From Cafeteria roenbergensis (lineage: Eukaryota; Sar; Bigyra; Bicosoecida; Cafeteriaceae): DNA of 64,000 bases. Where the stretch lies: the NCBI GenBank assembly GCA_008330645.1, contig VLTN01000052.1, positions 1 to 64,000 on the forward strand, in the 5' to 3' direction. The position numbers and the translations under genes are program-made. Below are positions 1 through 64,000 of this stretch, piece by piece. How positions within the stretch are numbered: the first letter of the stretch is position 1; each line of letters opens with the position of its first letter. The notes below the pieces were generated by a model. It ran no database searches. It worked only from the letters and a program-made list of their open reading frames with translations, and was not told the origin of the DNA.

Positions 1-473
1 AATGACAAGATGAGGGAGTGCAAGAAGAGCTCAGCTACAAAGGACAACATGAGCTCCATTGTGCCTTCGTCGTCACGACCACGGGACGCATGGGACCGGC
101 GGCCTTCGCCTTCCTCAAGAAGGTGGCGGACACGGCCTTCGGTGACCGGCCGAGGGAGCGTGCGCGCTGGGCCTTTCGCTGGCTGTCGAGGCTGAACGAG
201 GTCATCGCCAAGGGACTGGCGACCCAGCTGATCGGGCAGACGCAGTACCTGCGGCAGCAGGTGGAGCGTATGCGGTGAGCAGGGGCGGCTGAGTGGCGAC
301 TCGAGGCAGTGTGATGGCAGGGATCTGGGACTTGAGACTTGGGATTGCGGGTTTGGCGCGGTTTGTGATTCATCGGTGATGGAGTTGCTGGATTGGTGAT
401 TGGTGAGTCTGTGACTCGAGTGTGTGGCATGGTTACGCGAGTTTTCGACCCCCCCCAACGATGTTCATTCATC
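1..473 (+). mobile_element. LINE 3' end, copy 1 (runs off the left edge)
   Basis: The last part of a non-LTR retrotransposon ORF (to a stop near 278) followed by its 3' untranslated tail. It matches copies at 5493-6228 and 10985-11801 almost base for base where they overlap; the shared protein ends in the residues LRQQVERMR. After the stop comes a tail with direct repeats of 'gattggtgattgg' type and a poly-C run, ending in aacgatgttcattcatc. The reading frame differs from the other copies by small indels, so this is a dead copy. Its 5' part lies outside the window. See the copy at 10985 for the endonuclease assignment. Confidence 0.75.
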
Positions 474-511
474 TAGCCCTTGCTTCTTGATGAGTCTGTG
501 AATGAACATCG
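459..511. repeat. 13-bp inverted repeat at the LINE tail junction
   Basis: CGATGTTCATTCA at 459-471 is the exact reverse complement of TGAATGAACATCG at 499-511, with a 27-bp spacer. The left arm is the very end of LINE tail copy 1. It could fold as a hairpin, or could mark two oppositely oriented tail ends. Confidence 0.6.
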
Positions 512-575
512 TCTGTGAATCGAGTGTGTGGTACGGTGACGCGAGTTTTCGCCACCCCCCAACGATGCTCATTCA
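512..575 (+). mobile_element. second, shorter LINE tail fragment
   Basis: About 64 bp that repeat the last part of the LINE 3' tail: a 'gtgaatcgagtgtgtgg' stretch, then gacgcgagttttcgcc, a C run and aacgatgctcattca. It is closer to the tail of the copy at 10985 than to its neighbour at 1-473, so it looks like a separate, severely 5'-truncated insertion placed next to copy 1. It ends about 33 bp before the stop codon of the minus-strand ankyrin gene. Confidence 0.55.
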
Positions 576-608
576 CCCTAGCTCGTCAAACGTCCACGCC
601 TGTCATCA

Positions 609-3600
609 TCATCGTTGCGAAATGGCTCTAGCTCGCGCTGCCCTTTCCGTCTTTCTAGTGGCTTGTGCGAACGCCCAGAGCGCCAATCGGTGGCGGCGGA
701 ACCATCGCTGGAGTCGCTCGGCACTGCGAAGCACTTCGCTGCACGAATCACTCGTGCAAAGAGCCAGTGCGTCATCACCAGCCTGCGATTGAACAACCCG
801 CCCCGTTGGCCACAACAACTGAAATCAAGCCACTTACCACGGCAAGCAGGATGTTCAGCGAACCTTTGAGGTCGAAGCTCAACAACGGCTGAAAGAATTG
901 GTTCCACAGCGACCGATGCGCCTGTCTCTGGCGCACTAAGGGCTTTGCAAGCTGAGCGCCAATCGCAGTTTTCACATGGTTCTCGGCCTCCACGTCGGCG
1001 CCCCGGTCCAGCAGCAGCTCCGCTGTGTCCCGGTGCCCTCGTGATGCCGCTGCCATCAGCGCGGTGTCGCCATACTGCGAGGGCACATGCCAACTCACCG
1101 CACCTGAGGCATCACGGCATTGCAGCCCTCCCCCGAAACACATCCGGCCCCACCGACCTCGTCGGTCCCTGACGCGTGTATGCAGCGACACCGGCTGATC
1201 CACATCGTGCCTCGGTGTCCGCCCGTGACGCCCGGCGCCGTCCGGCACGCTGCAGCCTCGGGCGGCGCACTCACACGGTCAACGGCCTCCACGTCGGCGC
1301 CCCGGTCCAGCAGCAGCTCCGCTGTGTCCCGGTGCCCTCGTGATGCCGCTGCCATCAGCGCGGTGTCGCCATACTGCGAGGGCACATGCCAACTCACCGC
1401 ACCTGAGGCATCACGGCATTGCAGCCCTCCCCCGAAACACATCCGGCCCCGCCGACCTCGTCGGTCCCTGACGCGTGTATGCGGCGACACCGGCTGATCC
1501 ACATCGTGCCTCGGTGTCCGCCCGTGACGCCCGGCGCCGTCCAGCACGCTGCAGCCCTGCCTGTCTCACCTTGGTCTTGGCCTCCAAGTTGGCGCCCCGG
1601 TCCAGCAGCAGCTCGACAGTGTCCTTGTGGTCGCCTTGCGCCGCCAGGACCAGCGCCGTCGAGCCATCCTGCGAGGTCACGTGTCCTCAAAAACCACAGC
1701 CCAGATGGCTTATCGCCAATGCCACCTTCCGCTTGCCACCCACTAGCCGCCCCAGCACCCCATGACACCGTTCCCATGGGCATCACGGTGCATGGCCCGC
1801 CCGTGACGCCCGCACTCGGTCCGCCCCAAAAGAGCAGCCTTGCCTGTCTCACCTTGGTCTTGGCCTCCAAGTTGGCGCCCCGGTCCAGCAGCAGCTCGAC
1901 AGTGTCCTTGTGGCCGCCTTACGCCGCCCGGACCAGCGCCGTCCGGCCATCCTGCGAGGTCACGTGTCCTCAACGACCACAGCCCCAGATGGCTTATCGC
2001 CAATGCCACCTTCCGCTTGCCACCCACTAGCCGCCCCAGCACCCCATGACACCGTTCCCATGGGCATCACGGTGCATGGCCCGCCCGTGACGCCCGCACT
2101 CGGTCCGCCCCAAAAGAGCAGCCTTGCCTGTCTCACCTTGGTCTTGGCCTCCAAGTTGGCGCCCCGGTCCAGCAGCAGCTCGACAGTGTCCTTGTGGTCG
2201 CCTTGCGCCGCCAGGACCAGCGCCGTCGAGCCATCCTGCGAGGTCACGTGTCCTCAAAAACCACAGCCCAGATGGCTTATCGCCAATGCCACCTTCCGCT
2301 TGCCACCCACTAGCCGCCCCAGCACCCCATGACACCGTTCCCATGGGCATCACGGTGCATGGCCCGCCCGTGACGCCCGCACTCGGTCCGCCCCAAAAGA
2401 GCAGCCTTGCCTGTCTCACCTTGGTCTTGGCCTCCAAGTTGGCGCCCCGGTCCAGCAGCAGCTCGACAGAGTCCTTGTGGTCGCCTTGCGCCGCCAGGAC
2501 CAGCGCCGTCGAGCCATCCTGCGAGGTCACGTGTCCTCAAAAACCACAGCCCAGATGGCTTATCGCCAATGCCACCTTCCGCTTGCCACCCACTAGCCGC
2601 CCCAGCACCCCATGACACCGTTCCCATGGGCATCACGGTGCATGGCCCGCCCGTGACGCCCGCACTCGGTCCGCCCCAAAAGAGCAGCCTGGCCCGACAA
2701 ACCTTGTCCTTAGCCTCCAGGGCGGCGCCCCGGTCCAGCAGCAGCGCCACAGTGTTCCTGTGGCCACACCAAGCCGCCCTGATCAATGCCGTGCGGACAT
2801 CCTGCGAGGCCGCGAAACCTCAATGACCACAACCCTCGAGACATGACAATGGCGCCACCCCTCGCTTGCCATCCATTAGCCACCCAGCACCCCATGATAC
2901 CGCCCCCACCGGCATCACGGTCCTCGTCCCACCGGTGACGCCCTCGCGCAGTCCTTCCCAAAGGCAGCGGCCTTGCCGACTCACCCAGGTCCTGACATGC
3001 AGGTCGGCGCCCCAGTCCAGCAGCAGCTCCACAGTATCCTTGTGGCCACGCTCTGCCGCCAGAATCAGCGCCGTCGAGCCGCCCTGCGATGCCACGTGTC
3101 CTCAGCGACCACGGCCCTCAAAGCACGCCACCATCGCCACCTGCAGCTTGCCCCTCTCAAGCCAGCCAACACCCCATGACATCGCCCCCATCGCCAACAC
3201 GGTGCGTGGTCCGCCCGTGACGCCTGCACGCGGTCCGCGCCCGAAGGCAGCTGCCTCGCCTGACTCACCCCGGTCTTGGCCTCCAGGGCGGCGCCCCGGT
3301 CCAGCAGCAGCTCCACAGTGTCCTTGCAGCCACGCTCTGCCGCCCAGATCAGAGCCGTGCGGCCACCCTGCGATGCCGCATACCCCCAGCAACCACGGCC
3401 CTCAAGGCATGCCCCCATCGCCGACGCGGTCCACGGTCCGCCCGTGACGCCACGTGCAGTCCGCGCCCCAAGGCAGCAGCCTTTCCCGACTCACCCCAGT
3501 CTTGGCCTCTAGTCCGGCGCCCCGGTCCACCAGCAGCTCCACAGTGTCCTTGTGGCCACGGCCAGCCGCCATGATCAGCGCCGTCGAGCCAAACTGCAAC

Positions 3601-5368
3601 ACCACGTGCCCTCAGCAGCCACAGGTGATCCGCAAAGCCACTGATGCCACCTTCGGCTAGACTCACAGCGGCAGCCAGCACACCATTTCATCGCCCCCAT
3701 GGGCCACCGCGGTCCGCGGCCCGCCTGTGACGCCCGCGCGCGGTGCGCGCCCGAAGGCAGCAGCCTCGCCTGCCTCACCCGAGTCTTGGCCTTCAAGTTG
3801 GCGCCCCGGTCCAGCAGCAGCTCCACCGTGTCCTTGTGGCCACTCCATGCCGCCAGGACCAGCGCCGTCGAGCCATCCTGCGAGCCCACGTGTCGTCGGC
3901 GACCACAGCTCTCACGGCATGCCGTCAATGCCACCTCCCTCTTGCCACCCACGAGCAACCCAGCACCCCATGCATCGTCAACACGGTCCGCGGCCCGCCC
4001 GTGACGCCCACGCGCAGTCCGCCATCAAAACAGCAGCCTCGCCTGACTCACCCTGCCCTTGGCCTCCAGGCCAGCGCCCCTGTCCAGCAGCAGCTCCACA
4101 GTGTCCTCTTGGCCACGCTCCGCCGCCAGGATCAGCGCCATGCGACCATCCTGCGAGGCCACGTGTCCAAACCGACGAAAGCTCTCAAGGCATGCCACCA
4201 GCGCCATCTGCAGCTAATCCCCCACGAGCCACCCATGACACCGTTCCATCGCCACCGATGTCCGCGCGCCGCCCGTGACGGCCACGTGCAGTCCGCGCCC
4301 GAAGGCAGCAGCCTTGCCCGACACACCCCGGTCCTGGTCTCCAGGTCGGCACCCCGGTCCAGCAGCAGCTCCACAGTGTCCTTGTGGCCACGGCCAGCCG
4401 CCATGATCAGCGCCATGCGGCCACCCTGCGAGGCCACATGTCGTCAACACCCACGGTCCTCAAGGCATGCAACCAGCGACACCTGCAGCTTGACAGCCAG
4501 CAGCGCCCAGCACCCCATCATACCGCCCCCATCGTCAACGCGGTCAGTGGCCGGCCCGTGACGCCTGCACACGGTCCGCCCTCAAACCAGCTGACTCGTT
4601 TGACACACCCCGGCCCTGGCCCCAAGGTCGGCGCCCCGGTCCAGCAGCACCTCCAGCACGTCCTTGTGGCCACGCTCTGCCGCAATGACCAGCGCCGTCG
4701 AGCCATCCTGTGAGGCCACGTGTCCTAAACGACTTTTGCTCTCAAGGCAAGTCACCAATGCCACCTCTCGCTTGCCACCCAGCACCCCATGACACCGCCG
4801 CCATCGCCACCGCGGTCCGCGGCCCGCCTGTGACGCCCACGTGCAGTCCGCCATCAAAACAGGAGCCTTGCCTGACTCACCCTGTCCTTGGCCTCCATGT
4901 CGGCGCCCCTGTCCAGCAGCAGCTCCGCCATGTCCTTGCGGCCACGCCACGCCGCCATGATCAGCGCCGTCCGACCGCGCTGCGAGGTCACATGCCCTCC
5001 ACAACCACAACCCTCTCGGCATGCGATTGGCGACACCTGCAGCTAGCTGCCCACCGGCACCCGTGACGCAATGCTGCTGACCCGATCACCGTCGCGCCCC
5101 GGACTGTCCCGCATGTTTCCCCGCGCGGTCCGTGGAGCAGAAGCCTAACTGGCAGTACAAAGACAACTTGCTGGATGTATTGGACCTCATCCCCTCGTCA
5201 GCGAGCGGGGAGCATGCTAGAAGCCTCAGCGCTCACGGCTGCGACATGTTTGCAGTTCAACGGCGCGCCCGCATCGAGCAGCCTGCTGGCCTCGGCAGTG
5301 TTCCCGGCCATCGCCGCCTCCCAGAGCGCGCTTGCCATTGCATTTGCCTCCACAGCAGTTGTGGCCAT
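609..5368 (-). CDS. ankyrin-repeat protein, one repeat per 99-bp exon
   Basis: Model of 17 exons on the minus strand. Exon 1 (5237-5368, 44 codons) starts at ATG 5368 and encodes an N-terminal ankyrin-like cap (SALWEAAMAGNTAEASRLL). Fifteen exons of exactly 99 bp follow: 4881-4979, 4609-4707, 4327-4425, 4052-4150, 3779-3877, 3495-3593, 3269-3367, 2985-3083, 2703-2801, 2420-2518, 2137-2235, 1853-1951, 1570-1668, 1275-1373 and 976-1074. Each encodes one 33-residue ankyrin repeat of the form DGSTALVLAA...ELLLDRGA. All introns are phase 0, with donors GTGAG, GTTTG, GTGTG or GTGAA and acceptors mostly CTCGCAG. The last exon (609-782) encodes a basic, amphipathic tail. The product would be 596 residues and presumably a binding scaffold. 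Exon 1853-1951 carries an in-frame TAA at 1919-1921, so the gene either skips that exon (frame is kept), is damaged, or has a sequence error. Reading through the last donor to a stop at 775, which would give a hydrophobic end, is an alternative. LINE remnants flank it on both sides. Confidence 0.75.
976..4979 (-). repeat. tandem exon-intron unit array (15 exons, period about 283 bp)
   Basis: The 99-bp ankyrin exons are separated by introns of mostly 173-200 bp (one of 127 bp), and the introns are similar to one another as well. Between 1570 and about 2700 the units are nearly identical across both exon and intron with a period of 283-284 bp, while units above 2800 have drifted. This is the mark of tandem duplication of a whole exon-plus-intron unit with recent homogenisation at the 3' end of the gene. 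Confidence 0.85.
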
Positions 5369-5492
5369 GCTGTCCGAAGTGCGCGGTGGCGGGCGACCGC
5401 TGGTTGGGAGCTGTGGACCAGACCAGCAATGCTGCAGAGCCCGACAGCCTCATTTTTGTTCACTCAACTCAGGGCCCAGAGTTCAAAGAGGC

Positions 5493-6228
5493 GCAATCTC
5501 CGCGATGTCCTGCACGCGGCGGTGCGCTCGGCGGGCTGCAGTCGGTGGTGGAGCCCTCCAGCTGGCAGGACGGGCAGACGCGCTTCGGGTCCCAGCCGGG
5601 TCCAGCGAGGCCGCGCGCAAGCGACCGGACCTGCGGGTGCACGTCGACTTCGAGACCACCTGTCTCGTCGACGTGCAGATCACCTCGGCGGTGAGCAAGT
5701 CCTACGTGACGCAGGGCCTGCAGAACATGGACGCCTTTCTCGAGCGCCGTGAGCATGACAAGATGAGGGAGTACAAGAAGAAGCTCAGCTACAAAGGACA
5801 ACTTGAGCTCCATTGTGCCCTTCGTCATCACGACCACGGGACGCATGGGACCGGCGGCCTTCGCCTTCCTCAAGAAGGTGGCGGACACGGCCTTCGGTGA
5901 CCGGCCGAGGGAGCGTGCGCGCTGGGCCTTCCGCTGGCTGTCGAGGCTGAACGAGGTCATCGCCAAGGGACTGGCGACCCAGCTGATCGGGCAGACGCAG
6001 TACCTGCGTCAGCAGGTGGAGCGTATGCGGTGAGCAGGGGCCGCTGTGTGGTGACTCGAGGCAGCGTGATGGCAGGGATCTGGGATTTGAGACTTGGGAT
6101 TGTGGGTTTGGCGCGGTTTGTGACTCATCGGTGATGGAGTTGCTGGATTGGTGATTGGTGAGTCTGTGACTCGAGTGTGTGGCATGGTGACGCGAGTGTT
6201 CGACCCCCCCAACGATGTTCATTCATCG
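5493..6228 (+). mobile_element. LINE 3' end, copy 2 (5'-truncated)
   Basis: Similarity to copy 3 begins near 5493. It contains the endonuclease signature (RPD...VDVQITSAVSKSYV) and then, after an indel that changes frame near 5775-5810, the conserved end (VPFV.TTTGRMGPAAFAFLKKV to LRQQVERMR, stop about 6033). The roughly 195-bp tail carries a poly-C run and ends in aacgatgttcattcatc, as in copy 1. The truncation point lies about 125 bp upstream of the ankyrin gene start. The frame change makes it non-functional. Confidence 0.75.
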
Positions 6229-7316
6229 GCGCTGCTGGGCAGCTCAATCCCACACACACTCAACGCATCTTCCATGTCCTTCGTCATCAACTTTCGCAGG
6301 ACCACGCTGTCTGCAGGCAGCCGCAGGTCCCACAGCTGGACGCTTCGTGGCGCGTCTGCGGCGCTGCCAGTGGCGTTTGGCACGCCTTCTTCGAGGATTA
6401 ACGCTGTGGGGGTCTCGGGAATCCGGACGAGGCCGGTGTCCCTGCCTCGTCGGGCCGTCTTAATGAGCTTCGTGGTGATGACGGACGAGCACAGGACCAT
6501 TTCGGTGCATCCCTTGGCAATGTCATTGTCCATGATCCTTGCTATCAGCGACCGCTTGCCGGGGATGTCGCTCCAGGCCTTGTCGGGCTCGGGACTTGGC
6601 TCGACGGCACTCCGCAGCTCCGTCGCCATTTCGAACATGCCAGTCTGCAACTTCGCCGCCGTTGCAGCCGACATCTCCTTCGGCGCACCGGACAGCGAAG
6701 GCTCACGTGCCTTGGACTGGAGCAGAAGGACGTAAACGCAATCCCTGACCGCGAACACGACCATGACATCCACGCCGCCCCAGTCATTCCGATGCTTGAG
6801 GAGCTGCCACGGCTTGATCGGCTCGTCGCTCTTGACAGCCGCCACAACTTTGGGATCCTTGCTTGTGCCTCCCCACACCATGATTGGCTTTAGAGGTGGC
6901 GGCGACGGAAGCGTCTCTCCATCCTTGGCGACAAGGCGATGGCTGACCAGCGCAGCAGCGGCGCCAGCCGTCGAGGCTGTCGCGGCAAGCCGCTCCATCA
7001 GCATTCCGGAGCACTCTCGCCCTGGCGCAAACCTGGCCATGCAAGCCGACACAAACGCCTGGAACCCACTGTGGAGCAGCTCGGCCGCGAGCAAACGTTC
7101 GAAGTGGTCGCTCAGTCCCAGGCTCGCAGGGCTCACCAAGGCCATCAACTCAACCGAGGTGAGAGCGGATCCGGCGAGAACGAGCTGCACGGCAAAGGAG
7201 CTCCACACTTGGCCGGGCAAGACGAGCGAATCTGTGCGAGTCCGGCCCCGAAAGAAGCCGACTTCATGCCAAAAGTCTGCCGCAGCTTCGATGTCAGCAC
7301 CTCCCTGTGCCGTGCA

Positions 7317-7389
<73 letters not shown>

Positions 7390-10327
7390 GTGACACGAAG
7401 CCCTCGAGCTCCTTGGTGTGCGCCGCGTCCTTTCCAAAGAGCCGCTGCGACGCCGCCAGCGCAGCGCTCAAAAGCGACTGCGGTGTCACGAAGCCTGACG
7501 TCGTCTCGGCGGTGGAGCTCGACTCATGCATTGGCATCCCTCCTGCTTTCGTCAGCCCGGTGCTTGAGCCGGAGAAATCCGGCTTGAGTTGCCCGAGAAA
7601 GGCCATTCCGACTGCCTTTAGGAGGACCAAGCGCTGAGGGACACGCTTAGCAGCGGCAACGAGCTCCCGGAACCGTCGATACTGATCATTGAGGGCAGCC
7701 TCGACCGCGTTTTCGAAGCCGCCTTCGACAACCGCGCCCCACTTCATCTGAAGGAGAGCTCGTGGGTTGCCGTTGGATGCCGTCACCAACGGCGCAATGA
7801 TATCCTGGGCTTCTTTGTCCGACTCGGGCAAGGTTTCCATGAAGCGAGTCAACTCCGCGGAGTGCTGCCACTGGGACGTCCGCAGAAAGCTCAGACCCTG
7901 GGATTCCTCGAGATAGGGGACCGGATCGAGGGTCTGCAACTTGCTCGTGTTGAATGCATGCCCGAACGAGCTGTACGAGGAGCCGGGTGCCACTGAGAGC
8001 GCGAACTCTGGCATACTCACGCCGCTCTTGAGGACGGTGGCGCTGTGCGCGTTGTGGTGCTGCGTCACCTCTTCGTCATACGCTGAACCGCGAATGAGGC
8101 GGGGAAGAAGAGCCGAGCTGCCAGTGATCACAATCCGCACTGGGATGTTCAATTCGTAGTGGTACTCCACCAAGTCGGAAAAACTTTTGAGGGCGTGGCA
8201 GTCAACGTAGTAGTTCTGGCTCTCGTCGAAGCACAAGGTCATGCTGATCTTGGGAGAGCGCTCGTGGCCGTCGAGCATGTCTCCGAACGTGGCACTGTCG
8301 TCCTGGCCAATGGCAGTCCAAGGGGACACTTTCATCGTCTCCATGCGCTCTGCGGCGACCTCAAGCCCAGACTTGCCACCCAGGTGAGCGTCGAGGTACC
8401 CCAGGCGAAGCATGGCTCTCCACACCACGTTGCTCGGATCTCGGGCCGCAGCTTCAACGATGCGGCTTGCAAGCTCCGACTGCTTGGCAACATGGCTGAC
8501 ATCCGCCCGCCCCGGGTCGCCTGATGGCCGCAACACAATCACCGTGCTTCGCTCTTCGCCGTGAGCGGCTCCCAAGAATGCGTTGGCGAAACCCATCGAG
8601 AGCAACGTCTGCGTCTTGCCAGCGCCACGGGGTCCCGTGAAATGGAAAGAGTTGCCTGGTGGACTTGGCCTCGCGCAACTGAATGCTTGGCTGATCCAAG
8701 AGCCCCTAGGCTCTGTGCGCCTCCTGAAGTAAACGTCAGGCAGGTGGCTCTTCGCGACATTGGCCTGCCTGTCTTGTGCAGTCAAGAACACCGGCGGACA
8801 GGTCGTTGCCGTGCAGTGAAGAATATCAAAAAGCGCGGGTTGGCATGCCAGCCAACTGGGGTCATCCCACGATTTGAACTTGACTACCAGGCGCTCCGCC
8901 ACGGCCGTGAGGCCAGCTTGGGACAGGTCCTCGGGAGGGACTGCAGCGCCGGCATCCTCTGCTAGCTTGCAGGCGTTGTCGACTGACCGCTGCTTGAGCC
9001 GACGGCTGAGGTGAACGACGCTAGCTGGCAGATCAGCCATCACCGGGCTGTCGGCTGGCAGCCTGCTGACCAGCGCTGCCTGAACTCGCAGGATGAGAAC
9101 GTCCAAGAGGGCTTTGCCTTGCCGTCCGTCGATGACCACCATGTGGCGGTCCAACACCGGAAACAGCGCTCGGGCTGGAGCAAGCCGGAGTTCCTGCTCC
9201 ACGGCCTCGCGCTTGGCCTTCTCGGCCTTCTCCTCGGCCTCGCGCTTGGCTTTCTCGGCCTGCCTTTCGGCCTGCTTCTCAGCCCTTGCCAGCAAGACGT
9301 CTGCATGCTTCTGCACTGTGTCGCCGGCGGACGGCTTGAACATGCCCTCCGCAAACTCTCCGGCCACGGACTGCAGGTGGCCCAGCCGGTGCCACTTGGC
9401 CAGCTGCGCTTTTCCGCCGGCCATGTGCAGAGTCACCCCGGCATGCTGAAGCACCGCGTCGATGTCGGTGGAGTGGGCGAGGTCGACGCTGGCGGTGCCG
9501 AGCCTTCCAATCAGCTTGACGATGTCCTTGGTGTCGTCAGAGCGGAGCCCCTTGGCGGCTCGCAGCCTCGTGATGAACGCGAAAAAGGCCCGCCCAAGCC
9601 TAAGCCGGGAGCTGGCGACTTCCGGCGGGACGAAGGACAACGAGAGTACCCCGAGGACTAAATCGATGGCGTCGGTTCCGGCTTCCTCCTGGGTCAGGTG
9701 GTCGGCAGCCCACCGCTCGGCGTCAGTCGAAAATAGCTGGGAGGCCGTCTCCGACACCGCGGAGCTCAGAGGACGCATCGGCGCGGAGGCTGCGCCCGTC
9801 GTCAAGTCACGTTGATCCGTGGCTAGGCGCGTCCCAAGGGGAGCTGCTGCGGCAGAAGAAGCCGCAGCTGCACCAGCACTTGTGTGCTCGGCTGCCGCTG
9901 GCCAGCTTCCGTCAGCACCGACATTTTGTCCTCGTCGATGATGCTTGGTCTTGCTCGCTTCCTGGCTGGACTTCTTGGCCCTTTTGCCCGCCTTGGACTT
10001 CTTGTGCTTCTTGGAGTCCCGGTGCTCCTTGCGCTCAGCGGGACGATGTGCCTCCGCAACTCCGGCTTGACGCTGGCCCTCCTTCACAACGGGCTGGGCA
10101 GCAGAGGCGCCGGCATCGCCAGCTTCCTCTCGGCGGGATCGCTTGCCAGTCCGGACATCGCCGGCAACACCGCGCTCGCGCTCGCGCCCGCGCTTGGCGG
10201 CGCGCCGGCCGCTTGGCTTCGCCCGCGACAAAACAGGCGAGGTTGAATTCGAGGACGACTGAGAGGCCGACGACGGCAAAAAAGAAGAAGACGAGGTGGA
10301 TGAAGAGGATGACGGCCGGTCCGCCAT
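6219..10327 (-). CDS. P-loop NTPase with nuclease-like C-terminus, CRN/RHS-like
   Basis: Suggested start ATG 10327. The N-terminus is Ser-rich and then very basic (KKHKKSKAGKRAKK), which suits a nuclear protein. A helical stretch rich in EKQAERQAEKAKREAEEKA lies around 9180-9290. A Walker A motif GPRGAGKT lies near 8620-8645 and a Walker B-like LCFDESQNYY near 8215-8245, followed by a sensor-like VITGSS near 8125. An alanine run of about 25 residues is encoded at 7318-7386. The C-terminal part, open down to 6219, contains D..GVDVMVVF....YVLLLQSK, which resembles the core of a PD-(D/E)XK nuclease. NTPase plus such a nuclease is the layout described for Crinkler/RHS-type proteins; that assignment is an inference. 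Coding lies in two overlapping frames, which could mean an intron; I have not resolved it and cannot say whether the gene is intact. Its stop codon falls in the antisense of LINE tail copy 2. Confidence 0.55.
7318..7386. repeat. (CTG)n trinucleotide run, 23 units
   Basis: An uninterrupted CTG/CAG run inside the NTPase-nuclease gene, read there as GCA codons giving polyalanine. Its perfection suggests length polymorphism. Confidence 0.9.
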
Positions 10328-10984
10328 GGTCGTGGGAGGGGCCGCTGGCCTCAGGTGCTGCGCTCTGCGAGGGCGGGGCCGGCAGCGAGCAGGGCGCAAG
10401 GGGACGCAGTGCAAGCTGTCTTTGACAAACCACGGCGCGCGAGCACGCTGCAGCCGTCCCTCAGCGTCAGCCCCGCCCAGCAAAATGACCGGCAACGTGC
10501 ACGCTCCGATCATGCCGTGAAGGCACTGCGATGGGCACGTGCCAGCGCTGCGTCGGGCGCCCCGGCAGAGAGAGCGACCTGGAAAACGGAACGGCCGCCT
10601 CCCCCGCACCTCACGATCCACGGGGCCGAGCAGCACCAGCCCCAAGATGAGCGCAGCAAGCTCGGGAAGAAGGAGCGGGGAGCAGTGCGGGGCAGCGGGC
10701 GGCCGCGTTTGCTGCTCGCTCTGGCGCGCAAGAGTGCAGTCTTTTTTGGCAGCCGCGACAATTGGCAGAGCCCGCGACCGCGCAGCAGCGCTCTCGCGCC
10801 GGCGGCAGTTGCAGGGTGTCACACCAAGGCGCGCTAGGGCCGCCACACGCAGGCAAGGGACCGATGCTTGACCCATGAGGTAGGCGCGGCGCCACACAAA
10901 CATGCCCCGGGGCGCTAGGCTCGGCCCTCGCGAGGGCGCGGCGCTGAACGCTCCGAGTCGGCTGGTTTTGGGCGCCACCGCGAG
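10328..10984. other. spacer between NTPase gene start and LINE copy 3
   Basis: About 650 bp with no supported gene. The frame of the NTPase gene stays open upstream through this stretch, but the residues look like translated GC-rich non-coding DNA, so I treat it as 5' untranslated or promoter sequence. The boundary with the LINE is approximate. Confidence 0.4.
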
Positions 10985-11801
10985 AGGCACCGTCCACATT
11001 GGCGGGGTCTCGGGCGTGGCGCACCACCTGGCGCGCTGCCGCTGCGGCAAGGGCTCCACCATCCGGGCGCACAACGACGTCCGCGACGTCCTGCACGCGG
11101 CGGTGCGCTCGGCGGGGCTGCAGTCGGTCGTGGAGCCCTCCAGCTGGCAGGACGGGCAGGCGCGCTTCGGATCCCAGCCGGGGTCCAGCGAGGCCGCGCG
11201 CAAGCGACCGGACCTGCGGGTGCACGTCGACTTCGAGACCACCCGTCTCGTCGACGTGCAGATCACCTCGGCGGTGAGCAAGTCCTACGTGACGCAGGGC
11301 CTGCAGAACATGGACGCCTTCCTCGAGCGCCGTGAGAATGACAAGATGGGGGAGTACAAGAAGTGCTCAGCTACAAAGGACAACATGAGCTCCATTGTGC
11401 CCTTCGTCGTCACGACCACGGGACGCATGGGACCGGCGGCCTTCGCCTTCCTCAAGAAGGTGGCGGACACGGCCTTCGGTGACTGGCCGAGGGAGCGTGC
11501 GCGCTGGGCCTTTCGCTGGCTGTCGAGGCTGAACGAGGTCATCGCCAAGGGACTGGCGACCCAGCTGATCGGGCAGACGCAGTACCTGCGACAGCAGGTG
11601 GAGCGTATGCGGTGAGCAGGGGCGGCTGAGTGGCGACTCGAGGCAGCGTGATGGCAGGGATCTGGGATTTGAGACTTGGGATTGTGGGTTTGGCGCGGTT
11701 TGTGACTCATCGGTGATGGAGTTGCTGGATTGGTGATTGGTGAGTCTGTGAATCGAGTGTGTGGTATGGTGACGCGAGTGTTCGCCCCCCCCCAACGATG
11801 C
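10985..11801 (+). mobile_element. LINE 3' end, copy 3 (longest, RLE-type)
   Basis: The longest of the three LINE ends. An open frame to the stop at 11613-11615 contains a Cys/His cluster (CRCGKGSTIRAHND) and then RPD, 13 residues, D (RPDLRVHVDFETTRLVDVQI). That fits the R/KPD-X12-14-D/E signature of the restriction-like endonuclease found at the C-terminus of R2/CRE/NeSL-type LINEs. The reverse transcriptase itself is absent, so this is a 5'-truncated copy. The tail (11616-11801) matches the other copies and ends in a C run and aacgatgc, but what follows differs. A frame shift relative to the presumed ancestor remains around 11365-11395. Confidence 0.75.
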
Positions 11802-12372
11802 TGAGCTGTAGATAAGATTCAGCCTCAGACGGGAGTGGTGTCCAGGCATGGCCCCACTCCCAAGCGGCGAACCGGGCTCGATGTGGCATGGTTTGTCACT
11901 GCTGTCTTATTTCTGGTTGGCAGAGTGGACGCGAGAATCGCCGATGCTGACCTAGTGGCTAAAGATTCGGCTCGGCGGGGACCGCCAGGGTCGCCCGAGG
12001 GACGGGAGGGTGGGCCAAACGAGTTCACGCACACACCACACGGGGCGCGCGCGCGAGACGGTACGGGGGGTCGCCCGGGAAGCCCACGTGGGCTTGAGCA
12101 CCGGGTGCGCTCGCTTCTCGGAGGGCGCAAAACGATTGACGATTGGCGAGGTGCAGCTCTGCCGTAGAAAGCAGAGCCACATGCGCTCGCAAGTTTAAGC
12201 GGGGGCGTTTCGATGCCAGCCAAGTTGTACAGCAGCCCTAGATTTCGATCATTTCCAATATATTCGCTTCGTGCAAGCATAGCCTGCGCTGCTTCGACGT
12301 CTCAGCTGCTACTCGCTTCACTCGAGGCCACGTGTTGGCATCTGGCGCCCCGGCTGTGTTTGGTTTACACAC
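11802..12372. other. intergenic spacer upstream of the MIC10-like gene
   Basis: About 570 bp. One 110-codon frame (11835-12167) includes a hydrophobic stretch but has no recognisable domain and no repeat elsewhere in the window, so I do not call it. An AT-rich motif (ccaatatattcgc) near 12255 may belong to the promoter of the following gene. Confidence 0.4.
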
Positions 12373-12907
12373 ATGTCGAAGTCTTCCAGTCCCATGCAGG
12401 CCCAGGCCAAGCCGGAGCACTCTGATAGCGAGCTCATCCAGCGAATGCTCGACGACGCCATGTGGAACCTGGGCATTGGCTTGGCTGCCGGCCTGGTGGT
12501 CGGTGCCGTCGTGCTCCCACGGGGTAGGTGCAATTGAAGCGCTGGTTCTCTGTTGGGCCATCTCTTGGCGGCGCCGTTGTCCGTGTTCGTCTGTTCGCCT
12601 GCCCAACGTGGCGCTCGACAAACGACCGCGCCTCGCGTTGACTGGTTCCTGGGCCCACGCAGGTGCAGGTGGCTCGCGCGCGCTTCTGGCTGGTCTGGGG
12701 GGCGGCTTTGGCGCTGGGCGAGTGTACGAGCGGTACAATGTTGCGCTCACGGACATGCAGGGCGGCGGGCTCGGAGTCATGCCCGAACACGGCCTGTCCA
12801 TCGCAAGCGTCAAGGACGCGCTCGTTGGCCCTGGCGGCGCAGTTGAAAAGGTGAAGAACGCTGTAGGGTTTGGCGACAAGACAGCATCGGGCTCGGACAG
12901 GGCCTAG
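12373..12907 (+). CDS. MIC10: MIC10-like subunit of the MICOS complex
   Basis: Two exons, 12373-12523 and 12663-12907, joined in phase 1 (donor GTAGGT, acceptor CGCAG), giving about 131 residues. Exon 1 encodes a polar N-terminus and a first membrane segment (WNLGIGLAAGLVVGAVVLP). Exon 2 encodes a second, glycine-rich one (ALLAGLGGGFGAGRVYERYN), followed by a soluble tail of about 55 residues. MIC10 proteins bend the mitochondrial inner membrane at cristae junctions through two glycine-motif hairpin segments; here GIGLAAG and GLGGGFGAG match that pattern. The family is usually 75-100 residues, so the tail is an extension. A second acceptor 6 bp downstream (exon start 12669) would also keep frame. 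Confidence 0.72.
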
Positions 12908-13252
12908 GCTGGTCATGCTGCCGTCGCCGCGCCTAAGCCGACTGCGCCCGGGCAAAGGCTTGCGGGCAGCTGTGCTGCGCGGGCTGCGCGGGAATTCACT
13001 GTCCCCAAGCACGACGGCAGACCTCGCACAACGAGAGCCACCGTACAATGCTGGTACGGAGCCGCACCAGCTGCCATACCCCGGTGTTCAATCCTTGCCG
13101 CTCGAACGGCTTGGTGCGTGCATGGCTCGGCGCACGGAAACCAACGTTTGCGCGAGGCTTGGGCTGGAGCTATTGACGCCCATCATTGGCAGTGCAGCGT
13201 GCAGGTCAGACACACACACGCACGCACACACCACGCAGTTCAACGGGGCCGG
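12908..13252. other. convergent intergenic spacer with a CA-rich stretch
   Basis: 345 bp between the 3' ends of the MIC10-like and kinesin genes. It holds a short CA/CG-rich microsatellite around 13207-13232 and nothing else I can support. Confidence 0.6.
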
Positions 13253-16200
13253 TCAGTCTGCGGACAGCAGCGCAACCAGGCCGGGCCCGCCGGCGCGCTC
13301 CTCGGGAACAGCTTTCGGAACCGGTTTGCGCGGGTGCTTGTCGTACACGATCCTTCCAGCGGCGATGCGGGCTTGCTCCTGCCGCTTCTGTCGCTCCACC
13401 GAGTCTCCGAAGAGCCTGGGCCCGGCGCTGGCGGCTTGGTTCCTGGGTGGGAGCGTGCGCGGTGGGCTTTCATCTGCGTCGTCCACTCCAGCCCCGCTGA
13501 CTGCCGCGGCCTTGGTGGCATCCACCAGCAGGCGCTCGCGACCGGCCACGATGGAATCCTCCTTTTGCCGTTGCAAGTCTGCCATGCGGGCGAGGAATTC
13601 GTCTGTGCGGCGCTTGGAGCCCGGGCGGGACCGGCTTCGAGCGGGCGACATGCGGGCGCTGCTGCGACGCTGGCGGCCTGCTTTCCCCGGCAATTTGGGT
13701 TGGCACTGCGCAGCCGCAGTGCGAGGGCGGCCGCTTCCGGCAGGGCTCGGCGCTGCCGCAAGGCCATCGCCGGCAGGCAAGGCGGCTCCGTGCCGCGGCG
13801 AGAGCGCTGACGACGCTTCCGGGTGGCTGTCTCGGGCGTGGCGCGGGCTCCCAGCAAAGCTGCCGGGGCTGCGGCCGGGGCTGCCAGCTCCGCGAGAGGC
13901 GGCAACAGTCGCCGGTCGAACCGACGGGTTGGAAGCTCGGCGGGCCGATTCCATGCTGCCGCCGCCGCTGGGTGTGATGCGGCGGCTTACACCGGCGGCG
14001 GTGGCCCGCGCTGAAGCGCGAGCATGCCGTCCTGTGCGAGGGGCCTCGGCAGCCATGGCCGCTGCGGCCGACGACGCTGCGGCAGCCACCGAGGCTGCGA
14101 TCGGTGTGACAGCGCCAGCTCCCGATGACGAGCCAGTCCATTGCTCGTCAAGCTCCTCGCCCCTCGCTGCTTCGGCCGCGGCCATGCCTGCCTCTGCCCG
14201 GCCGAGGCCTCTGCCCGCAAGCTTTGCCACCTCGGCCCGCGACACGCCCAGCGCCTCGAACAGCTCGTAGAACTGGTGCGCCTGTGCTTCACAGCGCTGC
14301 AGCATCGCTGCGCTTGACGGAGGCAGCGGAGCGAACCGGGGGCGGGGGGGGGGGGGGTTAAGGGGGAGGGCGGGGCTGGCGGCGGGGGAGGGGGCAGATG
14401 GAGCTCAACGCGGCAAGCAAGCGGACGGCCGGGGCACAGGGGAGGAAACGGTGGTGGGGGCCGCAGCCTCGAATCTGGCGCGTTGGTCGAGCGGCTCACT
14501 GTCGTTCCGCGTGCGTCGTTCCCTCGCAAGCGCAATCATGTCGGCCAATCGTTCCTCCGACACCAGGGTGCGGGCCACGGCGGTGTTTTGAATCCTGCTG
14601 CTCATGTCTCCGAATCGCAGAGTGCCGAGCGACTCGCTTGCGTTCCAGGCAGACGGCGACAAAGCGATGAGAAGCACGGTGCGGCTGTTGCCGCCGAGAC
14701 TGTTCTGCAGCAGACGCGTCAGCTTCGAGTCGCGATAGGGGATATGCCCGGCCGCGCTGCCCGCCCCGCCGGCGGCTCCTCTTCCTGCCCGAGCCCCAGC
14801 AGCAGTCTCGTCTCTGCCGGGATCGGAGAGGGCGGAGATGACCTTGCCTAGCGCAAGAAGGCTCTTGTTAATGTACTTGGCCTCCCCCAGGCGGTCGCCG
14901 CTGACCTGCGTCTTGGCCACCCGCTCGCTGCCCGCCAGGTCGGCCAGGTAGAGCTGGCAGAACGTGGTGGCTGTCTCGCTCCGAACGCGCTTGGCGACAG
15001 TGAGCACGAACACGCAGTGACTCCTGGATGACGTGGCGTTCATGGCTGTCTCGTACGTGTGGCGATTCTTGACCGCCTCGCGGACCAGCGCCAGAGCCGC
15101 TGCGCAGGACACGATGGGCACCTCCGTGGCTCCCATGAGCGTGAGGCCCCTGTCCTTGTCCTCCCAGATCTCCACGTTGTTTTTGCCATATGTAATGAGG
15201 TCGAACACGGTCTCGTTGTAGATTTCCACGCACGAGCAACGAACGTCAAACTCGATCTGGGGGTTCCGAAACCGCGCAAAGAGTGACTCCAGCAGCCGCG
15301 GAATGATACCACGCCTGCAGGGGGTGCAGGCGGAATTGGGGGGCGGAGCGGGAATGGGGGTGCCGCTGGGAGGCGCAAGCGCGGCTGGGCCGGCGGCTGT
15401 GAGCAAGGCGGTACAGCTGGGGTTCCGGGCCGGCTCTGCGCACCAGCGGTGCCGGCGCCGAGCGGCCAGCCCCGTGGCAGCAACGCTGCCGGCGCCGAGC
15501 GGCCGGCCACGGACAGGCCTTGGCTCACTCGTCGTCCTCTCCACCCTCCATAGAGAATGTTTTCCCAGACCCAGTCTGTCCGTAGGCGAAGATCGCGCCG
15601 TTGATGCCCTCCATCACCTGCAGGCGACTTGGGGGCGAGCGCGCAGCCCGAGTGGCGGCGCCGCGGCGATCGCATTCATCGGCGAAGCGGGTCCGGGACG
15701 CGGGGGCGACGGCAGGGCAGCAAACGCTCGAGCACGCTAACGGTTCACGCGGGCAACCTCTGCGCGGCACCAGCGGCAGGCTTGCCCACGGCTGTTCTGT
15801 GGGCTCGGACCGCTGCTCGCTGGCAGCCGGATTACCAGTCCCTCACCGCGTCGACAATGGGCGCCCCGATCTGCTCGTAGACAGCCTCTTGCGTGTCGAA
15901 TGGCGAAAACACGCGGTCGAATGTGAACCTGTGCTCGGAGCCCTCAGTCTGCGAAGCAGCCGGCGCAGGCAGCGAGACGGGGTGCAGAAATTGCCGCCTC
16001 GGCGCGATTTCACATGCAGTGCCCAGAAGCACTCAGCGCGGCCGCTGCTCACGAGACACTGTACTGAGCGCGGCCCAAACTGCTTGATCGCTTGCCTCGG
16101 GTCGGCAGCAACCTCTTTGGCACTCATGGGGCGGATGCGCGCCGCGACGCGGATATTGTCATCCCCGGCGAACAAGCTGCTGCCGCTCGCGGCCGCCTCC

Positions 16201-16265
16201 TCCCCAAGCATACGGGCCATGGCCCGCTCTGCCTCGTCAGCAGACGCCGTGAGGGCTGTTGCCAT
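13253..16265 (-). CDS. kinesin, N-terminal motor
   Basis: Five exons: 16053-16265, 15847-15948, 15529-15617, 14500-15314 and 13253-14307, about 757 residues from ATG 16265. The motor is continuous across the junctions: [12 protein letters not shown] near residue 40, P-loop GQTGSGKT at about 118-125, switch I NATSSRSH at about 227-234, switch II DLAGSE at about 260-265, then [17 protein letters not shown] Gly/Ala-rich insertion of about 25 residues sits before the YRDSKLT segment. The C-terminal half is basic, Ser/Ala-rich and low in coiled coil, so cargo binding is not evident. The motor hydrolyses ATP to move along microtubules; I cannot assign the subfamily. The last intron carries a poly-C tract on the sense strand. 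A very short spacer separates this start from the 3' end of the Myb gene. Confidence 0.88.
14344..14357 (-). repeat. poly-C tract (sense) in the kinesin last intron
   Basis: A run of 14 G on the + strand, read as C in the transcript, 36 nt upstream of the acceptor at 14308. It probably serves as, or extends, the polypyrimidine tract. Confidence 0.7.
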
Positions 16266-16377
16266 GCGGGGTGGGCGCTGGCAGGGCCGCGGCCAGCAGA
16301 TGTGTGGCCGAGCGCGGTCCAACTGAGATTTCGTCGACGACCGATATTGCACAGCACGCAATGACGCAGCCGCAGGC

Positions 16378-19300
16378 TTATTCATCGTCGCTCTCTGCGC
16401 CCAGCAGCTGCGCAAACGCAGCAACCACGTCGTGCTCATCTCGTTCCTCTGTCGGCGTCTCGTCGCTGGCCGCTGTGGCTCCCGCGCTTGCCCTGGCGGC
16501 CTTGGCCGGCTTCGCCTTGGCAGCCGCTGCCCTGGCTGCCCTGGGCTTGGCCGCCCTTGCAGGCCTGGCAGTCCCGGCAGGAGCAGCCGATGCGCGCGCC
16601 GGAGGAGACGCTGCAGCGGGCGCAGGTCGGCTTGGAGTCGCCGTGCTTGACTGAGAGTACAGCTCGCACAGCTGTGACGGACCCAAGCGTGCGCCGCCCG
16701 CCCTGCGGCGCGCCAGAATGCTGACACGGCGGCGGCACGCGCTGGCGTCGCGAGACTCGCCCAAGTCGCTCGCAACGGCCTCCCAGTCGACATCTGCGCG
16801 GGAATCGTCCACAAGTTCGGGGTTGGATAGGGCAAACAGCAAGGGTGGCAGTCAGTAGAAGAGGTGGAATGGCGCGTCGGAGGGGAGGCGCGGAGGGGGG
16901 GGGGGGGGGGGAAGAATGGCAGCGGCAGTCAGCCCAGGCCCGTGGCTGGCTTGGCGCGCCGTGGGGGTGTCGGCCAAACCGACCTCTCGCAGCCTAGTGG
17001 TGCTCGGCAGGGCGCCAATCGCGCCCGCAGGGGCGGCAAGGGTCCCCGGGAAGCCACGGGCGAGCGGCAGCAGCGACCTTACACTGCCCCCCAGCCAGCC
17101 AGCCAGCGCACGAGTGGCTGCACTGCATGCGCCAGCGCAAGGCACTCACCCGGCCATGCGTCCGCCTCCTCGCGGGCGAGCGCTTGGAGAAGCGTAGCCT
17201 CCTCCGCCTCGGTCCAGCCGGTGCCGTCTTCTGCGTTGCCGAACTCCGTCCGGTGCCACTTTCCCCAGCAATCCGAGCCCGACCGCGTCCCCACGGCCGC
17301 GCCAATGTCCCGCCAGCACACCTCCTTTCCGGTCCGAGCCGCCTCTTCCCTCGCAGCTGCCACTGCCGCCCGCAGCTTCTCCTCCTCCTCCTCGCTGAAC
17401 GGGCCTCGCTGCCTGCCGCGCTCCTCCAGCGCCTGGGCCTCGGGTCCGAACATCTTCACCCACTGCTGGCGGCACGCGTCGCGGGGCCTCCCCAGCTCCG
17501 TCGCCACCAGGCCCCACTTTCCGGGTTTGCCCCTGCTAGCCACCTCCTGCGAAGCCGCACACCAGACACGTCACCGGGAGAAAGGCACGGGAACGGGGAT
17601 GGGGAAAGGGGGGGCGCAGGGCAGGAGGTGCAGTGTGACGCGACGCGGCGTGGCGTGACGTGACGCGAGGCGTGCCAGAGTCGCGCCTGACCGCGCAGCC
17701 GCACAGTGGCACGGCAACTCGACTGCGCGAAGCAGGGCCGCTGCGACCGCAGCAACTGTGCGAGAGGGGTCAGGCGTGCCGCAGCGGGGCACTGCCCAGG
17801 GGGGGCATGCTTTCTCGGCGCCTTGGCCAGGCCACAAGCCAGCGACAAAGGCGCTGAGCGGAACCCCGTCCGCCGCCTGTGAGTGGCACTCACTGCGACC
17901 AGGAGAGGCTTGCCGGGCGTCACCCCTCTCCCCGCCCCTAAACGCCAACCCGTTGCAGTGTCGGGCGCAGCGCTGCCACTCACCGCCTGCTGCAGGGCCT
18001 TGAGCTCTGCCTGCGTCCAGGGCGTGCCGCTCGCGGTGGCGGCCGCCGCCTGCTCGGCAGCGCCGTCGCCTGGCCTCGCCGTGCTCAGTTGCGCCGGGAT
18101 CAATGTTTGCGCATGGTAGAATATGTCCTTGACGCTGCGCCAGCGGAAGCGGCGGGCGAGCGTGAGCCAGAAGCCCTTCCTGTGCAGGCCAACGCGCTTC
18201 ACGCCCTCCGTGACGAGCCGCACCGCCTCTGCCCGTGACAGCCCGTGCTCCGACGCAGCGAGGGCAAAGAAGTGTCGGATCAGCTGCGGTGGCACGGGGC
18301 AGAGGCCGGAATGGGGCGGGGCAGCGGCCGGAATGGGGCGGGGCAGCGGCCGGAATGGGGCGGGGCAGCGGCCGGAATGGGGCGGGGCAGCGGCCGGAAT
18401 GGGGCGGGGCAGCGGCCGGAATGGGGCGGGGCAGCGGCCGGAATGGGGCGGGGCAGCGGCCGGAATGGGGCGGGGCAGCGACCGGAATGGGGCGGGGCAG
18501 CGGCCGGAATGGGGCGGGGCAGCGGCCGGAATGGGGCGGGGGCAGCGGCCGGAATGGGGCGGGGCAGCGGCCGGAATGGGGCGGGGCAGCGGCCGGAATG
18601 GGGCGGGGCAGCGGCCGGAATGGGGCGGGGCAGCGGCCGGAATGGGGCGGGGCAGCGACCGGAATGGGGCGGGGCAGCGGCCGGAATGGGGCGGGGCAGC
18701 GGCCGGAATGGGGCGGGGCAGCGGCCGGAATGGGGCGGGGCAGCGGCCGGAATGGGGCGGGGCAGAGGCCGGAATGGGGCGGGGCAGCGGCCGGAATGGG
18801 GCGGGGCAGCGGCCGGAATGGGGCGGGGCAGCGGCCGGAATGGGGCGGGGCAGCGGCCGGAATGGGGCGGGGCAGCGGCCGGAATGGGGCGGGGCAGCGG
18901 CCGGAATGGGGCGGGGCAGCGGCCGGAATGGGGCGGGGCAGCGGCCGGAATGGGGCGGGGCAGAGGCCAGAATGGGGCGGGGCAGCGGCCGGAATGGGGC
19001 GGGGCAGCGGCCGGAATGGGGCGGGGCAGCGGCCGGAATGGGGCGGGGCAGCGGCCGGAATGGGGCGGGGCAGCGGCCGGAATGGGGCGGGGCAGCGGCC
19101 GGAATGGGGCGGGGCAGCGGCCGGAATGGGGCGGGGCCGCGACCGGAATGGGGCGGGGCAGCGGCCGGAATGGGGCGGGGCAGCGGCCGGAATGGGGGCG
19201 GGCAGCGGCCGGAATGGGGCGGGCAGCGGCCGGAATGGGGCGGGGCAGCGGCCGGAATGGGGCGGGGCAGCGGCCGGAATGGGGCGGGGCAGCGACCGGA

Positions 19301-21208
19301 ATGGGGCGGGGCAGCGGCCGGAATGGGGCGGGGCAGCGGCCGGAATGGGGCGGGGCAGCGGCGGAATGGGGCGGGGCAGAGGCCGGAATGGGGCGGGGCA
19401 GCGGCCGGAATGGGGCGGGGCAGCGCCGGAATGGGGCGGGGCAGCGGCCGGAATGGGGCGGGGCAGCGGCCGGAATGGGGCGGGGCAGCGGCCGGAATGG
19501 GGCGGGGCAGCGACCGGAATGGGGCGGGGCAGCGGCCGGAATGGGGCGGGGCAGCGGCCGGAATGGGGCGGGGCAGAGGCCGGAATGGGGCGGGGCAGCG
19601 GCCGGAATGGGGCGGGGCAGCGGCCGGAATGGGGCGGGGCAGCGGCCGGAATGGGGCGGGCAGCGGCCGGAATGGGGCGGGGCAGCGGCCGGAATGGGGC
19701 GGGGCAGCGGCCGGAATGGGGCGGGCAGAGGCCAGAATGGGGCGGGGCAGCGGCCGGAATGGGGCGGGGCAGCGGCCGGAATGGGGCGGGGCAGCGGCCG
19801 GAATGGGGCGGGGCAGCGGCCGGAATGGGGCGGGGCAGCGGCCGGAATGGGGCGGGGCAGCGGCCGGAATGGGGCGGGGCAGCGGCCGGAATGGGGCGGG
19901 GCAGCGGCCGGAATGGGGCGGGGCAGCGGCCGGAATGGGGCGGGGCAGCGGCCAGAATGGGGCGGGGCAGCGGCCGGAATGGGGCGGGGCAGCGGCCGGA
20001 ATGGGGCGGGACAGCGGACCTGACGACGGAGGCAGGGTGCGAGAGCGTGGCACGGCCCGCGAAACACCGCCCGCATCCGCTCAGACCACGCGCTGCTGCA
20101 TGCTGCGATGCAATGCGCTGCTTCGCGCTGCAATGCGCTGCTCTGCGCGCTGCGGTGCTCTGCGCTGCAATGCGCTGCAATGCTCTGCGATGCAATGCGC
20201 TGCTTCGCGCTGCAATGCGCTGCAATGCGCGCTGCGGTGCTGGCTCACGTGCTGGTCCTCCGCCTCCCGCCACTTGCCCTTGACGAAGGCGGCTGCGTTC
20301 TCCTTGTGCTCAGCCCAGTTGTGGTCGTACATGCCGTCGATGGCTTGCGGCAAGCCGGGCGCCGAGGCCTTGCTCGCCCCGCACTCGTCCAGCCACGAGG
20401 CGTCCAGCGCCGAGCCAGAAGCAGCTGCTGCAGCTGCTGCAGCAGCGACGGCGGCCCCGTCCCGGCCGGCGGCCGTACCGCCTCCGGCAGCGGCAGCGGC
20501 GGCGCCGACGGGAGGGCTCGAAGCGGCAGCCGAGGACTGCGCGGGGCCCGACGCGGCAGCCTGGCCAACGACTGGTCGCTTCGCGGCCGCTGCCGGCCGG
20601 ATGGCCGTCGCGCCCCTGGGTGCGCTGCGCTGCGCTGCCGAGGCGAGGGGCATGGCCACCGGGCGGATTGGCCTGGCTCTGCCGATGACGGAAGGGCGAC
20701 CCGCCGGCGAGGCGCGCGCGGTGGGTCTGCGCCCCGCGCTGGCTTGGCTGACGGGGAGACGGGCCGCCGCGCCCGCCGCGCCCTGTGCGACGGACGACGC
20801 GGATGACAAGGGCGGTGGCTGTGAGGGCGCGATGGCCGTCGCTTCGTCGACGGATGCCGTGGGCGCGCTGCTGGCAGGCTCCCGCTCCGGCGACTGCTGC
20901 TCGCTCCCCCCCATGCGCGGCACGACGATCTTCACGGCGCTGGACGGCGGGGCGGAGGCCTCGCTGGCCGACCGAGGGCGCTTCGCGTGGGAGCCCTCGC
21001 TTGTGGCGCTGCTGCCTGCGCGCTCGGCGGCTCGAGCGCGCTTGCGCGCGGCCCGCTCCTCCTTGCGCTGGCGCTTCTCCTGGCGCCGCGCCTTCCGCGC
21101 CGCTCGCTCGGCCGGGTCCTCATCGCGGTGGCGGTGCTTCTTGGCGCGCTTGGCGTCGTCGCTGCGCGACCCCGCCGGCGAGGCGGCAACTGCTCCTGCA
21201 TCGGCCAT
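16378..21208 (-). CDS. multi-Myb DNA-binding protein, TTF1/Reb1-like
   Basis: Four exons: 20249-21208, 17984-18283, 17150-17546 and 16378-16793, 690 residues from ATG 21208. Residues 1-90 are lysine/arginine-rich and nuclear-like, followed by a long Ala/Pro/Ser region. Then come several Myb/SANT-like units: one beginning KGKWREAEDQ at the exon 1 end; KGFWLTLARRFRWRSVKDIF; GTPWTQAELKALQQA continuing across an intron into KWGLVATELGRPRDACRQQW; RGPFSEEEEEKL...; and GTGWTEAEEATLLQAL running into VDWEAVASDLGESRDASACRRR. This arrangement is typical of Pol I transcription terminators and relatives (TTF1, Reb1, DMTF1), which bind DNA near rDNA terminators; the exact orthology is inference. The Myb units spanning introns support the model. 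Intron 1 (1,965 bp) is filled by a minisatellite. The gene is divergent from SmD2 with 300 bp between the start codons. Confidence 0.75.
16895..16911 (-). repeat. poly-C tract (sense) in the Myb-gene last intron
   Basis: Seventeen G on the + strand, read as C in the transcript, about 100 nt upstream of the acceptor of exon 4. Confidence 0.7.
18296..20018. repeat. 22-bp GC-box minisatellite, about 78 copies
   Basis: A tandem array of the unit GGGGCGGGGCAGCGGCCGGA+AT (22 bp) over about 1.72 kb, inside intron 1 of the Myb gene. Variants are scattered through it: cagcgacc, cagaggcc, ggccagaat, and single-base losses or gains such as GGGGGC. The unit contains a consensus Sp1-type GC box (GGGGCGGGGC) and an EagI site, and each copy is G-rich on the + strand, the template strand of the host gene. 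Because 22 is not a multiple of 3 and the unit has few stops on either strand, it generates long phantom reading frames of 590-1,250 codons on both strands; none is coding. Confidence 0.95.
20095..20246. repeat. degenerate short tandem array (tgcgctgc / aatgcgctg)
   Basis: An irregular array of 10-15-bp units such as gcaatgcgctg and cttcgcgctg, lying between the minisatellite and the exon 1 donor of the Myb gene. It is unrelated to the 22-bp unit. Confidence 0.75.
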
Positions 21209-21508
21209 GGCAGCCGGCGCTGGGCTAAGAGTCGGGCCGGGTCAGCCGCGCGTCACGCAATGCCACAACTGGCGAGGGCGGGAAGCAGCGGCAAGGATGC
21301 TGGCGAGCCGGAACTGCCGCGGTGCCCGCTCGAGCCTGCGGAAGGGGGGCTCGGCTGCGGGCGGCAGAGCCGGGAGGCGTGCAGCCGCCCATTTTCGCGG
21401 CTCGCCCTCTCCACTCGCGGGCGCCAAGGGCTTCCACGGACCGTCTCGCGGCCCGCTTTCGCCGAACAGCAGTCTTTGCGCTCCCTCGCTGCCTGGACCG
21501 ACGCCGCG

Positions 21509-22186
21509 ATGGCCGCTGCCAAGTGAGAGCCGCAGGCGCCCGCGGGCACCGCGTGGTTGCGCTGCTCCGCGCCCGCCCCGGCTCGGCACCGCCCCCACCC
21601 CCATTGCGGCGCGCCAGCACCCCGCAGCAGGCTACACCCACGTGTTGAGCCCCCGTGCCCCCTCCCGCTCGCTTCCCTGCAGCGCCACTGTGGAAGCCAA
21701 GCGAAAGGAGGCGCTCGAAAAGGACCGCGCAGCCGAGTTCAGCTCCGGACCGCTCTCTGTGCTGCTCAAGGCCGTAAAGCGCGAGCTCCCGGTCCTGATC
21801 AACGTGCGGAACGGGCACAAGCTTTTCGCCCGCGTGCGGGCGTTTGACCGCCACTGTAACATGTGAGCCTTGTGCCTCGCGCGCCGCAACAGCCGCCGCT
21901 TGCCTCCTCCTCCCCGGCATCCCAGAGAACGGGTTGGGTGCGCCCGCTGCACTGCTTCTTGGCCCCGCGCGCACAGGCTGCGCGTTCCAGATCCCGGCCA
22001 GCCTCGCGTCGCTCCTGCCTCCGCTGCCGGTGCCGGACTGCTCGCAGGGTGCTAGAGGACGTGATGGAGATGTGGACGGAACGCGGCCGCGGCGCCGGGG
22101 CGCGCAAGCTCAACCGCGAGCGCTCCATCAAGAAGCTCTTCCTGCGCGGCGACTCTGTCATCTTGGTGCTTCTTGACCCCAAGTGA
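21509..22186 (+). CDS. SNRPD2: small nuclear ribonucleoprotein SmD2
   Basis: Three exons, 21509-21522, 21683-21862 and 22048-22186, 110 residues. Exon 1 is only 14 nt (MAAA plus two bases). The product reads [10 protein letters not shown], then [24 protein letters not shown], then VLEDVMEMW and a C-terminal [18 protein letters not shown]. These are the two Sm motifs and the D2-specific FDRHCNMVLE segment. SmD2 forms part of the heteroheptameric ring on U1, U2, U4 and U5 snRNAs and acts in pre-mRNA splicing, which fits the intron-bearing genes around it. Length matches the family (about 108-118). It is divergently paired with the Myb gene. Confidence 0.95.
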
Positions 22187-22495
22187 TGGGGCGCTTCCCG
22201 TCAGTGCGTGTGTTGGTTGCCCCTCCGCCGATCGCCGCTCGGCACGTGGCAACCCAGCCCTGCTCGTCCAAGCCGCGGGTCCGCAGCCGCAACCACACGC
22301 CCCAATCCCGTGGCGTGTCTGGCGTGCGCGCCTCCTGCTGCCGCCACCGCTAACAGCTGGCCCCGTGGCGCGGGCCTCTGGCGGTCGCGCCGCCGGCCGG
22401 CAGAGCCTGTTCGAGCCGGCGAATCGCGTTTCCAAGCGCGTGCCAGCGGCGCAGCGAGCACTGCGCGGTGCACAGCGAGCCGCAACCAAGAAGCC

Positions 22496-23959
22496 ATGCA
22501 AAGCGGATCGCTCTTTGGCGACCCGCCTGATGTGCAGGCCGCGCCGGAACGCGAGGGCCGGGACGCGCTGCTCGCGCAGCTCGGCGACAGCCCCGCCGCG
22601 CTCCACGAGTACTTTATGCAGGGACGGAGCCTCGCTGGGCTCTTGCAGTTGCCGAACATATCGGCCGCGGCGGCGCAGCCGCCTCCGCAGTGGCGAGACA
22701 CGCACGTGGTCCGCGCTGACGCGCGCGTGGAGCCCGGCAGCTTGCAGTTCGTTCGCGCGCCCGACGCCGGCCCCTCCGCCGTGCGGCTGCGCGCGAAGAT
22801 CGTGTGTGCAACGCCGTGCGTTGCTGTGGCCGCACTGCTCGCACAGGACGTGCGCGCCCCTCTGCCAGTCGCGGTGGGGGCGTCGGCAGCGTCCGGCCAA
22901 TCCGCCGAGTTCACCACTGAGCTGCTCGCCGTCGCGGTGTCCTCCCCCGTCGGGCTCGACCCCGGCCCCGCGCGCGAAGTGGACTTCGACGCCACCCTGG
23001 ACCTCTCCCGGCTGCGGCCGGACGACGGCGTCCCGGCACCCGACTCGCCGGACTGCTACTGGCCCGTCGTGGTGTGCCTTCGCTCGCTGGACCCGGACAG
23101 GGAGCCAGCGCCGCTCCAGCCGGCGGGGGCGGGCGCGGGGGCGCCGACGAGCACGCCAGGCCCGGCGGCCGCGCCCCCAAAGGCCGGCCGCGGCACGGAG
23201 CAGCATGCAGCCCCGGCTGCGGCCGCCACCTCGGGGGGGGCCTTCGCCGCTTCTGGCGGCGCTGCCGATGGCGCGGCCCCGCTCGAGCGGTACGCCGTCG
23301 CTGTGAGAGACGCCGGTGCTGCCCTCGAAGAGGAGGCGCCTTCTGGCGCTGGCGGCGCTGGCGACGCCGATGCCGATGCCGACGGCGCTGCCGACGGCGA
23401 TGGCGGGTCGCTGTGGGGCGTCCGCGTGGACACTGCGCAGCAGCATGTGCTCGCGCTGGCGTCCTTCGAGCTTGCCCCTGTGCCCGCCGCGTCGCCTGGG
23501 GATGCGGACGGCGACGGGGGCGCCGCCCCGGCCCTCCCCACCGTAGCCCTGCTGGAGGAGCGAGTGCAGGTGCCGCAGGGGGTGTACGTGGTGCGCGAGG
23601 TGTTCGGCGGGGAGGGGGAGGGCGCTGCCGGCGGGGGTGGCGCTGCCGGGGGGGGTGGCGAGTCGCAGGAGTGCGTGGTGTGTCTGACGGCGCCCCGGGA
23701 CACGGTGCTGCTGCCGTGTCGGCACATGTGCGTCTGCAGCGCGTGCGCGCAGCAGCTGCGGCGGCAGACCAACAAGTGCCCAGTGTGCCGCTCGGTGGCG
23801 TCGCTGATGCTGCGCTTCGACGAGGAGGCGCCGCCCATCGACGTGCGGCTGGACGCAGCGGGGCCGGCGGGGGCGGTGTCGGAGCAGGCGGTGCTGGTGG
23901 ATGCGGCGTCGACGGCTGGCGCTGCCGGTGGCCCGGGGGCCGCCGCGCCCTCCGCGTGA
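22496..23959 (+). CDS. RING-type E3 ubiquitin ligase, MGRN1/RNF157-like
   Basis: Single exon, 487 residues from ATG 22496. A C3HC4 RING lies at about residues 392-431: ECVVCL, then DTVLLPCRHMCVCSACA, then a NKCPVCRS end. This close spacing and the LPCRHMCVC wording are typical of the MGRN1/RNF157/LOG2 group, monomeric RING E3s that pair with an E2 to ubiquitinate targets. The N-terminal half holds segments like the DAR2-type beta-rich domain of that group (SPVGLDPGPAREVDFDATL and VLEERVQVPQGVYVVREV-like), separated by a long Ala/Gly-rich insertion at about 200-310. There is no membrane segment or signal. It starts about 310 bp downstream of SmD2 on the same strand. Confidence 0.82.
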   Translation: MQSGSLFGDPPDVQAAPEREGRDALLAQLGDSPAALHEYFMQGRSLAGLLQLPNISAAAAQPPPQWRDTHVVRADARVEPGSLQFVRAPDAGPSAVRLRAKIVCATPCVAVAALLAQDVRAPLPVAVGASAASGQSAEFTTELLAVAVSSPVGLDPGPAREVDFDATLDLSRLRPDDGVPAPDSPDCYWPVVVCLRSLDPDREPAPLQPAGAGAGAPTSTPGPAAAPPKAGRGTEQHAAPAAAATSGGAFAASGGAADGAAPLERYAVAVRDAGAALEEEAPSGAGGAGDADADADGAADGDGGSLWGVRVDTAQQHVLALASFELAPVPAASPGDADGDGGAAPALPTVALLEERVQVPQGVYVVREVFGGEGEGAAGGGGAAGGGGESQECVVCLTAPRDTVLLPCRHMCVCSACAQQLRRQTNKCPVCRSVASLMLRFDEEAPPIDVRLDAAGPAGAVSEQAVLVDAASTAGAAGGPGAAAPSA

Positions 23960-24267
23960 CGGCACGCGTGAGAGCCAGCCAGCTTCTGTGATGGCAATTG
24001 CGTGAGGCTGCGCGGACGCGGGCGCGAACCGGTCGCCGTTTGGGGAGTGGGGCTTCCGGGCTCACACACACGCACGAGGCAACACAGCTGCTGTTCCCGC
24101 CCTGACAGGGCACACAGCAGCAACACGGCCAAAGCAGAAGGCCGGCCCAGTTGACGCCGGAGGGGCCGGGAGGGCGCTCGGGAGCGGGCACGGGCCAGGC
24201 AGTGGACAGGGTTGGGGACGATGGACGGAAGCCGCGCCGGAGGCGGCTGCTCCGGGGGCGGGAGGCC
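23960..24267. other. convergent intergenic spacer
   Basis: 308 bp between the 3' ends of the RING gene and the TOM22-like gene. I see no gene or clear terminator in it. Confidence 0.6.
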
Positions 24268-25214
24268 TCAGGCGCTGGCGCCTTCGCCGCCCTGGGCGGG
24301 GGCGTCGGACCCGCCGGACGCGGCCCCGACGAGAGCGCCGATGGTGGATGTGATGGACTGGTTGTTCCGGAACTGCGCGAGCTGGCGCTGCAGCTCCTCC
24401 ACCTGCTGGCTCTGCTGCTCCTTCTCGACCACCAGCATCGCCTCGCGCTGCATCTCGATCAGCACGGGAACGGCCAGGAGAGTGGCAGCGCAGAAGGTGA
24501 ACCACGCGGCCGAGGTGGCGAAGCCGGTCGCGGGGCCGGCCAGCTCGCCCGCCTTGGTCCACATCCAGCTGGCGGTCTCCGTCGCCTTCTCGAGCACCGA
24601 CTGCGCAGGCGCACGGGACGCACGGACCAGAAACGCAACGGCTCCTTGTCCGGTGGTTGCGTGCGACGGCGCCGTGGCAGCCGCGTCGCGCGCGCGCGCG
24701 CGCGCGCGCGCCCCGAAGGGCCAGCAGGCCAGCCCTCCGACGCGCGCAGCCTCGCAATCCGGCTCGGCTCCGGGGAAGGAAAACGACTGAGAAGGCAGCC
24801 CCGCGCGGCACACGAGCAAGCGCAGCTGCCGGCCTCGGAACCGGGGGCGCGCTGGCGACCGCCCAGCAGCCGGGAGCAGCACGAGAGGCACACTCACCTT
24901 GTTTTCGCGCTTGCCCTCCTCGGGGAGCTTGGCAAGAGGCTTGGCGCCAGGCATGCCACCGAACGCGGCGGCCATCTGTGCAAGCTGGTCTCCCTCGCTG
25001 CTGGGCGCTGGAGTGGGGGGCGCTGCCTCAGGCCTGGGCGATTCCCCTGGCTGTTCCCTCGGCGCAGTTCTCTGGCGAGGCCTGCAGCTCTGCCGCCGGG
25101 CGCTCGCGCGATCGGCCAACTGCCCTGCCGTGATCCTTCCATTTTCCGCGTGACTCTGACGAGGCGCCGCCCTCACCACCGGAGGGTTTCCTGGAGCTCC
25201 AACATGGTGAGCAT
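24268..25214 (-). CDS. TOM22: TOM22-like mitochondrial import receptor
   Basis: Three exons, 25177-25214, 24898-25081 and 24268-24600, 184 residues from ATG 25214. Exon 3 encodes a single membrane span at about residues 105-123 (SAAWFTFCAATLLAVPVLI). It is preceded by the conserved-looking ETASWMWTKAGELAG and followed by an intermembrane-space tail rich in Glu/Gln (EKEQQSQQVEELQRQL). Tom22 is the central receptor and organiser of the TOM translocase in the outer mitochondrial membrane, with cytosolic N-terminus, one span with a helix-breaking proline, and a short inner tail; all three are visible. The acidic cytosolic domain is weaker than in animals. Exon 1 is short and its choice is the least certain part. 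Divergent from L7a. Confidence 0.7.
24687..24711. repeat. (CG)12 dinucleotide run in a TOM22 intron
   Basis: Alternating CG of about 25 bp within the second intron of the TOM22-like gene. This is a Z-DNA-prone sequence. Confidence 0.85.
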
Positions 25215-25433
25215 CGCTGCTCGCCTTGAAGGTGGCGTTGATAGGGTGTGCCCATGAGGCGCCGAAAGGCGCTGGGGTCCGGTCCTGGCCTCGCCAGGCT
25301 GCTCGACTGAGCAGGCCGGCGGCCGCTCGTGGCTGCGCAAGCAACCGCGAGCCGCCGCTGGCGCCGCCCCCCAGCGCTGTTGAAGGCAGCCGTGGCCCGC
25401 TAGCGGGACCAAAACCTCGTTCCTCTTCGTTAC

Positions 25434-26407
25434 ATGCTCCGCCCTAGCGCCCCGCAGTCCGGCCGCCGCGCTACCAACAAGGGCGCTGCCACCAAGCGCG
25501 CCGGCAAGGCCAAGACGGCCGACCCGCTCTTCCCCGCGCGCAAGCGCAACTTCCGCATCGGCGGCGACATCCAGGTGAGCTTGCTGTCAGCGCCAGCATC
25601 GAACCGGGCGGGAACGGGTGCGGGACGCCCGTGGCCTGCCCGACTTCTTGGCTGCAATCGCCGCCCGCGCTCAAGCAGCGGCTTTGCCTCTTCGTTCCCA
25701 CGCGCCCCGCCACTGCCGCCCCGCTCGTGCTCCCACCCGCGCGTGCTGGTGTCCCGCAGCCGGTCAAGGACCTCTCCCGCTTCGTGCGCTGGCCGCGCTA
25801 CGTGCGCCTCCAGCGCCAGCGCAAGGTCATCAACCAGCGCCTCAAGGTCCCCCCTGGCATCAACCAGTTCCGCCACGCCCTCGACCGCGCCGACTCCGTG
25901 CCCGTGTTCAAGCTCTTCGCTAAGTACACCCCGGAGTCCAAGACCGAGAAGGCCGCCCGCCTCGAGGCTGTGGCCAGCGGCGCCGCCGCCGCCACCGCCC
26001 CGCCCCCGGTGGTGCACTTCGGCCTCAAGCACGTGACCTACCTCATCGAGAAGCGCCAGGCCAAGCTTGTCCTCATCGCCTCCGATGTCGACCCCATCGA
26101 GCTCATCGTGTGGCTCCCGGCCCTCTGCCGCAAGATGGACATCCCCTACCTCATGGTCAAGTCCAAGGCCCGCCTCGGCGCCCTTGTGCACCAGAAGAAG
26201 GCCACCGCCGTGTGCCTGACTGAGGTCAACGGCGCCGACAGCGCTGCCTTCGACACCATCGCCACCATGGCTCGCGAGCGCTTCAACGACAACGTCGAGA
26301 TCCGCCGCAAGTGGGGTGGCGGCATCATGGGCCTCAAGACCACCAAGCGCCTTGAGAAGCGTGACGCCATGATGAAGGCTGAGGCGGCCAAGAAGGCCAT
26401 GTACTGA
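25434..26407 (+). CDS. RPL7A: 60S ribosomal protein L7a (eL8)
   Basis: Two exons, 25434-25574 and 25760-26407, 262 residues. Landmarks: NFRIGGDIQ before the intron, then DLSRFVRWPRYVRLQRQR, LKVPPGINQF, LVLIASDVDPIELIVWLPALC, and KARLGALVHQKKATAVCLTEV, the L7Ae-type RNA-binding core. A C-terminal KWGGGIMGLK follows. eL8 binds 28S rRNA in the large subunit. Length equals the usual 255-270. Intron phase 0 with GTGAG donor and CCGCAG acceptor. The codon choice is almost wholly C-ending, as expected for a highly expressed gene. Confidence 0.96.
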
Positions 26408-26560
26408 TTTCAGTGCTTCAGTGGTTGCCTGCAACCCTGGGCTCGTGTGACGCCCGCAGGAAACCATTGCTCCGGTGCCAAGCACTCCGCCGCGCTTCTC
26501 GACCACACACGCACGCATTTGCTCACGCACGAGAGTTGAGGCGCGCTGCAGCCCCGCGAC

Positions 26561-28855
26561 TCAAGAGCGAGAGTCAAAGTCAAAGACCACGAGCTGTTCG
26601 TCGCTGGGCGGCGCTCGGCAGAGCAGCGACAGCGCGGAGGACACGTCGAACGTGGGAGCTATGCCGACCGGCCGCGCCGCGAAGGGGTTCGGAAGCGACT
26701 GCGCGCACGGGGGCACCGGTAGCGCCGGAGGCGCGAGCCCGGGCGCAGGGCGGAAGGCGGGCAGTGGCGATGCTCCTGGCGCCGTTGCCGCCTCCTCGGC
26801 AGCCACAGCCGCCCTCGCTGCCCTCTCAGCCTCCGCCGCCCTCTTGGCCGCCGCCGTCTGCTCGGCCTCCGCCGCCCTCTTGGCCGCCGCCGCCTGCTCG
26901 GCCTCCGCCGCCCTCTTGGCCGCCGCCGCCCTCTTGGCTGCCGCTGCTTGCTCAGCCTCCGCCGCCCTCTTGGCCGCCGCCGCCTGCTCGGCCTCCGCCG
27001 CCCTCTTGGCCGCCGCCGCCTGCTCGGCCTCCGCCGCCCTCTTGGCCGCCGCCGCCTGCTCGGCCTCCGCCGCCCTCTTGGCCGCCGCCGCCTGCTCGGC
27101 CTCCGCCGCCCTCTTGGCCGCCGCCGTCTGCTTTGCCGCCGCCGCATCTCGCCGCTCCTTTCGGCGCCGCTGCCTGGACGCTGCCCTTCGTTCCGCGTTC
27201 CTTGCTGCCTCGGCGGCCTGTCGCTGCTCCTCCTCCAGCACGCGCTCCAGCTCTCGCCGCGCCGCCTCGAGTCGCTCGTCCTCGCTTGCCACAGCGGCGG
27301 CCGGCGGGCCCGGCGCGCTGCTCGTCTTCGCTTCTTGCTCGCCCTTGCTGCCAGCCGCAGGAGCCGCCCCGAGCTCGGCCGACGGGACCGCTGCCTGCCC
27401 GCCGGCCGGCCCCGTTTTGACAGCACCTCGCAAGCCCGTCGTCGGCCCTGCTGTCGCGGGTTGCGCTCTGAACCTAACCGGCTCAGGCGCGGCGACGGGC
27501 TGGAGCGACGCCCCTGCTGCCGAGGCCGTCTCAGGGACCTTGCCGGCGCGACCAGCGCTGCGCCGCCCGCCGGATCGCACACCGGACCGAGCGGAGGCGA
27601 GGCCGCGGGGTGCCAGTTGCGCGGGTGCTGCCCCTGCCGCCGGGGCGCCCCGCACGCTGGTCGGGCCCTGCTGATGGAAGGGCAGCACCGAGGGAGGCAC
27701 GACCGTCGGGCGGCCCGCGCCGGCGGGCTGCGTGACCGATTCGTCGTCGCTGCTCTCCGTGTCGCTGCTGCCGAGCGCGGAGTACACGCGGAAGAGCGGC
27801 TGGTCCAGGTCCGCGAGCTCCGCCCGCGTCCTGCTGAGGGCGAGCCGGCCCCTGGGCCCGCCCGGTCTGGCGCCGCAGTCATCGCCACCTCGAGGCTCTG
27901 CACCCGGTGCGGAGCTGCTGGCCTTGCCGCCAGCGCCGGTCGCCGGCCCCGGGACAGCATCGCCTTGCGCAGCCCTGAGCGCGGCCTGGAGGCTGGCGAG
28001 CTTGAGGCGCGACCTCGTGGCCATGGCCGTGCGGGACAGCGGCGAGGGCGTCTTGGCCAACCGTTCGAGACACAGAGGCAGCTGGCGGTCGGACGAGCTC
28101 ACGCGCGCCTCGCTTCGACCGCTTTCGCTGTCGCCGGCGCCGCGTCCGCCTTGGCCACTGCTGTTGCTGCGAGCGGCGTGGGTCACCGTAGCGTGAACCT
28201 GCGACCGCTGGGCTGCGCTGCCGGGCTCGGCGGTCGGCGAGGCCGGCTCAACCGCATGGGGAGCCGCGGCCAATGCAGGCGACGCCTTGCGCCCGGAGGC
28301 AGCCGTGGCGGGCGAGGGGGCTGAGGTGCCGGACGGTGCCGGCCCAGGCGGGTCGGTTCGGGGCGTGCGCACCGTGCGGCCCGCCGCCATCATGGCGCGC
28401 TTGTGGAAGGCCAGCGCGGCGCGTTCAGCTGGGGGCAGCTCAAGCACTGCGATGACGCAGCCGCCTTCCGACGGAGCTCCCTGCAGGGTCACGCGGACCA
28501 CAGCACCGCGGCAAGCAGCGTGGGGGATGGTCATGGACGCGCCACCGCCCCGGGACACGACCACCGTCTGCTCGCCAGCCCAGCCGGGGAGTGGAGTGCC
28601 CGGCAGCGGACAAACCACCACTGTGACGTCCTCAGGCACGTCAGCGGTGAGGCGGAACCGGACGCGCGTCCCAGGCGCAACGCTTAGCTGCCCTGGTCGG
28701 AACGCGTTGAGTCCGGGGCCCGGGCGGCCCACGTTCACCACGGCGCAAGGCGGTGAGAGGACATCTGGATTGGCCAGCTTTCCGCCGCTCGCGTTCGCGG
28801 CTCTTCGGCCGAGTGCAGGCCGCGCGCTCCCGACGGGCGGGGAGCCCACGCTCAT
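26561..28855 (-). CDS. unrecognised coiled-coil protein with 12-residue repeats
   Basis: Not recognised. ATG 28855 is the first that precedes sequence of protein-like composition, giving 764 residues without an intron; a start further upstream is possible. Residues about 40-170 look like a beta-sandwich (alternating hydrophobics: VRFRLTADVPEDVTVVVCPL, VVRVTLQGAP). The middle is disordered and Ser/Pro/Ala-rich. From about residue 530 a long charged helix begins (ERLEAARRELERVLEEEQRQ), and residues about 573-678 consist of the repeat KRAAEAEQAAAA. The C-terminus is Pro-rich and ends VVFDFDSRS. A structural or cytoskeletal role would be a guess. The 3' end converges on L7a. Confidence 0.7.
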   Translation of the reverse strand: MSVGSPPVGSARPALGRRAANASGGKLANPDVLSPPCAVVNVGRPGPGLNAFRPGQLSVAPGTRVRFRLTADVPEDVTVVVCPLPGTPLPGWAGEQTVVVSRGGGASMTIPHAACRGAVVRVTLQGAPSEGGCVIAVLELPPAERAALAFHKRAMMAAGRTVRTPRTDPPGPAPSGTSAPSPATAASGRKASPALAAAPHAVEPASPTAEPGSAAQRSQVHATVTHAARSNSSGQGGRGAGDSESGRSEARVSSSDRQLPLCLERLAKTPSPLSRTAMATRSRLKLASLQAALRAAQGDAVPGPATGAGGKASSSAPGAEPRGGDDCGARPGGPRGRLALSRTRAELADLDQPLFRVYSALGSSDTESSDDESVTQPAGAGRPTVVPPSVLPFHQQGPTSVRGAPAAGAAPAQLAPRGLASARSGVRSGGRRSAGRAGKVPETASAAGASLQPVAAPEPVRFRAQPATAGPTTGLRGAVKTGPAGGQAAVPSAELGAAPAAGSKGEQEAKTSSAPGPPAAAVASEDERLEAARRELERVLEEEQRQAAEAARNAERRAASRQRRRKERRDAAAAKQTAAAKRAAEAEQAAAAKRAAEAEQAAAAKRAAEAEQAAAAKRAAEAEQAAAAKRAAEAEQAAAAKRAAAAKRAAEAEQAAAAKRAAEAEQTAAAKRAAEAERAARAAVAAEEAATAPGASPLPAFRPAPGLAPPALPVPPCAQSLPNPFAARPVGIAPTFDVSSALSLLCRAPPSDEQLVVFDFDSRS
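26828..27133 (-). repeat. 36-bp coding minisatellite (12-residue unit), about 8 copies
   Basis: The unit gcctccgccgccctcttggc+cgccgccgcctgctcg (36 bp) encodes KRAAEAEQAAAA in the coiled-coil gene. One partial unit gives KRAAAAKRAAEAEQ. The near identity of units suggests recent expansion. Confidence 0.9.
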
Positions 28856-30061
28856 TGCCTCTGATTTCGGGGACGAGGCTGGGCCGGAGGGCCGAGCGGG
28901 CGCTGGGCAGTGAGCGTTGCTGGCGCAGCGACACTTGCCCGCGAGACGGGGACGAAATTCTGGCCGCTCTGCCTTGTTTCCAGGCGGTCGACCGACGCAG
29001 CGCTGCAGGCGCCCGCGGTCCGGCGCTGCAACGCCCAACCTGCGGCTTGCAGCGTGTCGGTCACTAGGCGTTTCCCCGAGCAAGCACGTTCGCTGAACGG
29101 GCGCCGGTCCCAGAAGCACTCGAACGGCTTGCATTACTTCAGTGTCGCAGAGGCGCGACTGGCGGCCAAACGGGTTGAGGTGTGCGACGCCACCGCTCCA
29201 AGGAAGAGTGCGTGGTGCTGTCAGCGATGAAGTGGTGTGAACAGCGCAGCGTTTGTGACGCAGTATGCAGATTGCTGACTTGCTCGGCTGTGCTGATCGG
29301 ACTCCAAGCGGCCACCACGCATGCGACTGCGCGGACGCCACTCGTGCTTGTTCCGCGTAGCCAACGCCTGTGCGTCGGGCCACGCGAGCCGCAATGCCAC
29401 GACGAGCCCTGTTATTGCTGCTTCGCAATCCAGGTGCCTGGAGCTTCGAGCGACTCTGGTGTCCGGTCGACTTGGCAGCTCGCACAAGCTTCGTTCGAGC
29501 GCTGTGACGCTGTGTTCGAAGAACACAACGATTACGACAACAGGTTTTGCCACCTTCGTGTGGGAGTATGTTGGTGCAACTTGCGTGTGTTTCCCAGCCG
29601 GCATTTCAATCCTCACGAAGCTTGGAGAGTCTGGAAGCGTGGTCATGCATCATTCGTGTTCCAAACCCAGCTGCGTCTGCCGCACACCTGGGGTTCCGTC
29701 TTCGGCTCACCTGCTCCACCCCGTCCCACTGTAGCGCGTGACGTCAGCTCGGGAAGCGGCGCTGTCGCAGGAGCCTCTCGAGCAGGCGGAGGCCGCGGCT
29801 GTTTGGAGGTTTTGTCAGAGCTTGAGTGCTCACTCGTCCGCAACGAGGCCGCTTGCCGCACAGCTGCGCGCTGTAGATGGCAAAACCAGCGGGAAGTTCC
29901 GTGTGCCCCTCGCTGCGCCCGATGCTCCGCTGCAGCATGCCTCAGCGTTTTGGCCAAGCCCGGCAGAGCCACACACAAAAAGGTGCAAATGCTCCTTTGT
30001 CTGCTTGCCGCGACGCGCACAGCTCTGGGGCGCCGCAGGGCCGCTCAAGCCGGGCAGGGGC
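28856..30061. other. divergent intergenic region, 1.2 kb
   Basis: The longest gene-poor stretch of the right-hand part. GC content drops visibly between about 29100 and 29700. A + strand frame from 29182 to 30150 is open but cysteine-rich with no domain, and a frame continuous with the next gene opens at 29738. I regard the region as promoter and leader sequence, with the caveat that an upstream exon of the zinc-knuckle gene could lie here. Confidence 0.4.
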
Positions 30062-31648
30062 ATGGTGCCTGGCCGATCCGCTGGGCGCAGCCGCCGCTCC
30101 AGGCCGGGAGAGGACACTGGTGCTCGTGGTTCAGGAAAGGGCGGACATGACCGCCGCTCCCGCTCGCGCAGCACCAGCTCCAAGAGGGACCGCAAGGCGT
30201 CCCGAAGCAAGAGCTCGCTTCCGAGTCGTCGGTCGCGGCGGGACAGCGCGACCCGTGCCCGTGAGGGGCTCTTCGCAGACGTTCTTGGGGAGAGCGAGGG
30301 CAGCCCAGCAGCGTCGCGCCCGACACCCCGCCGGGCCGGCGGCTCGGCCAAGCGCTACTTCACGGGGGACGTGATGACGGGGAACAGTGGGCGCACGTGC
30401 TTCAACTGCGGCCGGATCGGACACATCGCAGCCGACTGCCCGTTCGGGACGATTCCGCGGCCCTGCGCGCTGTGCGGCGAGACGTCGCACAGCTCGTGGC
30501 ACTGCCGGGTGCGGTCCAAGATGCTTGAGCTCTGCGACGGGGAGCGGACGGCGGCGCGGAGGGCGCGGCGGTCGACCACCGCCCGGACCACTTTGGCGGC
30601 CGTGGCGGTCGGCAGCACAGATGCCGTCTGCGCTCTGTGCGCGGCGCCCGACCACCAGACCGCGGCCTGCCGCTATGCGGCCTCCGACCTAGGGGCGTGC
30701 CGCAGCCTGGAGACGGGCGAGCGGGGCATGCCGCGGGCGCAAGGGGTCCGCCTGGGGCACGCCGCCACCGTCCCGACGGCGCAGGAGTGCTCGGCAGAGG
30801 ACGACTACTGGACGCCGGAGGCCGCCACGGCCGTTTCCGTCCGGTGCGCGGCGTTGCCGGCCCACGCGGCGCAGCGCCTCATGGTGGCGGCGGCGGACGC
30901 GGCCGTGCTCCGGCGCCTTGTGGCCGGAGAGCGAGTGGACGTGCCGCCGTACCGGGCAGAGGAGGAGGAGGTGGTCTGGATCAGTGACGGCGGCAGCGAC
31001 GACCACAGCGGCGGGGGGGGGGCTGCTGCGGCCGGCCGCGGCGCTGGCGGGGTAGCCGACCGCTCCCACGAGCCGCCCTTGGACGGGGCGCGAAGGCAGT
31101 CCCGGAAGCGTTCGCGCTCCCCCGAGGCGGCCGCCGCCTCAGGCAACGCCGCTGCGCCGGGTGGCGCGGCCGCGCCCGCCAACGCTCCAGCGAGCAACGC
31201 TTCTGCGTCGGGTGCCTTGGAGCCGGCGGCCAAGCGGGCAGCGCTCAGCCAGGGGGCCGCTGCTGGCGACTCGGCGCTGAACCCGGCATCGCCCAGCGCC
31301 GCCGCGGTCCGAGCCATGACCAAACGGGCTCGCAAGGCCGAGGTGCAGCGAAGGCTTGACGAGCAGTTTGCGGCCGCGAAGAAGCTCGGGCACTCGGATG
31401 ACGTGGCGAGGGCGTGGAACAACGGGTGGTGGGCCACCGCCATCAGCGTGGCGGCGATGGAGGCTGGCGACGACAAGCTCGCCCGGCAAAAGGCTGCGGC
31501 CGCCCTCAAACAGCGCCGCGCGGACGCGCAAGAGGCGGCGAGCCGCCACGGCATCACCGACCCCATTGGAGCGGTGTTCCTGCAACCGTACACCGCGGCG
31601 GGAGGCGCCGCGGCGACGCCTGCACCAGCAGCTGAGGCGGCAACCTGA
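30062..31648 (+). CDS. RS-rich CCHC zinc-knuckle protein
   Basis: 528 residues from ATG 30062; the frame is open upstream to 29738, so an N-terminal extension of 108 residues is possible. The N-terminus is arginine/serine-rich (GRSRRSRPG, RRSRSRSTSSKRDRK). CX2CX4HX4C knuckles follow: CFNCGRIGHIAADC at about 114-127, CALCGETSHSSWHC at about 137-150 and CALCAAPDHQTAAC at about 191-204. Such knuckles bind single-stranded RNA, and RS stretches are typical of splicing or RNA-processing proteins; Air1/ZCCHC7-type factors are one possibility. An acidic patch (EEEEVVWISDGGSDD) and an Ala-rich region precede a helical C-terminus (MTKRARKAEVQRRLDEQFAA). Specific function unknown. Confidence 0.75.
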   Translation: MVPGRSAGRSRRSRPGEDTGARGSGKGGHDRRSRSRSTSSKRDRKASRSKSSLPSRRSRRDSATRAREGLFADVLGESEGSPAASRPTPRRAGGSAKRYFTGDVMTGNSGRTCFNCGRIGHIAADCPFGTIPRPCALCGETSHSSWHCRVRSKMLELCDGERTAARRARRSTTARTTLAAVAVGSTDAVCALCAAPDHQTAACRYAASDLGACRSLETGERGMPRAQGVRLGHAATVPTAQECSAEDDYWTPEAATAVSVRCAALPAHAAQRLMVAAADAAVLRRLVAGERVDVPPYRAEEEEVVWISDGGSDDHSGGGGAAAAGRGAGGVADRSHEPPLDGARRQSRKRSRSPEAAAASGNAAAPGGAAAPANAPASNASASGALEPAAKRAALSQGAAAGDSALNPASPSAAAVRAMTKRARKAEVQRRLDEQFAAAKKLGHSDDVARAWNNGWWATAISVAAMEAGDDKLARQKAAAALKQRRADAQEAASRHGITDPIGAVFLQPYTAAGGAAATPAPAAEAAT

Positions 31649-32150
31649 CGGCCGCCGCCGCCGCCACGGCAACCCCCCCGTCCCCCACGCGCACACGCGC
31701 AACCCAGCCGCCGCCGCCGCGGCTGTTTGCGTGAATCGCCGTCGTGCGTGCCTGCTGCTAGTCTGGCACGTGCTGCAGCTGCGTGCGCGGGGTTTGCCGC
31801 CGCCGTCCTTGCCAATGCGGCGCGAGTGCGAGTGCCCGGGCTTTGCAACTTTGCGGGCAAGCGACCTGTTGCTTCTCTTTCACTCGCGCACGCAGCGCTG
31901 ACTGGAGCCCCAACCCGCTCGTTCACGCATACTGGCAAGTCGGCAGGCGCTTCGGCGGCTGCGCCGCGGTGGCATGCGTCGCGTCGGCCGTGCAGAGCCG
32001 CTGCACGCTCCCCGCCCCGCGGTCGGTCGCGACTGCCACCCTCACGCACAGCCCCAAGCACGCCCCAAGGCCCAGCCGCGCCGCGCTGACCAAGAACCAA
32101 GCTTCGGTCCGAACGCCGGGCCCACTGGCAAGGGGCGTGGCGTGGCTGTG
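31649..32150. other. intergenic spacer
   Basis: About 500 bp between two + strand genes. It starts with a CCG-rich stretch just after the zinc-knuckle stop. No gene or RNA recognised. Confidence 0.5.
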
Positions 32151-35000
32151 ATGGCAATGCTGGACGACGACGCCGTGCACGCGCACCTGCTCGCGAACCG
32201 CGGCTTTGTGCCCATGCGGCCGCTCGACGCCGATCCCGAGTTTGCAGGCCCGTTCCTGGAGTACTTTATGGGATCATGGTGAGCCTGTCGCTGCGTGCGG
32301 TCTCGGCGCCCGTTTGGCAGCGCTCCCTTTAGCGCCCGGCAGCAGTTGCCACGGGGGGGGCAGGGTCTGGTGACGAGCCGTCCTTGCCAACGGCCGCTCC
32401 GTCATTCGCTCGGCCCAAGCCACCCTGCCCGATCCCACTGCGTGCATCGCAAACTCGGGGGCGCCCGCAGGCTGCAGCTGCTGTCGGCGCCGTACTTTTG
32501 GTTCGTTCGCGGGGAGTCCGTGGCGTTTTGGTTCGCTGCCCGCTTCAAGAGCACCTACCGGCCAGGACTGGCTTTCACGTGCCTCGTCGTCACCGTGGCG
32601 CTCAGCTTGGCGTGGGGCATCAACCCCACTGAGGGCTATATCCTGCTGGCGCTGCACTCGTACAGCAGCATGCTCGTGGCCATTCACTACGGCTTTCTGT
32701 CTCCGGGTCAGCGACAGCGGTTTCTGTCCTTCTCCGGCGTCGCTCAGCTCAAGGCGCGCAAGGCCTTCACCGAGGACCCCATGACCACGGCGGAGATCCT
32801 GTCAGGCCAGCCGCTCGCTGGGCACTTCATCTCCCTCAACGGGGCGCTGCTGCGACTGCTTGCCGAGTCGACCGACGGCACTGCGGCAACGGTGCTTGTC
32901 GGGTCGGACGCTTCGCCCGATGCCGTCAGCGGGGACGCCCTCCTTCACAACGCGGACGACGTCATGCGCTCCATGTCGCGGTACGTTCACATTCCGCACG
33001 CGGACGGGGAGCCCGCCGCGGGCGCATCTGGCGGCAACATCAGCCCCCACGCCGCAGGCAAGGGACCCTCGCCCGGCCTCCTCGCCGACACCGGCAAGGA
33101 GCGCCCCGGCGACCCCCGTGTGCGCGATGGGGCCCCCGCCCAGCTGGCCACCAACGCCCGGCTGGCGCTCCCCGCCTACTCGGAGGCGCTGCTTCGCGCA
33201 TATGCGCACATGCTGGCGGACGAGGAGAAGGACGCTCACGACGCCGGCCTGCCACGCGACGGGCGGGCGGCGGCCGATGCCTCCACCGTGGCGCCCGGCG
33301 AAGCGTCGCGTGCCAGCGCGGGGCCGGCCAAGCCGTTTCACGGCTCCGGCGACGAGGGCGGCCGCCTCAGCGGCCGCGGCGGCGGAAAGCCGGGGGCCGC
33401 GCCTGGGGCACAGCTGAGCGTGACCGAGCTTGGGTCCGGGTCGGCCGAGGAGGGTGCCAGCCCCCCGCGGGTGGGCCAGGCGCCGCTGCTGGGAGGAGAG
33501 GCGCTGACCGATTCGGGGTTTTCGTCGCTGCAGCCAGCGGCGGCCGACGCTCGCCGCCCGACGGTGCGTGTGGGAGCTGGCGGCGCAGCTGTGGCGCCGG
33601 CGGAGGACTCCACGGCCGCCGCAGGCAGGCTGGCGCGGGTGCCCGGAGGCGGGGGACCTGGTCAAGCTGAGCAGCTGCGGCACCGGCGGCACTCGTCTGC
33701 GGCGGCCGCCCGTGCCTCCGGCGCCTGGGGCGAGCTCGGATCCTTCCGACCCTTCCGCTGGACGCTGCCGTCCCGGCTGGTCGCGAAGGAAATCGCCTCT
33801 CGCGCCTCCAGCGGGGCCTCCATCAGCGCGGCCAGCCTCCGCCTCGCTCGCTTTCTCGCCCTGCTCGCAGTGGTGGCGCCCGCAGTGCAGTTTGCCGTGC
33901 CGGCAGGCTGCGACTTCAGCGTGGCGCAGGTGGGCTGCCTCTCGTCGACGTCCTCCGCGGCAGAGCCGCTGCTCGTCCATCGTTTGGTCGTCTTCGCGGT
34001 GGCAGCAGTGGGCTCCTTTGACAGCTCGTTCGTGATTATGCGGCTGATGCTGCGCATCCGCGGCCGATCGTCCAAGCAGCTCCAGATGCTCACGGGGCTG
34101 TCGAGCATGACGCTCTTCTCGGCCAGCCTCAGGGCGCGGTTGCCCTTCGTGGACCTGCGGCTCCCAGAGAACGCCTGCCAGTGGGTCGCGGCCCTGGACG
34201 CGCTGCTGGGCCACTACGAGGCGCGCGACAACGTGAACAGCGTCGAAATTCTGTCGACGATTATGGCCTGGAACGCGGTTGTGGTGCTGGCGGCGCTCCT
34301 CGCAGCGCTCCTGATCGCCCTCGGCGTGGTGCGGCTGCAGCTGCAGTCGCTCGTGTCACTGGGCCTGTGGGGGCTGATCATGGGCGTGGGGCTCGGCTTC
34401 GCCTTCGTCTCCGAGGCCTCGTCCAACGAGCTGCTGGAGACGCTCTCGCGGCACCTCCAGCACATTCGCACCGTCATGGCGGAGGAGGTGACGTCTTTGC
34501 GCCAGGCGGCAATGTCGCGCAAGTGGAGGTCCATGACCGAGAAGCGCCAGCGCGGGCAATCAACCGGGCAGGCCTCCGGCAGCGCCGTGGCGAGGCGCAT
34601 CGGCTCCTTTGCGGGGCTGGGGGCCACCGAGCTGCTCGAGACGGTTTACAGCGACGATGACTCGCCCCGGTCGCAAGACGATGCAAAGGCCGCCCCAAGG
34701 CGTCAAGGGGGCTTGCTGCGGCCCGAGAGCAAAAAGGACTTCCTCGAGCGGCGCGCGCAGCACGCCATGTCGACGGCAGAGTCCGCGGCCGGCCTGTCGT
34801 CCGAGCAGCAGACGGCGCTTGCGGACACGATCGGCAACGCCATGACCGTGCTGGACGGCAAAATCAACGAGCTGGCGTCGGGCGCCTCGCGCTCCCGCCT
34901 CTTCGGCCTGGTGATTTCGTTCACGCTGCTGCGGGGCTTCCTCGGCGCGCTGCTCGCCACAATGCTCTCGCTCCTTTCCTTCATTTTCAGCAATCGCTGA
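32151..35000 (+). CDS. unrecognised polytopic membrane protein
   Basis: Two exons, 32151-32278 and 32471-35000 (phase 2, GTGAG donor, CGCAG acceptor), 885 residues. Not recognised. Exon 1 ends in EFAGPFLEYFMGS and joins to WLQLLSAPYFWFVRG. Two spans lie at about 73-91 and 97-116 (LAFTCLVVTVALSLAWGI; ILLALHSYSSMLVAIHYGF). Then comes a disordered cytosolic-type loop of about 380 residues, rich in Gly/Ala/Ser, then spans near 501-519, 543-566, 640-662 and 666-690 (MAWNAVVVLAALLAALLIAL; LWGLIMGVGLGFAFV). A charged segment of about 150 residues follows, and a hydrophobic C-terminal span (LGALLATMLSLLSFIFSN). No signal peptide. The pattern could suit a channel or transporter regulator; no motif decides it. 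Confidence 0.75.
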
Positions 35001-35232
35001 GCAGCAACGTTCACGCGCGCTTGCCGCTGTGTGGCGAGGCAGCGCGCCCCGGCCCTGCGCGCACATGAACAAATCGTTGGTTCTCGCGTTGCTCTCGCTG
35101 GGTCCAGGCTCCGTGTCGCAAGCTGCCTCGCATCATCCGCTCGTTCATTCGATCGCCTCTCACACAGCCGTTCCACCGGCCCGCAAAGCCGCCAGCGCAC
35201 GCCTCAGACTCGGCCGCTGCGCGCGCCCGGCG

Positions 35233-38200
35233 TCACTCGGCTGCGTCGCGTGCTCGGCTCTTGAGCGCTCGCTGGATCACCATCGCAGCGGCCGCCTGCC
35301 GTCGCAGCAGCGCAAAGTCCCGCCTTACCAGGTGTCCTCTGATGGACGCTTGGATGGTCCTGGTGGCTTCCCGCGCCCTCGACAGCTGCCCCCGCTCCCG
35401 CCTCGCCCGCAGGGCAAGCTGGACGCGCCGTGCTGCGCTACGGAGGGCTCTGTAGTTTCGTCGGAGGAGCCACATGCGCACGTTTCGCTGGATGCGACGG
35501 GCGTCCGTCTCCACGGCGGTGCGCTCGTCCGAGTGCATCAGCCCCATCGCTGCCTCCACCGCGCCGCGCACGGCCCGGCCGCTTTCGGCCCCGGCCGCGA
35601 CCCCTGCGCCGTGCAGAGCCGTTGCAAGCTCGTCGTCATTCAAGCCCGGGACTACCTCCTCGAACACGCTGCGCCGCCCCCTGCTCGGGAGGCCGGAGCT
35701 GGCGTTGCAGCCAGCGCGCGCGAACCCGTCTCTGGAGGCCTCCGACGCGCCCCCTTGTGAGGCCCTTCCGGGGGATGCCGCGGAAGGGCCTTCGGACCTG
35801 GCCTGCCACTCTGCCCCAAACGCTTCGTCCGGGCCGGCCGCGCTGCCGCTCGAGGGCCCCTGCACCCTCCCCCCTGCTGCGAGGATGCTCGTGGAGCAAC
35901 GGCTGCCGCCGTGAGACCCGCTGCCGCCGACACCAGCTGCGCCGCCGCGCGCGCCAGCGCAGCCGTCGTTTTCGTCATTTTCGTCGTCGTCCCCGTCGTC
36001 GCTGCCGTCATCGTCGTGGTCGTCGTCGTCGCTGCCGTCGTCGTGGTCGTGGTCGTCGCCGTGGCCGTGGCCGAACGACAGCGCAAGTGCATACCGCTCG
36101 TGCAGCGGCAGCGACCCCACGGCGTCCAGCAACAGGCGCCGTTCCTCGACCCGGTCAGCGTCTGGCCGGCCTCCCCAGCTGCCCAGCAGCGGCGACGACG
36201 CACCGGAGCCAATACCGCCGTCCCCATGGGGGACGTCCGCGCCAGAGAACCCCGCGGCTTCCATCTCGCCCGTCAGCCGGTCCCAGTCGGAGCCCTCGCC
36301 CCCGTCCATGTCGACGTCGTCGTCTTCGTCGGCGTCGGCGTCCCAGACGTCGTCCATCTGCCCGCCACCGTGTCGGCCAGCGGGGGACGAGGCTGCGGCC
36401 GCCTCCGCCGCGGCAATGTGCCCGGGGTCCGGCTCTGCCGGCAGACCGTCCGGAACGCACGTGTCAACCGCCTCGATGCACTTCAGCTGCAGAGCCGTCA
36501 GCTCCGCCCCGGGGCCCCCGAGCGCTCTGCCGACAACAGGGTCGGCCAGGAGCCGCCCCCCTGTCGAGCTTCCCGCCTCCGGGTGGAGGGCGCGGACGGG
36601 CCCCGGCTGCGAGCCATGGACCCTCAGTGACCCGTGCGCGGCCTCTGCTGCGCGGTCGGCCAGAGGGCGGCCGGCGGGGGTGGCGGCCTCCACCTGCGTC
36701 GGGGAAGCCACGGCGCGAGGAGGCTCTGCCGGATCCGCGGCCTGCGATTGCCCTGTCTGTGCTGCCGCTGACGCCGGCACTGCATGTCGGCGCCGCTCGG
36801 CGTCGGCAAGGTCCCACGCAGTCTCCGCAGCGTGAAGGACCACACTGAGGCGAATGAAGCCAGCCGCCGCGGCCAGGCGGGAGGCTGCCGCCCCACGCGC
36901 GTTGACTCGCCGCGGGTCGGCGCCCCCTCTGAGCAGAGCCGCGCACACGGACTGGTGGCCGCGCGCGGCCGCGATGCCCAAGGGCCTGTCGCCCGCAGCG
37001 GTTGGCTCCGCGGGGCTGGCCCCGCCGCGCAGCAGCAGCGGCACCGCGTCCGCCGCGCCGTAGACGCAGCAGGCGTGGAGCAGCGTCAGCCCTGTGCGGG
37101 GCTCCATGGCGGCCATCTCAGCGCTCAGGCTGGTATGGCCCTCCGCCAGCTGCGCCATCCCCGCCAGCACCCTCTGCAGCATCAGCTCCGTCCGCTCTGC
37201 CAGCTCGGCCTCAACGGCGGTCCACCCGTCGCGCGACGAAACGTCGCTCCGTGACCGGCCAGACAAGCCCGCGCGGCTCAGAGGCGCTGACGGTGCCGGC
37301 GGCGGCGAAGCAGCTGCCGGCGACAGAGCTGCATCACCAAGGCCCGCCCCTTCAAACTGGGAGGCGGCAGAGCTGACGGAGCCAAGGGAGCCGCTGGACC
37401 CTTCCAACCGCTCCAAGGCTGACTCAAGCGCCGGGAAGGGCCCTGCCTCGCCAGCCGCAGAGCCACCCGACGATCGATCAGGAGCGCCGGCACCGCTGCG
37501 CTCGGCGCTGCCAGCGGGGCGAGGGGCGGGGGACGGGCCGTCGGCGGACGCAGCCCCTCCGGGCGGAGTGCCAGCCGCAGCCGCAGCCGCCGCCGCCGCC
37601 GCCGCCGCCGCTGCCGCTGCCGCTGAAGCAGATGCCGACACGGCCGCCGCGAGCGCAACGGATCGGTTGTCGGCCTCAGCGTCGGCTTCCGCCTCGGCCC
37701 TCGACATTGAAACGGCTCTGCCAGACGCGAGAAGCGAGGTGAGCGACGCGGGCGTCGCTTTGGGGACGACCGCCGAGTTCTCGCCCGAGACGTACTCGCC
37801 TCTGCTCGCCCCGCGGGGCTGCCGCGCGCCGTCCTCCGCATCGGCGCCGAGGTCCCAGCGGCCCGTGTCCCCGTGGGGCGCCGCCCGCGCCGCCCGCTTC
37901 GGAGGCCGGGCCCGCAGCGGGAGGTGGCCGTGCTGCGCCGCCGGCAGCCCTCCAGCGGCGGCAGAGCCGGGGCCAGAGCCCGCCCCGGAGCCCGGAGCGG
38001 AGCAACCGGGGCTTCCGAGCGGCGAGCCGTGGCGTGCTCGCGTCGGCGTTGCCCAGGCACCGGAGGCCCGGGCAGAGCCCGAGTCAGCAGCGGCGTGCGA
38101 GGCTTGCGCGACCTCGGCGGGGACGCGCGGCCGCTTGCTGCCTCGAGTCCGGCCCGCCGTTGACACCGACGCGGCGCCAGACGCTCTGCCGCGCGACGCC

Positions 38201-41200
38201 ACGGAGGGCGGGCGGGAGGATCCAACGCCGCCCTCTGGCAGCGCTGGAAGGATCGAGGGCGGACGGGACACTGAGCGGCGATCGCTCGACGCGACGGACC
38301 GAGCGACGCCGACGACGCCGCTGTGTCGGGGAGACAGCAGTGTCGAGTCCGTCGGATGGTCAGACGACCTGGAGTGGGCCGGGGCAGGCTGGCCGTCGAT
38401 GACGGGCTGCTCGTGCGGCTGGCAGGGCTGCGCAGACGCGGCCCGCCAAGCGTCCGCCGGGCTCGCTGGGAGGCGGGCGCCGGAAGCTCCGCTGGCCTTG
38501 GCCAGCGGAACAGTCGCCCCCGTCATGCAAAGCGAGTCGCACAGCCTCCAGGCCCCGGCGGGGGTGGGCACTTTGACGGAAATGGGAACGGTGACGTCGG
38601 CGAGCGCGGGCTGGCTGGCCCCGGGCAACGCCGCGCGCGATTCTGTCCCAGGCCAAGGCTCGGCCGGGGATGCGGCGCGAGCGTCCAAGGCATGGCCGTC
38701 GCTGGCACGGTGGTGGCGGGCGCTGCCTGCCACCTTCCATCCGACCATCCGGCCTGCGTCAAAGGCTGGCACAGTCAGCGACAGAGCCGTCGGGTTCAGG
38801 ACGCTAAAGTCTGCAGAGACGCCCCCCACCGCCACCTGGCAGTTCCCCAGGGCAGAGCCGCCCGAGGTCGCCGGGTCCGACGACAGGACCACCATCACAA
38901 CTGCGCCTCCGGACGCTCCCACTTCGCGCGGACCGACTCCCACGATGCGGATAGCGGTGTCGCACGGGGCCCCGTCCGAGACGGACGAGGCTCTGCCACA
39001 TCCAGGCGAGGCCGGGGCGGAGGTCTTCGCGGCGAAGAGCGGCCCTCTCGCCGAGCCGGCAGGCGTGACACCGGCGCTGCTGGCACGGCCGGGTGCGTCA
39101 TCGCCGGCATCGGGGCTCCACGCCCGCCGGCAGCAGGGCAGAGCCCTCGATCCTTCCGATAATTGTGATGCTGCGTCGTGGCTCGAAGCACTGCGTTCGG
39201 CTCTGCCGATTACCAGGCTCTGCATGCCTGCCATCACGGAGGATGCAACCGACCCAACGTCGCTCCGAGCGCCCGACCCCGCGTCGCTCACTCGACGATG
39301 TAGATCGCTGCGGTCGGGCGGGTCTGCACAGTGGTCTGCAGCTGACCGCGCGGCATGCTCGGCGGTGGGCTGTTGAGGCAGCAGGCAGCCCGGCAGCCGA
39401 GGAAGCGGGCCAGCCGAGCTCGCAGACGACGACGACGACTGCGGCGGCGGCCCCACGGCCTTTGCCACAGCTGTGGTGGACGTGGCCGGGACAGGCGCCG
39501 CTCCCTGATGACTACCTGATGGGGCGCTCGGCTGCAGCGCCCCCACGGCCTGCTGGAGCTGCAGGGCGTACTGTCCCAGCCCGGCCGCGCGAGCGTCGCG
39601 GGTATCGGCGTGCTGGGCGGGGGAGGCCACCCCGGATCGGCACGATGCCGGAGTGAGAATGGCCCCTGCCAGCGACGAGACCGCGCGTGAAGGCACTTCG
39701 CTCGCGCTGGCAGAGCCGGAACCGTCGCCTGCAGCGGCCGCGCCCCCCTCGAGCTGGCGTCGGCGGCTCGCCTTGGAGCGACGCGGCTTGCGCGGCAGCG
39801 TGGTCTCAATCACCGCCGGCAGGCCCAACACCGCATGCGCAGTGGGGGGAAGCGCAGGGCGGCGGTGGTCTGCGCTGGAGACCACGGCATCCGCATTGGG
39901 CGCGGGGGCCTGGCCGTGCCCGGTCGGCGGCGATTGTGCGATGCCAACGAATGGAGCGTCGCGGATCTGCATTGGGCAGCCGCCGTTGGCGCCACCGCCA
40001 TACAGAGAGTCGAACAGGTCACTCCGCTCACTGCTGGGGCTGCCGTAGTTCGGATCGCTCGACGCCGCGGCCGAGCCACCCGCGGCGGTGGCCATTCTGC
40101 TGCAGGCCGCAGCCTGGTCGGCAGCGAGGGCATCTGCGTCTTCCAGGCAGCTGGAGTCGGATGCCAAACTCAAAAAGTCAGCTGATCGGTGCGGCGCGAC
40201 GCGCCCCAAAGCGGCGCCGTACCGCCGCCCCCCCGCGCCGCCACTGGCCGCTTCGGTCTCGCCCATGCCAGCGGTTGCCGGGCGAGCAGACGGCAGCGGG
40301 CTGCCGCTGAGCTGACAGGGTTCGTCGAGGAGCGCGCCTGACCCCTGCGAAGGCGATTGCCCTGAAGCCCACAGCGCAGTGCCGTGCAGGCCGACCCCAA
40401 GGGTCCGCTCCCACGTGACGGGCTGGGCTGCCGGACTCGTCGGCGTGGCGCCAGGCGCCGTCGCCATTGCGCCAGACGCCGCCGCCGCGGCAACCGGGTC
40501 GAGGGCCTCGTCACGGTCGGGCGGCACGAGCGCTGCGCTTGGTGGTCCCGGCAGAGCTGCCCCGGCCGCGGAGGCGTGTGCAATGAGATCGGGGAGACTG
40601 GGCAGGGCGAACGGCAGCGCCGTTGGCAGGGTCGGGACCGGGGCAAACGGTGCCGACGTCATCCCGGCCGAGAGTGCAGCCGGCATGCTGCTCACGGCAG
40701 CCGCGCCGCCGCCGATGCTGCTGCTGCTGCTGCCGCCGCCGCCGGTGATGGCGGCTCCCGAGCTGGCCGCGAGCGCAGCCGGGGCGGCAGCGGTGGCGCT
40801 GTGAGGCTGACTGGCAGCTGCCGAGGCCGGTGCCTGCAGCTCCCAAGGTCTCGCCAGCAGAGACGGGAAGGAGCCAGCGCCGGCCGCAGCAGCATCGTGA
40901 CTCGCAGGCTGTGGCACATGGGCGGGGATCTCGGGGGCCGCCGGCGCTGCTGCTCCGGCCGGGGCCGGGAGCGAGGGCGGCAACAGCCCGCTCAAGCCTG
41001 CGGCGGAGAGCTGATGCAGTTGCGCGAACTCCTCCAGCGGCACATGGAAGCCCGTGGGTGGGGCCCGTCTGGCGATGTGGGACGCCCGTGAGTCGGCCCC
41101 CGGCTCCGATCCGGGCATGTGCAGGTACTGCACCAGCACCAAGCCCTCGCGCTTGGCGGCCCGCTTGCGCGCCGTCTGTGCCTCCACGGACTCGGACCCG

Positions 41201-41987
41201 TGCTCGCGCTCGGCGGCGCGCACCTTGGGGTCGGTCTTTACTCGCGGGCACGCGTCGGGGTCGATCCAGATGAGGCGCCGGTGAGGCCCGTCGGCGGCCG
41301 GAACGCCGTAGTAGCAGTGCATCTGCCGCACCCCTCTTGCGCACAGACGGACGTGGCCCTCGCGCACCTGGCCGTTGGGCTTTGACTGCCAGGTGTAGCC
41401 GTCGTCGCGGAATCGCCCTCGACGCTGAAGGAGCCAGACACTGCCGGCTGCGGACGCGATGGCAAGGGAAGGGCAAGTGTCCATCGCGTGTCGAGGACCG
41501 CGTGCTCGAGCGTTGGCCCGCAAGGAGCATCGCCCCGTCCAACACGAAGCGCGCGCAGCTTTGCTGCCGCGTCTTGCCCGTCGGGGCTGGGAATCGTGAG
41601 CGCGCCCTGGGCCGACAAGCGGCGCTGTCTCGAGGTTTTTGGCCGAAGCCCCAAAGCCACGGTTGCAAGCCCCCCTGGCGTCGGCCCTGTCACACGACGG
41701 AACAACTGCCGGCGAAGCATGTCCCACGCGGCCTTGCCAATGCTGCGGGGGGCCGCACGCTCGGGCGACGGGCTTGCGGCCATCGAAACGCGGCAGCGGA
41801 GCAACCAAGTTCTCTCACCCGGTGGCTTGCGTTGTGGCTTGGGCAGAATCGGCAAGCCGGTCGCCTCGCCTGCCACAAGTAAGTCGTAGCATTGGTCCCC
41901 TTCCAGCCACGTGGTTCTGGCAAGGTCTAGCATCACGCTGAACGGAGTGGTCCCATGAGCAGGTCGTTGCCGCTGGCGAGTGGGCAT
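35233..41987 (-). CDS. CAMTA: CAMTA-type calmodulin-binding transcription activator
   Basis: Two exons, 41819-41987 and 35233-41447, 2,127 residues from ATG 41987 (ATG 41933 also possible). The CG-1 DNA-binding domain spans the intron: TTWLEGDQCYDLL, then PKPQRKPP, then after the intron GSVWLLQRRGRFRDDGYTW, VREGHVRLCARG and MHCYYG. An IPT/TIG fold lies at about 886-946, ankyrin repeats at about 1500-1595 (GLTLLHACCVYGAADAVPLL), and IQ motifs at about 2040-2115 (IQRNVRMWLLRRNYRALR; IQASIRGHLVRRDFALLR). This is the full CAMTA order. CAMTAs bind CGCG-type boxes and are controlled by Ca2+/calmodulin through the IQ region. It is about twice the usual 900-1,600 residues because of disordered Ala/Ser/Gly linkers, a polyalanine near 1335, and an Asp/His-rich stretch at about 35960-36070. 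Its 3' end converges on the membrane-protein gene. Confidence 0.88.
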
Positions 41988-42133
41988 CGCCGCGGTGCCG
42001 GTTGCGCCGTCCCTAAATCACCTGGCCCGCGCGCACCAGGGGCACTGCAGTGCAGCAGGAACGCGCGAGAATATCTGCCTGGAAGCGCCGGCCCTCGGCG
42101 GCGGCCTGCGAGGCTAGATCGAGTGCGGTTGCC

Positions 42134-44044
42134 ATGGGGGGCTCAGTCGGCAGAGCAGCCCTGCAGCGACTGTTGCAGCCGCGCAGAAGCGCCCTCACAC
42201 AGCACCCCGCGCCCTGGCAACGGCGCAGGGGCCCGCAATCAACTGTACTGTTGCGCCTGGGAATGCGGCAGCGCCTCTCTGTCGGCAGCGCGGCCGGAAC
42301 CGATTCCCGCGCGCAGCAAGCCGCTGGCCCGACTCGTCAGCGCTCGAGAGCGGGCGGCCCCAGCCTTCCAGAGCCCCCGCCAGACGCCATCCACGCTGGA
42401 TATGCCGCCCGCCGCGAGGCAGTGGTGCGCTCCAGGCAACAGGAGGCGGCCTTCGCATCGGAGGCGGTGTTTGGCAGATCCATCCGCCTCCGCACCCTGG
42501 CCACCCGCGGGGCTTCCCTGGTGGCCACCCGGCCGCTGGACGACGCCCCCCTTGAGGCTGCTGCCCGCCACTCGGGGTCCACGCCCGCAGTCGATGCAGA
42601 GGCGGCTGGTCCCGAGGCCAGCGGCGACCCCCCCTGCCTGGAGCTGCTGGTGTTCGACGAGCAGCGCACGCGCGCCGAGTCCGCTCACACAGCGCACTGG
42701 AGACTCCTGCAAAGCCGCAGCGGTGCGGCAGAGCCCCCCTTCCTACTGGGGCCAGTGGCGGAACATCGAGGCCCTGCCACCCAGGGCAGAGCCAGCTCTG
42801 CCGCCCTTGCGCTGTCGCGAGTCGGGGCTGCAACGGCAGGGGGCGATGGCGGCCGCGACGGCTCCGTGAGAGGCCGCCCTCGGCGCCCCAGCGACGCGAC
42901 CGCGCCAGCGGCGGAGGCGTCGGACTCTTCAGAGGCCGGGGGAGCTGCCGCCGACGGCGGCAGCGGCGGCTTCTGGCAGGGTGCGGACGGCGGAGCTGCG
43001 GCGGGTTCTCGCGGCCGGGCCCCGATCATCCCGACGCTGGGGCCTGCGGGGTTGGGGGTGCGCGGAGTGACGGCGCCAGCCGCGGAGTGGGCCCACGCAA
43101 CGGACTTTCACGCCTGCGTTGAGGGGGGCGAGGGCCGCGTGGGCGTGGTCGTAATGCGCTCCGACAGGCCGCCGGGGTGCCGCCTGGCGGTTCACGGGTC
43201 GCGCGGGGCCGTTCCTGGCGCCGGGTGGGCCCCGGCGGGCGGGTTCTTCGCCTGGCAGCTGATTCGGATATGGGTGATGGTGCCGGACGCCTGGTGGGGG
43301 GCGTCAAGCGAGGGACAAGGCGCTCCCAGAATCCTCTCCCCCAGGAGGGCTCTGCCGGGACACTTCGTCGTGGACACGTTCTCTGTGCTGGCAGGGCCGG
43401 GCCCGGGCTGCGAGCCGTTCGAAGTGTGGTACAGCGAGGCAGAGGCTGCAGAGCTGGTAGAATACGCCAAGTGGGACGCAGAGCGCATCCGCCAATGGGA
43501 GGCGTACCACGCCTGGGCGGCAGAGGCTGCGTCGCTCGAACAAGCCACCGGCGAGTCGGGAGCCGGCGCTGCCGACGGCGCTGGTGCGGAGGGGGCTGGC
43601 GCTGCCGACGGCGCTGGTGCGGAGGGGGCTGGCGCTGCCGACGGCGCCGGTGCGGAGGGGGCTGGCGCTGCCGACGGCGCCGGTGCGGAGGGGGGCGAGG
43701 GCATGTGGGGATGGGACGCGCCAGCGCCGTCAGGCCCCGGTGGCGCCGGCGGCGAGGAAGATGCCTGGGCCGGCGGCGCGCCCACGCCCCGCATGCTAGT
43801 GTCCCACCCCATGGCTGGCACCGACAGAACGGGCTGGCGGCCGGCTGTGCGCGGTTTCGCGTTCAGCGCGCCCCTGCCAGGCACGCGCCGGATGGTCGTC
43901 CAGCGGCGTCGCTTGCGCGGGCGGCGAGCGGCGGGGGCAGGGGCATCTGTGGCCGCGCGCGCCGCCGGTGCGGAGTGCACAGTGACCCGCTTCCCGCTCG
44001 GTGCCGAGTGGCGCACCGTTTGCACAATGTTTGTCCTCCCCTAA
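42134..44044 (+). CDS. unrecognised protein, possible mitochondrial presequence
   Basis: Not recognised. 636 residues from ATG 42134; the frame is open upstream but the upstream start would be GTG. The first 50 residues are Arg/Ser/Leu-rich with almost no acidic residues (AALQRLLQPRRSALTQ), consistent with an organelle-targeting presequence. The middle is low-complexity. A region of protein-like composition at about residues 340-470 holds several Trp (EWAHATDFHACVEGGEGRVG; FFAWQLIRIWVMVPDAWWG; FEVWYSEAEAAELVEYAKW). It is followed by four 11-residue Gly/Ala repeats and a basic C-terminus ending EWRTVCTMFVLP. It is divergent from CAMTA with about 150 bp between starts. Confidence 0.65.
   Translation: MGGSVGRAALQRLLQPRRSALTQHPAPWQRRRGPQSTVLLRLGMRQRLSVGSAAGTDSRAQQAAGPTRQRSRAGGPSLPEPPPDAIHAGYAARREAVVRSRQQEAAFASEAVFGRSIRLRTLATRGASLVATRPLDDAPLEAAARHSGSTPAVDAEAAGPEASGDPPCLELLVFDEQRTRAESAHTAHWRLLQSRSGAAEPPFLLGPVAEHRGPATQGRASSAALALSRVGAATAGGDGGRDGSVRGRPRRPSDATAPAAEASDSSEAGGAAADGGSGGFWQGADGGAAAGSRGRAPIIPTLGPAGLGVRGVTAPAAEWAHATDFHACVEGGEGRVGVVVMRSDRPPGCRLAVHGSRGAVPGAGWAPAGGFFAWQLIRIWVMVPDAWWGASSEGQGAPRILSPRRALPGHFVVDTFSVLAGPGPGCEPFEVWYSEAEAAELVEYAKWDAERIRQWEAYHAWAAEAASLEQATGESGAGAADGAGAEGAGAADGAGAEGAGAADGAGAEGAGAADGAGAEGGEGMWGWDAPAPSGPGGAGGEEDAWAGGAPTPRMLVSHPMAGTDRTGWRPAVRGFAFSAPLPGTRRMVVQRRRLRGRRAAGAGASVAARAAGAECTVTRFPLGAEWRTVCTMFVLP
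43564..43695 (+). repeat. 33-bp coding repeat, 4 copies
   Basis: Four tandem near-identical units encoding GAGAADGAGAE; units differ by a few synonymous bases. Confidence 0.9.
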
Positions 44045-44168
44045 GCCGGGCGAGGCGGCCGTTGCGTGTTGTGTGAGGCTTGGGTACGGCGGTGGGAGGC
44101 GTGAATCGCACCGGCGCCAAGCGCTCTCCAGCCACGCAAACGCCGACGCAGACACGCCGGAGAATATA

Positions 44169-47100
44169 TCACCCGCGGTTTCGCATGGCCATCCGCGACA
44201 GCAGCGCCTGTGCGCGGCCGCGAAGGCCGGAAGGGCGGCTGCTGCCAGCCGTGGCAGAGCCGGCACCAGCCGTGGCAGAGCCGGTACTTGCAGTGGCAGA
44301 GCCTGCGCCAGCGGGGACAGGGCTGCGCTGCCCAGCTGCGTCGGCCGGTTCCGCCCTGTCGGGCTCTGCCAGCGCGGACTCCGCGCCGGCCGGGGCCTCG
44401 CGAGGGCTGGCGGCGCTGCTGTCCCCTGCGGGCCGGTCTGGCGCAGCTGTTTCGTCGTCATCGTCCTTTCCAGATCCTTCTGATTGAGCGACGCTTTGGT
44501 TGGGTGTCGCCGGCGGGTCGAACCGCCGACGGAAGACTCGGCCAATGTTCAGCCGAGGGCGCGGGGCCGATGGGGGGCCCTCCGTCGGCGTTTCCGAGAG
44601 GGGGGACCCGGAAGGGGGGGCCCTGCTGGGGCCCGCTGCCGCCGTCAAGATGCCCAGCTTCACTCTCGCTGCCGTGGCTCCACGGGCCCCCCGCCGATGC
44701 GGCGCAGCCACACCTCCAGGGCCCAGAGCCTGCCGTGCGGCTAGTGCAAGCCGCGTGGCTGTCTCCACGTCGGCGTTACTTAGGCCCGACGGCATCATCA
44801 CCATCCCATCAGCGCCGCAGCTGCTGGCGCTCCCGGCACGAGACCTGCCGGCAGACGCTGCCCCGCCTCGCGCCGATCTGTCAGGGCGACGTCCCGGCCC
44901 AATCACAAGCCCGTCATCGCCAACCTCCTCCGGCATGGATGCCACACGCGACCTGCCCCGCGGCGGCGCTCTGCCAGGCTCTGCCCCGGAGGAGGCACGT
45001 GAGTCAATCCGCCCAGGAGACCCGTGTGCGCTCGCAGCCGCCGACCCGACGTCGCGCGCCGCTCGCGCCACGTCCGCCTGCGCCCCGACGGCCGCTGAGC
45101 CCGGCTCGGCCTGGCCCCACGCAGCCTCGCCCCCGCGCTCAGCACGGCACTCGGCCGGCGCGGCCGTCCCAGCGGCCGCCGCCGCCGCCACCAGCGTCGC
45201 GCCGCCGCCGAGAGAGGCGCTGCCGCGACCGCCGTCGCTGCCGCCCGCGTCGGCCAGAGCGTCGGCGGCCCCGCCGCCGCCGCCGCCACCATCAACACCA
45301 TCGTCGCCGTCCTCGTCGTCCTCGTCGTCCTCGTCGCTGGTATCCGACTCAGACTCCCCAAGCAGCCGCATCGGGTCGGCGGCCTGCCCGCTGTGCCAGA
45401 CACACCTGCGCCGTGAAAGCCACATACCGTCGTCAGAGCGGCGCTCACCGGCAGGGTCGATCCTTCCAGCCTGCGGCAGAGCCGACCCCAGCGGGGGGCC
45501 CGTTCGCGACAGGTCCGCCTCCAGCGCCGCGCCCACCACGTCGCCCGGCGGCAGGCGCAGCGCCTCGACAGCCGCCCGTCGTCTGCTGGCCGCAGCCGCG
45601 GCAGCCGCGTAGGCGGGCATGCCCGCTGAGCCGTGGCTCTCGGCGGCGCCAGCCTCGGCTGCGAACTGCTCTGCCAACGCGGCGACGTCGTCAGCTGACA
45701 CAGGAAAGTCGTACGATCGGCGCATCAGCCCCTCCGGCGAGGGCAGCAGCTCTGCCGGCAGGGAGTTGAGCAGCTGCACGGCCTCCCCAAAGTCAGCTGA
45801 CAGCAGCCGCGGACGGGCGGCGTCCAGCACGGCCAGCCCCACCCGCAGCAGCGCCGGCCAGCCCTCCAAGACGAAGAGTGACCACGCTGCATTGACGTGC
45901 TCTACCGGCAGAGCCTGTCCGTTTGCGAAGAGGGTCATTGGCCACCCGGACGCATACATGTCCGGCGTGATTCCGCTGTCGGCGAGGTGGTCGGCGAGCG
46001 GCGCCAAGAACCGCCGAAGAAGCCGGTCCAGGCAGAAGAAGTAAAGTCTGACGCGGGTCAGACCCGGCCGGTACACGTGCCGCATCCCGTAGGCAGGGCG
46101 GTGCAGCAGAGCCGACACCAGCGCCGCCGCGGCCGCCTCGTCTCCCAGCTCCCGCAGGGCCGTCCAAGCGACGAAGTTCAGCCCCTGCGTGTATCCGGTG
46201 GCTCGGTCCACGCACGCGCTCACCAGCAGCACGCGCCTCAGGCTCAGCCGTGCGCCCCACACGGAGGCGCCGGCGGAGCCTGGCCTGTAGGCAGAGCCGT
46301 TGCACGCCGCGGCGCCGGCTCTGCCAGCAGCGGCGACGGAGCCCCGGCCCCCTGAGCCCGCCTCCTCGCCGACGTCGGCCTCCTCGTCCTTTCCGCCCCC
46401 GCCGACGTCGTCCCTGCTTCCGCCCACTTCCCCGCCGTCAGCGCTGGCTCTGCTGGACCCATCAGCCGCCGCAGACCCACCGTCCGCCCCTGCCCGCAGA
46501 GCCGGCGAAGTGGACTCCACTTCGTCGCCCTTGGACCCTTCCTCCGAGGCAGGATTGCCAAGGTGCCGGAATGACGACGCCCGGCCCGACTCTGCCAGCT
46601 TGCGGTGGAGGCGCGCCAGGGCACGCTCCCGGGCCGCCGACGCGGGGGCCGCTGCGGCGGCGGGGGGGGCGGCGTGACCGGCCACTGCGGCGACGGGGGG
46701 GGCGGCGTGACCGGCCACTGCGGAGGCGGGGGGGGCGGCGTGACCGGCCACTGCGGCGACGGTGGCGGGCGACACTGCTGCCGTGTCGGAGTGCAGGGCC
46801 ACGTCTTGAACTTGCTCTGCAACCAGCTCTGCCACTTCGACGTCAATGGCGGCAGTGACATCTGCGCTCGCAGGCGCCTTGGCCGCCGCCGCCGCCGCCG
46901 CCGAGGAGGAGGAGGAGGAGGAGGAGGAGGAGGAGGAGGAGGAGGTGTCAGTGGCAGCGTCAGCAGGCGATGGCTCGTCTGTCGTTCTCTGGGCGTGACC
47001 GCGGCCAGGGTCCCCGTCAGTCGCTGCGCCCTCGCGGCGGCGCCGCCTCCCTGCCGCGCCGCCGACAGAGCCGCCGTCGGCCCCGAACGTGCGCGCGATG

Positions 47101-49433
47101 TCCGCATCCACCTGGGCAAACGGCGGTTCCCACGGCAGAGCCGCCCCTACAGACGTCAACTCCTGCCCTGCGCCGGTCAGGGCTGAGTCAGCTGTCGCAG
47201 CAGAGCTCGACGGGGCGAGGGCCTCGCCACGCGATGGCGAGACCGACGACGTCGGCGGCGCAGGGGCCTGTCCGGTGCCGCCACCGCGTCTGCGGCGGCG
47301 GAGGTGGGCAGCGCCGCGTCGCGCGAGGCGCGTGATGGCGCGGGCTCGAACAGGCATGCCCAGCGGCGCAGTGCCCCAGGCAGCGGCGGCGGCGTCCGCA
47401 GCTGAACTGCCCTGAGTGCCCGCGCCGAGGCTGGTTCCGGCCCGTGGCCTGTCGACGCCCGTGGCGGTTGCTGGGAGGACAATGCATGCCTCGCTCCTGG
47501 CCCAGTCATCCGCCCATCGCCCGTAGGTCACCGAGGCGGCAGCCTCTGCCACCACTGACCTCGCAGCTGCTGCCAGAGCTGCCTCAGCTCTGCTCACCGG
47601 CTCTTCTGCCTCGCGCCGCAGCAGGTTCAACTTCAAGTAGAGATCTGTCTCACGGATGGAGAGACGTCTCAGCTGCGCCTCCCACTCAGCCACCTCCACG
47701 CTGCCACTGCCGCTGCCGCAAACAGTGCCGCCGCCACCGCCGCCGCCGCCGCCGCCACTGCCACTGCCGCCAGCGCTGGCAGCGCCAGTCCGGTCAGCGA
47801 CTGTAGATGGCCCGCTGACCACGAAACCGCTTCCCATCGCCGAATGCGAGGGCTTACCGCGAGCACTTGCTCGACCACTCGTACCGCTCGAAGCGGCTCT
47901 GCCGGCAGAGCCGGATGCAACTAGCCCAGGCGCCGACTCCGTGCCAGCACCACTGCCGCCGCCGCCGCCGCCACCGCCGCCGCCCCCGCCGCCACCACCG
48001 CCGCCGCCGCGTCCGGACACGGCTTGGGAAACCATAGCGCTGCTGCCAGCCGCCTGGGCGCCGGCGGGCGACCCGTCAGGGTTCATCGACACAGCGGCAG
48101 TGTGCCCGTGGGCGCGTTCGAGGAGGCGCCTCTGCTCGCGTCGAACGGCTGCCAGTGCGGAGGCGGCGCCGCGCCACTCGGCCACGGCAGGGGCGGCGCG
48201 CTCGCAGGCCGCCACCGCCCGCAGGGTGTCAGCGTACCAGCGGGGCAGGCCTGCCGGGGCCGTGCTCAGCATCGCGACGGCGGCGGCCTCCGCCGATCGG
48301 CGGAATATTCCGCCGCCGCCGCCGTCGTCGGCAGTGCCCACGCGCCGGCCCTGCGTGGCTATGTCCATGAGACGGTCCGGGGAGGGGGCGTCCGGCCTCA
48401 TCCAGCGCCCCGACGGCCGCGGCGGGGGCCGCAGCAGCGCCGACGTCGCCGACCACGCTTCTGGCAGGGCCAGCCGCGCCCGCCGGTGGATGCACACTGG
48501 CGCCCCGGACGGCAGCATCCGCGCGGAGCGCCCCACCGCCGCAGGCCGAGAGGCCTCCGCGGGGCCCTCCGAACGAAGTGGCTCTGCCAGAAGCGGCCCC
48601 GCAGATCCGAGCGCCACCAGCCGCCACAGCCGGCCGTGCCAGCGGCCCCGGATCGAGCCAGCACGGGCGGCAGACCGCCACACCATCAGGTCTGGCCTGC
48701 CCGGCAGAGCCGCCCACTCCTTGCAAACCAGGCGAAACCGCTGCCACTCATCAGGCCCGGCCGCGGCCCAGACGCGCGAAAGCAGCTCGGGTGACCGCAG
48801 CGGATGCCACGGTGATGGACGCCTGACCGGTCCCGAAGCGTCTGAGCCGCGGCCCCCACCCGCAGCGCCACCATACGCTGCGGGGCCCTCGCCGGCGGAG
48901 GGAGGGGGCTTGCGATCGACGAACAGGCAGCGACCAGACAAGCGCACTGCCCGGCGCAGCGCCCTGTGGTGGCGGGCGCGGGCATACGCGTTGCGGGGGG
49001 CCTGCCCGCCGGCCAGAGCAGCGCCGGGAGGCTCGCCCTCTGCAACGTCACCGCGCTCCTGGTCGTCACGGTGGCCGTGCAACGACGCAATGCTGGCAGC
49101 GGCGGCCGCCGGCCGACCACCGCCCCTGCCGCCGCCTCGAGCGGGCTTGACCATGTCCAGGAACGACCCTCGGCCAGACGCGACGGCGCTTGGCTGGGAT
49201 GCGGGAGCGGCTGCCGTCTCAGGGGCGTCTGCCGCGCCGCGGCGCATGCGGCTGAACCAGTTGGCCCTGGCAGCCGTCTCGGCATCCGATAGAGCGGCCT
49301 TGAGCCGGGTGTTCTCCCGTTCGGCCATTGACAGGCGTCTGTGCATTGATGCTGCCTCCTGAGACGCCGTGGCGAGCTGCACTTTCGCGAGGGTGAGCTC
49401 ATTCTCCAGCTCCTGCACAGTGGCGAAGCTCAT
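44169..49433 (-). CDS. TBC-domain Rab GTPase-activating protein with split domain
   Basis: Single open frame of 1,754 residues from ATG 49433. The N-terminus is a coiled coil at about 5-60 (VQELENELTLAKVQLATASQ). TBC landmarks appear in order but far apart: RGRWHGRLW near residue 261; the arginine-finger motif as VDADIARTF near 778; the glutamine-finger motif as GYTQGLNFV near 1081; then DMYASGWPMTLFANG and helices to about 1230. TBC domains normally span about 200 residues and use these Arg and Gln fingers to speed GTP hydrolysis by Rabs. Here both catalytic residues are present but are separated by about 300 residues of Ser-, Ala- and Gly-rich sequence, with another insertion of about 500 before. 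The C-terminus is disordered. No intron is needed, though in-frame introns within the insertions cannot be ruled out. Confidence 0.8.
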   Translation of the reverse strand: MSFATVQELENELTLAKVQLATASQEAASMHRRLSMAERENTRLKAALSDAETAARANWFSRMRRGAADAPETAAAPASQPSAVASGRGSFLDMVKPARGGGRGGGRPAAAAASIASLHGHRDDQERGDVAEGEPPGAALAGGQAPRNAYARARHHRALRRAVRLSGRCLFVDRKPPPSAGEGPAAYGGAAGGGRGSDASGPVRRPSPWHPLRSPELLSRVWAAAGPDEWQRFRLVCKEWAALPGRPDLMVWRSAARAGSIRGRWHGRLWRLVALGSAGPLLAEPLRSEGPAEASRPAAVGRSARMLPSGAPVCIHRRARLALPEAWSATSALLRPPPRPSGRWMRPDAPSPDRLMDIATQGRRVGTADDGGGGGIFRRSAEAAAVAMLSTAPAGLPRWYADTLRAVAACERAAPAVAEWRGAASALAAVRREQRRLLERAHGHTAAVSMNPDGSPAGAQAAGSSAMVSQAVSGRGGGGGGGGGGGGGGGGGGSGAGTESAPGLVASGSAGRAASSGTSGRASARGKPSHSAMGSGFVVSGPSTVADRTGAASAGGSGSGGGGGGGGGGTVCGSGSGSVEVAEWEAQLRRLSIRETDLYLKLNLLRREAEEPVSRAEAALAAAARSVVAEAAASVTYGRWADDWARSEACIVLPATATGVDRPRAGTSLGAGTQGSSAADAAAAAWGTAPLGMPVRARAITRLARRGAAHLRRRRRGGGTGQAPAPPTSSVSPSRGEALAPSSSAATADSALTGAGQELTSVGAALPWEPPFAQVDADIARTFGADGGSVGGAAGRRRRREGAATDGDPGRGHAQRTTDEPSPADAATDTSSSSSSSSSSSSSSAAAAAAAKAPASADVTAAIDVEVAELVAEQVQDVALHSDTAAVSPATVAAVAGHAAPPASAVAGHAAPPVAAVAGHAAPPAAAAAPASAARERALARLHRKLAESGRASSFRHLGNPASEEGSKGDEVESTSPALRAGADGGSAAADGSSRASADGGEVGGSRDDVGGGGKDEEADVGEEAGSGGRGSVAAAGRAGAAACNGSAYRPGSAGASVWGARLSLRRVLLVSACVDRATGYTQGLNFVAWTALRELGDEAAAAALVSALLHRPAYGMRHVYRPGLTRVRLYFFCLDRLLRRFLAPLADHLADSGITPDMYASGWPMTLFANGQALPVEHVNAAWSLFVLEGWPALLRVGLAVLDAARPRLLSADFGEAVQLLNSLPAELLPSPEGLMRRSYDFPVSADDVAALAEQFAAEAGAAESHGSAGMPAYAAAAAAASRRRAAVEALRLPPGDVVGAALEADLSRTGPPLGSALPQAGRIDPAGERRSDDGMWLSRRRCVWHSGQAADPMRLLGESESDTSDEDDEDDEDGDDGVDGGGGGGGAADALADAGGSDGGRGSASLGGGATLVAAAAAAGTAAPAECRAERGGEAAWGQAEPGSAAVGAQADVARAARDVGSAAASAHGSPGRIDSRASSGAEPGRAPPRGRSRVASMPEEVGDDGLVIGPGRRPDRSARGGAASAGRSRAGSASSCGADGMVMMPSGLSNADVETATRLALAARQALGPGGVAAPHRRGARGATAARVKLGILTAAAGPSRAPPSGSPLSETPTEGPPSAPRPRLNIGRVFRRRFDPPATPNQSVAQSEGSGKDDDDETAAPDRPAGDSSAASPREAPAGAESALAEPDRAEPADAAGQRSPVPAGAGSATASTGSATAGAGSATAGSSRPSGLRGRAQALLSRMAMRNRG

Positions 49434-50166
49434 GGAGGCAACCCCCCCCCGCTGCGCCTTGGACGGAGCTTCAGCGGGCCCGCGCAGACCAGCAGGCAGT
49501 ACACCGAAGTCCCCTGCCAGCAAGCGCTGGCGCACACGGCGCTGGTGCGCCTAAGCGTGGCGCGGGTGGGGGCGAGCTGCGGCGACAAGGATAGTTTGGG
49601 CAACCGCCCGGGCTCTGCCGCCGCCACGGCTCGCAGGCGCACTGGCAGGATGGCCCACGAACAGTCTTGGGGCGGGCCCTTGGTCGAGCTGTGCGGTAGA
49701 CGCCGCAGGGTCATTGTGGCTTCGTCGGCTCGTTGGCCGTGGCGCGGGCGCGGATCGGCCGGCCGTCAGCCGTGTCGTGCACGAGCGGATGGCGGTCAAC
49801 TGTTGCAAAAGCGACTCAGCGCGCTGGCGCGCGGTTGCAACACACGCAAGCGCCGGCTCGGTCACGCAAGCTGCCATCTCAACGCTCAAGTGCCTACTGC
49901 GCATCAAACGGCCGACTAGCACTGCCAATGCGGCCCGGGTGCGCTTCGGGCGCGTCGCCTCTCGCGAATTTGGGCCTCGGCTGAGCCTTCGCGCAAGCCG
50001 AAGGGGCTCAATGGGGCCCCTGGTCCAGGCGATTGTTGGCCCAAGCGGGGGCGGGCGGGGGTGGCGTGACCCGCCTGCTGGCTGGCGCGCCGGCGCGCTG
50101 GGCGGCCGCCCGCTTTCACGCGTCGCGGCCGCTGCCTGCAGCCTCCCGGTTCCGCTCCCACGCCAC
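49434..50166. other. intergenic region upstream of the TBC gene
   Basis: 733 bp between the TBC start and the 3' end of the kinase gene, both on the minus strand. Frames here are open only because of base composition. It presumably holds the TBC promoter; no motif stands out. Confidence 0.5.
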
Positions 50167-51939
50167 CTACACAACCGCCCCTTGCCCCAGCGAGCCGAGC
50201 AGCGCCTCAATGTTGTCCGTGTCCACGGAGAGGTGCGCTGCGGGGCCCGCCTCCGCAGCCGCCTCGGCGTCGCTCATCGCAGGCACCGGGCTGAGTCGAT
50301 CGCGTGCCACCCTTGCCTCACCGGCTCTGCCAATTCTTGACCCGGCAGAGCCCCCGTCGCGGTCGAAGCCGGGCCCGTCAAACAGCCTGGAGCGCAGGCC
50401 GCCGCCGCCGGGCGGCCCCACTGGCGACACCCCCACCCCCAGCTCTCGCGCCATGGCGATCACATCGGCGGAGGCGTCGTCCGCTAGCAGGCGGGACGGC
50501 CGCCCGCCCCCGGCTCCACCCCCGGGCGACGAGGCGGCGGATGCGGCCGCTGCGGCGGGCGCCGCGGCGGCGAGGGCTAGCCCGCTCGAGTGGGACCCCG
50601 TGGCGGAGGTCTGAGAGACGCGTCTCGAGCCCTGCCCGATGCCGGAGGCTCGACCGTCGCTTTGGCCTCGGTTCATCCCGGGCTGGCGGCTGGTGCCCGC
50701 CGCCCCGGATGCCGCCGCGGCTGCTGTCGCGAGGGCTCTGCCGTGTTCCTCCACTTCGCTGCGGGGGCGGGTCTGCGGCACTGAGGAGGCTCTGCCGTGA
50801 GCACCGGCTCTGCCCGTGAAGGACCCCGCCCGTCCGTCCTGACGTTGGGCCTGCTTTGGCCAGTGCGGCTCCGTCGACCAGCCGCCGGTGCCGCCGCGGT
50901 GGTGGCTGTGCCTGGGGCCCCCGCCGCCGCCGCCGCCGCCGCCGCCGCCGACACCTCCTCCAACCCCAGCCGCCGCCGCCGCCGCCGCTGCGCCGGTCGG
51001 TGTTGAAGTTGGGGTCGGGAATGCCTTTGCGGTTTCGTCGTCGTCAGGCACGGCCGAGGCGGGCATGCCGGCGAACCATTCCGAAGCCAGCGCGGCGGCG
51101 GCGGTGGCGCGGCGCTGCGGGTTGATGGCGAGCAGTTCCGTGAGCAGGAGCTTCGCGGCTGGGCTGGCGTCCGGGGCCAGGGAGGCCGCGCCGAGGCCCG
51201 AGCCGCGGGGGAGGGTGAGGCCCTGCGCCGCCATGAGGCGGGCGCCCTCGCTCCAGCTGTCGTGTGCCGGGGGCCCGACGACGTCCATTATGAGGTAGAG
51301 CTGGTTGACCTCGCTGGTGCCCGGGAACACGGGGCGGCCTAGCAGCAGCTCCGCCATGACCACCCCCGCCGCCCACATGTCCGCCGGGCTGTTGTAGTGC
51401 CGGGAGCGCAGCAGGATCTCGGGAGAGCGGTACCAGCGCGTGGAAACGTACTCTGTGTAGGGGGGCCGCGACCGGACCTCACGCGCCTGCCCCAGGTCGC
51501 AGATCTTGATGTCCACCGCGTCAAGCGACTCCCCGGCGCACAGCAGGTTCTCGGGCTTGAGGTCCCGGTGGAAGAACCCGTGCCGGTGCATGTGGTGGAG
51601 CCCCTGCAACAGCTGCCACATGACCCGCCGCACCGTGGGCTCAGGGACCGGGCCCTTGTGCGCGCGCATCAGCCGCAAGAGGTCGTTGGGAAGGTACTCG
51701 AACACGAAGTTGAGGCACTTGTTCTCCAGAATGAGCTGGCGCAGCCGGACGATGTGCGGGTGTTTCGGGATTTTGGTCAACGACGCCACCTCTCGGAGGC
51801 TCAGACACTCCTTCCACGACGCAAACGCCTGCTTGATCCGCTTGATGGCCACCTTCTCCCCCTTGTGCGTGTCCGTGGCCTCGTACACAACCCCAAAGGT
51901 GCCGCCTCCGATTTCCCGAAGGTCGCTGTACCGGTTCAT
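50167..51939 (-). CDS. MAK/MOK-type (RCK) protein kinase
   Basis: 590 residues, single exon, ATG 51939. The kinase domain fills about residues 1-290: GGGTFG at 11-16, VAIK lysine at 33, HRDLKPEN, KICDLGQAR where DFG is replaced by DLG, and an activation loop PPYTEYVSTRWYRSPE with the TEY dual-phosphorylation site. RSRHYNSPADMWAAGVVMAELLLGRPVFPG follows, wording close to the MAK/ICK/MOK family, which controls flagellar length and intraflagellar transport in several eukaryotes. The C-terminal 300 residues are disordered, with poly-Gly and poly-Ala tracts. A role at the flagellum is inferred from the family. Divergent from the J-protein with about 300 bp between starts. Confidence 0.88.
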   Translation of the reverse strand: MNRYSDLREIGGGTFGVVYEATDTHKGEKVAIKRIKQAFASWKECLSLREVASLTKIPKHPHIVRLRQLILENKCLNFVFEYLPNDLLRLMRAHKGPVPEPTVRRVMWQLLQGLHHMHRHGFFHRDLKPENLLCAGESLDAVDIKICDLGQAREVRSRPPYTEYVSTRWYRSPEILLRSRHYNSPADMWAAGVVMAELLLGRPVFPGTSEVNQLYLIMDVVGPPAHDSWSEGARLMAAQGLTLPRGSGLGAASLAPDASPAAKLLLTELLAINPQRRATAAAALASEWFAGMPASAVPDDDETAKAFPTPTSTPTGAAAAAAAAGVGGGVGGGGGGGGGGGPRHSHHRGGTGGWSTEPHWPKQAQRQDGRAGSFTGRAGAHGRASSVPQTRPRSEVEEHGRALATAAAAASGAAGTSRQPGMNRGQSDGRASGIGQGSRRVSQTSATGSHSSGLALAAAAPAAAAASAASSPGGGAGGGRPSRLLADDASADVIAMARELGVGVSPVGPPGGGGLRSRLFDGPGFDRDGGSAGSRIGRAGEARVARDRLSPVPAMSDAEAAAEAGPAAHLSVDTDNIEALLGSLGQGAVV

Positions 51940-52237
51940 CGCCGGCAACGCCAGCCCCGAGGCGCGCCAAGCCTTGGCCGCCGAGACCGCCGCGCGCGCG
52001 CCTCGCCCAGAAGGAAAGCGGTGCTTGCGGTGCTAGCTCGGCCCGGCGCAGCCTCTCCACCGAAGCGCGGGGCGCGAGTGGGCGCCCTCCGCTGCGCCAG
52101 CGGGTGCTTCCGCGCCAGCGGCTCTGCAGACCAGGCCCGGCAGCTGGGCGCGGGCGGAAAGGCCACGTTGCGAGAGTGGACGGCCGGGGCGACCCGCCCG
52201 GGCGTTTGTTCTACTGTGTGTGTGCGCTTGGGGTGCG

Positions 52238-53097
52238 ATGCAGGCCGGGCAGCCCGACCCGTTCCGTGTTCTGGGCGTGCCTGCGACAGCCACGGACGAC
52301 GAGGTCAAGGCCGCGTACCGGGCGCTCGCCAAGAAGTTCCATCCGGACGTCAACCGCGCCGAGGACGCGGCCACAAAGTTCAAGGAGGCAACGGAGGCCT
52401 ATGCCGTGAGCGCGCAGCTCAGTGCGACAGGCCGCGGCGCCCGCGCTTGCCAGCGATTGAGCTCCACAGCGTGCCAGCGCCCCGCCCCGCTTCCCGCGCG
52501 CGGTCACATGGCAGATGTGTGTGCGCGTTCTCGCGCTGTTGTGGGCGCGCCGCAGGCGATCAAGTCCTTCTCCGCGGCCCAGCGCGAGGCCAGGCAGCGC
52601 ACGGCGCAGTGGGACGCCTCTGCCAGCGGCGTGCGGCAGCACATGCGGGCGCGCATGGAGGAGCAGGCGGCGGCGGTTTCGCGCGACACACGCGGTGAGG
52701 CGGCCGGGCGGCTGCGGCGACGCGGCGGTTGGGCCTGGGGCGGGGTGGCGGAGAGCGGGGGGAGGGGGGTCGTCGTGGCAGCGGCGGCGAGCTCCGGCGT
52801 CACGGGGGGCGCTCGCTCCGATGTGCTGATGCTGCTGCTGCTGCTCCGGTGTGTTGGGCCGTCGCGCTCGCAGTGCGCATGCAGCAGGTGGTCGACGCGC
52901 GGGCTGCGACGCGTCGGCGGTCGCTGATGCTGACCACGCTGGCGCTGGGCGGGCTGGCCGTCTACGTGGTTTACAAGGAGGCCACGAAGCGCGACAGGGA
53001 CTCCTCCAGGCGCGATTTGGCGAGCATGCGGCAGTTCGGTTCCGGGTCCAGCGCCGTGCAGGGGATCAGCAAGGCGGCAGAGTCAGACCGCAGGTAG
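52238..53097 (+). CDS. small membrane-anchored DnaJ-type co-chaperone
   Basis: Three exons, 52238-52405, 52556-52694 and 52874-53097, 176 residues. The J-domain lies at about 7-60 (PDPFRVLGVPATATDDEVKAAY), with the HPD tripeptide at 35-37 that stimulates Hsp70 ATPase. A linker helix (SFSAAQREARQRTAQWD) follows, then one hydrophobic span at about 119-136 (SLMLTTLALGGLAVYVVY) and a short charged tail. There is no Gly/Phe region or zinc domain, so it is a type III J-protein. The single C-terminal span suggests anchoring to an organelle membrane with the J-domain on one side; which membrane is not shown. Exon 3 comes after a CTG-rich stretch. Confidence 0.82.
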
Positions 53098-53523
53098 CAG
53101 CGCCCGCGGCTGTGAGCTTGGTCCGGAATGGGGCCAGTCCCCCCCCCCCCCCCCCCTGCCCCAACACCCCGTTTGCGCGGGCCGCGGGCAGTCCCCTCCA
53201 GCCTTGGGCGGCTGCATTTGCGTGTGCGTGTGTGTATTCTGGCTGGTGCCCGGCGAATTGTGTGGCGGCTGGCGCCCGATTGCGGCGCTCGCCCCGGGCT
53301 CGCAGGCCCGTGCCCCAGCGGCGCATGCTCCGGTCGGTTGCGCCCGCTAGGTTGCCCGAGGCCGCGCTCGTCGGGAAGCCGAGTGCAATCGGTGCGGCGC
53401 GTGCATCCGCAAGCCTGCGGGCGAGGGGCGGCGCGGCTCTGCCGGCACGAGACCGATCGCTGGGGCTCGGGCGCATCCACTCCCCTGCCGCGCCGGCCGC
53501 CCTGCCGCGCCGCTCGCGAGGCC
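53098..53523. other. spacer with an 18-nt poly-C run
   Basis: 426 bp between the J-protein stop and the tepsin-like start, both on the + strand. A C run lies at 53139-53156. Similar sense-strand C runs elsewhere in the window sit in introns, so this one may mark a 5'-UTR intron of the next gene; that is a guess. Confidence 0.5.
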
Positions 53524-56465
53524 ATGTCCCTCGACACGCGGGCCCTGAACCAGCTGACCAGCAACGATGAGAACCAGCCGCCGGTGTACCTGGCAATCGA
53601 GCTGGCCAGTGAGCCCCGGCTCGCTCCGAGCCCGCGCGAAAGCCTGCGCGCATTTCGCGGCTGCCCCCACGCGCGGCGCTGCTCTCGGGCGTGCGGGCCA
53701 ATCCCTCCCCAGGCCGCATCCTAGCAGGGAGACTGCCGGGCCGGTGGTTTCCCGGCGGGGGCACGCCGTTCCGATGGGCCTGTCCGTGGCTGCGCGGGCG
53801 CATGCGCTTGCGCCATTCGCTTGCCGAAGCCGCGGTGCTGCCAGGTTGCAGCCGGCCCCAGCGCGCCGCCGTGCGGCCGCCAGCACCGCGCCGCTGCGGC
53901 AACGGAGCCGAAGTCGCTCATTATCGTTGCATTCGCGGGTGGCGGGCGGCCCGAACGTCGGCCCACGGCGGCTCCGCCGCGGCGCGGCTGCGGCAGCGCA
54001 GATTGCAGCCGGGCTTCCCGCCAACCGAGTCGCGCCCCCGCCTCGACGCCGCCGCCTCGCGACGGCCGTCTCGCGACCGCACCCACCGCAACTGCCCTCG
54101 CGCCCCTGCGTGCCCCCCGTACGCCTGCTGCGCAGAGGCGACGCACGGCGACGTCCGCGTTGCCGAAAAGACGGCCATGTGGCTGCTGAACCGGCTGCGG
54201 CGCCGCGAGCCCGCCGTGCTGTGGAAGACCCTGGTGACCATCAAGCAGATCGCCCCCGCCGCCCGCGTGGAGTTCCGCACGACCATGCAGACGCACAAGG
54301 AGACGGTCAAGGCGCTGGAGATGTTCCGCGGACCCCCGCACGCGCTCAAGGGCGACGAGCCCAACAAGAAGGTGCGCGACGCGGCCAAGGCAGCGCTGTC
54401 GGCCATTTTCGGAAACGCCTCCACCACCGCGCCTGGCAGGGGCGCGGCGTCCATGGGGGGCGTAGGCTCGTCCCTCGGAGGCGTGGGCGGCGGCGGCGGC
54501 GGCGCAGGCCGCACCAGCGGAGGAGCATGGGGCTCCCGCCCCGCGGCCGCGTCAGCGTCGCCTGCCGCCGCCGCCTACGGTGCGTCCGCGCCGCGCACCT
54601 CGGCCGGAACCACGTCCACCACCGGCGTCAGCGGGATGGGCGGCGTTGGCGGCGGGCCGGGGTTCAAGGCGCCCCCCAACCCTGCCTCCGCCGTGCTCAG
54701 CGGCATCCGCCGCAGCATGGCCGCGCCCACCCCCTCCAGGCCGTCCCCGGGAGGGCCAGGCTCCCCCATGGCCGGCGGGGCCGCCTACGGGGCCCCCTCC
54801 CCAAAGTACGGCGCCGGAGGGGCCCCCTCCCCCGTGGGTGGCGCCAGCCCCGCCCACCGACCAGGCAGGCCTGGGGGCGTCTGGGGGAATGCCGCCGCCT
54901 CCAGCTCCACCACTGCCTCTGGGGCAGGCGCGCGCCCCGGCCCGCGCTTCGGCTCTGCCACCGGCCCGCGCTTCGGCTCTGCCGGGGGGGCCCAGGAAGG
55001 GGGCGCGTACGAGAGAGGCCTCGTGGAGGACCTCACTGCCCCGGGGGGCGTGCGGGCGAAGATTGACGCCTCCAAGCTCGAATCCTTCCTGACCGCGATG
55101 CGGGCTCTGCAGCCCGCCACCATGGCGGCTCTGCTTGACGAGCGACTCCAGAGCGACAACCCCCAAATCTCAGCCAAGACTATGGCCGTAATTGAGGCGA
55201 TTGGGTCGTCCTCCGACTCCGCGCTGGCCGCCCACCGCGGCTACATGCACGACAACTGCGACTCCCTGCTCGACCTGTACGAGGAGGCTGACAGGCCCGC
55301 CACCCGCCGCGCCGCCGCCAAGGCGCTCCTGGCCCTCGGGGTCGACGGCGTCGTTGACCCGGCAGAGCTCAAGCGCCCAGCCGCCGCGCCCGTTCCCTCC
55401 TTCGCGAAGCTCCCAGAGGCCAGCCCGGCGCCGGCACCAGCTGCCGCACCCGCTGCCGCCCCTGCCCCGGCCGCTGCCCCGGTCGCTGCCCCGGTCGCTG
55501 CTCCGGCTCCCGAGCCCGATCTCGATTTCTTCGGGGAGAGCGCTGCAGCTGAGGCCGCCCCCGCCCCCGCCCCCGCCCACCAGCAAGACGACGTCGGCGT
55601 GCTCTTCGACGGCGCGGCGGCCAAGCCCGCCCCCGCCCCCGCCCAGAACGGGTTTGCGTTCGCGGCGTCGGCACCCGCCCCGGCTCCTGCGGCGCCAACT
55701 TCGGGCGGTTTCGCCTTTGCCTCCCCGGCGCCCGCCCCGCAAGCAGCAGCGCCCGCGCCGGTGGCTGCCCCGACCCCGGCCCCGGCGCCGGCCGACGACG
55801 CCGAGGACATTTTCGGCGGAATGCAGTTTGGCGGCTCTGCCAACCCTTCCTCCGGCGCTGCGCCGGTGCAGCAGGGTCCGCAGCCCGCCGCACCGCCCGC
55901 CACAGGCCAGTCTGCCGCGGCCCGGCTGGGGGACCTGTCGGCGCTCTATTCCAAGCCGGCGGGGGGTATCACCACGACCCGAGCCGGGCCTGGCCCGATG
56001 GGCGGCTCTGCCGGCGGCGCTGCTGGTGGCGGTATGGGAATGGGCATGGGCACCGGCATGGGTATGGGCACAGGTATGGGCACAGGTATGGGTATGGGTA
56101 TGGGTATGGGCGGGCCGGCTGCGGGTGGGGCGCCGATGATGGTCGGTGGGGCGCAACGGCCCGGCGGCATGACGATGGCAGGCGGCATGCATGGCGTCGG
56201 TCACCACCCTGTCATGGGCGGGCCTCAGATGGGTCACCACCCTGTCATGGGCGGCCCCCCCCGCGGCATCGACAGCATCACCGGTGCCGCGCCTGGTATG
56301 GGCATGGCAGGCACGGGTGCAGGTGCCGGCCGCGGCGTGATGGGCGGCAGTGCCCCCCGCAAGCCCGCTCCCCACCCGGCCAAGCTCAAGGCGGAGCGGG
56401 AGGCGGCGGAGGCCAAGAAGCGAGCGGCAGATCCGTTCGCCTTTGCAAGCGACGCCTTCGCGTGA
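53524..56465 (+). CDS. tepsin/MTV1-like AP-4 accessory protein
   Basis: Two exons, 53524-53608 and 54136-56465 (phase 1), 804 residues. Exon 1 encodes ALNQLTSNDENQPPVYLAIE, and exon 2 continues the ENTH-like fold: WLLNRLRRREPAVLWKTL, FRGPPHALKGDEPNKKVRDA, ending ALSAIFG near 115. The F.GPP..LKG....KVR pattern is characteristic of tepsin and plant MTV1. A second helical domain at about 333-431 (KLESFLTAMRALQPATMAAL) corresponds to the VHS-like domain of tepsin. The tail is Ala/Pro-rich with acidic-aromatic motifs: DLDFFGES, VLFDGAAA and EDIFGGMQFGG near 585-592. The last resembles the LFxG[M/L]x[L/V] motif by which tepsin binds AP-4. A Gly-Met repeat lies at about 56035-56115. Such proteins act on AP-4 coated vesicles at the trans-Golgi. 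Confidence 0.8.
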
Positions 56466-56979
56466 GCCGCTGAGTGGCGCCAACCCCCTCCCCCACACCG
56501 ACCCGACCCGACCCGGTGCTGCGAGAGTGTGTCGCGCCGCGCCGCGAGAGTGAGCCCTATGAACACGTGGTCAGCGGGCGGACCGCCACCAGCGCCCGCT
56601 GAGACAGGCGCAAAGCACAGGCAGGCTGGGCACACGAACCGAACCCCGTGCTCAGGAGCAGACCCCAGCTGCGTCGCGGCGCCGCTGCTGCCTCCCGAGG
56701 CCGCGCCCGCGCGAGGCCGGGCGCCCTCTCGACCACAGAGCCGCTCAACAATGCGCACGCCGACAGCAGCGGCTGCCGCCGCGTGAGTGGCGGGCGTGTG
56801 TGGCGGGGGCAGGGTCGGGGCGTGTGTGCCAGGGGCGTGTGTGGCGGGGGCAGGGTCGGGAGATGACCACAGCAGTGACACGCATGCCGGGATGCTTCAA
56901 GCCAGCCAGGCACAAACAAGCGACCGCAACACAGGCGCGCCGGCCCTGCCTACAGACGAAGCCGCCGCGCGCCCCAAGC
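56466..56979. other. convergent spacer with a short GT/GC-rich direct repeat
   Basis: 514 bp between the 3' ends of the tepsin-like and acyl-CoA oxidase genes. A segment built on gcgtgtgtggcgggggcagg is repeated between about 56787 and 56861. No gene recognised. Confidence 0.55.
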
Positions 56980-59793
56980 TCACGCCAGCTCGCCCCGCCC
57001 AACCGGGCCCCCCGGCGCGCTCCGCAGCGCTTGGCCGATCGTCGACTGCCAGTAGCTCACTTCCCCCGCCGATCCGGCAGAGCTGTTGACCGCGTCCAGC
57101 CAGGGGCCGTACAGACCCCCTGACTCGCGCGCGATGGCGGAGGCCAGTGTCCAGTCCGAGTGACCCCACGCCTCGGCCAGGCACACCGCGTCTCTCCGGA
57201 CAGCGCAGCAGGCAGCAGTGACCGCCACTCCGAGAGCGTGCTGGTCCCCTGGCGGCACTCCAGCGGCGCAATGGGCGGTGCGATCGACCAACCACAGCGC
57301 GCCAGCTGCCATTGCACGCCCAGCAGCCGCCGCAGCCAGCACCGCCTGCGCGTCGTCACTCCGCGCAAGCTCTGCCAGCCAGATCCTTCCGGTGCGGAGA
57401 ATGAAACTCCGCATCCACGCGCTGCTTGCCGCCATCATCCCGCTTCCCTGCAGAGCCGCCGCAGAGCTGGCGGCTGCCTTGGAGGCGGCAGACCCTGCCT
57501 CTGCAGGGACGTCAGCTGCAGCGACCGCCAGCGCCTCGACAGTCTGGAAGGCGTGAAACCGCGCCGACTCCTCCAACGCCAGCTGGCACGCGCGCAGGAC
57601 GTGAAGAGAGGCCTCAAGAGACATCACCGGCCAATCACCCCGCCCCCCCCCAGGCGACTCTGAGTCCGCAGACACTGCGGCCGCAGCCGCGGCCGCTGAG
57701 AGCACCTGCCGGAACAGAGCTGCCTGCCGCGCGCCGGCCGCAGAGCCGGGGCTGTCGGAGGGGTGCTCTTGGTCGATCGCTTGCGCTGGTTCTTCGGCGA
57801 GGAACCTCACTTCCTCTGGAAGGTCCTCGGCGGCAGAGCCGGTCATGCAGAGCTGCGCGCCCTGGAGCAGGAGCCTGCTTCCCTGCAGGGCCATCAGGTG
57901 GTTGTCACCCTCCCAGGTGGGCATCACCGCAAAGTCGTCGCTGAGTCCGGGCAGGCCGCTGAGAGACGAGTAGCCGAAACCGCCGCATGCCTGCCTGCAC
58001 GCCTCGATGCCTGCCTTCGCAAGCCACGTTGCCTCGGCCTTGGCGGCAGCTGACACGCAGTGGGCGCGTTTGAGGACGTCGACGCGACCGTGACGGGTGG
58101 CGGCGGCGGCCTGGCCGCAGAGCCGCTGAACGCTCTCTGCCGCCGGGAGGAGGCAGAGGCTGAGGCCCAGCTGGGGCACCAGGCGTGCCAAGTGCAGGGG
58201 GTAGTCCAGCACTGCGGTTTCGCCTGCCCCTGGGGGCGGGGTGCCGAGGGCGGCGAGGGGAGCGGACCCGCGGGGGACCTGTGCGGGGGCCCATCGGGCC
58301 CCCGCAGTCGTCGCTGCCAACGTCGCGGCAACGCCAATCAGGCGGCGGTCAGCCCCATCCAGCTCGGCTGCAGCCAATGCCTGGCCAGAGGCCTCCGCGG
58401 GGGTTGGCGATGCGACAGGGGAAGGTTCCGGGAATTGTCTCCGTCGAGCCGCGTGGCGCGTCGCCACGGTGACGGCAATTGAAAGACACGCCCGCGACGC
58501 CGCCACCATGAGGGCTCTGCCGTCGACCAGGGCGCCGTACGCAAGCTGGGCGAGGGGGGATGGCGTCACTGTGCCGTCCGGCGCCACGGAAGTGAAGCGA
58601 CTGAGCAATGATGTGCGCGGGACACGCACGTGACTGAAGGCCATGAGCCCGTTGTCGAGCCCGTTTCGGCCCATCTTTGGCCCGAGGTCACGGGCCGAGA
58701 CCCCAGGCAGCAGGCGGCCTGTGGTCGTGTCACGCAGCTGCACCAGCAGCACAACGATGCCCCACCGGCGCAGCTGGCCGGATCCGTGGGAGGCGGCCGC
58801 GGCGGATCGTCGCTCAGAAGGGCCGCGGGCCGCGGGTGCCACGAGCTGTGCGAACACGGCGGCGTGAGTGGCCAGCTGGGCCCCGGTGCCGATCCTGTGA
58901 CGGAAGGTGGGGGGGGGGGGGGGGGGGGGGGTGACAGAGAGAAGGCGGAGCGGAGCGTCGGAAGGGCGAGGGCAGAGCCGAGGCATGCCAGGCGGATGAG
59001 CGAGCGGGGCGATGGTGGAGGTGGCAGTTTGAGCAGTGCAGGTCGCAGCGGCGGCGCGAATCGAAGCCACGAAGCGAGCGTCGCAGCGCGACTGCCCGGC
59101 CACCCGAGGGCGATGCCGCGATGGCCTGGATGTCTTGCCTGGGCCCGACGGCTTGCACCCACCGAGGCCGGCCCCGTCCTGGTCTCACCAGCACTTCTGT
59201 GCAGTTGCCGTTGGAGTGTGCACCTCGAAGCATGAGGGCTTGCCTGCGCTCGCCGGGATGAACGTGGCGGTGGTTTCAAGGCCGCGCACGAACGACCCAT
59301 GGCCCAGCTCCGTGCAGGCAAAGCAGCCCAGCATCCTGAACGCCTCGGCGGCCGGCAGCCACCTCGCCTGCTGCTCGTCGCTTGCCAGGGCGCGAAGCGT
59401 CGGCAAAAACAGATCGAGGTGGTTTGAGACGCGCCCGTGGGCGCTGGGCCACGCCAGCGCAAAGGCGAACTCGCGAGCGCGCCGCACTTCCGCGGATTCG
59501 TCCTCTCGCCACAGCTCCACGAACCGGCGGACGGCAATGGCCGAGCGCTCTCGCTCCTCTGCGCGGGACATGCCGTGCCGGTTCACCGACACGCCCAGAG
59601 CCGGGTCCCGCGACATCTGCAGGTTCAGCGCCCTGGTCAGTGCGAGCTTGTCGGCCCCGCCGGCCAGCATCGCCGCGAGGACGGAGGGGTCAAAAGACGC
59701 GCCCTCGCGCTCGAGCTCGAGCGGATCCGCAGTCGACGAGCGGCCCTTCCCGGCCAGGTGTCGCGCCGTGGCGGACACACGGCGGGCTGCCAT
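56980..59793 (-). CDS. ACOX: peroxisomal acyl-CoA oxidase with N-terminal PTS2
   Basis: Two exons, 59189-59793 and 56980-58894 (phase 2), 839 residues from ATG 59793. Family landmarks: FACTELGHGSFVRGLETTATF before the intron; WIGTGAQLATHAAVFAQL after it; ARDLGPKMGRNGLDNGLMAF; and CGGFGYSSLSGLPGLSDDF followed by TWEGDN near residue 530, which holds the catalytic glutamate of the FEGEN motif. The enzyme oxidises acyl-CoA to trans-2-enoyl-CoA with FAD and passes electrons to O2, making H2O2, the first step of peroxisomal beta-oxidation. Residues 5-13, RVSATARHL, fit the PTS2 consensus R[LVI]x5H[LA], and the C-terminus (GRGELA) is not a PTS1. It is longer than the usual 660-700 residues because of Ala/Ser-rich insertions. 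A 23-nt sense-strand poly-C tract lies just before the acceptor. Confidence 0.9.
58909..58931 (-). repeat. poly-C tract (sense) before the acyl-CoA oxidase acceptor
   Basis: Twenty-three G on the + strand, read as C in the transcript, ending 14 nt upstream of the exon 2 boundary at 58894. It occupies the polypyrimidine-tract position. Confidence 0.85.
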
Positions 59794-60293
59794 TCCAGGC
59801 GCTCAATCGCGCTGACGCGCTGGGCCAGCGAGACCTGAGTGCGTCGCCGCGGCTCGCGTTCGCGACAGCACCGGACTCTCAAGCAACAGGCTCTGCAGCA
59901 GGCAAGTCGCTGCGCGGTGCAGCGGACGGGCGCCGCAGCAGGGCCGCCCTTTTGCCAAACTCGGGGCGAGGCCGAATCCGTGCAGTCCGTTGGGCGGGCG
60001 AGGCCTTGGGGGTGGGGCCAAGGACCCGGTAGCAACTGTCTACCTGTCGCAATTCGATCGAGCGCAGTTAATCGACGAGCCACAACTACAAGCAAAGAAA
60101 ACTGCGCTTTGATTGCAAATCTGCCGAGGGAATCGTCTGGCAGCAGCCGCATCTCGCCGTCTTGCACCACGCAGCGAAAACTCTCCATCCGCGCCGCAGC
60201 CCGAGAGGCGCTTGCGGGCCACGGCGCGCGCACATGCGGCGCGCGTTCGCCACGAAGATGCCGTGCATTGGTCAGCAACGCGTCACCCACCCA
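59794..60293. other. intergenic region upstream of acyl-CoA oxidase
   Basis: 500 bp. A stretch around 60040-60130 is clearly AT-richer than its surroundings. No gene recognised; the promoter of the oxidase gene should lie here. Confidence 0.5.
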
Positions 60294-61976
60294 TCACTCC
60301 ACGCCCTTCTCGCGCTGCAGCGCTCGCAGCGCCCTGACCACCTTGGCAGGGTTGATGCTGTTGAACTCGTCAGGAAACAGCGTTCCGACGTCGGCGGTCA
60401 GGCTGCGAAGGTGGTCCGTCTTTCGGACGAGAGACGCCACGGCTCTGCCAGTCCTGTCCACTTCGGCCGGCTCGCGATCGGCGTACTTGGCCGAGAGCGC
60501 CCGAACCAGCCCCGCGATGGCACTCTCTCGCTCTGCCTGAAGTCGTCGGCGCAGAGCCACACAGGCTCCTGCCACCGTCGCGCCGTCGACGTCGGCCGCC
60601 TCCGCAGGGAGCACTTCCCTGGCATGCGCTAGGAAGAACTGAATGTCCGACAGCGTGGGCTGGGCGGCCACCACGCTCTCGGCAGCGCGCTCCAGCTGCG
60701 GGGCGGGTCACGGGAGCATCAACACGAAGCTGGCGATCGACGACGGCGCCCCCTTGTGCCCCGCGTTGGCCAGCCGCAGGGCCGCGGTTTCGCGCACGCA
60801 CCCTGCACGCGCTGCCGCGGTCAAGATCGCATCAGCGCGATGCACTGCGCAAAGCGCGCCGTCGCTCACCACTTCTCTGTCGGCTCTGCCGAAGTATGCG
60901 GCCTTGATGACGAGCTCTGCCTCCGCCCCGAGCTGCCTGCGCTTGGTGTCCTTGCTGAGAGCGATGTACCTGTCCCGCGCGGCGGCGGCGTTGGCCCGCT
61001 CCAGGGGATCGGCGAAGATTCGCTCGGCGTTTCGAATGACCGTTCGAAGCTCTGCTGACACCGGAAACTCGGCCATGACCTTCTCGGCCAAGGCGTCGAT
61101 GGCGGCCGCGCCCCCCTCCGTGTCTGCGTCCGCCACGAACACCCGGCGGCGGAGCGCTTCCCGCAGCTGCTGCTGCAGCTCCAGCCGCTCGTCCTCCCGC
61201 CCCAGCAGCCCCAGCAGAGCCGCTGGACCGCCATCCTGCAGCGCCGCTTGGAAGTCGCCCCGGAGGGAGGTGCCCGCCAGATCCAGCACCAGCAGCCGCG
61301 GCAGGCGCGAAACCGCGTTGGGCACACGCCTGAGGCGGGTCCGGCGGAGGTCGAGCACGCGCAGAGAGCGCAGGCCGCTCAGCGCGTCGGGGAGCTCCAG
61401 CAGGGGGTTGCCCGCGAGCCAGAGCTCCTCCAGGCTGCGGGCAGAAGCGGGGGGGGGGGGGGGGGGGGGGTGGCAATGGCACCGGGCGGCGGAGAGCAAG
61501 CGGGTCGAAAGGGGAAGCGCTCCCTCGGGGGTTGGCAGTCTGATGGCCAGCCAGCCGATGCCGTCGCTGTCGCAGCGACAGCACGAGCAGCGGCGGCAGC
61601 ACCAGCTGCGTGCCGTCCATCTCCGCTTTCGCCACACCCCGCAGCACGCTGCTCCGCTGGGCCCCCCGCAGCCGCAGGCGCTGCCCTCGGCGCCAGCTCG
61701 GTGAGTGGCCTGAGAATGGGTCGAGCCGACAGTCGGCCCCGCAGCACCGCGGCGGCAAGGCAAAGCTCACGATGTGAGATCCCCGATGCGGTCAGGCAGG
61801 TGCCGAAGCTCGTTGCCGCTGAGGTCAAGGCGTCGCAAGTTTGGGATGCCAAACACCTGAGGCGGCACGCTGGCCAGCCCCGTGTGGCTCAGGTTGCAGT
61901 GCCCCGTGGCAGCGGCCTCCAGCAGCACCGAACGCAGCTGCGAGGACAGCGCGACGCCCGACGGGCTCGCAGCCAT
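60294..61976 (-). CDS. leucine-rich-repeat protein with helical C-terminus
   Basis: Exons 61771-61976, 60726-61434 and 60294-60695, 438 residues from ATG 61976. LRRs at about 30-150 run across the first intron: LRRLDLSGNELRHLPDRIGD then SLEELWLAGNPLLELPDAL, LRVLDLRRTRLRRVP and LLVLDLAGTSLRG. The remaining 280 residues are helical and charged, with no family I recognise (ELVIKAAYFGRADREV; SLVRKTDHLRSLTADVG). Between 60726 and 60695 the frame meets an in-frame TGA at 60708-60710. Removing the 30 nt from 60696 to 60725 (GTGTTG...CCGCAG) keeps the frame and has proper ends, so I model an ultra-short intron; a nonsense change or sequence error is the alternative. The first intron has a poly-C tract before its acceptor. 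Divergent from the FGE-like gene. Confidence 0.68.
61449..61470 (-). repeat. poly-C tract (sense) before the LRR-gene acceptor
   Basis: Twenty-two G on the + strand, read as C in the transcript, 14 nt upstream of the exon 2 boundary at 61434. Same position and orientation as in the acyl-CoA oxidase intron. Confidence 0.85.
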
Positions 61977-62137
61977 CGCGCGCAGTGAGGGCAAGTGGCG
62001 ATTGCACTCCAACGGGCATATATATTTGAGCTTGCTCCAATATTCGCGCCCCGCTCGCCCGTCGATGGGCGACATGCGCTGGCCAGCTGGCAGGCAATCG
62101 CGGCACAGGCCGCGCTCGACCGACGCGGGCGGATCCC
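61977..62137. promoter_or_regulatory. shared divergent promoter with TATA-like element
   Basis: 161 bp separate the LRR start (minus) from the FGE-like start (+). TATATATTT at 62019-62027 and a CCAATATT at about 62037-62044 stand out sharply in a GC-rich background. The element could serve either gene: it is about 110 bp upstream of the FGE-like ATG and about 45 bp from the LRR ATG. Confidence 0.45.
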
Positions 62138-63163
62138 ATGCCAACGCAGCGCAGACTATGGGCCCGGTCATCGCTCGGTGCCGCGGCCATGGTGGCGGCA
62201 GCCTCCTGCGCAGCGGCTGCGACGGCCGAGTCTGTGGGGGACGCGACTGCGTCCGTGGCCAAGTTCGCGGACGTGGCGCAGCTCGGGAAGGGCGTGGTGG
62301 CGGGCCAGCGCGTGCGGCCATTCCTCATCGACGTGTCGCCCGTGTCTGTGGGCGCGTTTGCGAGGTTCGTTGAGGCCAACCCGGGCTTCCGAACAGACGC
62401 CGAGCGATACGGGTGGAGCTTTGTGTTCGAGCCTCTCATGACCCAGCAGGCGCGGGATGACGCGGCCCGCACCGACGCCCCGCGCAGCCCCAACGCGACG
62501 TGGTGGGTGGAGGTGCAGGGCGCGTCGTGGCTGCGGCCGGGGGGCGGGCAGGCCGACCCGGCAACGAACTGGCAACTGCCCGTGACACACGTGTCGATGG
62601 AAGACGCCGCGGCCTTCTGCCGCTGGCGAGAGGGCAAGCTCCCCACCGCGGCGCAGTGGGAGTGGGCCGCTGGGGCGGGCGTGGACGGCGCCGAGCTGCC
62701 CTGGAAGCCCAGTGCCGGGGACGCCGCCACGATGGCAAACCTGTGGACGGCCGAGGCGGGCCCGGAGGAGGCCGCCGCCCCACTGGCCGCCGACGCCGAC
62801 GGCTTTGGCGGCCCGGCCCCCGTGACGCAGCTGCTGCACCAGAATGACTGGGGCATGCGCCACCTCATCGGGAACACCTGGGAGTGGACCCAGACGCGGT
62901 TTCGCGGGGAGCGGGCCGTTCCGGCGCGGTGGGACAGCGGGACCCTCTGGACGCTCAAGGGGGGCTCGTTCCTTGACCGGCTGGGCGGCGTCTTCGGCGA
63001 GGCCGGGGGCGTGACGATCATGTCCGAGGCCGGCAACACGGCCGACATGTCAAGCAGCTACATCGGGTTCCGGTGCACCTACAAGGCTGCCCCGGCGGGC
63101 GCTGAACTGGTCATCGTGGACGACTGGTCCAGCGAGAATGACGACGAGCATGACGAGCTCTGA
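62138..63163 (+). CDS. FGE/SUMF-like protein with ER retention signal, cysteine-less
   Basis: 341 residues, no intron. Signal peptide at about 1-30 (LGAAAMVAAASCAAAATAES). The formylglycine-generating-enzyme fold is clear: FVEANPGFRTDAERYGWSFV, WWVEVQGASWLRPGG, PVTHVSMEDAAAFCRWREGK, LPTAAQWEWAAGAG, GNTWEWTQTRF, KGGSFLDR and SSYIGFRC. FGE makes formylglycine on sulfatases in the ER, using a copper-binding cysteine pair located just after KGGS (CHRSYC in human SUMF1). That pair is absent here, as in the SUMF2-type paralogue, so catalysis is unlikely and a regulatory or binding role is more plausible. The C-terminus is DDEHDEL, a canonical HDEL ER-retrieval signal. Confidence 0.88.
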   Translation: MPTQRRLWARSSLGAAAMVAAASCAAAATAESVGDATASVAKFADVAQLGKGVVAGQRVRPFLIDVSPVSVGAFARFVEANPGFRTDAERYGWSFVFEPLMTQQARDDAARTDAPRSPNATWWVEVQGASWLRPGGGQADPATNWQLPVTHVSMEDAAAFCRWREGKLPTAAQWEWAAGAGVDGAELPWKPSAGDAATMANLWTAEAGPEEAAAPLAADADGFGGPAPVTQLLHQNDWGMRHLIGNTWEWTQTRFRGERAVPARWDSGTLWTLKGGSFLDRLGGVFGEAGGVTIMSEAGNTADMSSSYIGFRCTYKAAPAGAELVIVDDWSSENDDEHDEL

Positions 63164-63626
63164 GCCCGCGCCGATGCGCGTGCGTGGTCGGTTTTGGCGC
63201 GGCCATCGAACGGCCGGGCGGGCCGAACAGCGATCGGAACAGCTGAGCCCGCGTTTCGGCCTTTGTCCGCGAGAGGCGGGTCTCGCCCTTGCGTGGCGAG
63301 TGCGCTGCGCATGCGCCAGCAGCGACGCCACTGACTGTCCCTCACCACACTCACGCACGCGGGGTCCAGCTGCGAGCCCAACTTGACAGCCAAGGGCCAG
63401 CGAACACGCTTGCGCGGCGCGAAACCGCTGCGCCGACTGGACAAACATCGTGGCGAGGAGAGGCAGCGACGACGCCGCCAGCAGCCTCGGCGACGTGGGC
63501 GCCGCCCCTGTGCCGCCGGCAAGGCACGCTAACTGCCCCCCTCCTCCCCGCCCAACATATGCTGTCAGCGCGGCCCGCGCTCGCCTCTCCAAAGCGGAGC
63601 TCTCGACCGCAGCCGGCCGCGCCGCC
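63164..63626. other. convergent intergenic spacer
   Basis: 463 bp between the FGE-like stop and the stop of the minus-strand gene at the right edge. No gene recognised; several frames are open from base composition alone. Confidence 0.5.
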
Positions 63627-64000
63627 TTACTCTCGCTCGCTAGCGCCGTCATCTGCAAGGCCGCTGCCGCTGGCGAACGGCGCCGGCCTGCCAGACCTGG
63701 CGCGACGCGAGCGCTCCGCCCAGGCCATGATGCGAAAAATGGCGCTGCTGAAAATCCCGTTTGCGTCCCTGAGGAAGTCGAAAAAGTTCCCAAGGAACCC
63801 CACCGTTTCGCGGCGGGCAAACTCCTTGCCGGACCAAAGGTCCTCGTGCCGCGCCACCACGCACTCCCCCGGAACAAAGGTCAGGCGGGATGCCGTGCGG
63901 AACGGGACCGCCTTGCCAAACACCTCGTACTCGGCGTCCACCCACACCACAAGCAGGTCGGGGTCCTGAAACGTGCCGTCGCGAGGCATCACGTCCACAC
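63627..64000 (-). CDS. C-terminal part of an NTF2/SnoaL-fold-like protein (runs off the right edge)
   Basis: At least 123 residues, with the 5' part outside the window. The visible sequence alternates beta-type stretches (DLLVVWVDAEYEVF; SRLTFVPGECVVARHEDLW) and then a helical membrane- or lipid-facing looking segment (VGFLGNFFDFLRDANGIFSSAIFRIM). The 'RHEDLWS' wording recalls uncharacterised NTF2-like proteins of plants and algae; that is a weak family guess. The C-terminus is Ser/Gly-rich and ends DDGASERE. Confidence 0.5.
   Translation of the reverse strand, partial: VDVMPRDGTFQDPDLLVVWVDAEYEVFGKAVPFRTASRLTFVPGECVVARHEDLWSGKEFARRETVGFLGNFFDFLRDANGIFSSAIFRIMAWAERSRRARSGRPAPFASGSGLADDGASERE

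Follow-up and report, generated by a model that had tools for sequence, protein, structure and literature searches.

The gene near the start of the 64,000-nucleotide stretch of contig VLTN01000052.1 of Cafeteria roenbergensis analyzed here (the window) is one member of a large ankyrin family in the Cafeteria burkhardae/roenbergensis BVI genome, whose typical gene places n 99-bp exons, each coding for a single repeat, between a fixed N-cap and a fixed C-cap exon, with phase 0 throughout. Judging from sequence, we consider it probable that these genes would encode, in the germline, DARPin-like binders that change as cassettes of one repeat each are exchanged unequally, under diversifying selection.

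The minus strand of positions 609-5368 reads as a 17-exon gene made up of an N-cap exon, 15 ankyrin exons and a C-cap exon, with all exon junctions in phase 0 [Table 1]. A preliminary description of this DNA, which did not state the strand, had proposed 17 exons for the region, among them 15 consecutive phase-0 exons of exactly 99 bp encoding one ankyrin repeat each; these 15 are present at 976-4979 (minus strand), with 33 residues per repeat, and our sequence-based gene model reproduced the full set, the two cap exons included. Each of the 15 ankyrin exons is flanked by AG on its 5' side and by GT on its 3' side. The 14 introns separating them measure 127-200 bp and the two outer introns 257 and 193 bp; 13 of the 16 have a length that is not a multiple of three. 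The one window exon scanned against Pfam (2137-2235) matched PF00023 (Ank) above the cut-off, over positions 1-33 of 33, with an E-value of 1.5e-8. Splicing of the gene is inferred from splice signals, frame, selection and database gene models. Ankyrin exon 12 is broken by an in-frame TAA that the preliminary description had overlooked, and the spliced message of the gene as assembled ends after 417 of its 596 codons; the window copy is presumably a truncated or decaying member of the family.

Table 1. Features of the window gene and of the retroelement copies on either side of it.
Feature	Position	Strand	Remark
Retroelement 3' part, second copy	1..471	+	downstream of the gene; the contig begins within it
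Last exon, C-cap	609..782	-	AGDDALALCTSDSCSEVLRSAERLQRWFRR...; 174 bp including stop; also in database proteins P0126, P0167, P0180
Ankyrin exon 15	976..1074	-	99 bp
Ankyrin exon 14	1275..1373	-	99 bp; 286-bp unit 98% identical to the next unit
Ankyrin exon 13	1570..1668	-	99 bp
Ankyrin exon 12	1853..1951	-	99 bp; with in-frame stop
In-frame TAA	1919..1921	-	codon 11 of ankyrin exon 12; codon 11 is hypervariable across the family
Ankyrin exon 11	2137..2235	-	99 bp; Pfam Ank 1-33 of 33
Ankyrin exon 10	2420..2518	-	99 bp; run of near-identical units starts here
Ankyrin exon 9	2703..2801	-	99 bp
Ankyrin exon 8	2985..3083	-	99 bp
Ankyrin exon 7	3269..3367	-	99 bp; short 127-bp intron before it
Ankyrin exon 6	3495..3593	-	99 bp
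Ankyrin exon 5	3779..3877	-	99 bp
Ankyrin exon 4	4052..4150	-	99 bp
Ankyrin exon 3	4327..4425	-	99 bp
Ankyrin exon 2	4609..4707	-	99 bp
Ankyrin exon 1	4881..4979	-	99 bp
Exon 1, N-cap half-repeat	5237..5368	-	MATTAVEANAMASALWEAAMAGNTAEASRLLDAGAPLNCKHVAA; 132 bp; phase-0 end at GTGAGC
Retroelement 3' part	5640..6230	+	upstream of the gene; repeated at contig ends

The BVI genome holds 101 matches to the N-cap exon type and 94 to the C-cap exon type, and the cassette form was found in all 20 family loci that were read. In 16 of them we counted 164 units of 99 bp (163 stop-free and one with a stop), whose flanking AG and GT/GC and whose length are given by construction, the unit finder demanding AG, 99 bases and GT/GC; the borders of all 164 are in phase 0. 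A separate check beyond the 99-bp scan found two units of 98 bp, so that 164 of 166 units measure 99 bp. The four other loci, three of which belong to a divergent clade, contain 33 further units, and the array of C10 consists of 17 units without a stop in any of them. Among 147 introns between units, 120 would break the frame if retained and 68 have lengths that are multiples of three. FNF29_07236, a database protein of the same assembly, joins the first five repeats of a C63 gene at the cassette borders, and four joined units of C55 strongly match solved ankyrins and DARPins. Because the unit scan returned nothing in the remainder of the window (6500-64000) and no unit in six of eight intronless-ankyrin loci of the same genome, the cassette pattern is not due to chance. 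Among the Cafeteria papers listed for 'ankyrin', no title deals with this family; in the available text of an expression paper, ankyrin appears once, in a domain row of an enrichment table (PMC7852580).

Units carry their introns with them when they are copied, lost or recombined, both within arrays and between loci, and the frame is kept throughout. When units are compared, exon lines up with exon and intron with intron, in agreement with the tandem copying of an exon-plus-intron unit put forward in the preliminary description, and some units are 98-100% identical over 281-300 bp, introns included. The further proposal that units may come and go without touching the frame is borne out by the paralogues C52 (the window contig, 15 units) and C10 (17 units), whose shared units are collinear, as are those of C59. 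More generally, paralogues differ by whole units, and a comparison of C43 with FNF27_05402 indicates gain or loss of units with the junction inside an exon. With regard to unit counts among strains, whole-unit differences are indicated by the predicted proteins of other strains. Four-gamete violations within 99 bp were found in six of six arrays tested, a signal that can also arise by recurrent mutation at hypervariable codons. Unequal exchange combined with short gene-conversion tracts would reshuffle variants among units.

The genomic setting of the family may favor such events. Among close members on contigs of at least 60 kb, 30 of 38 are located no more than 20 kb from a contig end, each of these 30 points outward, and 35 of 36 retroelement copies point inward, the limits of this analysis (69% identity, 20 kb and 60 kb) having been chosen after the lists were seen; divergent family members show no polarity. 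The polarized contig-end regions that carry the close members are probably subtelomeric, and frequent ectopic exchange would be expected where these regions hold close members together with the retroelement. A search of the assembly for three copies of the telomere motifs TTTAGGG and TTAGGG gave no match, and a contig end made of (CTAAC)n was seen in one instance. The contigs C10, C20 and C88 end inside arrays, and part of the contig-end bias may reflect assembly breakage. Pfam scans of two retroelement pieces gave one match, to RVT_1, by the reverse transcriptase piece that opens contig C14, a contig which shares the retroelement repeat.

The residues that vary most between cassettes include those expected, by comparison with DARPins, to contact a partner. 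In 16 loci drawn from the upper part of the match list, that is, arrays similar to that of the window, dN/dS at six surface codons was 2.08 (1.60-2.89 on bootstrapping over loci) and exceeded 1 in each of the 16 loci, and in the framework it was 0.56. Both values are approximate where units exchange sequence, and unit pairs are not independent of each other. Between unit pairs conditioned on one similar intron, surface codons (first and second positions) differ by 0.28-0.30, framework third positions by about 0.07 and the other intron by 0.065-0.072, amounting to an approximately fourfold excess at surface codons under this one-sided conditioning. Raw contrasts of surface codons with introns (0.248 versus 0.0175 in 39 pairs; 0.255 versus 0.011 in 27 disjoint pairs) were discarded as inflated by the choice of similar-intron pairs. 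From an alignment that we made, we take exon codons 33, 1, 3, 11, 12 and 31 to be DARPin positions 2, 3, 5, 13, 14 and 33, respectively. Codon 8 is the most variable of all and, like codons 7, 15 and 32, lies outside these six positions; codon 31, which is among them, varies only moderately. Surface dN/dS also exceeds 1 (1.5-3.0) in five loci of this genome whose 34-residue ankyrin arrays lack introns. Diversification is therefore independent of the cassette form, and this control rules out surface diversification as a trait of cassettes only.

The same intronless arrays, which vary at the same positions, could be taken to favor an ordinary ankyrin gene that underwent neutral tandem duplication and concerted evolution and whose surface is merely less constrained, all the more as surface positions of ankyrin repeats are generally less conserved. 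Relaxed constraint, however, cannot carry change past the neutral rate, and the divergence of surface codons exceeds that of the other intron and of framework third positions by the margin given above; we regard this explanation as unlikely. Less likely still is that the array is dead, a 283-bp satellite-like repeat with fossil ankyrin exons that are neither spliced nor translated. Such a fate would fit the TAA in exon 12 of the window gene, the two 98-bp units at other loci and the start of the window contig inside a retroelement copy, but not the finding of a stop in just one of 164 units, the constraint on framework codons, the absence of a stop from the units of C10 and other loci read, or the database gene models that splice at identical borders.

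Diversity-generating retroelements of bacteria and phages write codons in a targeted manner, and a comparable mutagenic or template-driven writing of codons at set exon positions might be suspected here: an element with a reverse transcriptase adjoins arrays and, in C55, C43, C15 and C68, most units agree in their 30-bp flanks and in most framework codons while alternatives occur at codons such as 1, 3, 8, 11, 12, 15, 32 and 33. The adenine-specific variation of these retroelements was, however, absent on inspection of the codon tables of C55 and C43, where the alternatives differ at all bases, third positions included. In the framework, third positions show about the same divergence as introns, and therefore nothing beyond selection and exchange is required; we consider targeted writing very improbable. 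We are equally disinclined to ascribe unit number, homogenized introns and mosaics to mis-assembled or mis-polished repeats, an artefact that we deem highly improbable. Several contigs do end inside arrays, some loci, such as C39 and C107, are near-duplicates, and the assemblies are based on 13-45x PacBio coverage (PMC6972860) and were polished. Against this, units are collinear in C52, C59 and C10, the same units recur in proteins of other strains, and change confined to the surface is not expected from assembly error.

Under the preferred explanation of exchanged, selectively diversified cassettes, the spliced products would be DARPin-like solenoids (an N-cap, n repeats and a C-cap) that would bind partners through their concave face and beta-turn tips, selection preserving the framework and favoring change at the surface codons. 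By the same sequence-based reasoning, their role is likely to be the recognition of variable partners, whether viral, bacterial or self. More tentatively, it is quite possible that the family, with up to about a hundred genes and close members biased to chromosome ends, represents a natural germline DARPin-like recognition repertoire, in which cassettes shuffled by recombination and a paratope diversified by selection would renew the intracellular binders of a single-celled predator against fast-changing giant viruses, virophages or prey molecules. Cafeteria is described as hosting CroV and mavirus (PMC6972860). Should the surface-codon signal stem from binding, this host would possess a recombining repertoire of ankyrin binders, and the recognition of variable partners by protists would become directly testable.

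DARPins and the Cafeteria genes have in common an N-cap, n internal 33-residue repeats and a C-cap, and their variable positions largely coincide, the Cafeteria exons adding codons 7, 8, 15 and 32; DARPins are synthetic, whereas the predicted Cafeteria proteins are DARPin-like by sequence. Within the same genome, the intronless 34-residue arrays C28, C126 and C162 are likewise long ankyrin arrays with a variable surface, but consist of one open frame without introns, with a 102-bp period and another consensus. The vertebrate ankyrin genes (ANK1-3) contain many 99- or 198-bp repeat exons that respect the 33-residue unit. The preliminary description had considered such strict exon borders unusual; what stands out in Cafeteria is their uniformity and scale, the borders themselves having this vertebrate precedent. 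In ANK1-3, repeats and introns are old and divergent, the genes are few, and no recent homogenization of cassettes is known.

The closest known case is that of the 90-bp-exon leucine-rich repeat (LRR) genes of Tetrahymena (PMC6564038). As described there, these genes share with the Cafeteria family tandem arrays of exons that all have exactly the same length, each spanning one solenoid repeat length, introns duplicated along with them, a single intron phase, and a large, species-specific family for which unequal crossing-over was proposed; subtelomeric enrichment and a non-LTR retroelement beside the arrays may find their counterpart in the contig-end bias and retroelement of Cafeteria. The Cafeteria genes, being ankyrins with 99-bp exons in phase 0, are excluded from membership of the Tetrahymena family itself, which is LRR-based with 90-bp exons in phase 2 (PMC6564038). 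On the Cafeteria side, the contrast extends to fixed N- and C-cap exons and to surface-codon diversification; in the main text of the Tetrahymena paper (PMC6564038), the terms 'hypervariable', 'diversifying' and 'positive selection' do not occur and 'purifying' occurs three times. Tetrahymena is a ciliate and Cafeteria a stramenopile, so that a Tetrahymena-type exon-cassette design is now found in a stramenopile, where it employs a different repeat fold. While the phase-2 borders of Tetrahymena cause repeats to interlock across exons (PMC6564038), phase 0 makes each Cafeteria exon a self-contained repeat, a cleaner form of the design in which one exon equals one repeat.

The 17 exons that the preliminary description had placed at 609-5368, in a window that forms the initial 64 kb of contig C52 in a genome of 36.3 Mb and 167 contigs, are recovered by the gene model as a fixed first exon (N-cap), 15 ankyrin exons and a fixed last exon (C-cap), all on the minus strand and with phase 0 at every junction. 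Its reading of each 99-bp exon as one phase-0 ankyrin repeat likewise holds across the 15 exons, and in the single exon tested the Pfam Ank model begins and ends where the exon does. The 16 introns measure 127-257 bp, and the length of 13 of them is not a multiple of three. Since introns per gene average only 1.67-1.89 according to the Cafeteria assembly paper (PMC6972860), genes with at least a dozen introns stand out. In ankyrin exon 12, a TAA (1919-1921) stops the spliced frame after 417 codons, so that the window copy is either truncated or decaying, or contains a sequencing error; this TAA sits at codon 11, among the hypervariable codons of the family.

Coordinates of the window gene's exons and of the retroelement 3' part in the window
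Feature	Position	Strand	Size or copies
N-cap exon	5237-5368	minus	132 bp
Ankyrin exons (n = 15)	between N-cap and C-cap exons	minus	exactly 99 bp each
C-cap exon	609-782	minus	174 bp
Retroelement 3' part	5640-6230 and 1-471		77 genome matches

Elsewhere in the window, a minisatellite at 18295-20017 (22-bp period, about 78 copies, 97% match; CGGGGCAGCGGCCGGAATGGGG) overlaps long open frames on both strands. A minus-strand open frame of 1378 codons (7145-11281) has a stretch resembling a P-loop (GPRGAGKTQTLL) as well as a TGC repeat (7313-7386) that encodes a poly-alanine tract, and a 36-bp in-frame repeat at 26816-27145 (nine copies, 91% match) sits within a 974-codon minus-strand open frame.

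The window gene is one of a family, not a lone gene. A 372-bp exon-intron-exon query returned 344 genome matches, with many contigs represented among the matches listed (about 150), and the N-cap and C-cap queries gave 101 and 94 matches, respectively (E 0.001 or better), totals that refer to matches rather than genes and in which some loci may be represented by both alleles. Sixteen arrays read from the upper part of the 372-bp-query match list, of 3-23 units each (those on C74, C6, C10, C20 and C88 being cut by the limit of the stretch read or by a contig end), contain 164 units whose length is exactly 99 bp, of which 163 are stop-free; four further loci, three of which belong to a divergent clade, add 33 units built in the same way. 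Two units of 98 bp, the last of L046 (C20) and the fifth of L048 (C88), represent a frameshift or an assembly indel. The unit scan found none in the remainder of the window and none in six loci with intronless ankyrin arrays. The divergent clade (L094 on C63, L095 on C78 and L097 on C51) has a period of mostly 329-347 bp and mostly GTCAGC/GTCAGT donors. Contigs C39 and C107 each carry matches of equal score and identity, which suggests that the locus was recently duplicated or that both of its alleles were kept in the assembly. The top database match to a query of the N-cap and four units is a protein of Cafeteria roenbergensis, a bicosoecid stramenopile, with more from the species lower down; strain BVI is now named C. 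burkhardae (PMC8547959).

With regard to splicing of the units, the C before the acceptor AG (0.00) and the donor T (0.01), bases that the unit scan does not itself require, are near-invariant. If retained, 120 of 147 inter-unit introns would disrupt the reading frame, by a shift or by an added stop, although the length is a multiple of three in 68 of the 147. Among eight Cafeteria database proteins compared by inspection, the 33-residue register runs through the units of seven, the exception being the irregular P0167; the N-cap exon is present in six, and the C-cap exon is terminal in three (P0126, P0167, P0180). FNF29_07236, a predicted protein from the same assembly, matches units 1-5 of the C63 gene (L094) exactly, after which its model runs through the donor of unit 5 and leaves out unit 6. 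The database gene models are thus independent but imperfect.

That repeats are gained and lost as whole units, as the preliminary description had proposed, is confirmed by comparison of the window gene with C10 and is indicated, through predicted proteins, by comparison of C43 with FNF27_05402 and of C68 (four units) with FNF31_07820 (three). The C10 array counts 17 units as far as the contig end. Window units 1-9 are collinear with C10 units 1 and 6-13 (exon identity 89-99%), C10 having four extra units between the first and second shared ones and three units in a near-identical run that counts four in the window gene; the window's final two units lack a close C10 counterpart (best 75%). The C59 array, about 98.5% identical to that of the window over 3.2 kb, has only seven units, followed by the retroelement. 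FNF27_05402, which corresponds to C43, has 3 units versus 10 and a different first exon; relative to selected C43 units (1, 2, 6 and 10) plus the C43 C-cap, one clean 33-residue stretch is absent, and the junction falls within an exon, the front of one unit being fused to the back of another. Four-gamete violations inside 99 bp occurred in all six arrays tested (out of 16), which requires at least 3 to 9 exchanges per tested array, provided mutation does not recur. In-register unequal exchange combined with short conversion tracts would yield both the differences in unit number and the within-exon mosaics.

In C55, C43 and similar arrays, most units have the same intron flanks and agree at most framework codons, alternatives being found at codons such as 1, 3, 8, 11, 12, 15, 32 and 33. 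Alignment with a DARPin places exon codons 33, 1, 3, 11, 12 and 31 (the six surface codons) where its designed repeats vary; these we take to be positions 2, 3, 5, 13, 14 and 33 in DARPin numbering. DARPins have six randomised positions per repeat, according to one paper (PMC6590788). Mean entropy is 2.54 bits at the six surface codons versus 0.90 at the rest (permutation p 0.0002). The match to the DARPin variable positions is imperfect, however, as the most variable codon of all is 8, codons 7, 15 and 32 vary too and 31 is only moderately variable. dN/dS is 2.08 (1.60-2.89) at the six codons and 0.56 (0.50-0.65) elsewhere, exceeding 1 at the six in all 16 loci, three of them barely (1.07-1.17). 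The fairest neutral comparison uses unit pairs with one flanking intron at most 3% different (73 and 67 non-independent pairs, mostly from C20, C55 and C43): under this condition the difference is 0.065-0.072 in the intron on the other side, 0.068-0.072 at framework third positions and 0.050-0.067 at framework first and second positions, against 0.277-0.302 at first and second positions of surface codons. Intronless arrays of 34-residue ankyrin repeats in the same genome also have a surface dN/dS of 1.5-3.0 (five loci, two of them near-duplicates); surface diversification is therefore a habit of this organism's ankyrin arrays, and the cassette form is a second feature, separate from it. The intronless arrays at L001-L005 (C20, C28, C126, C162) have a 102-bp period and variable surface positions.

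Close N-cap members (identity at least 69%) make up 44 of the 101 matches, 38 of them on contigs 60 kb or longer. Thirty of these 38 lie less than 20 kb from a contig end (expected upper bound 18%; p 9e-16), every one with transcription directed toward that end, although they are not fully independent because some contigs carry two. Divergent N-cap matches lack end polarity, with 7 towards and 8 away near long-contig ends, in a count that covers the 51 of 57 matches with known contig size and leaves out six for which size is lacking. Among the best 41 of the 77 matches to the retroelement 3' part, 36 are near long-contig ends, 35 of these pointing inward. The RT piece that starts contig C14, which bears the retroelement repeat, matches RVT_1, and C57 starts with 16 bases of (CTAAC)n, namely (CTAAC)3C, directly followed by the retroelement, the sole such place in the assembly. 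The 3' part possibly represents a telomere-associated element, and the end bias of close members and retroelement suggests subtelomeres. Contigs C10, C20 and C88 terminate within arrays, so assembly breakage accounts for part of the end proximity; it explains the consistent orientation less readily than the nearness to ends. Two contig starts, L061 (C16:1-300) and L093 (C161:1-300), look AT-richer relative to the 70% GC genome; endogenous virophages of this Cafeteria species are described as having a distinct GC signature (PMC8547959).

The boldest reading left is that the family constitutes a natural DARPin-like repertoire. A survey of domain repeats describes four-at-a-time duplication of ankyrin domains as more dominant and exon shuffling as a possible explanation for some families only (PMC1553488), so that ankyrin cassettes copied one at a time look unusual against its results. 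The closest system is the Tetrahymena 90-bp-exon LRR family, reported to share an exact exon length, a single intron phase and unequal crossing-over, and to have subtelomeric young members with an adjoining non-LTR element (PMC6564038). The Cafeteria ankyrin family is nevertheless distinct from that LRR family, from which it differs in fold, exon length, phase and lineage.
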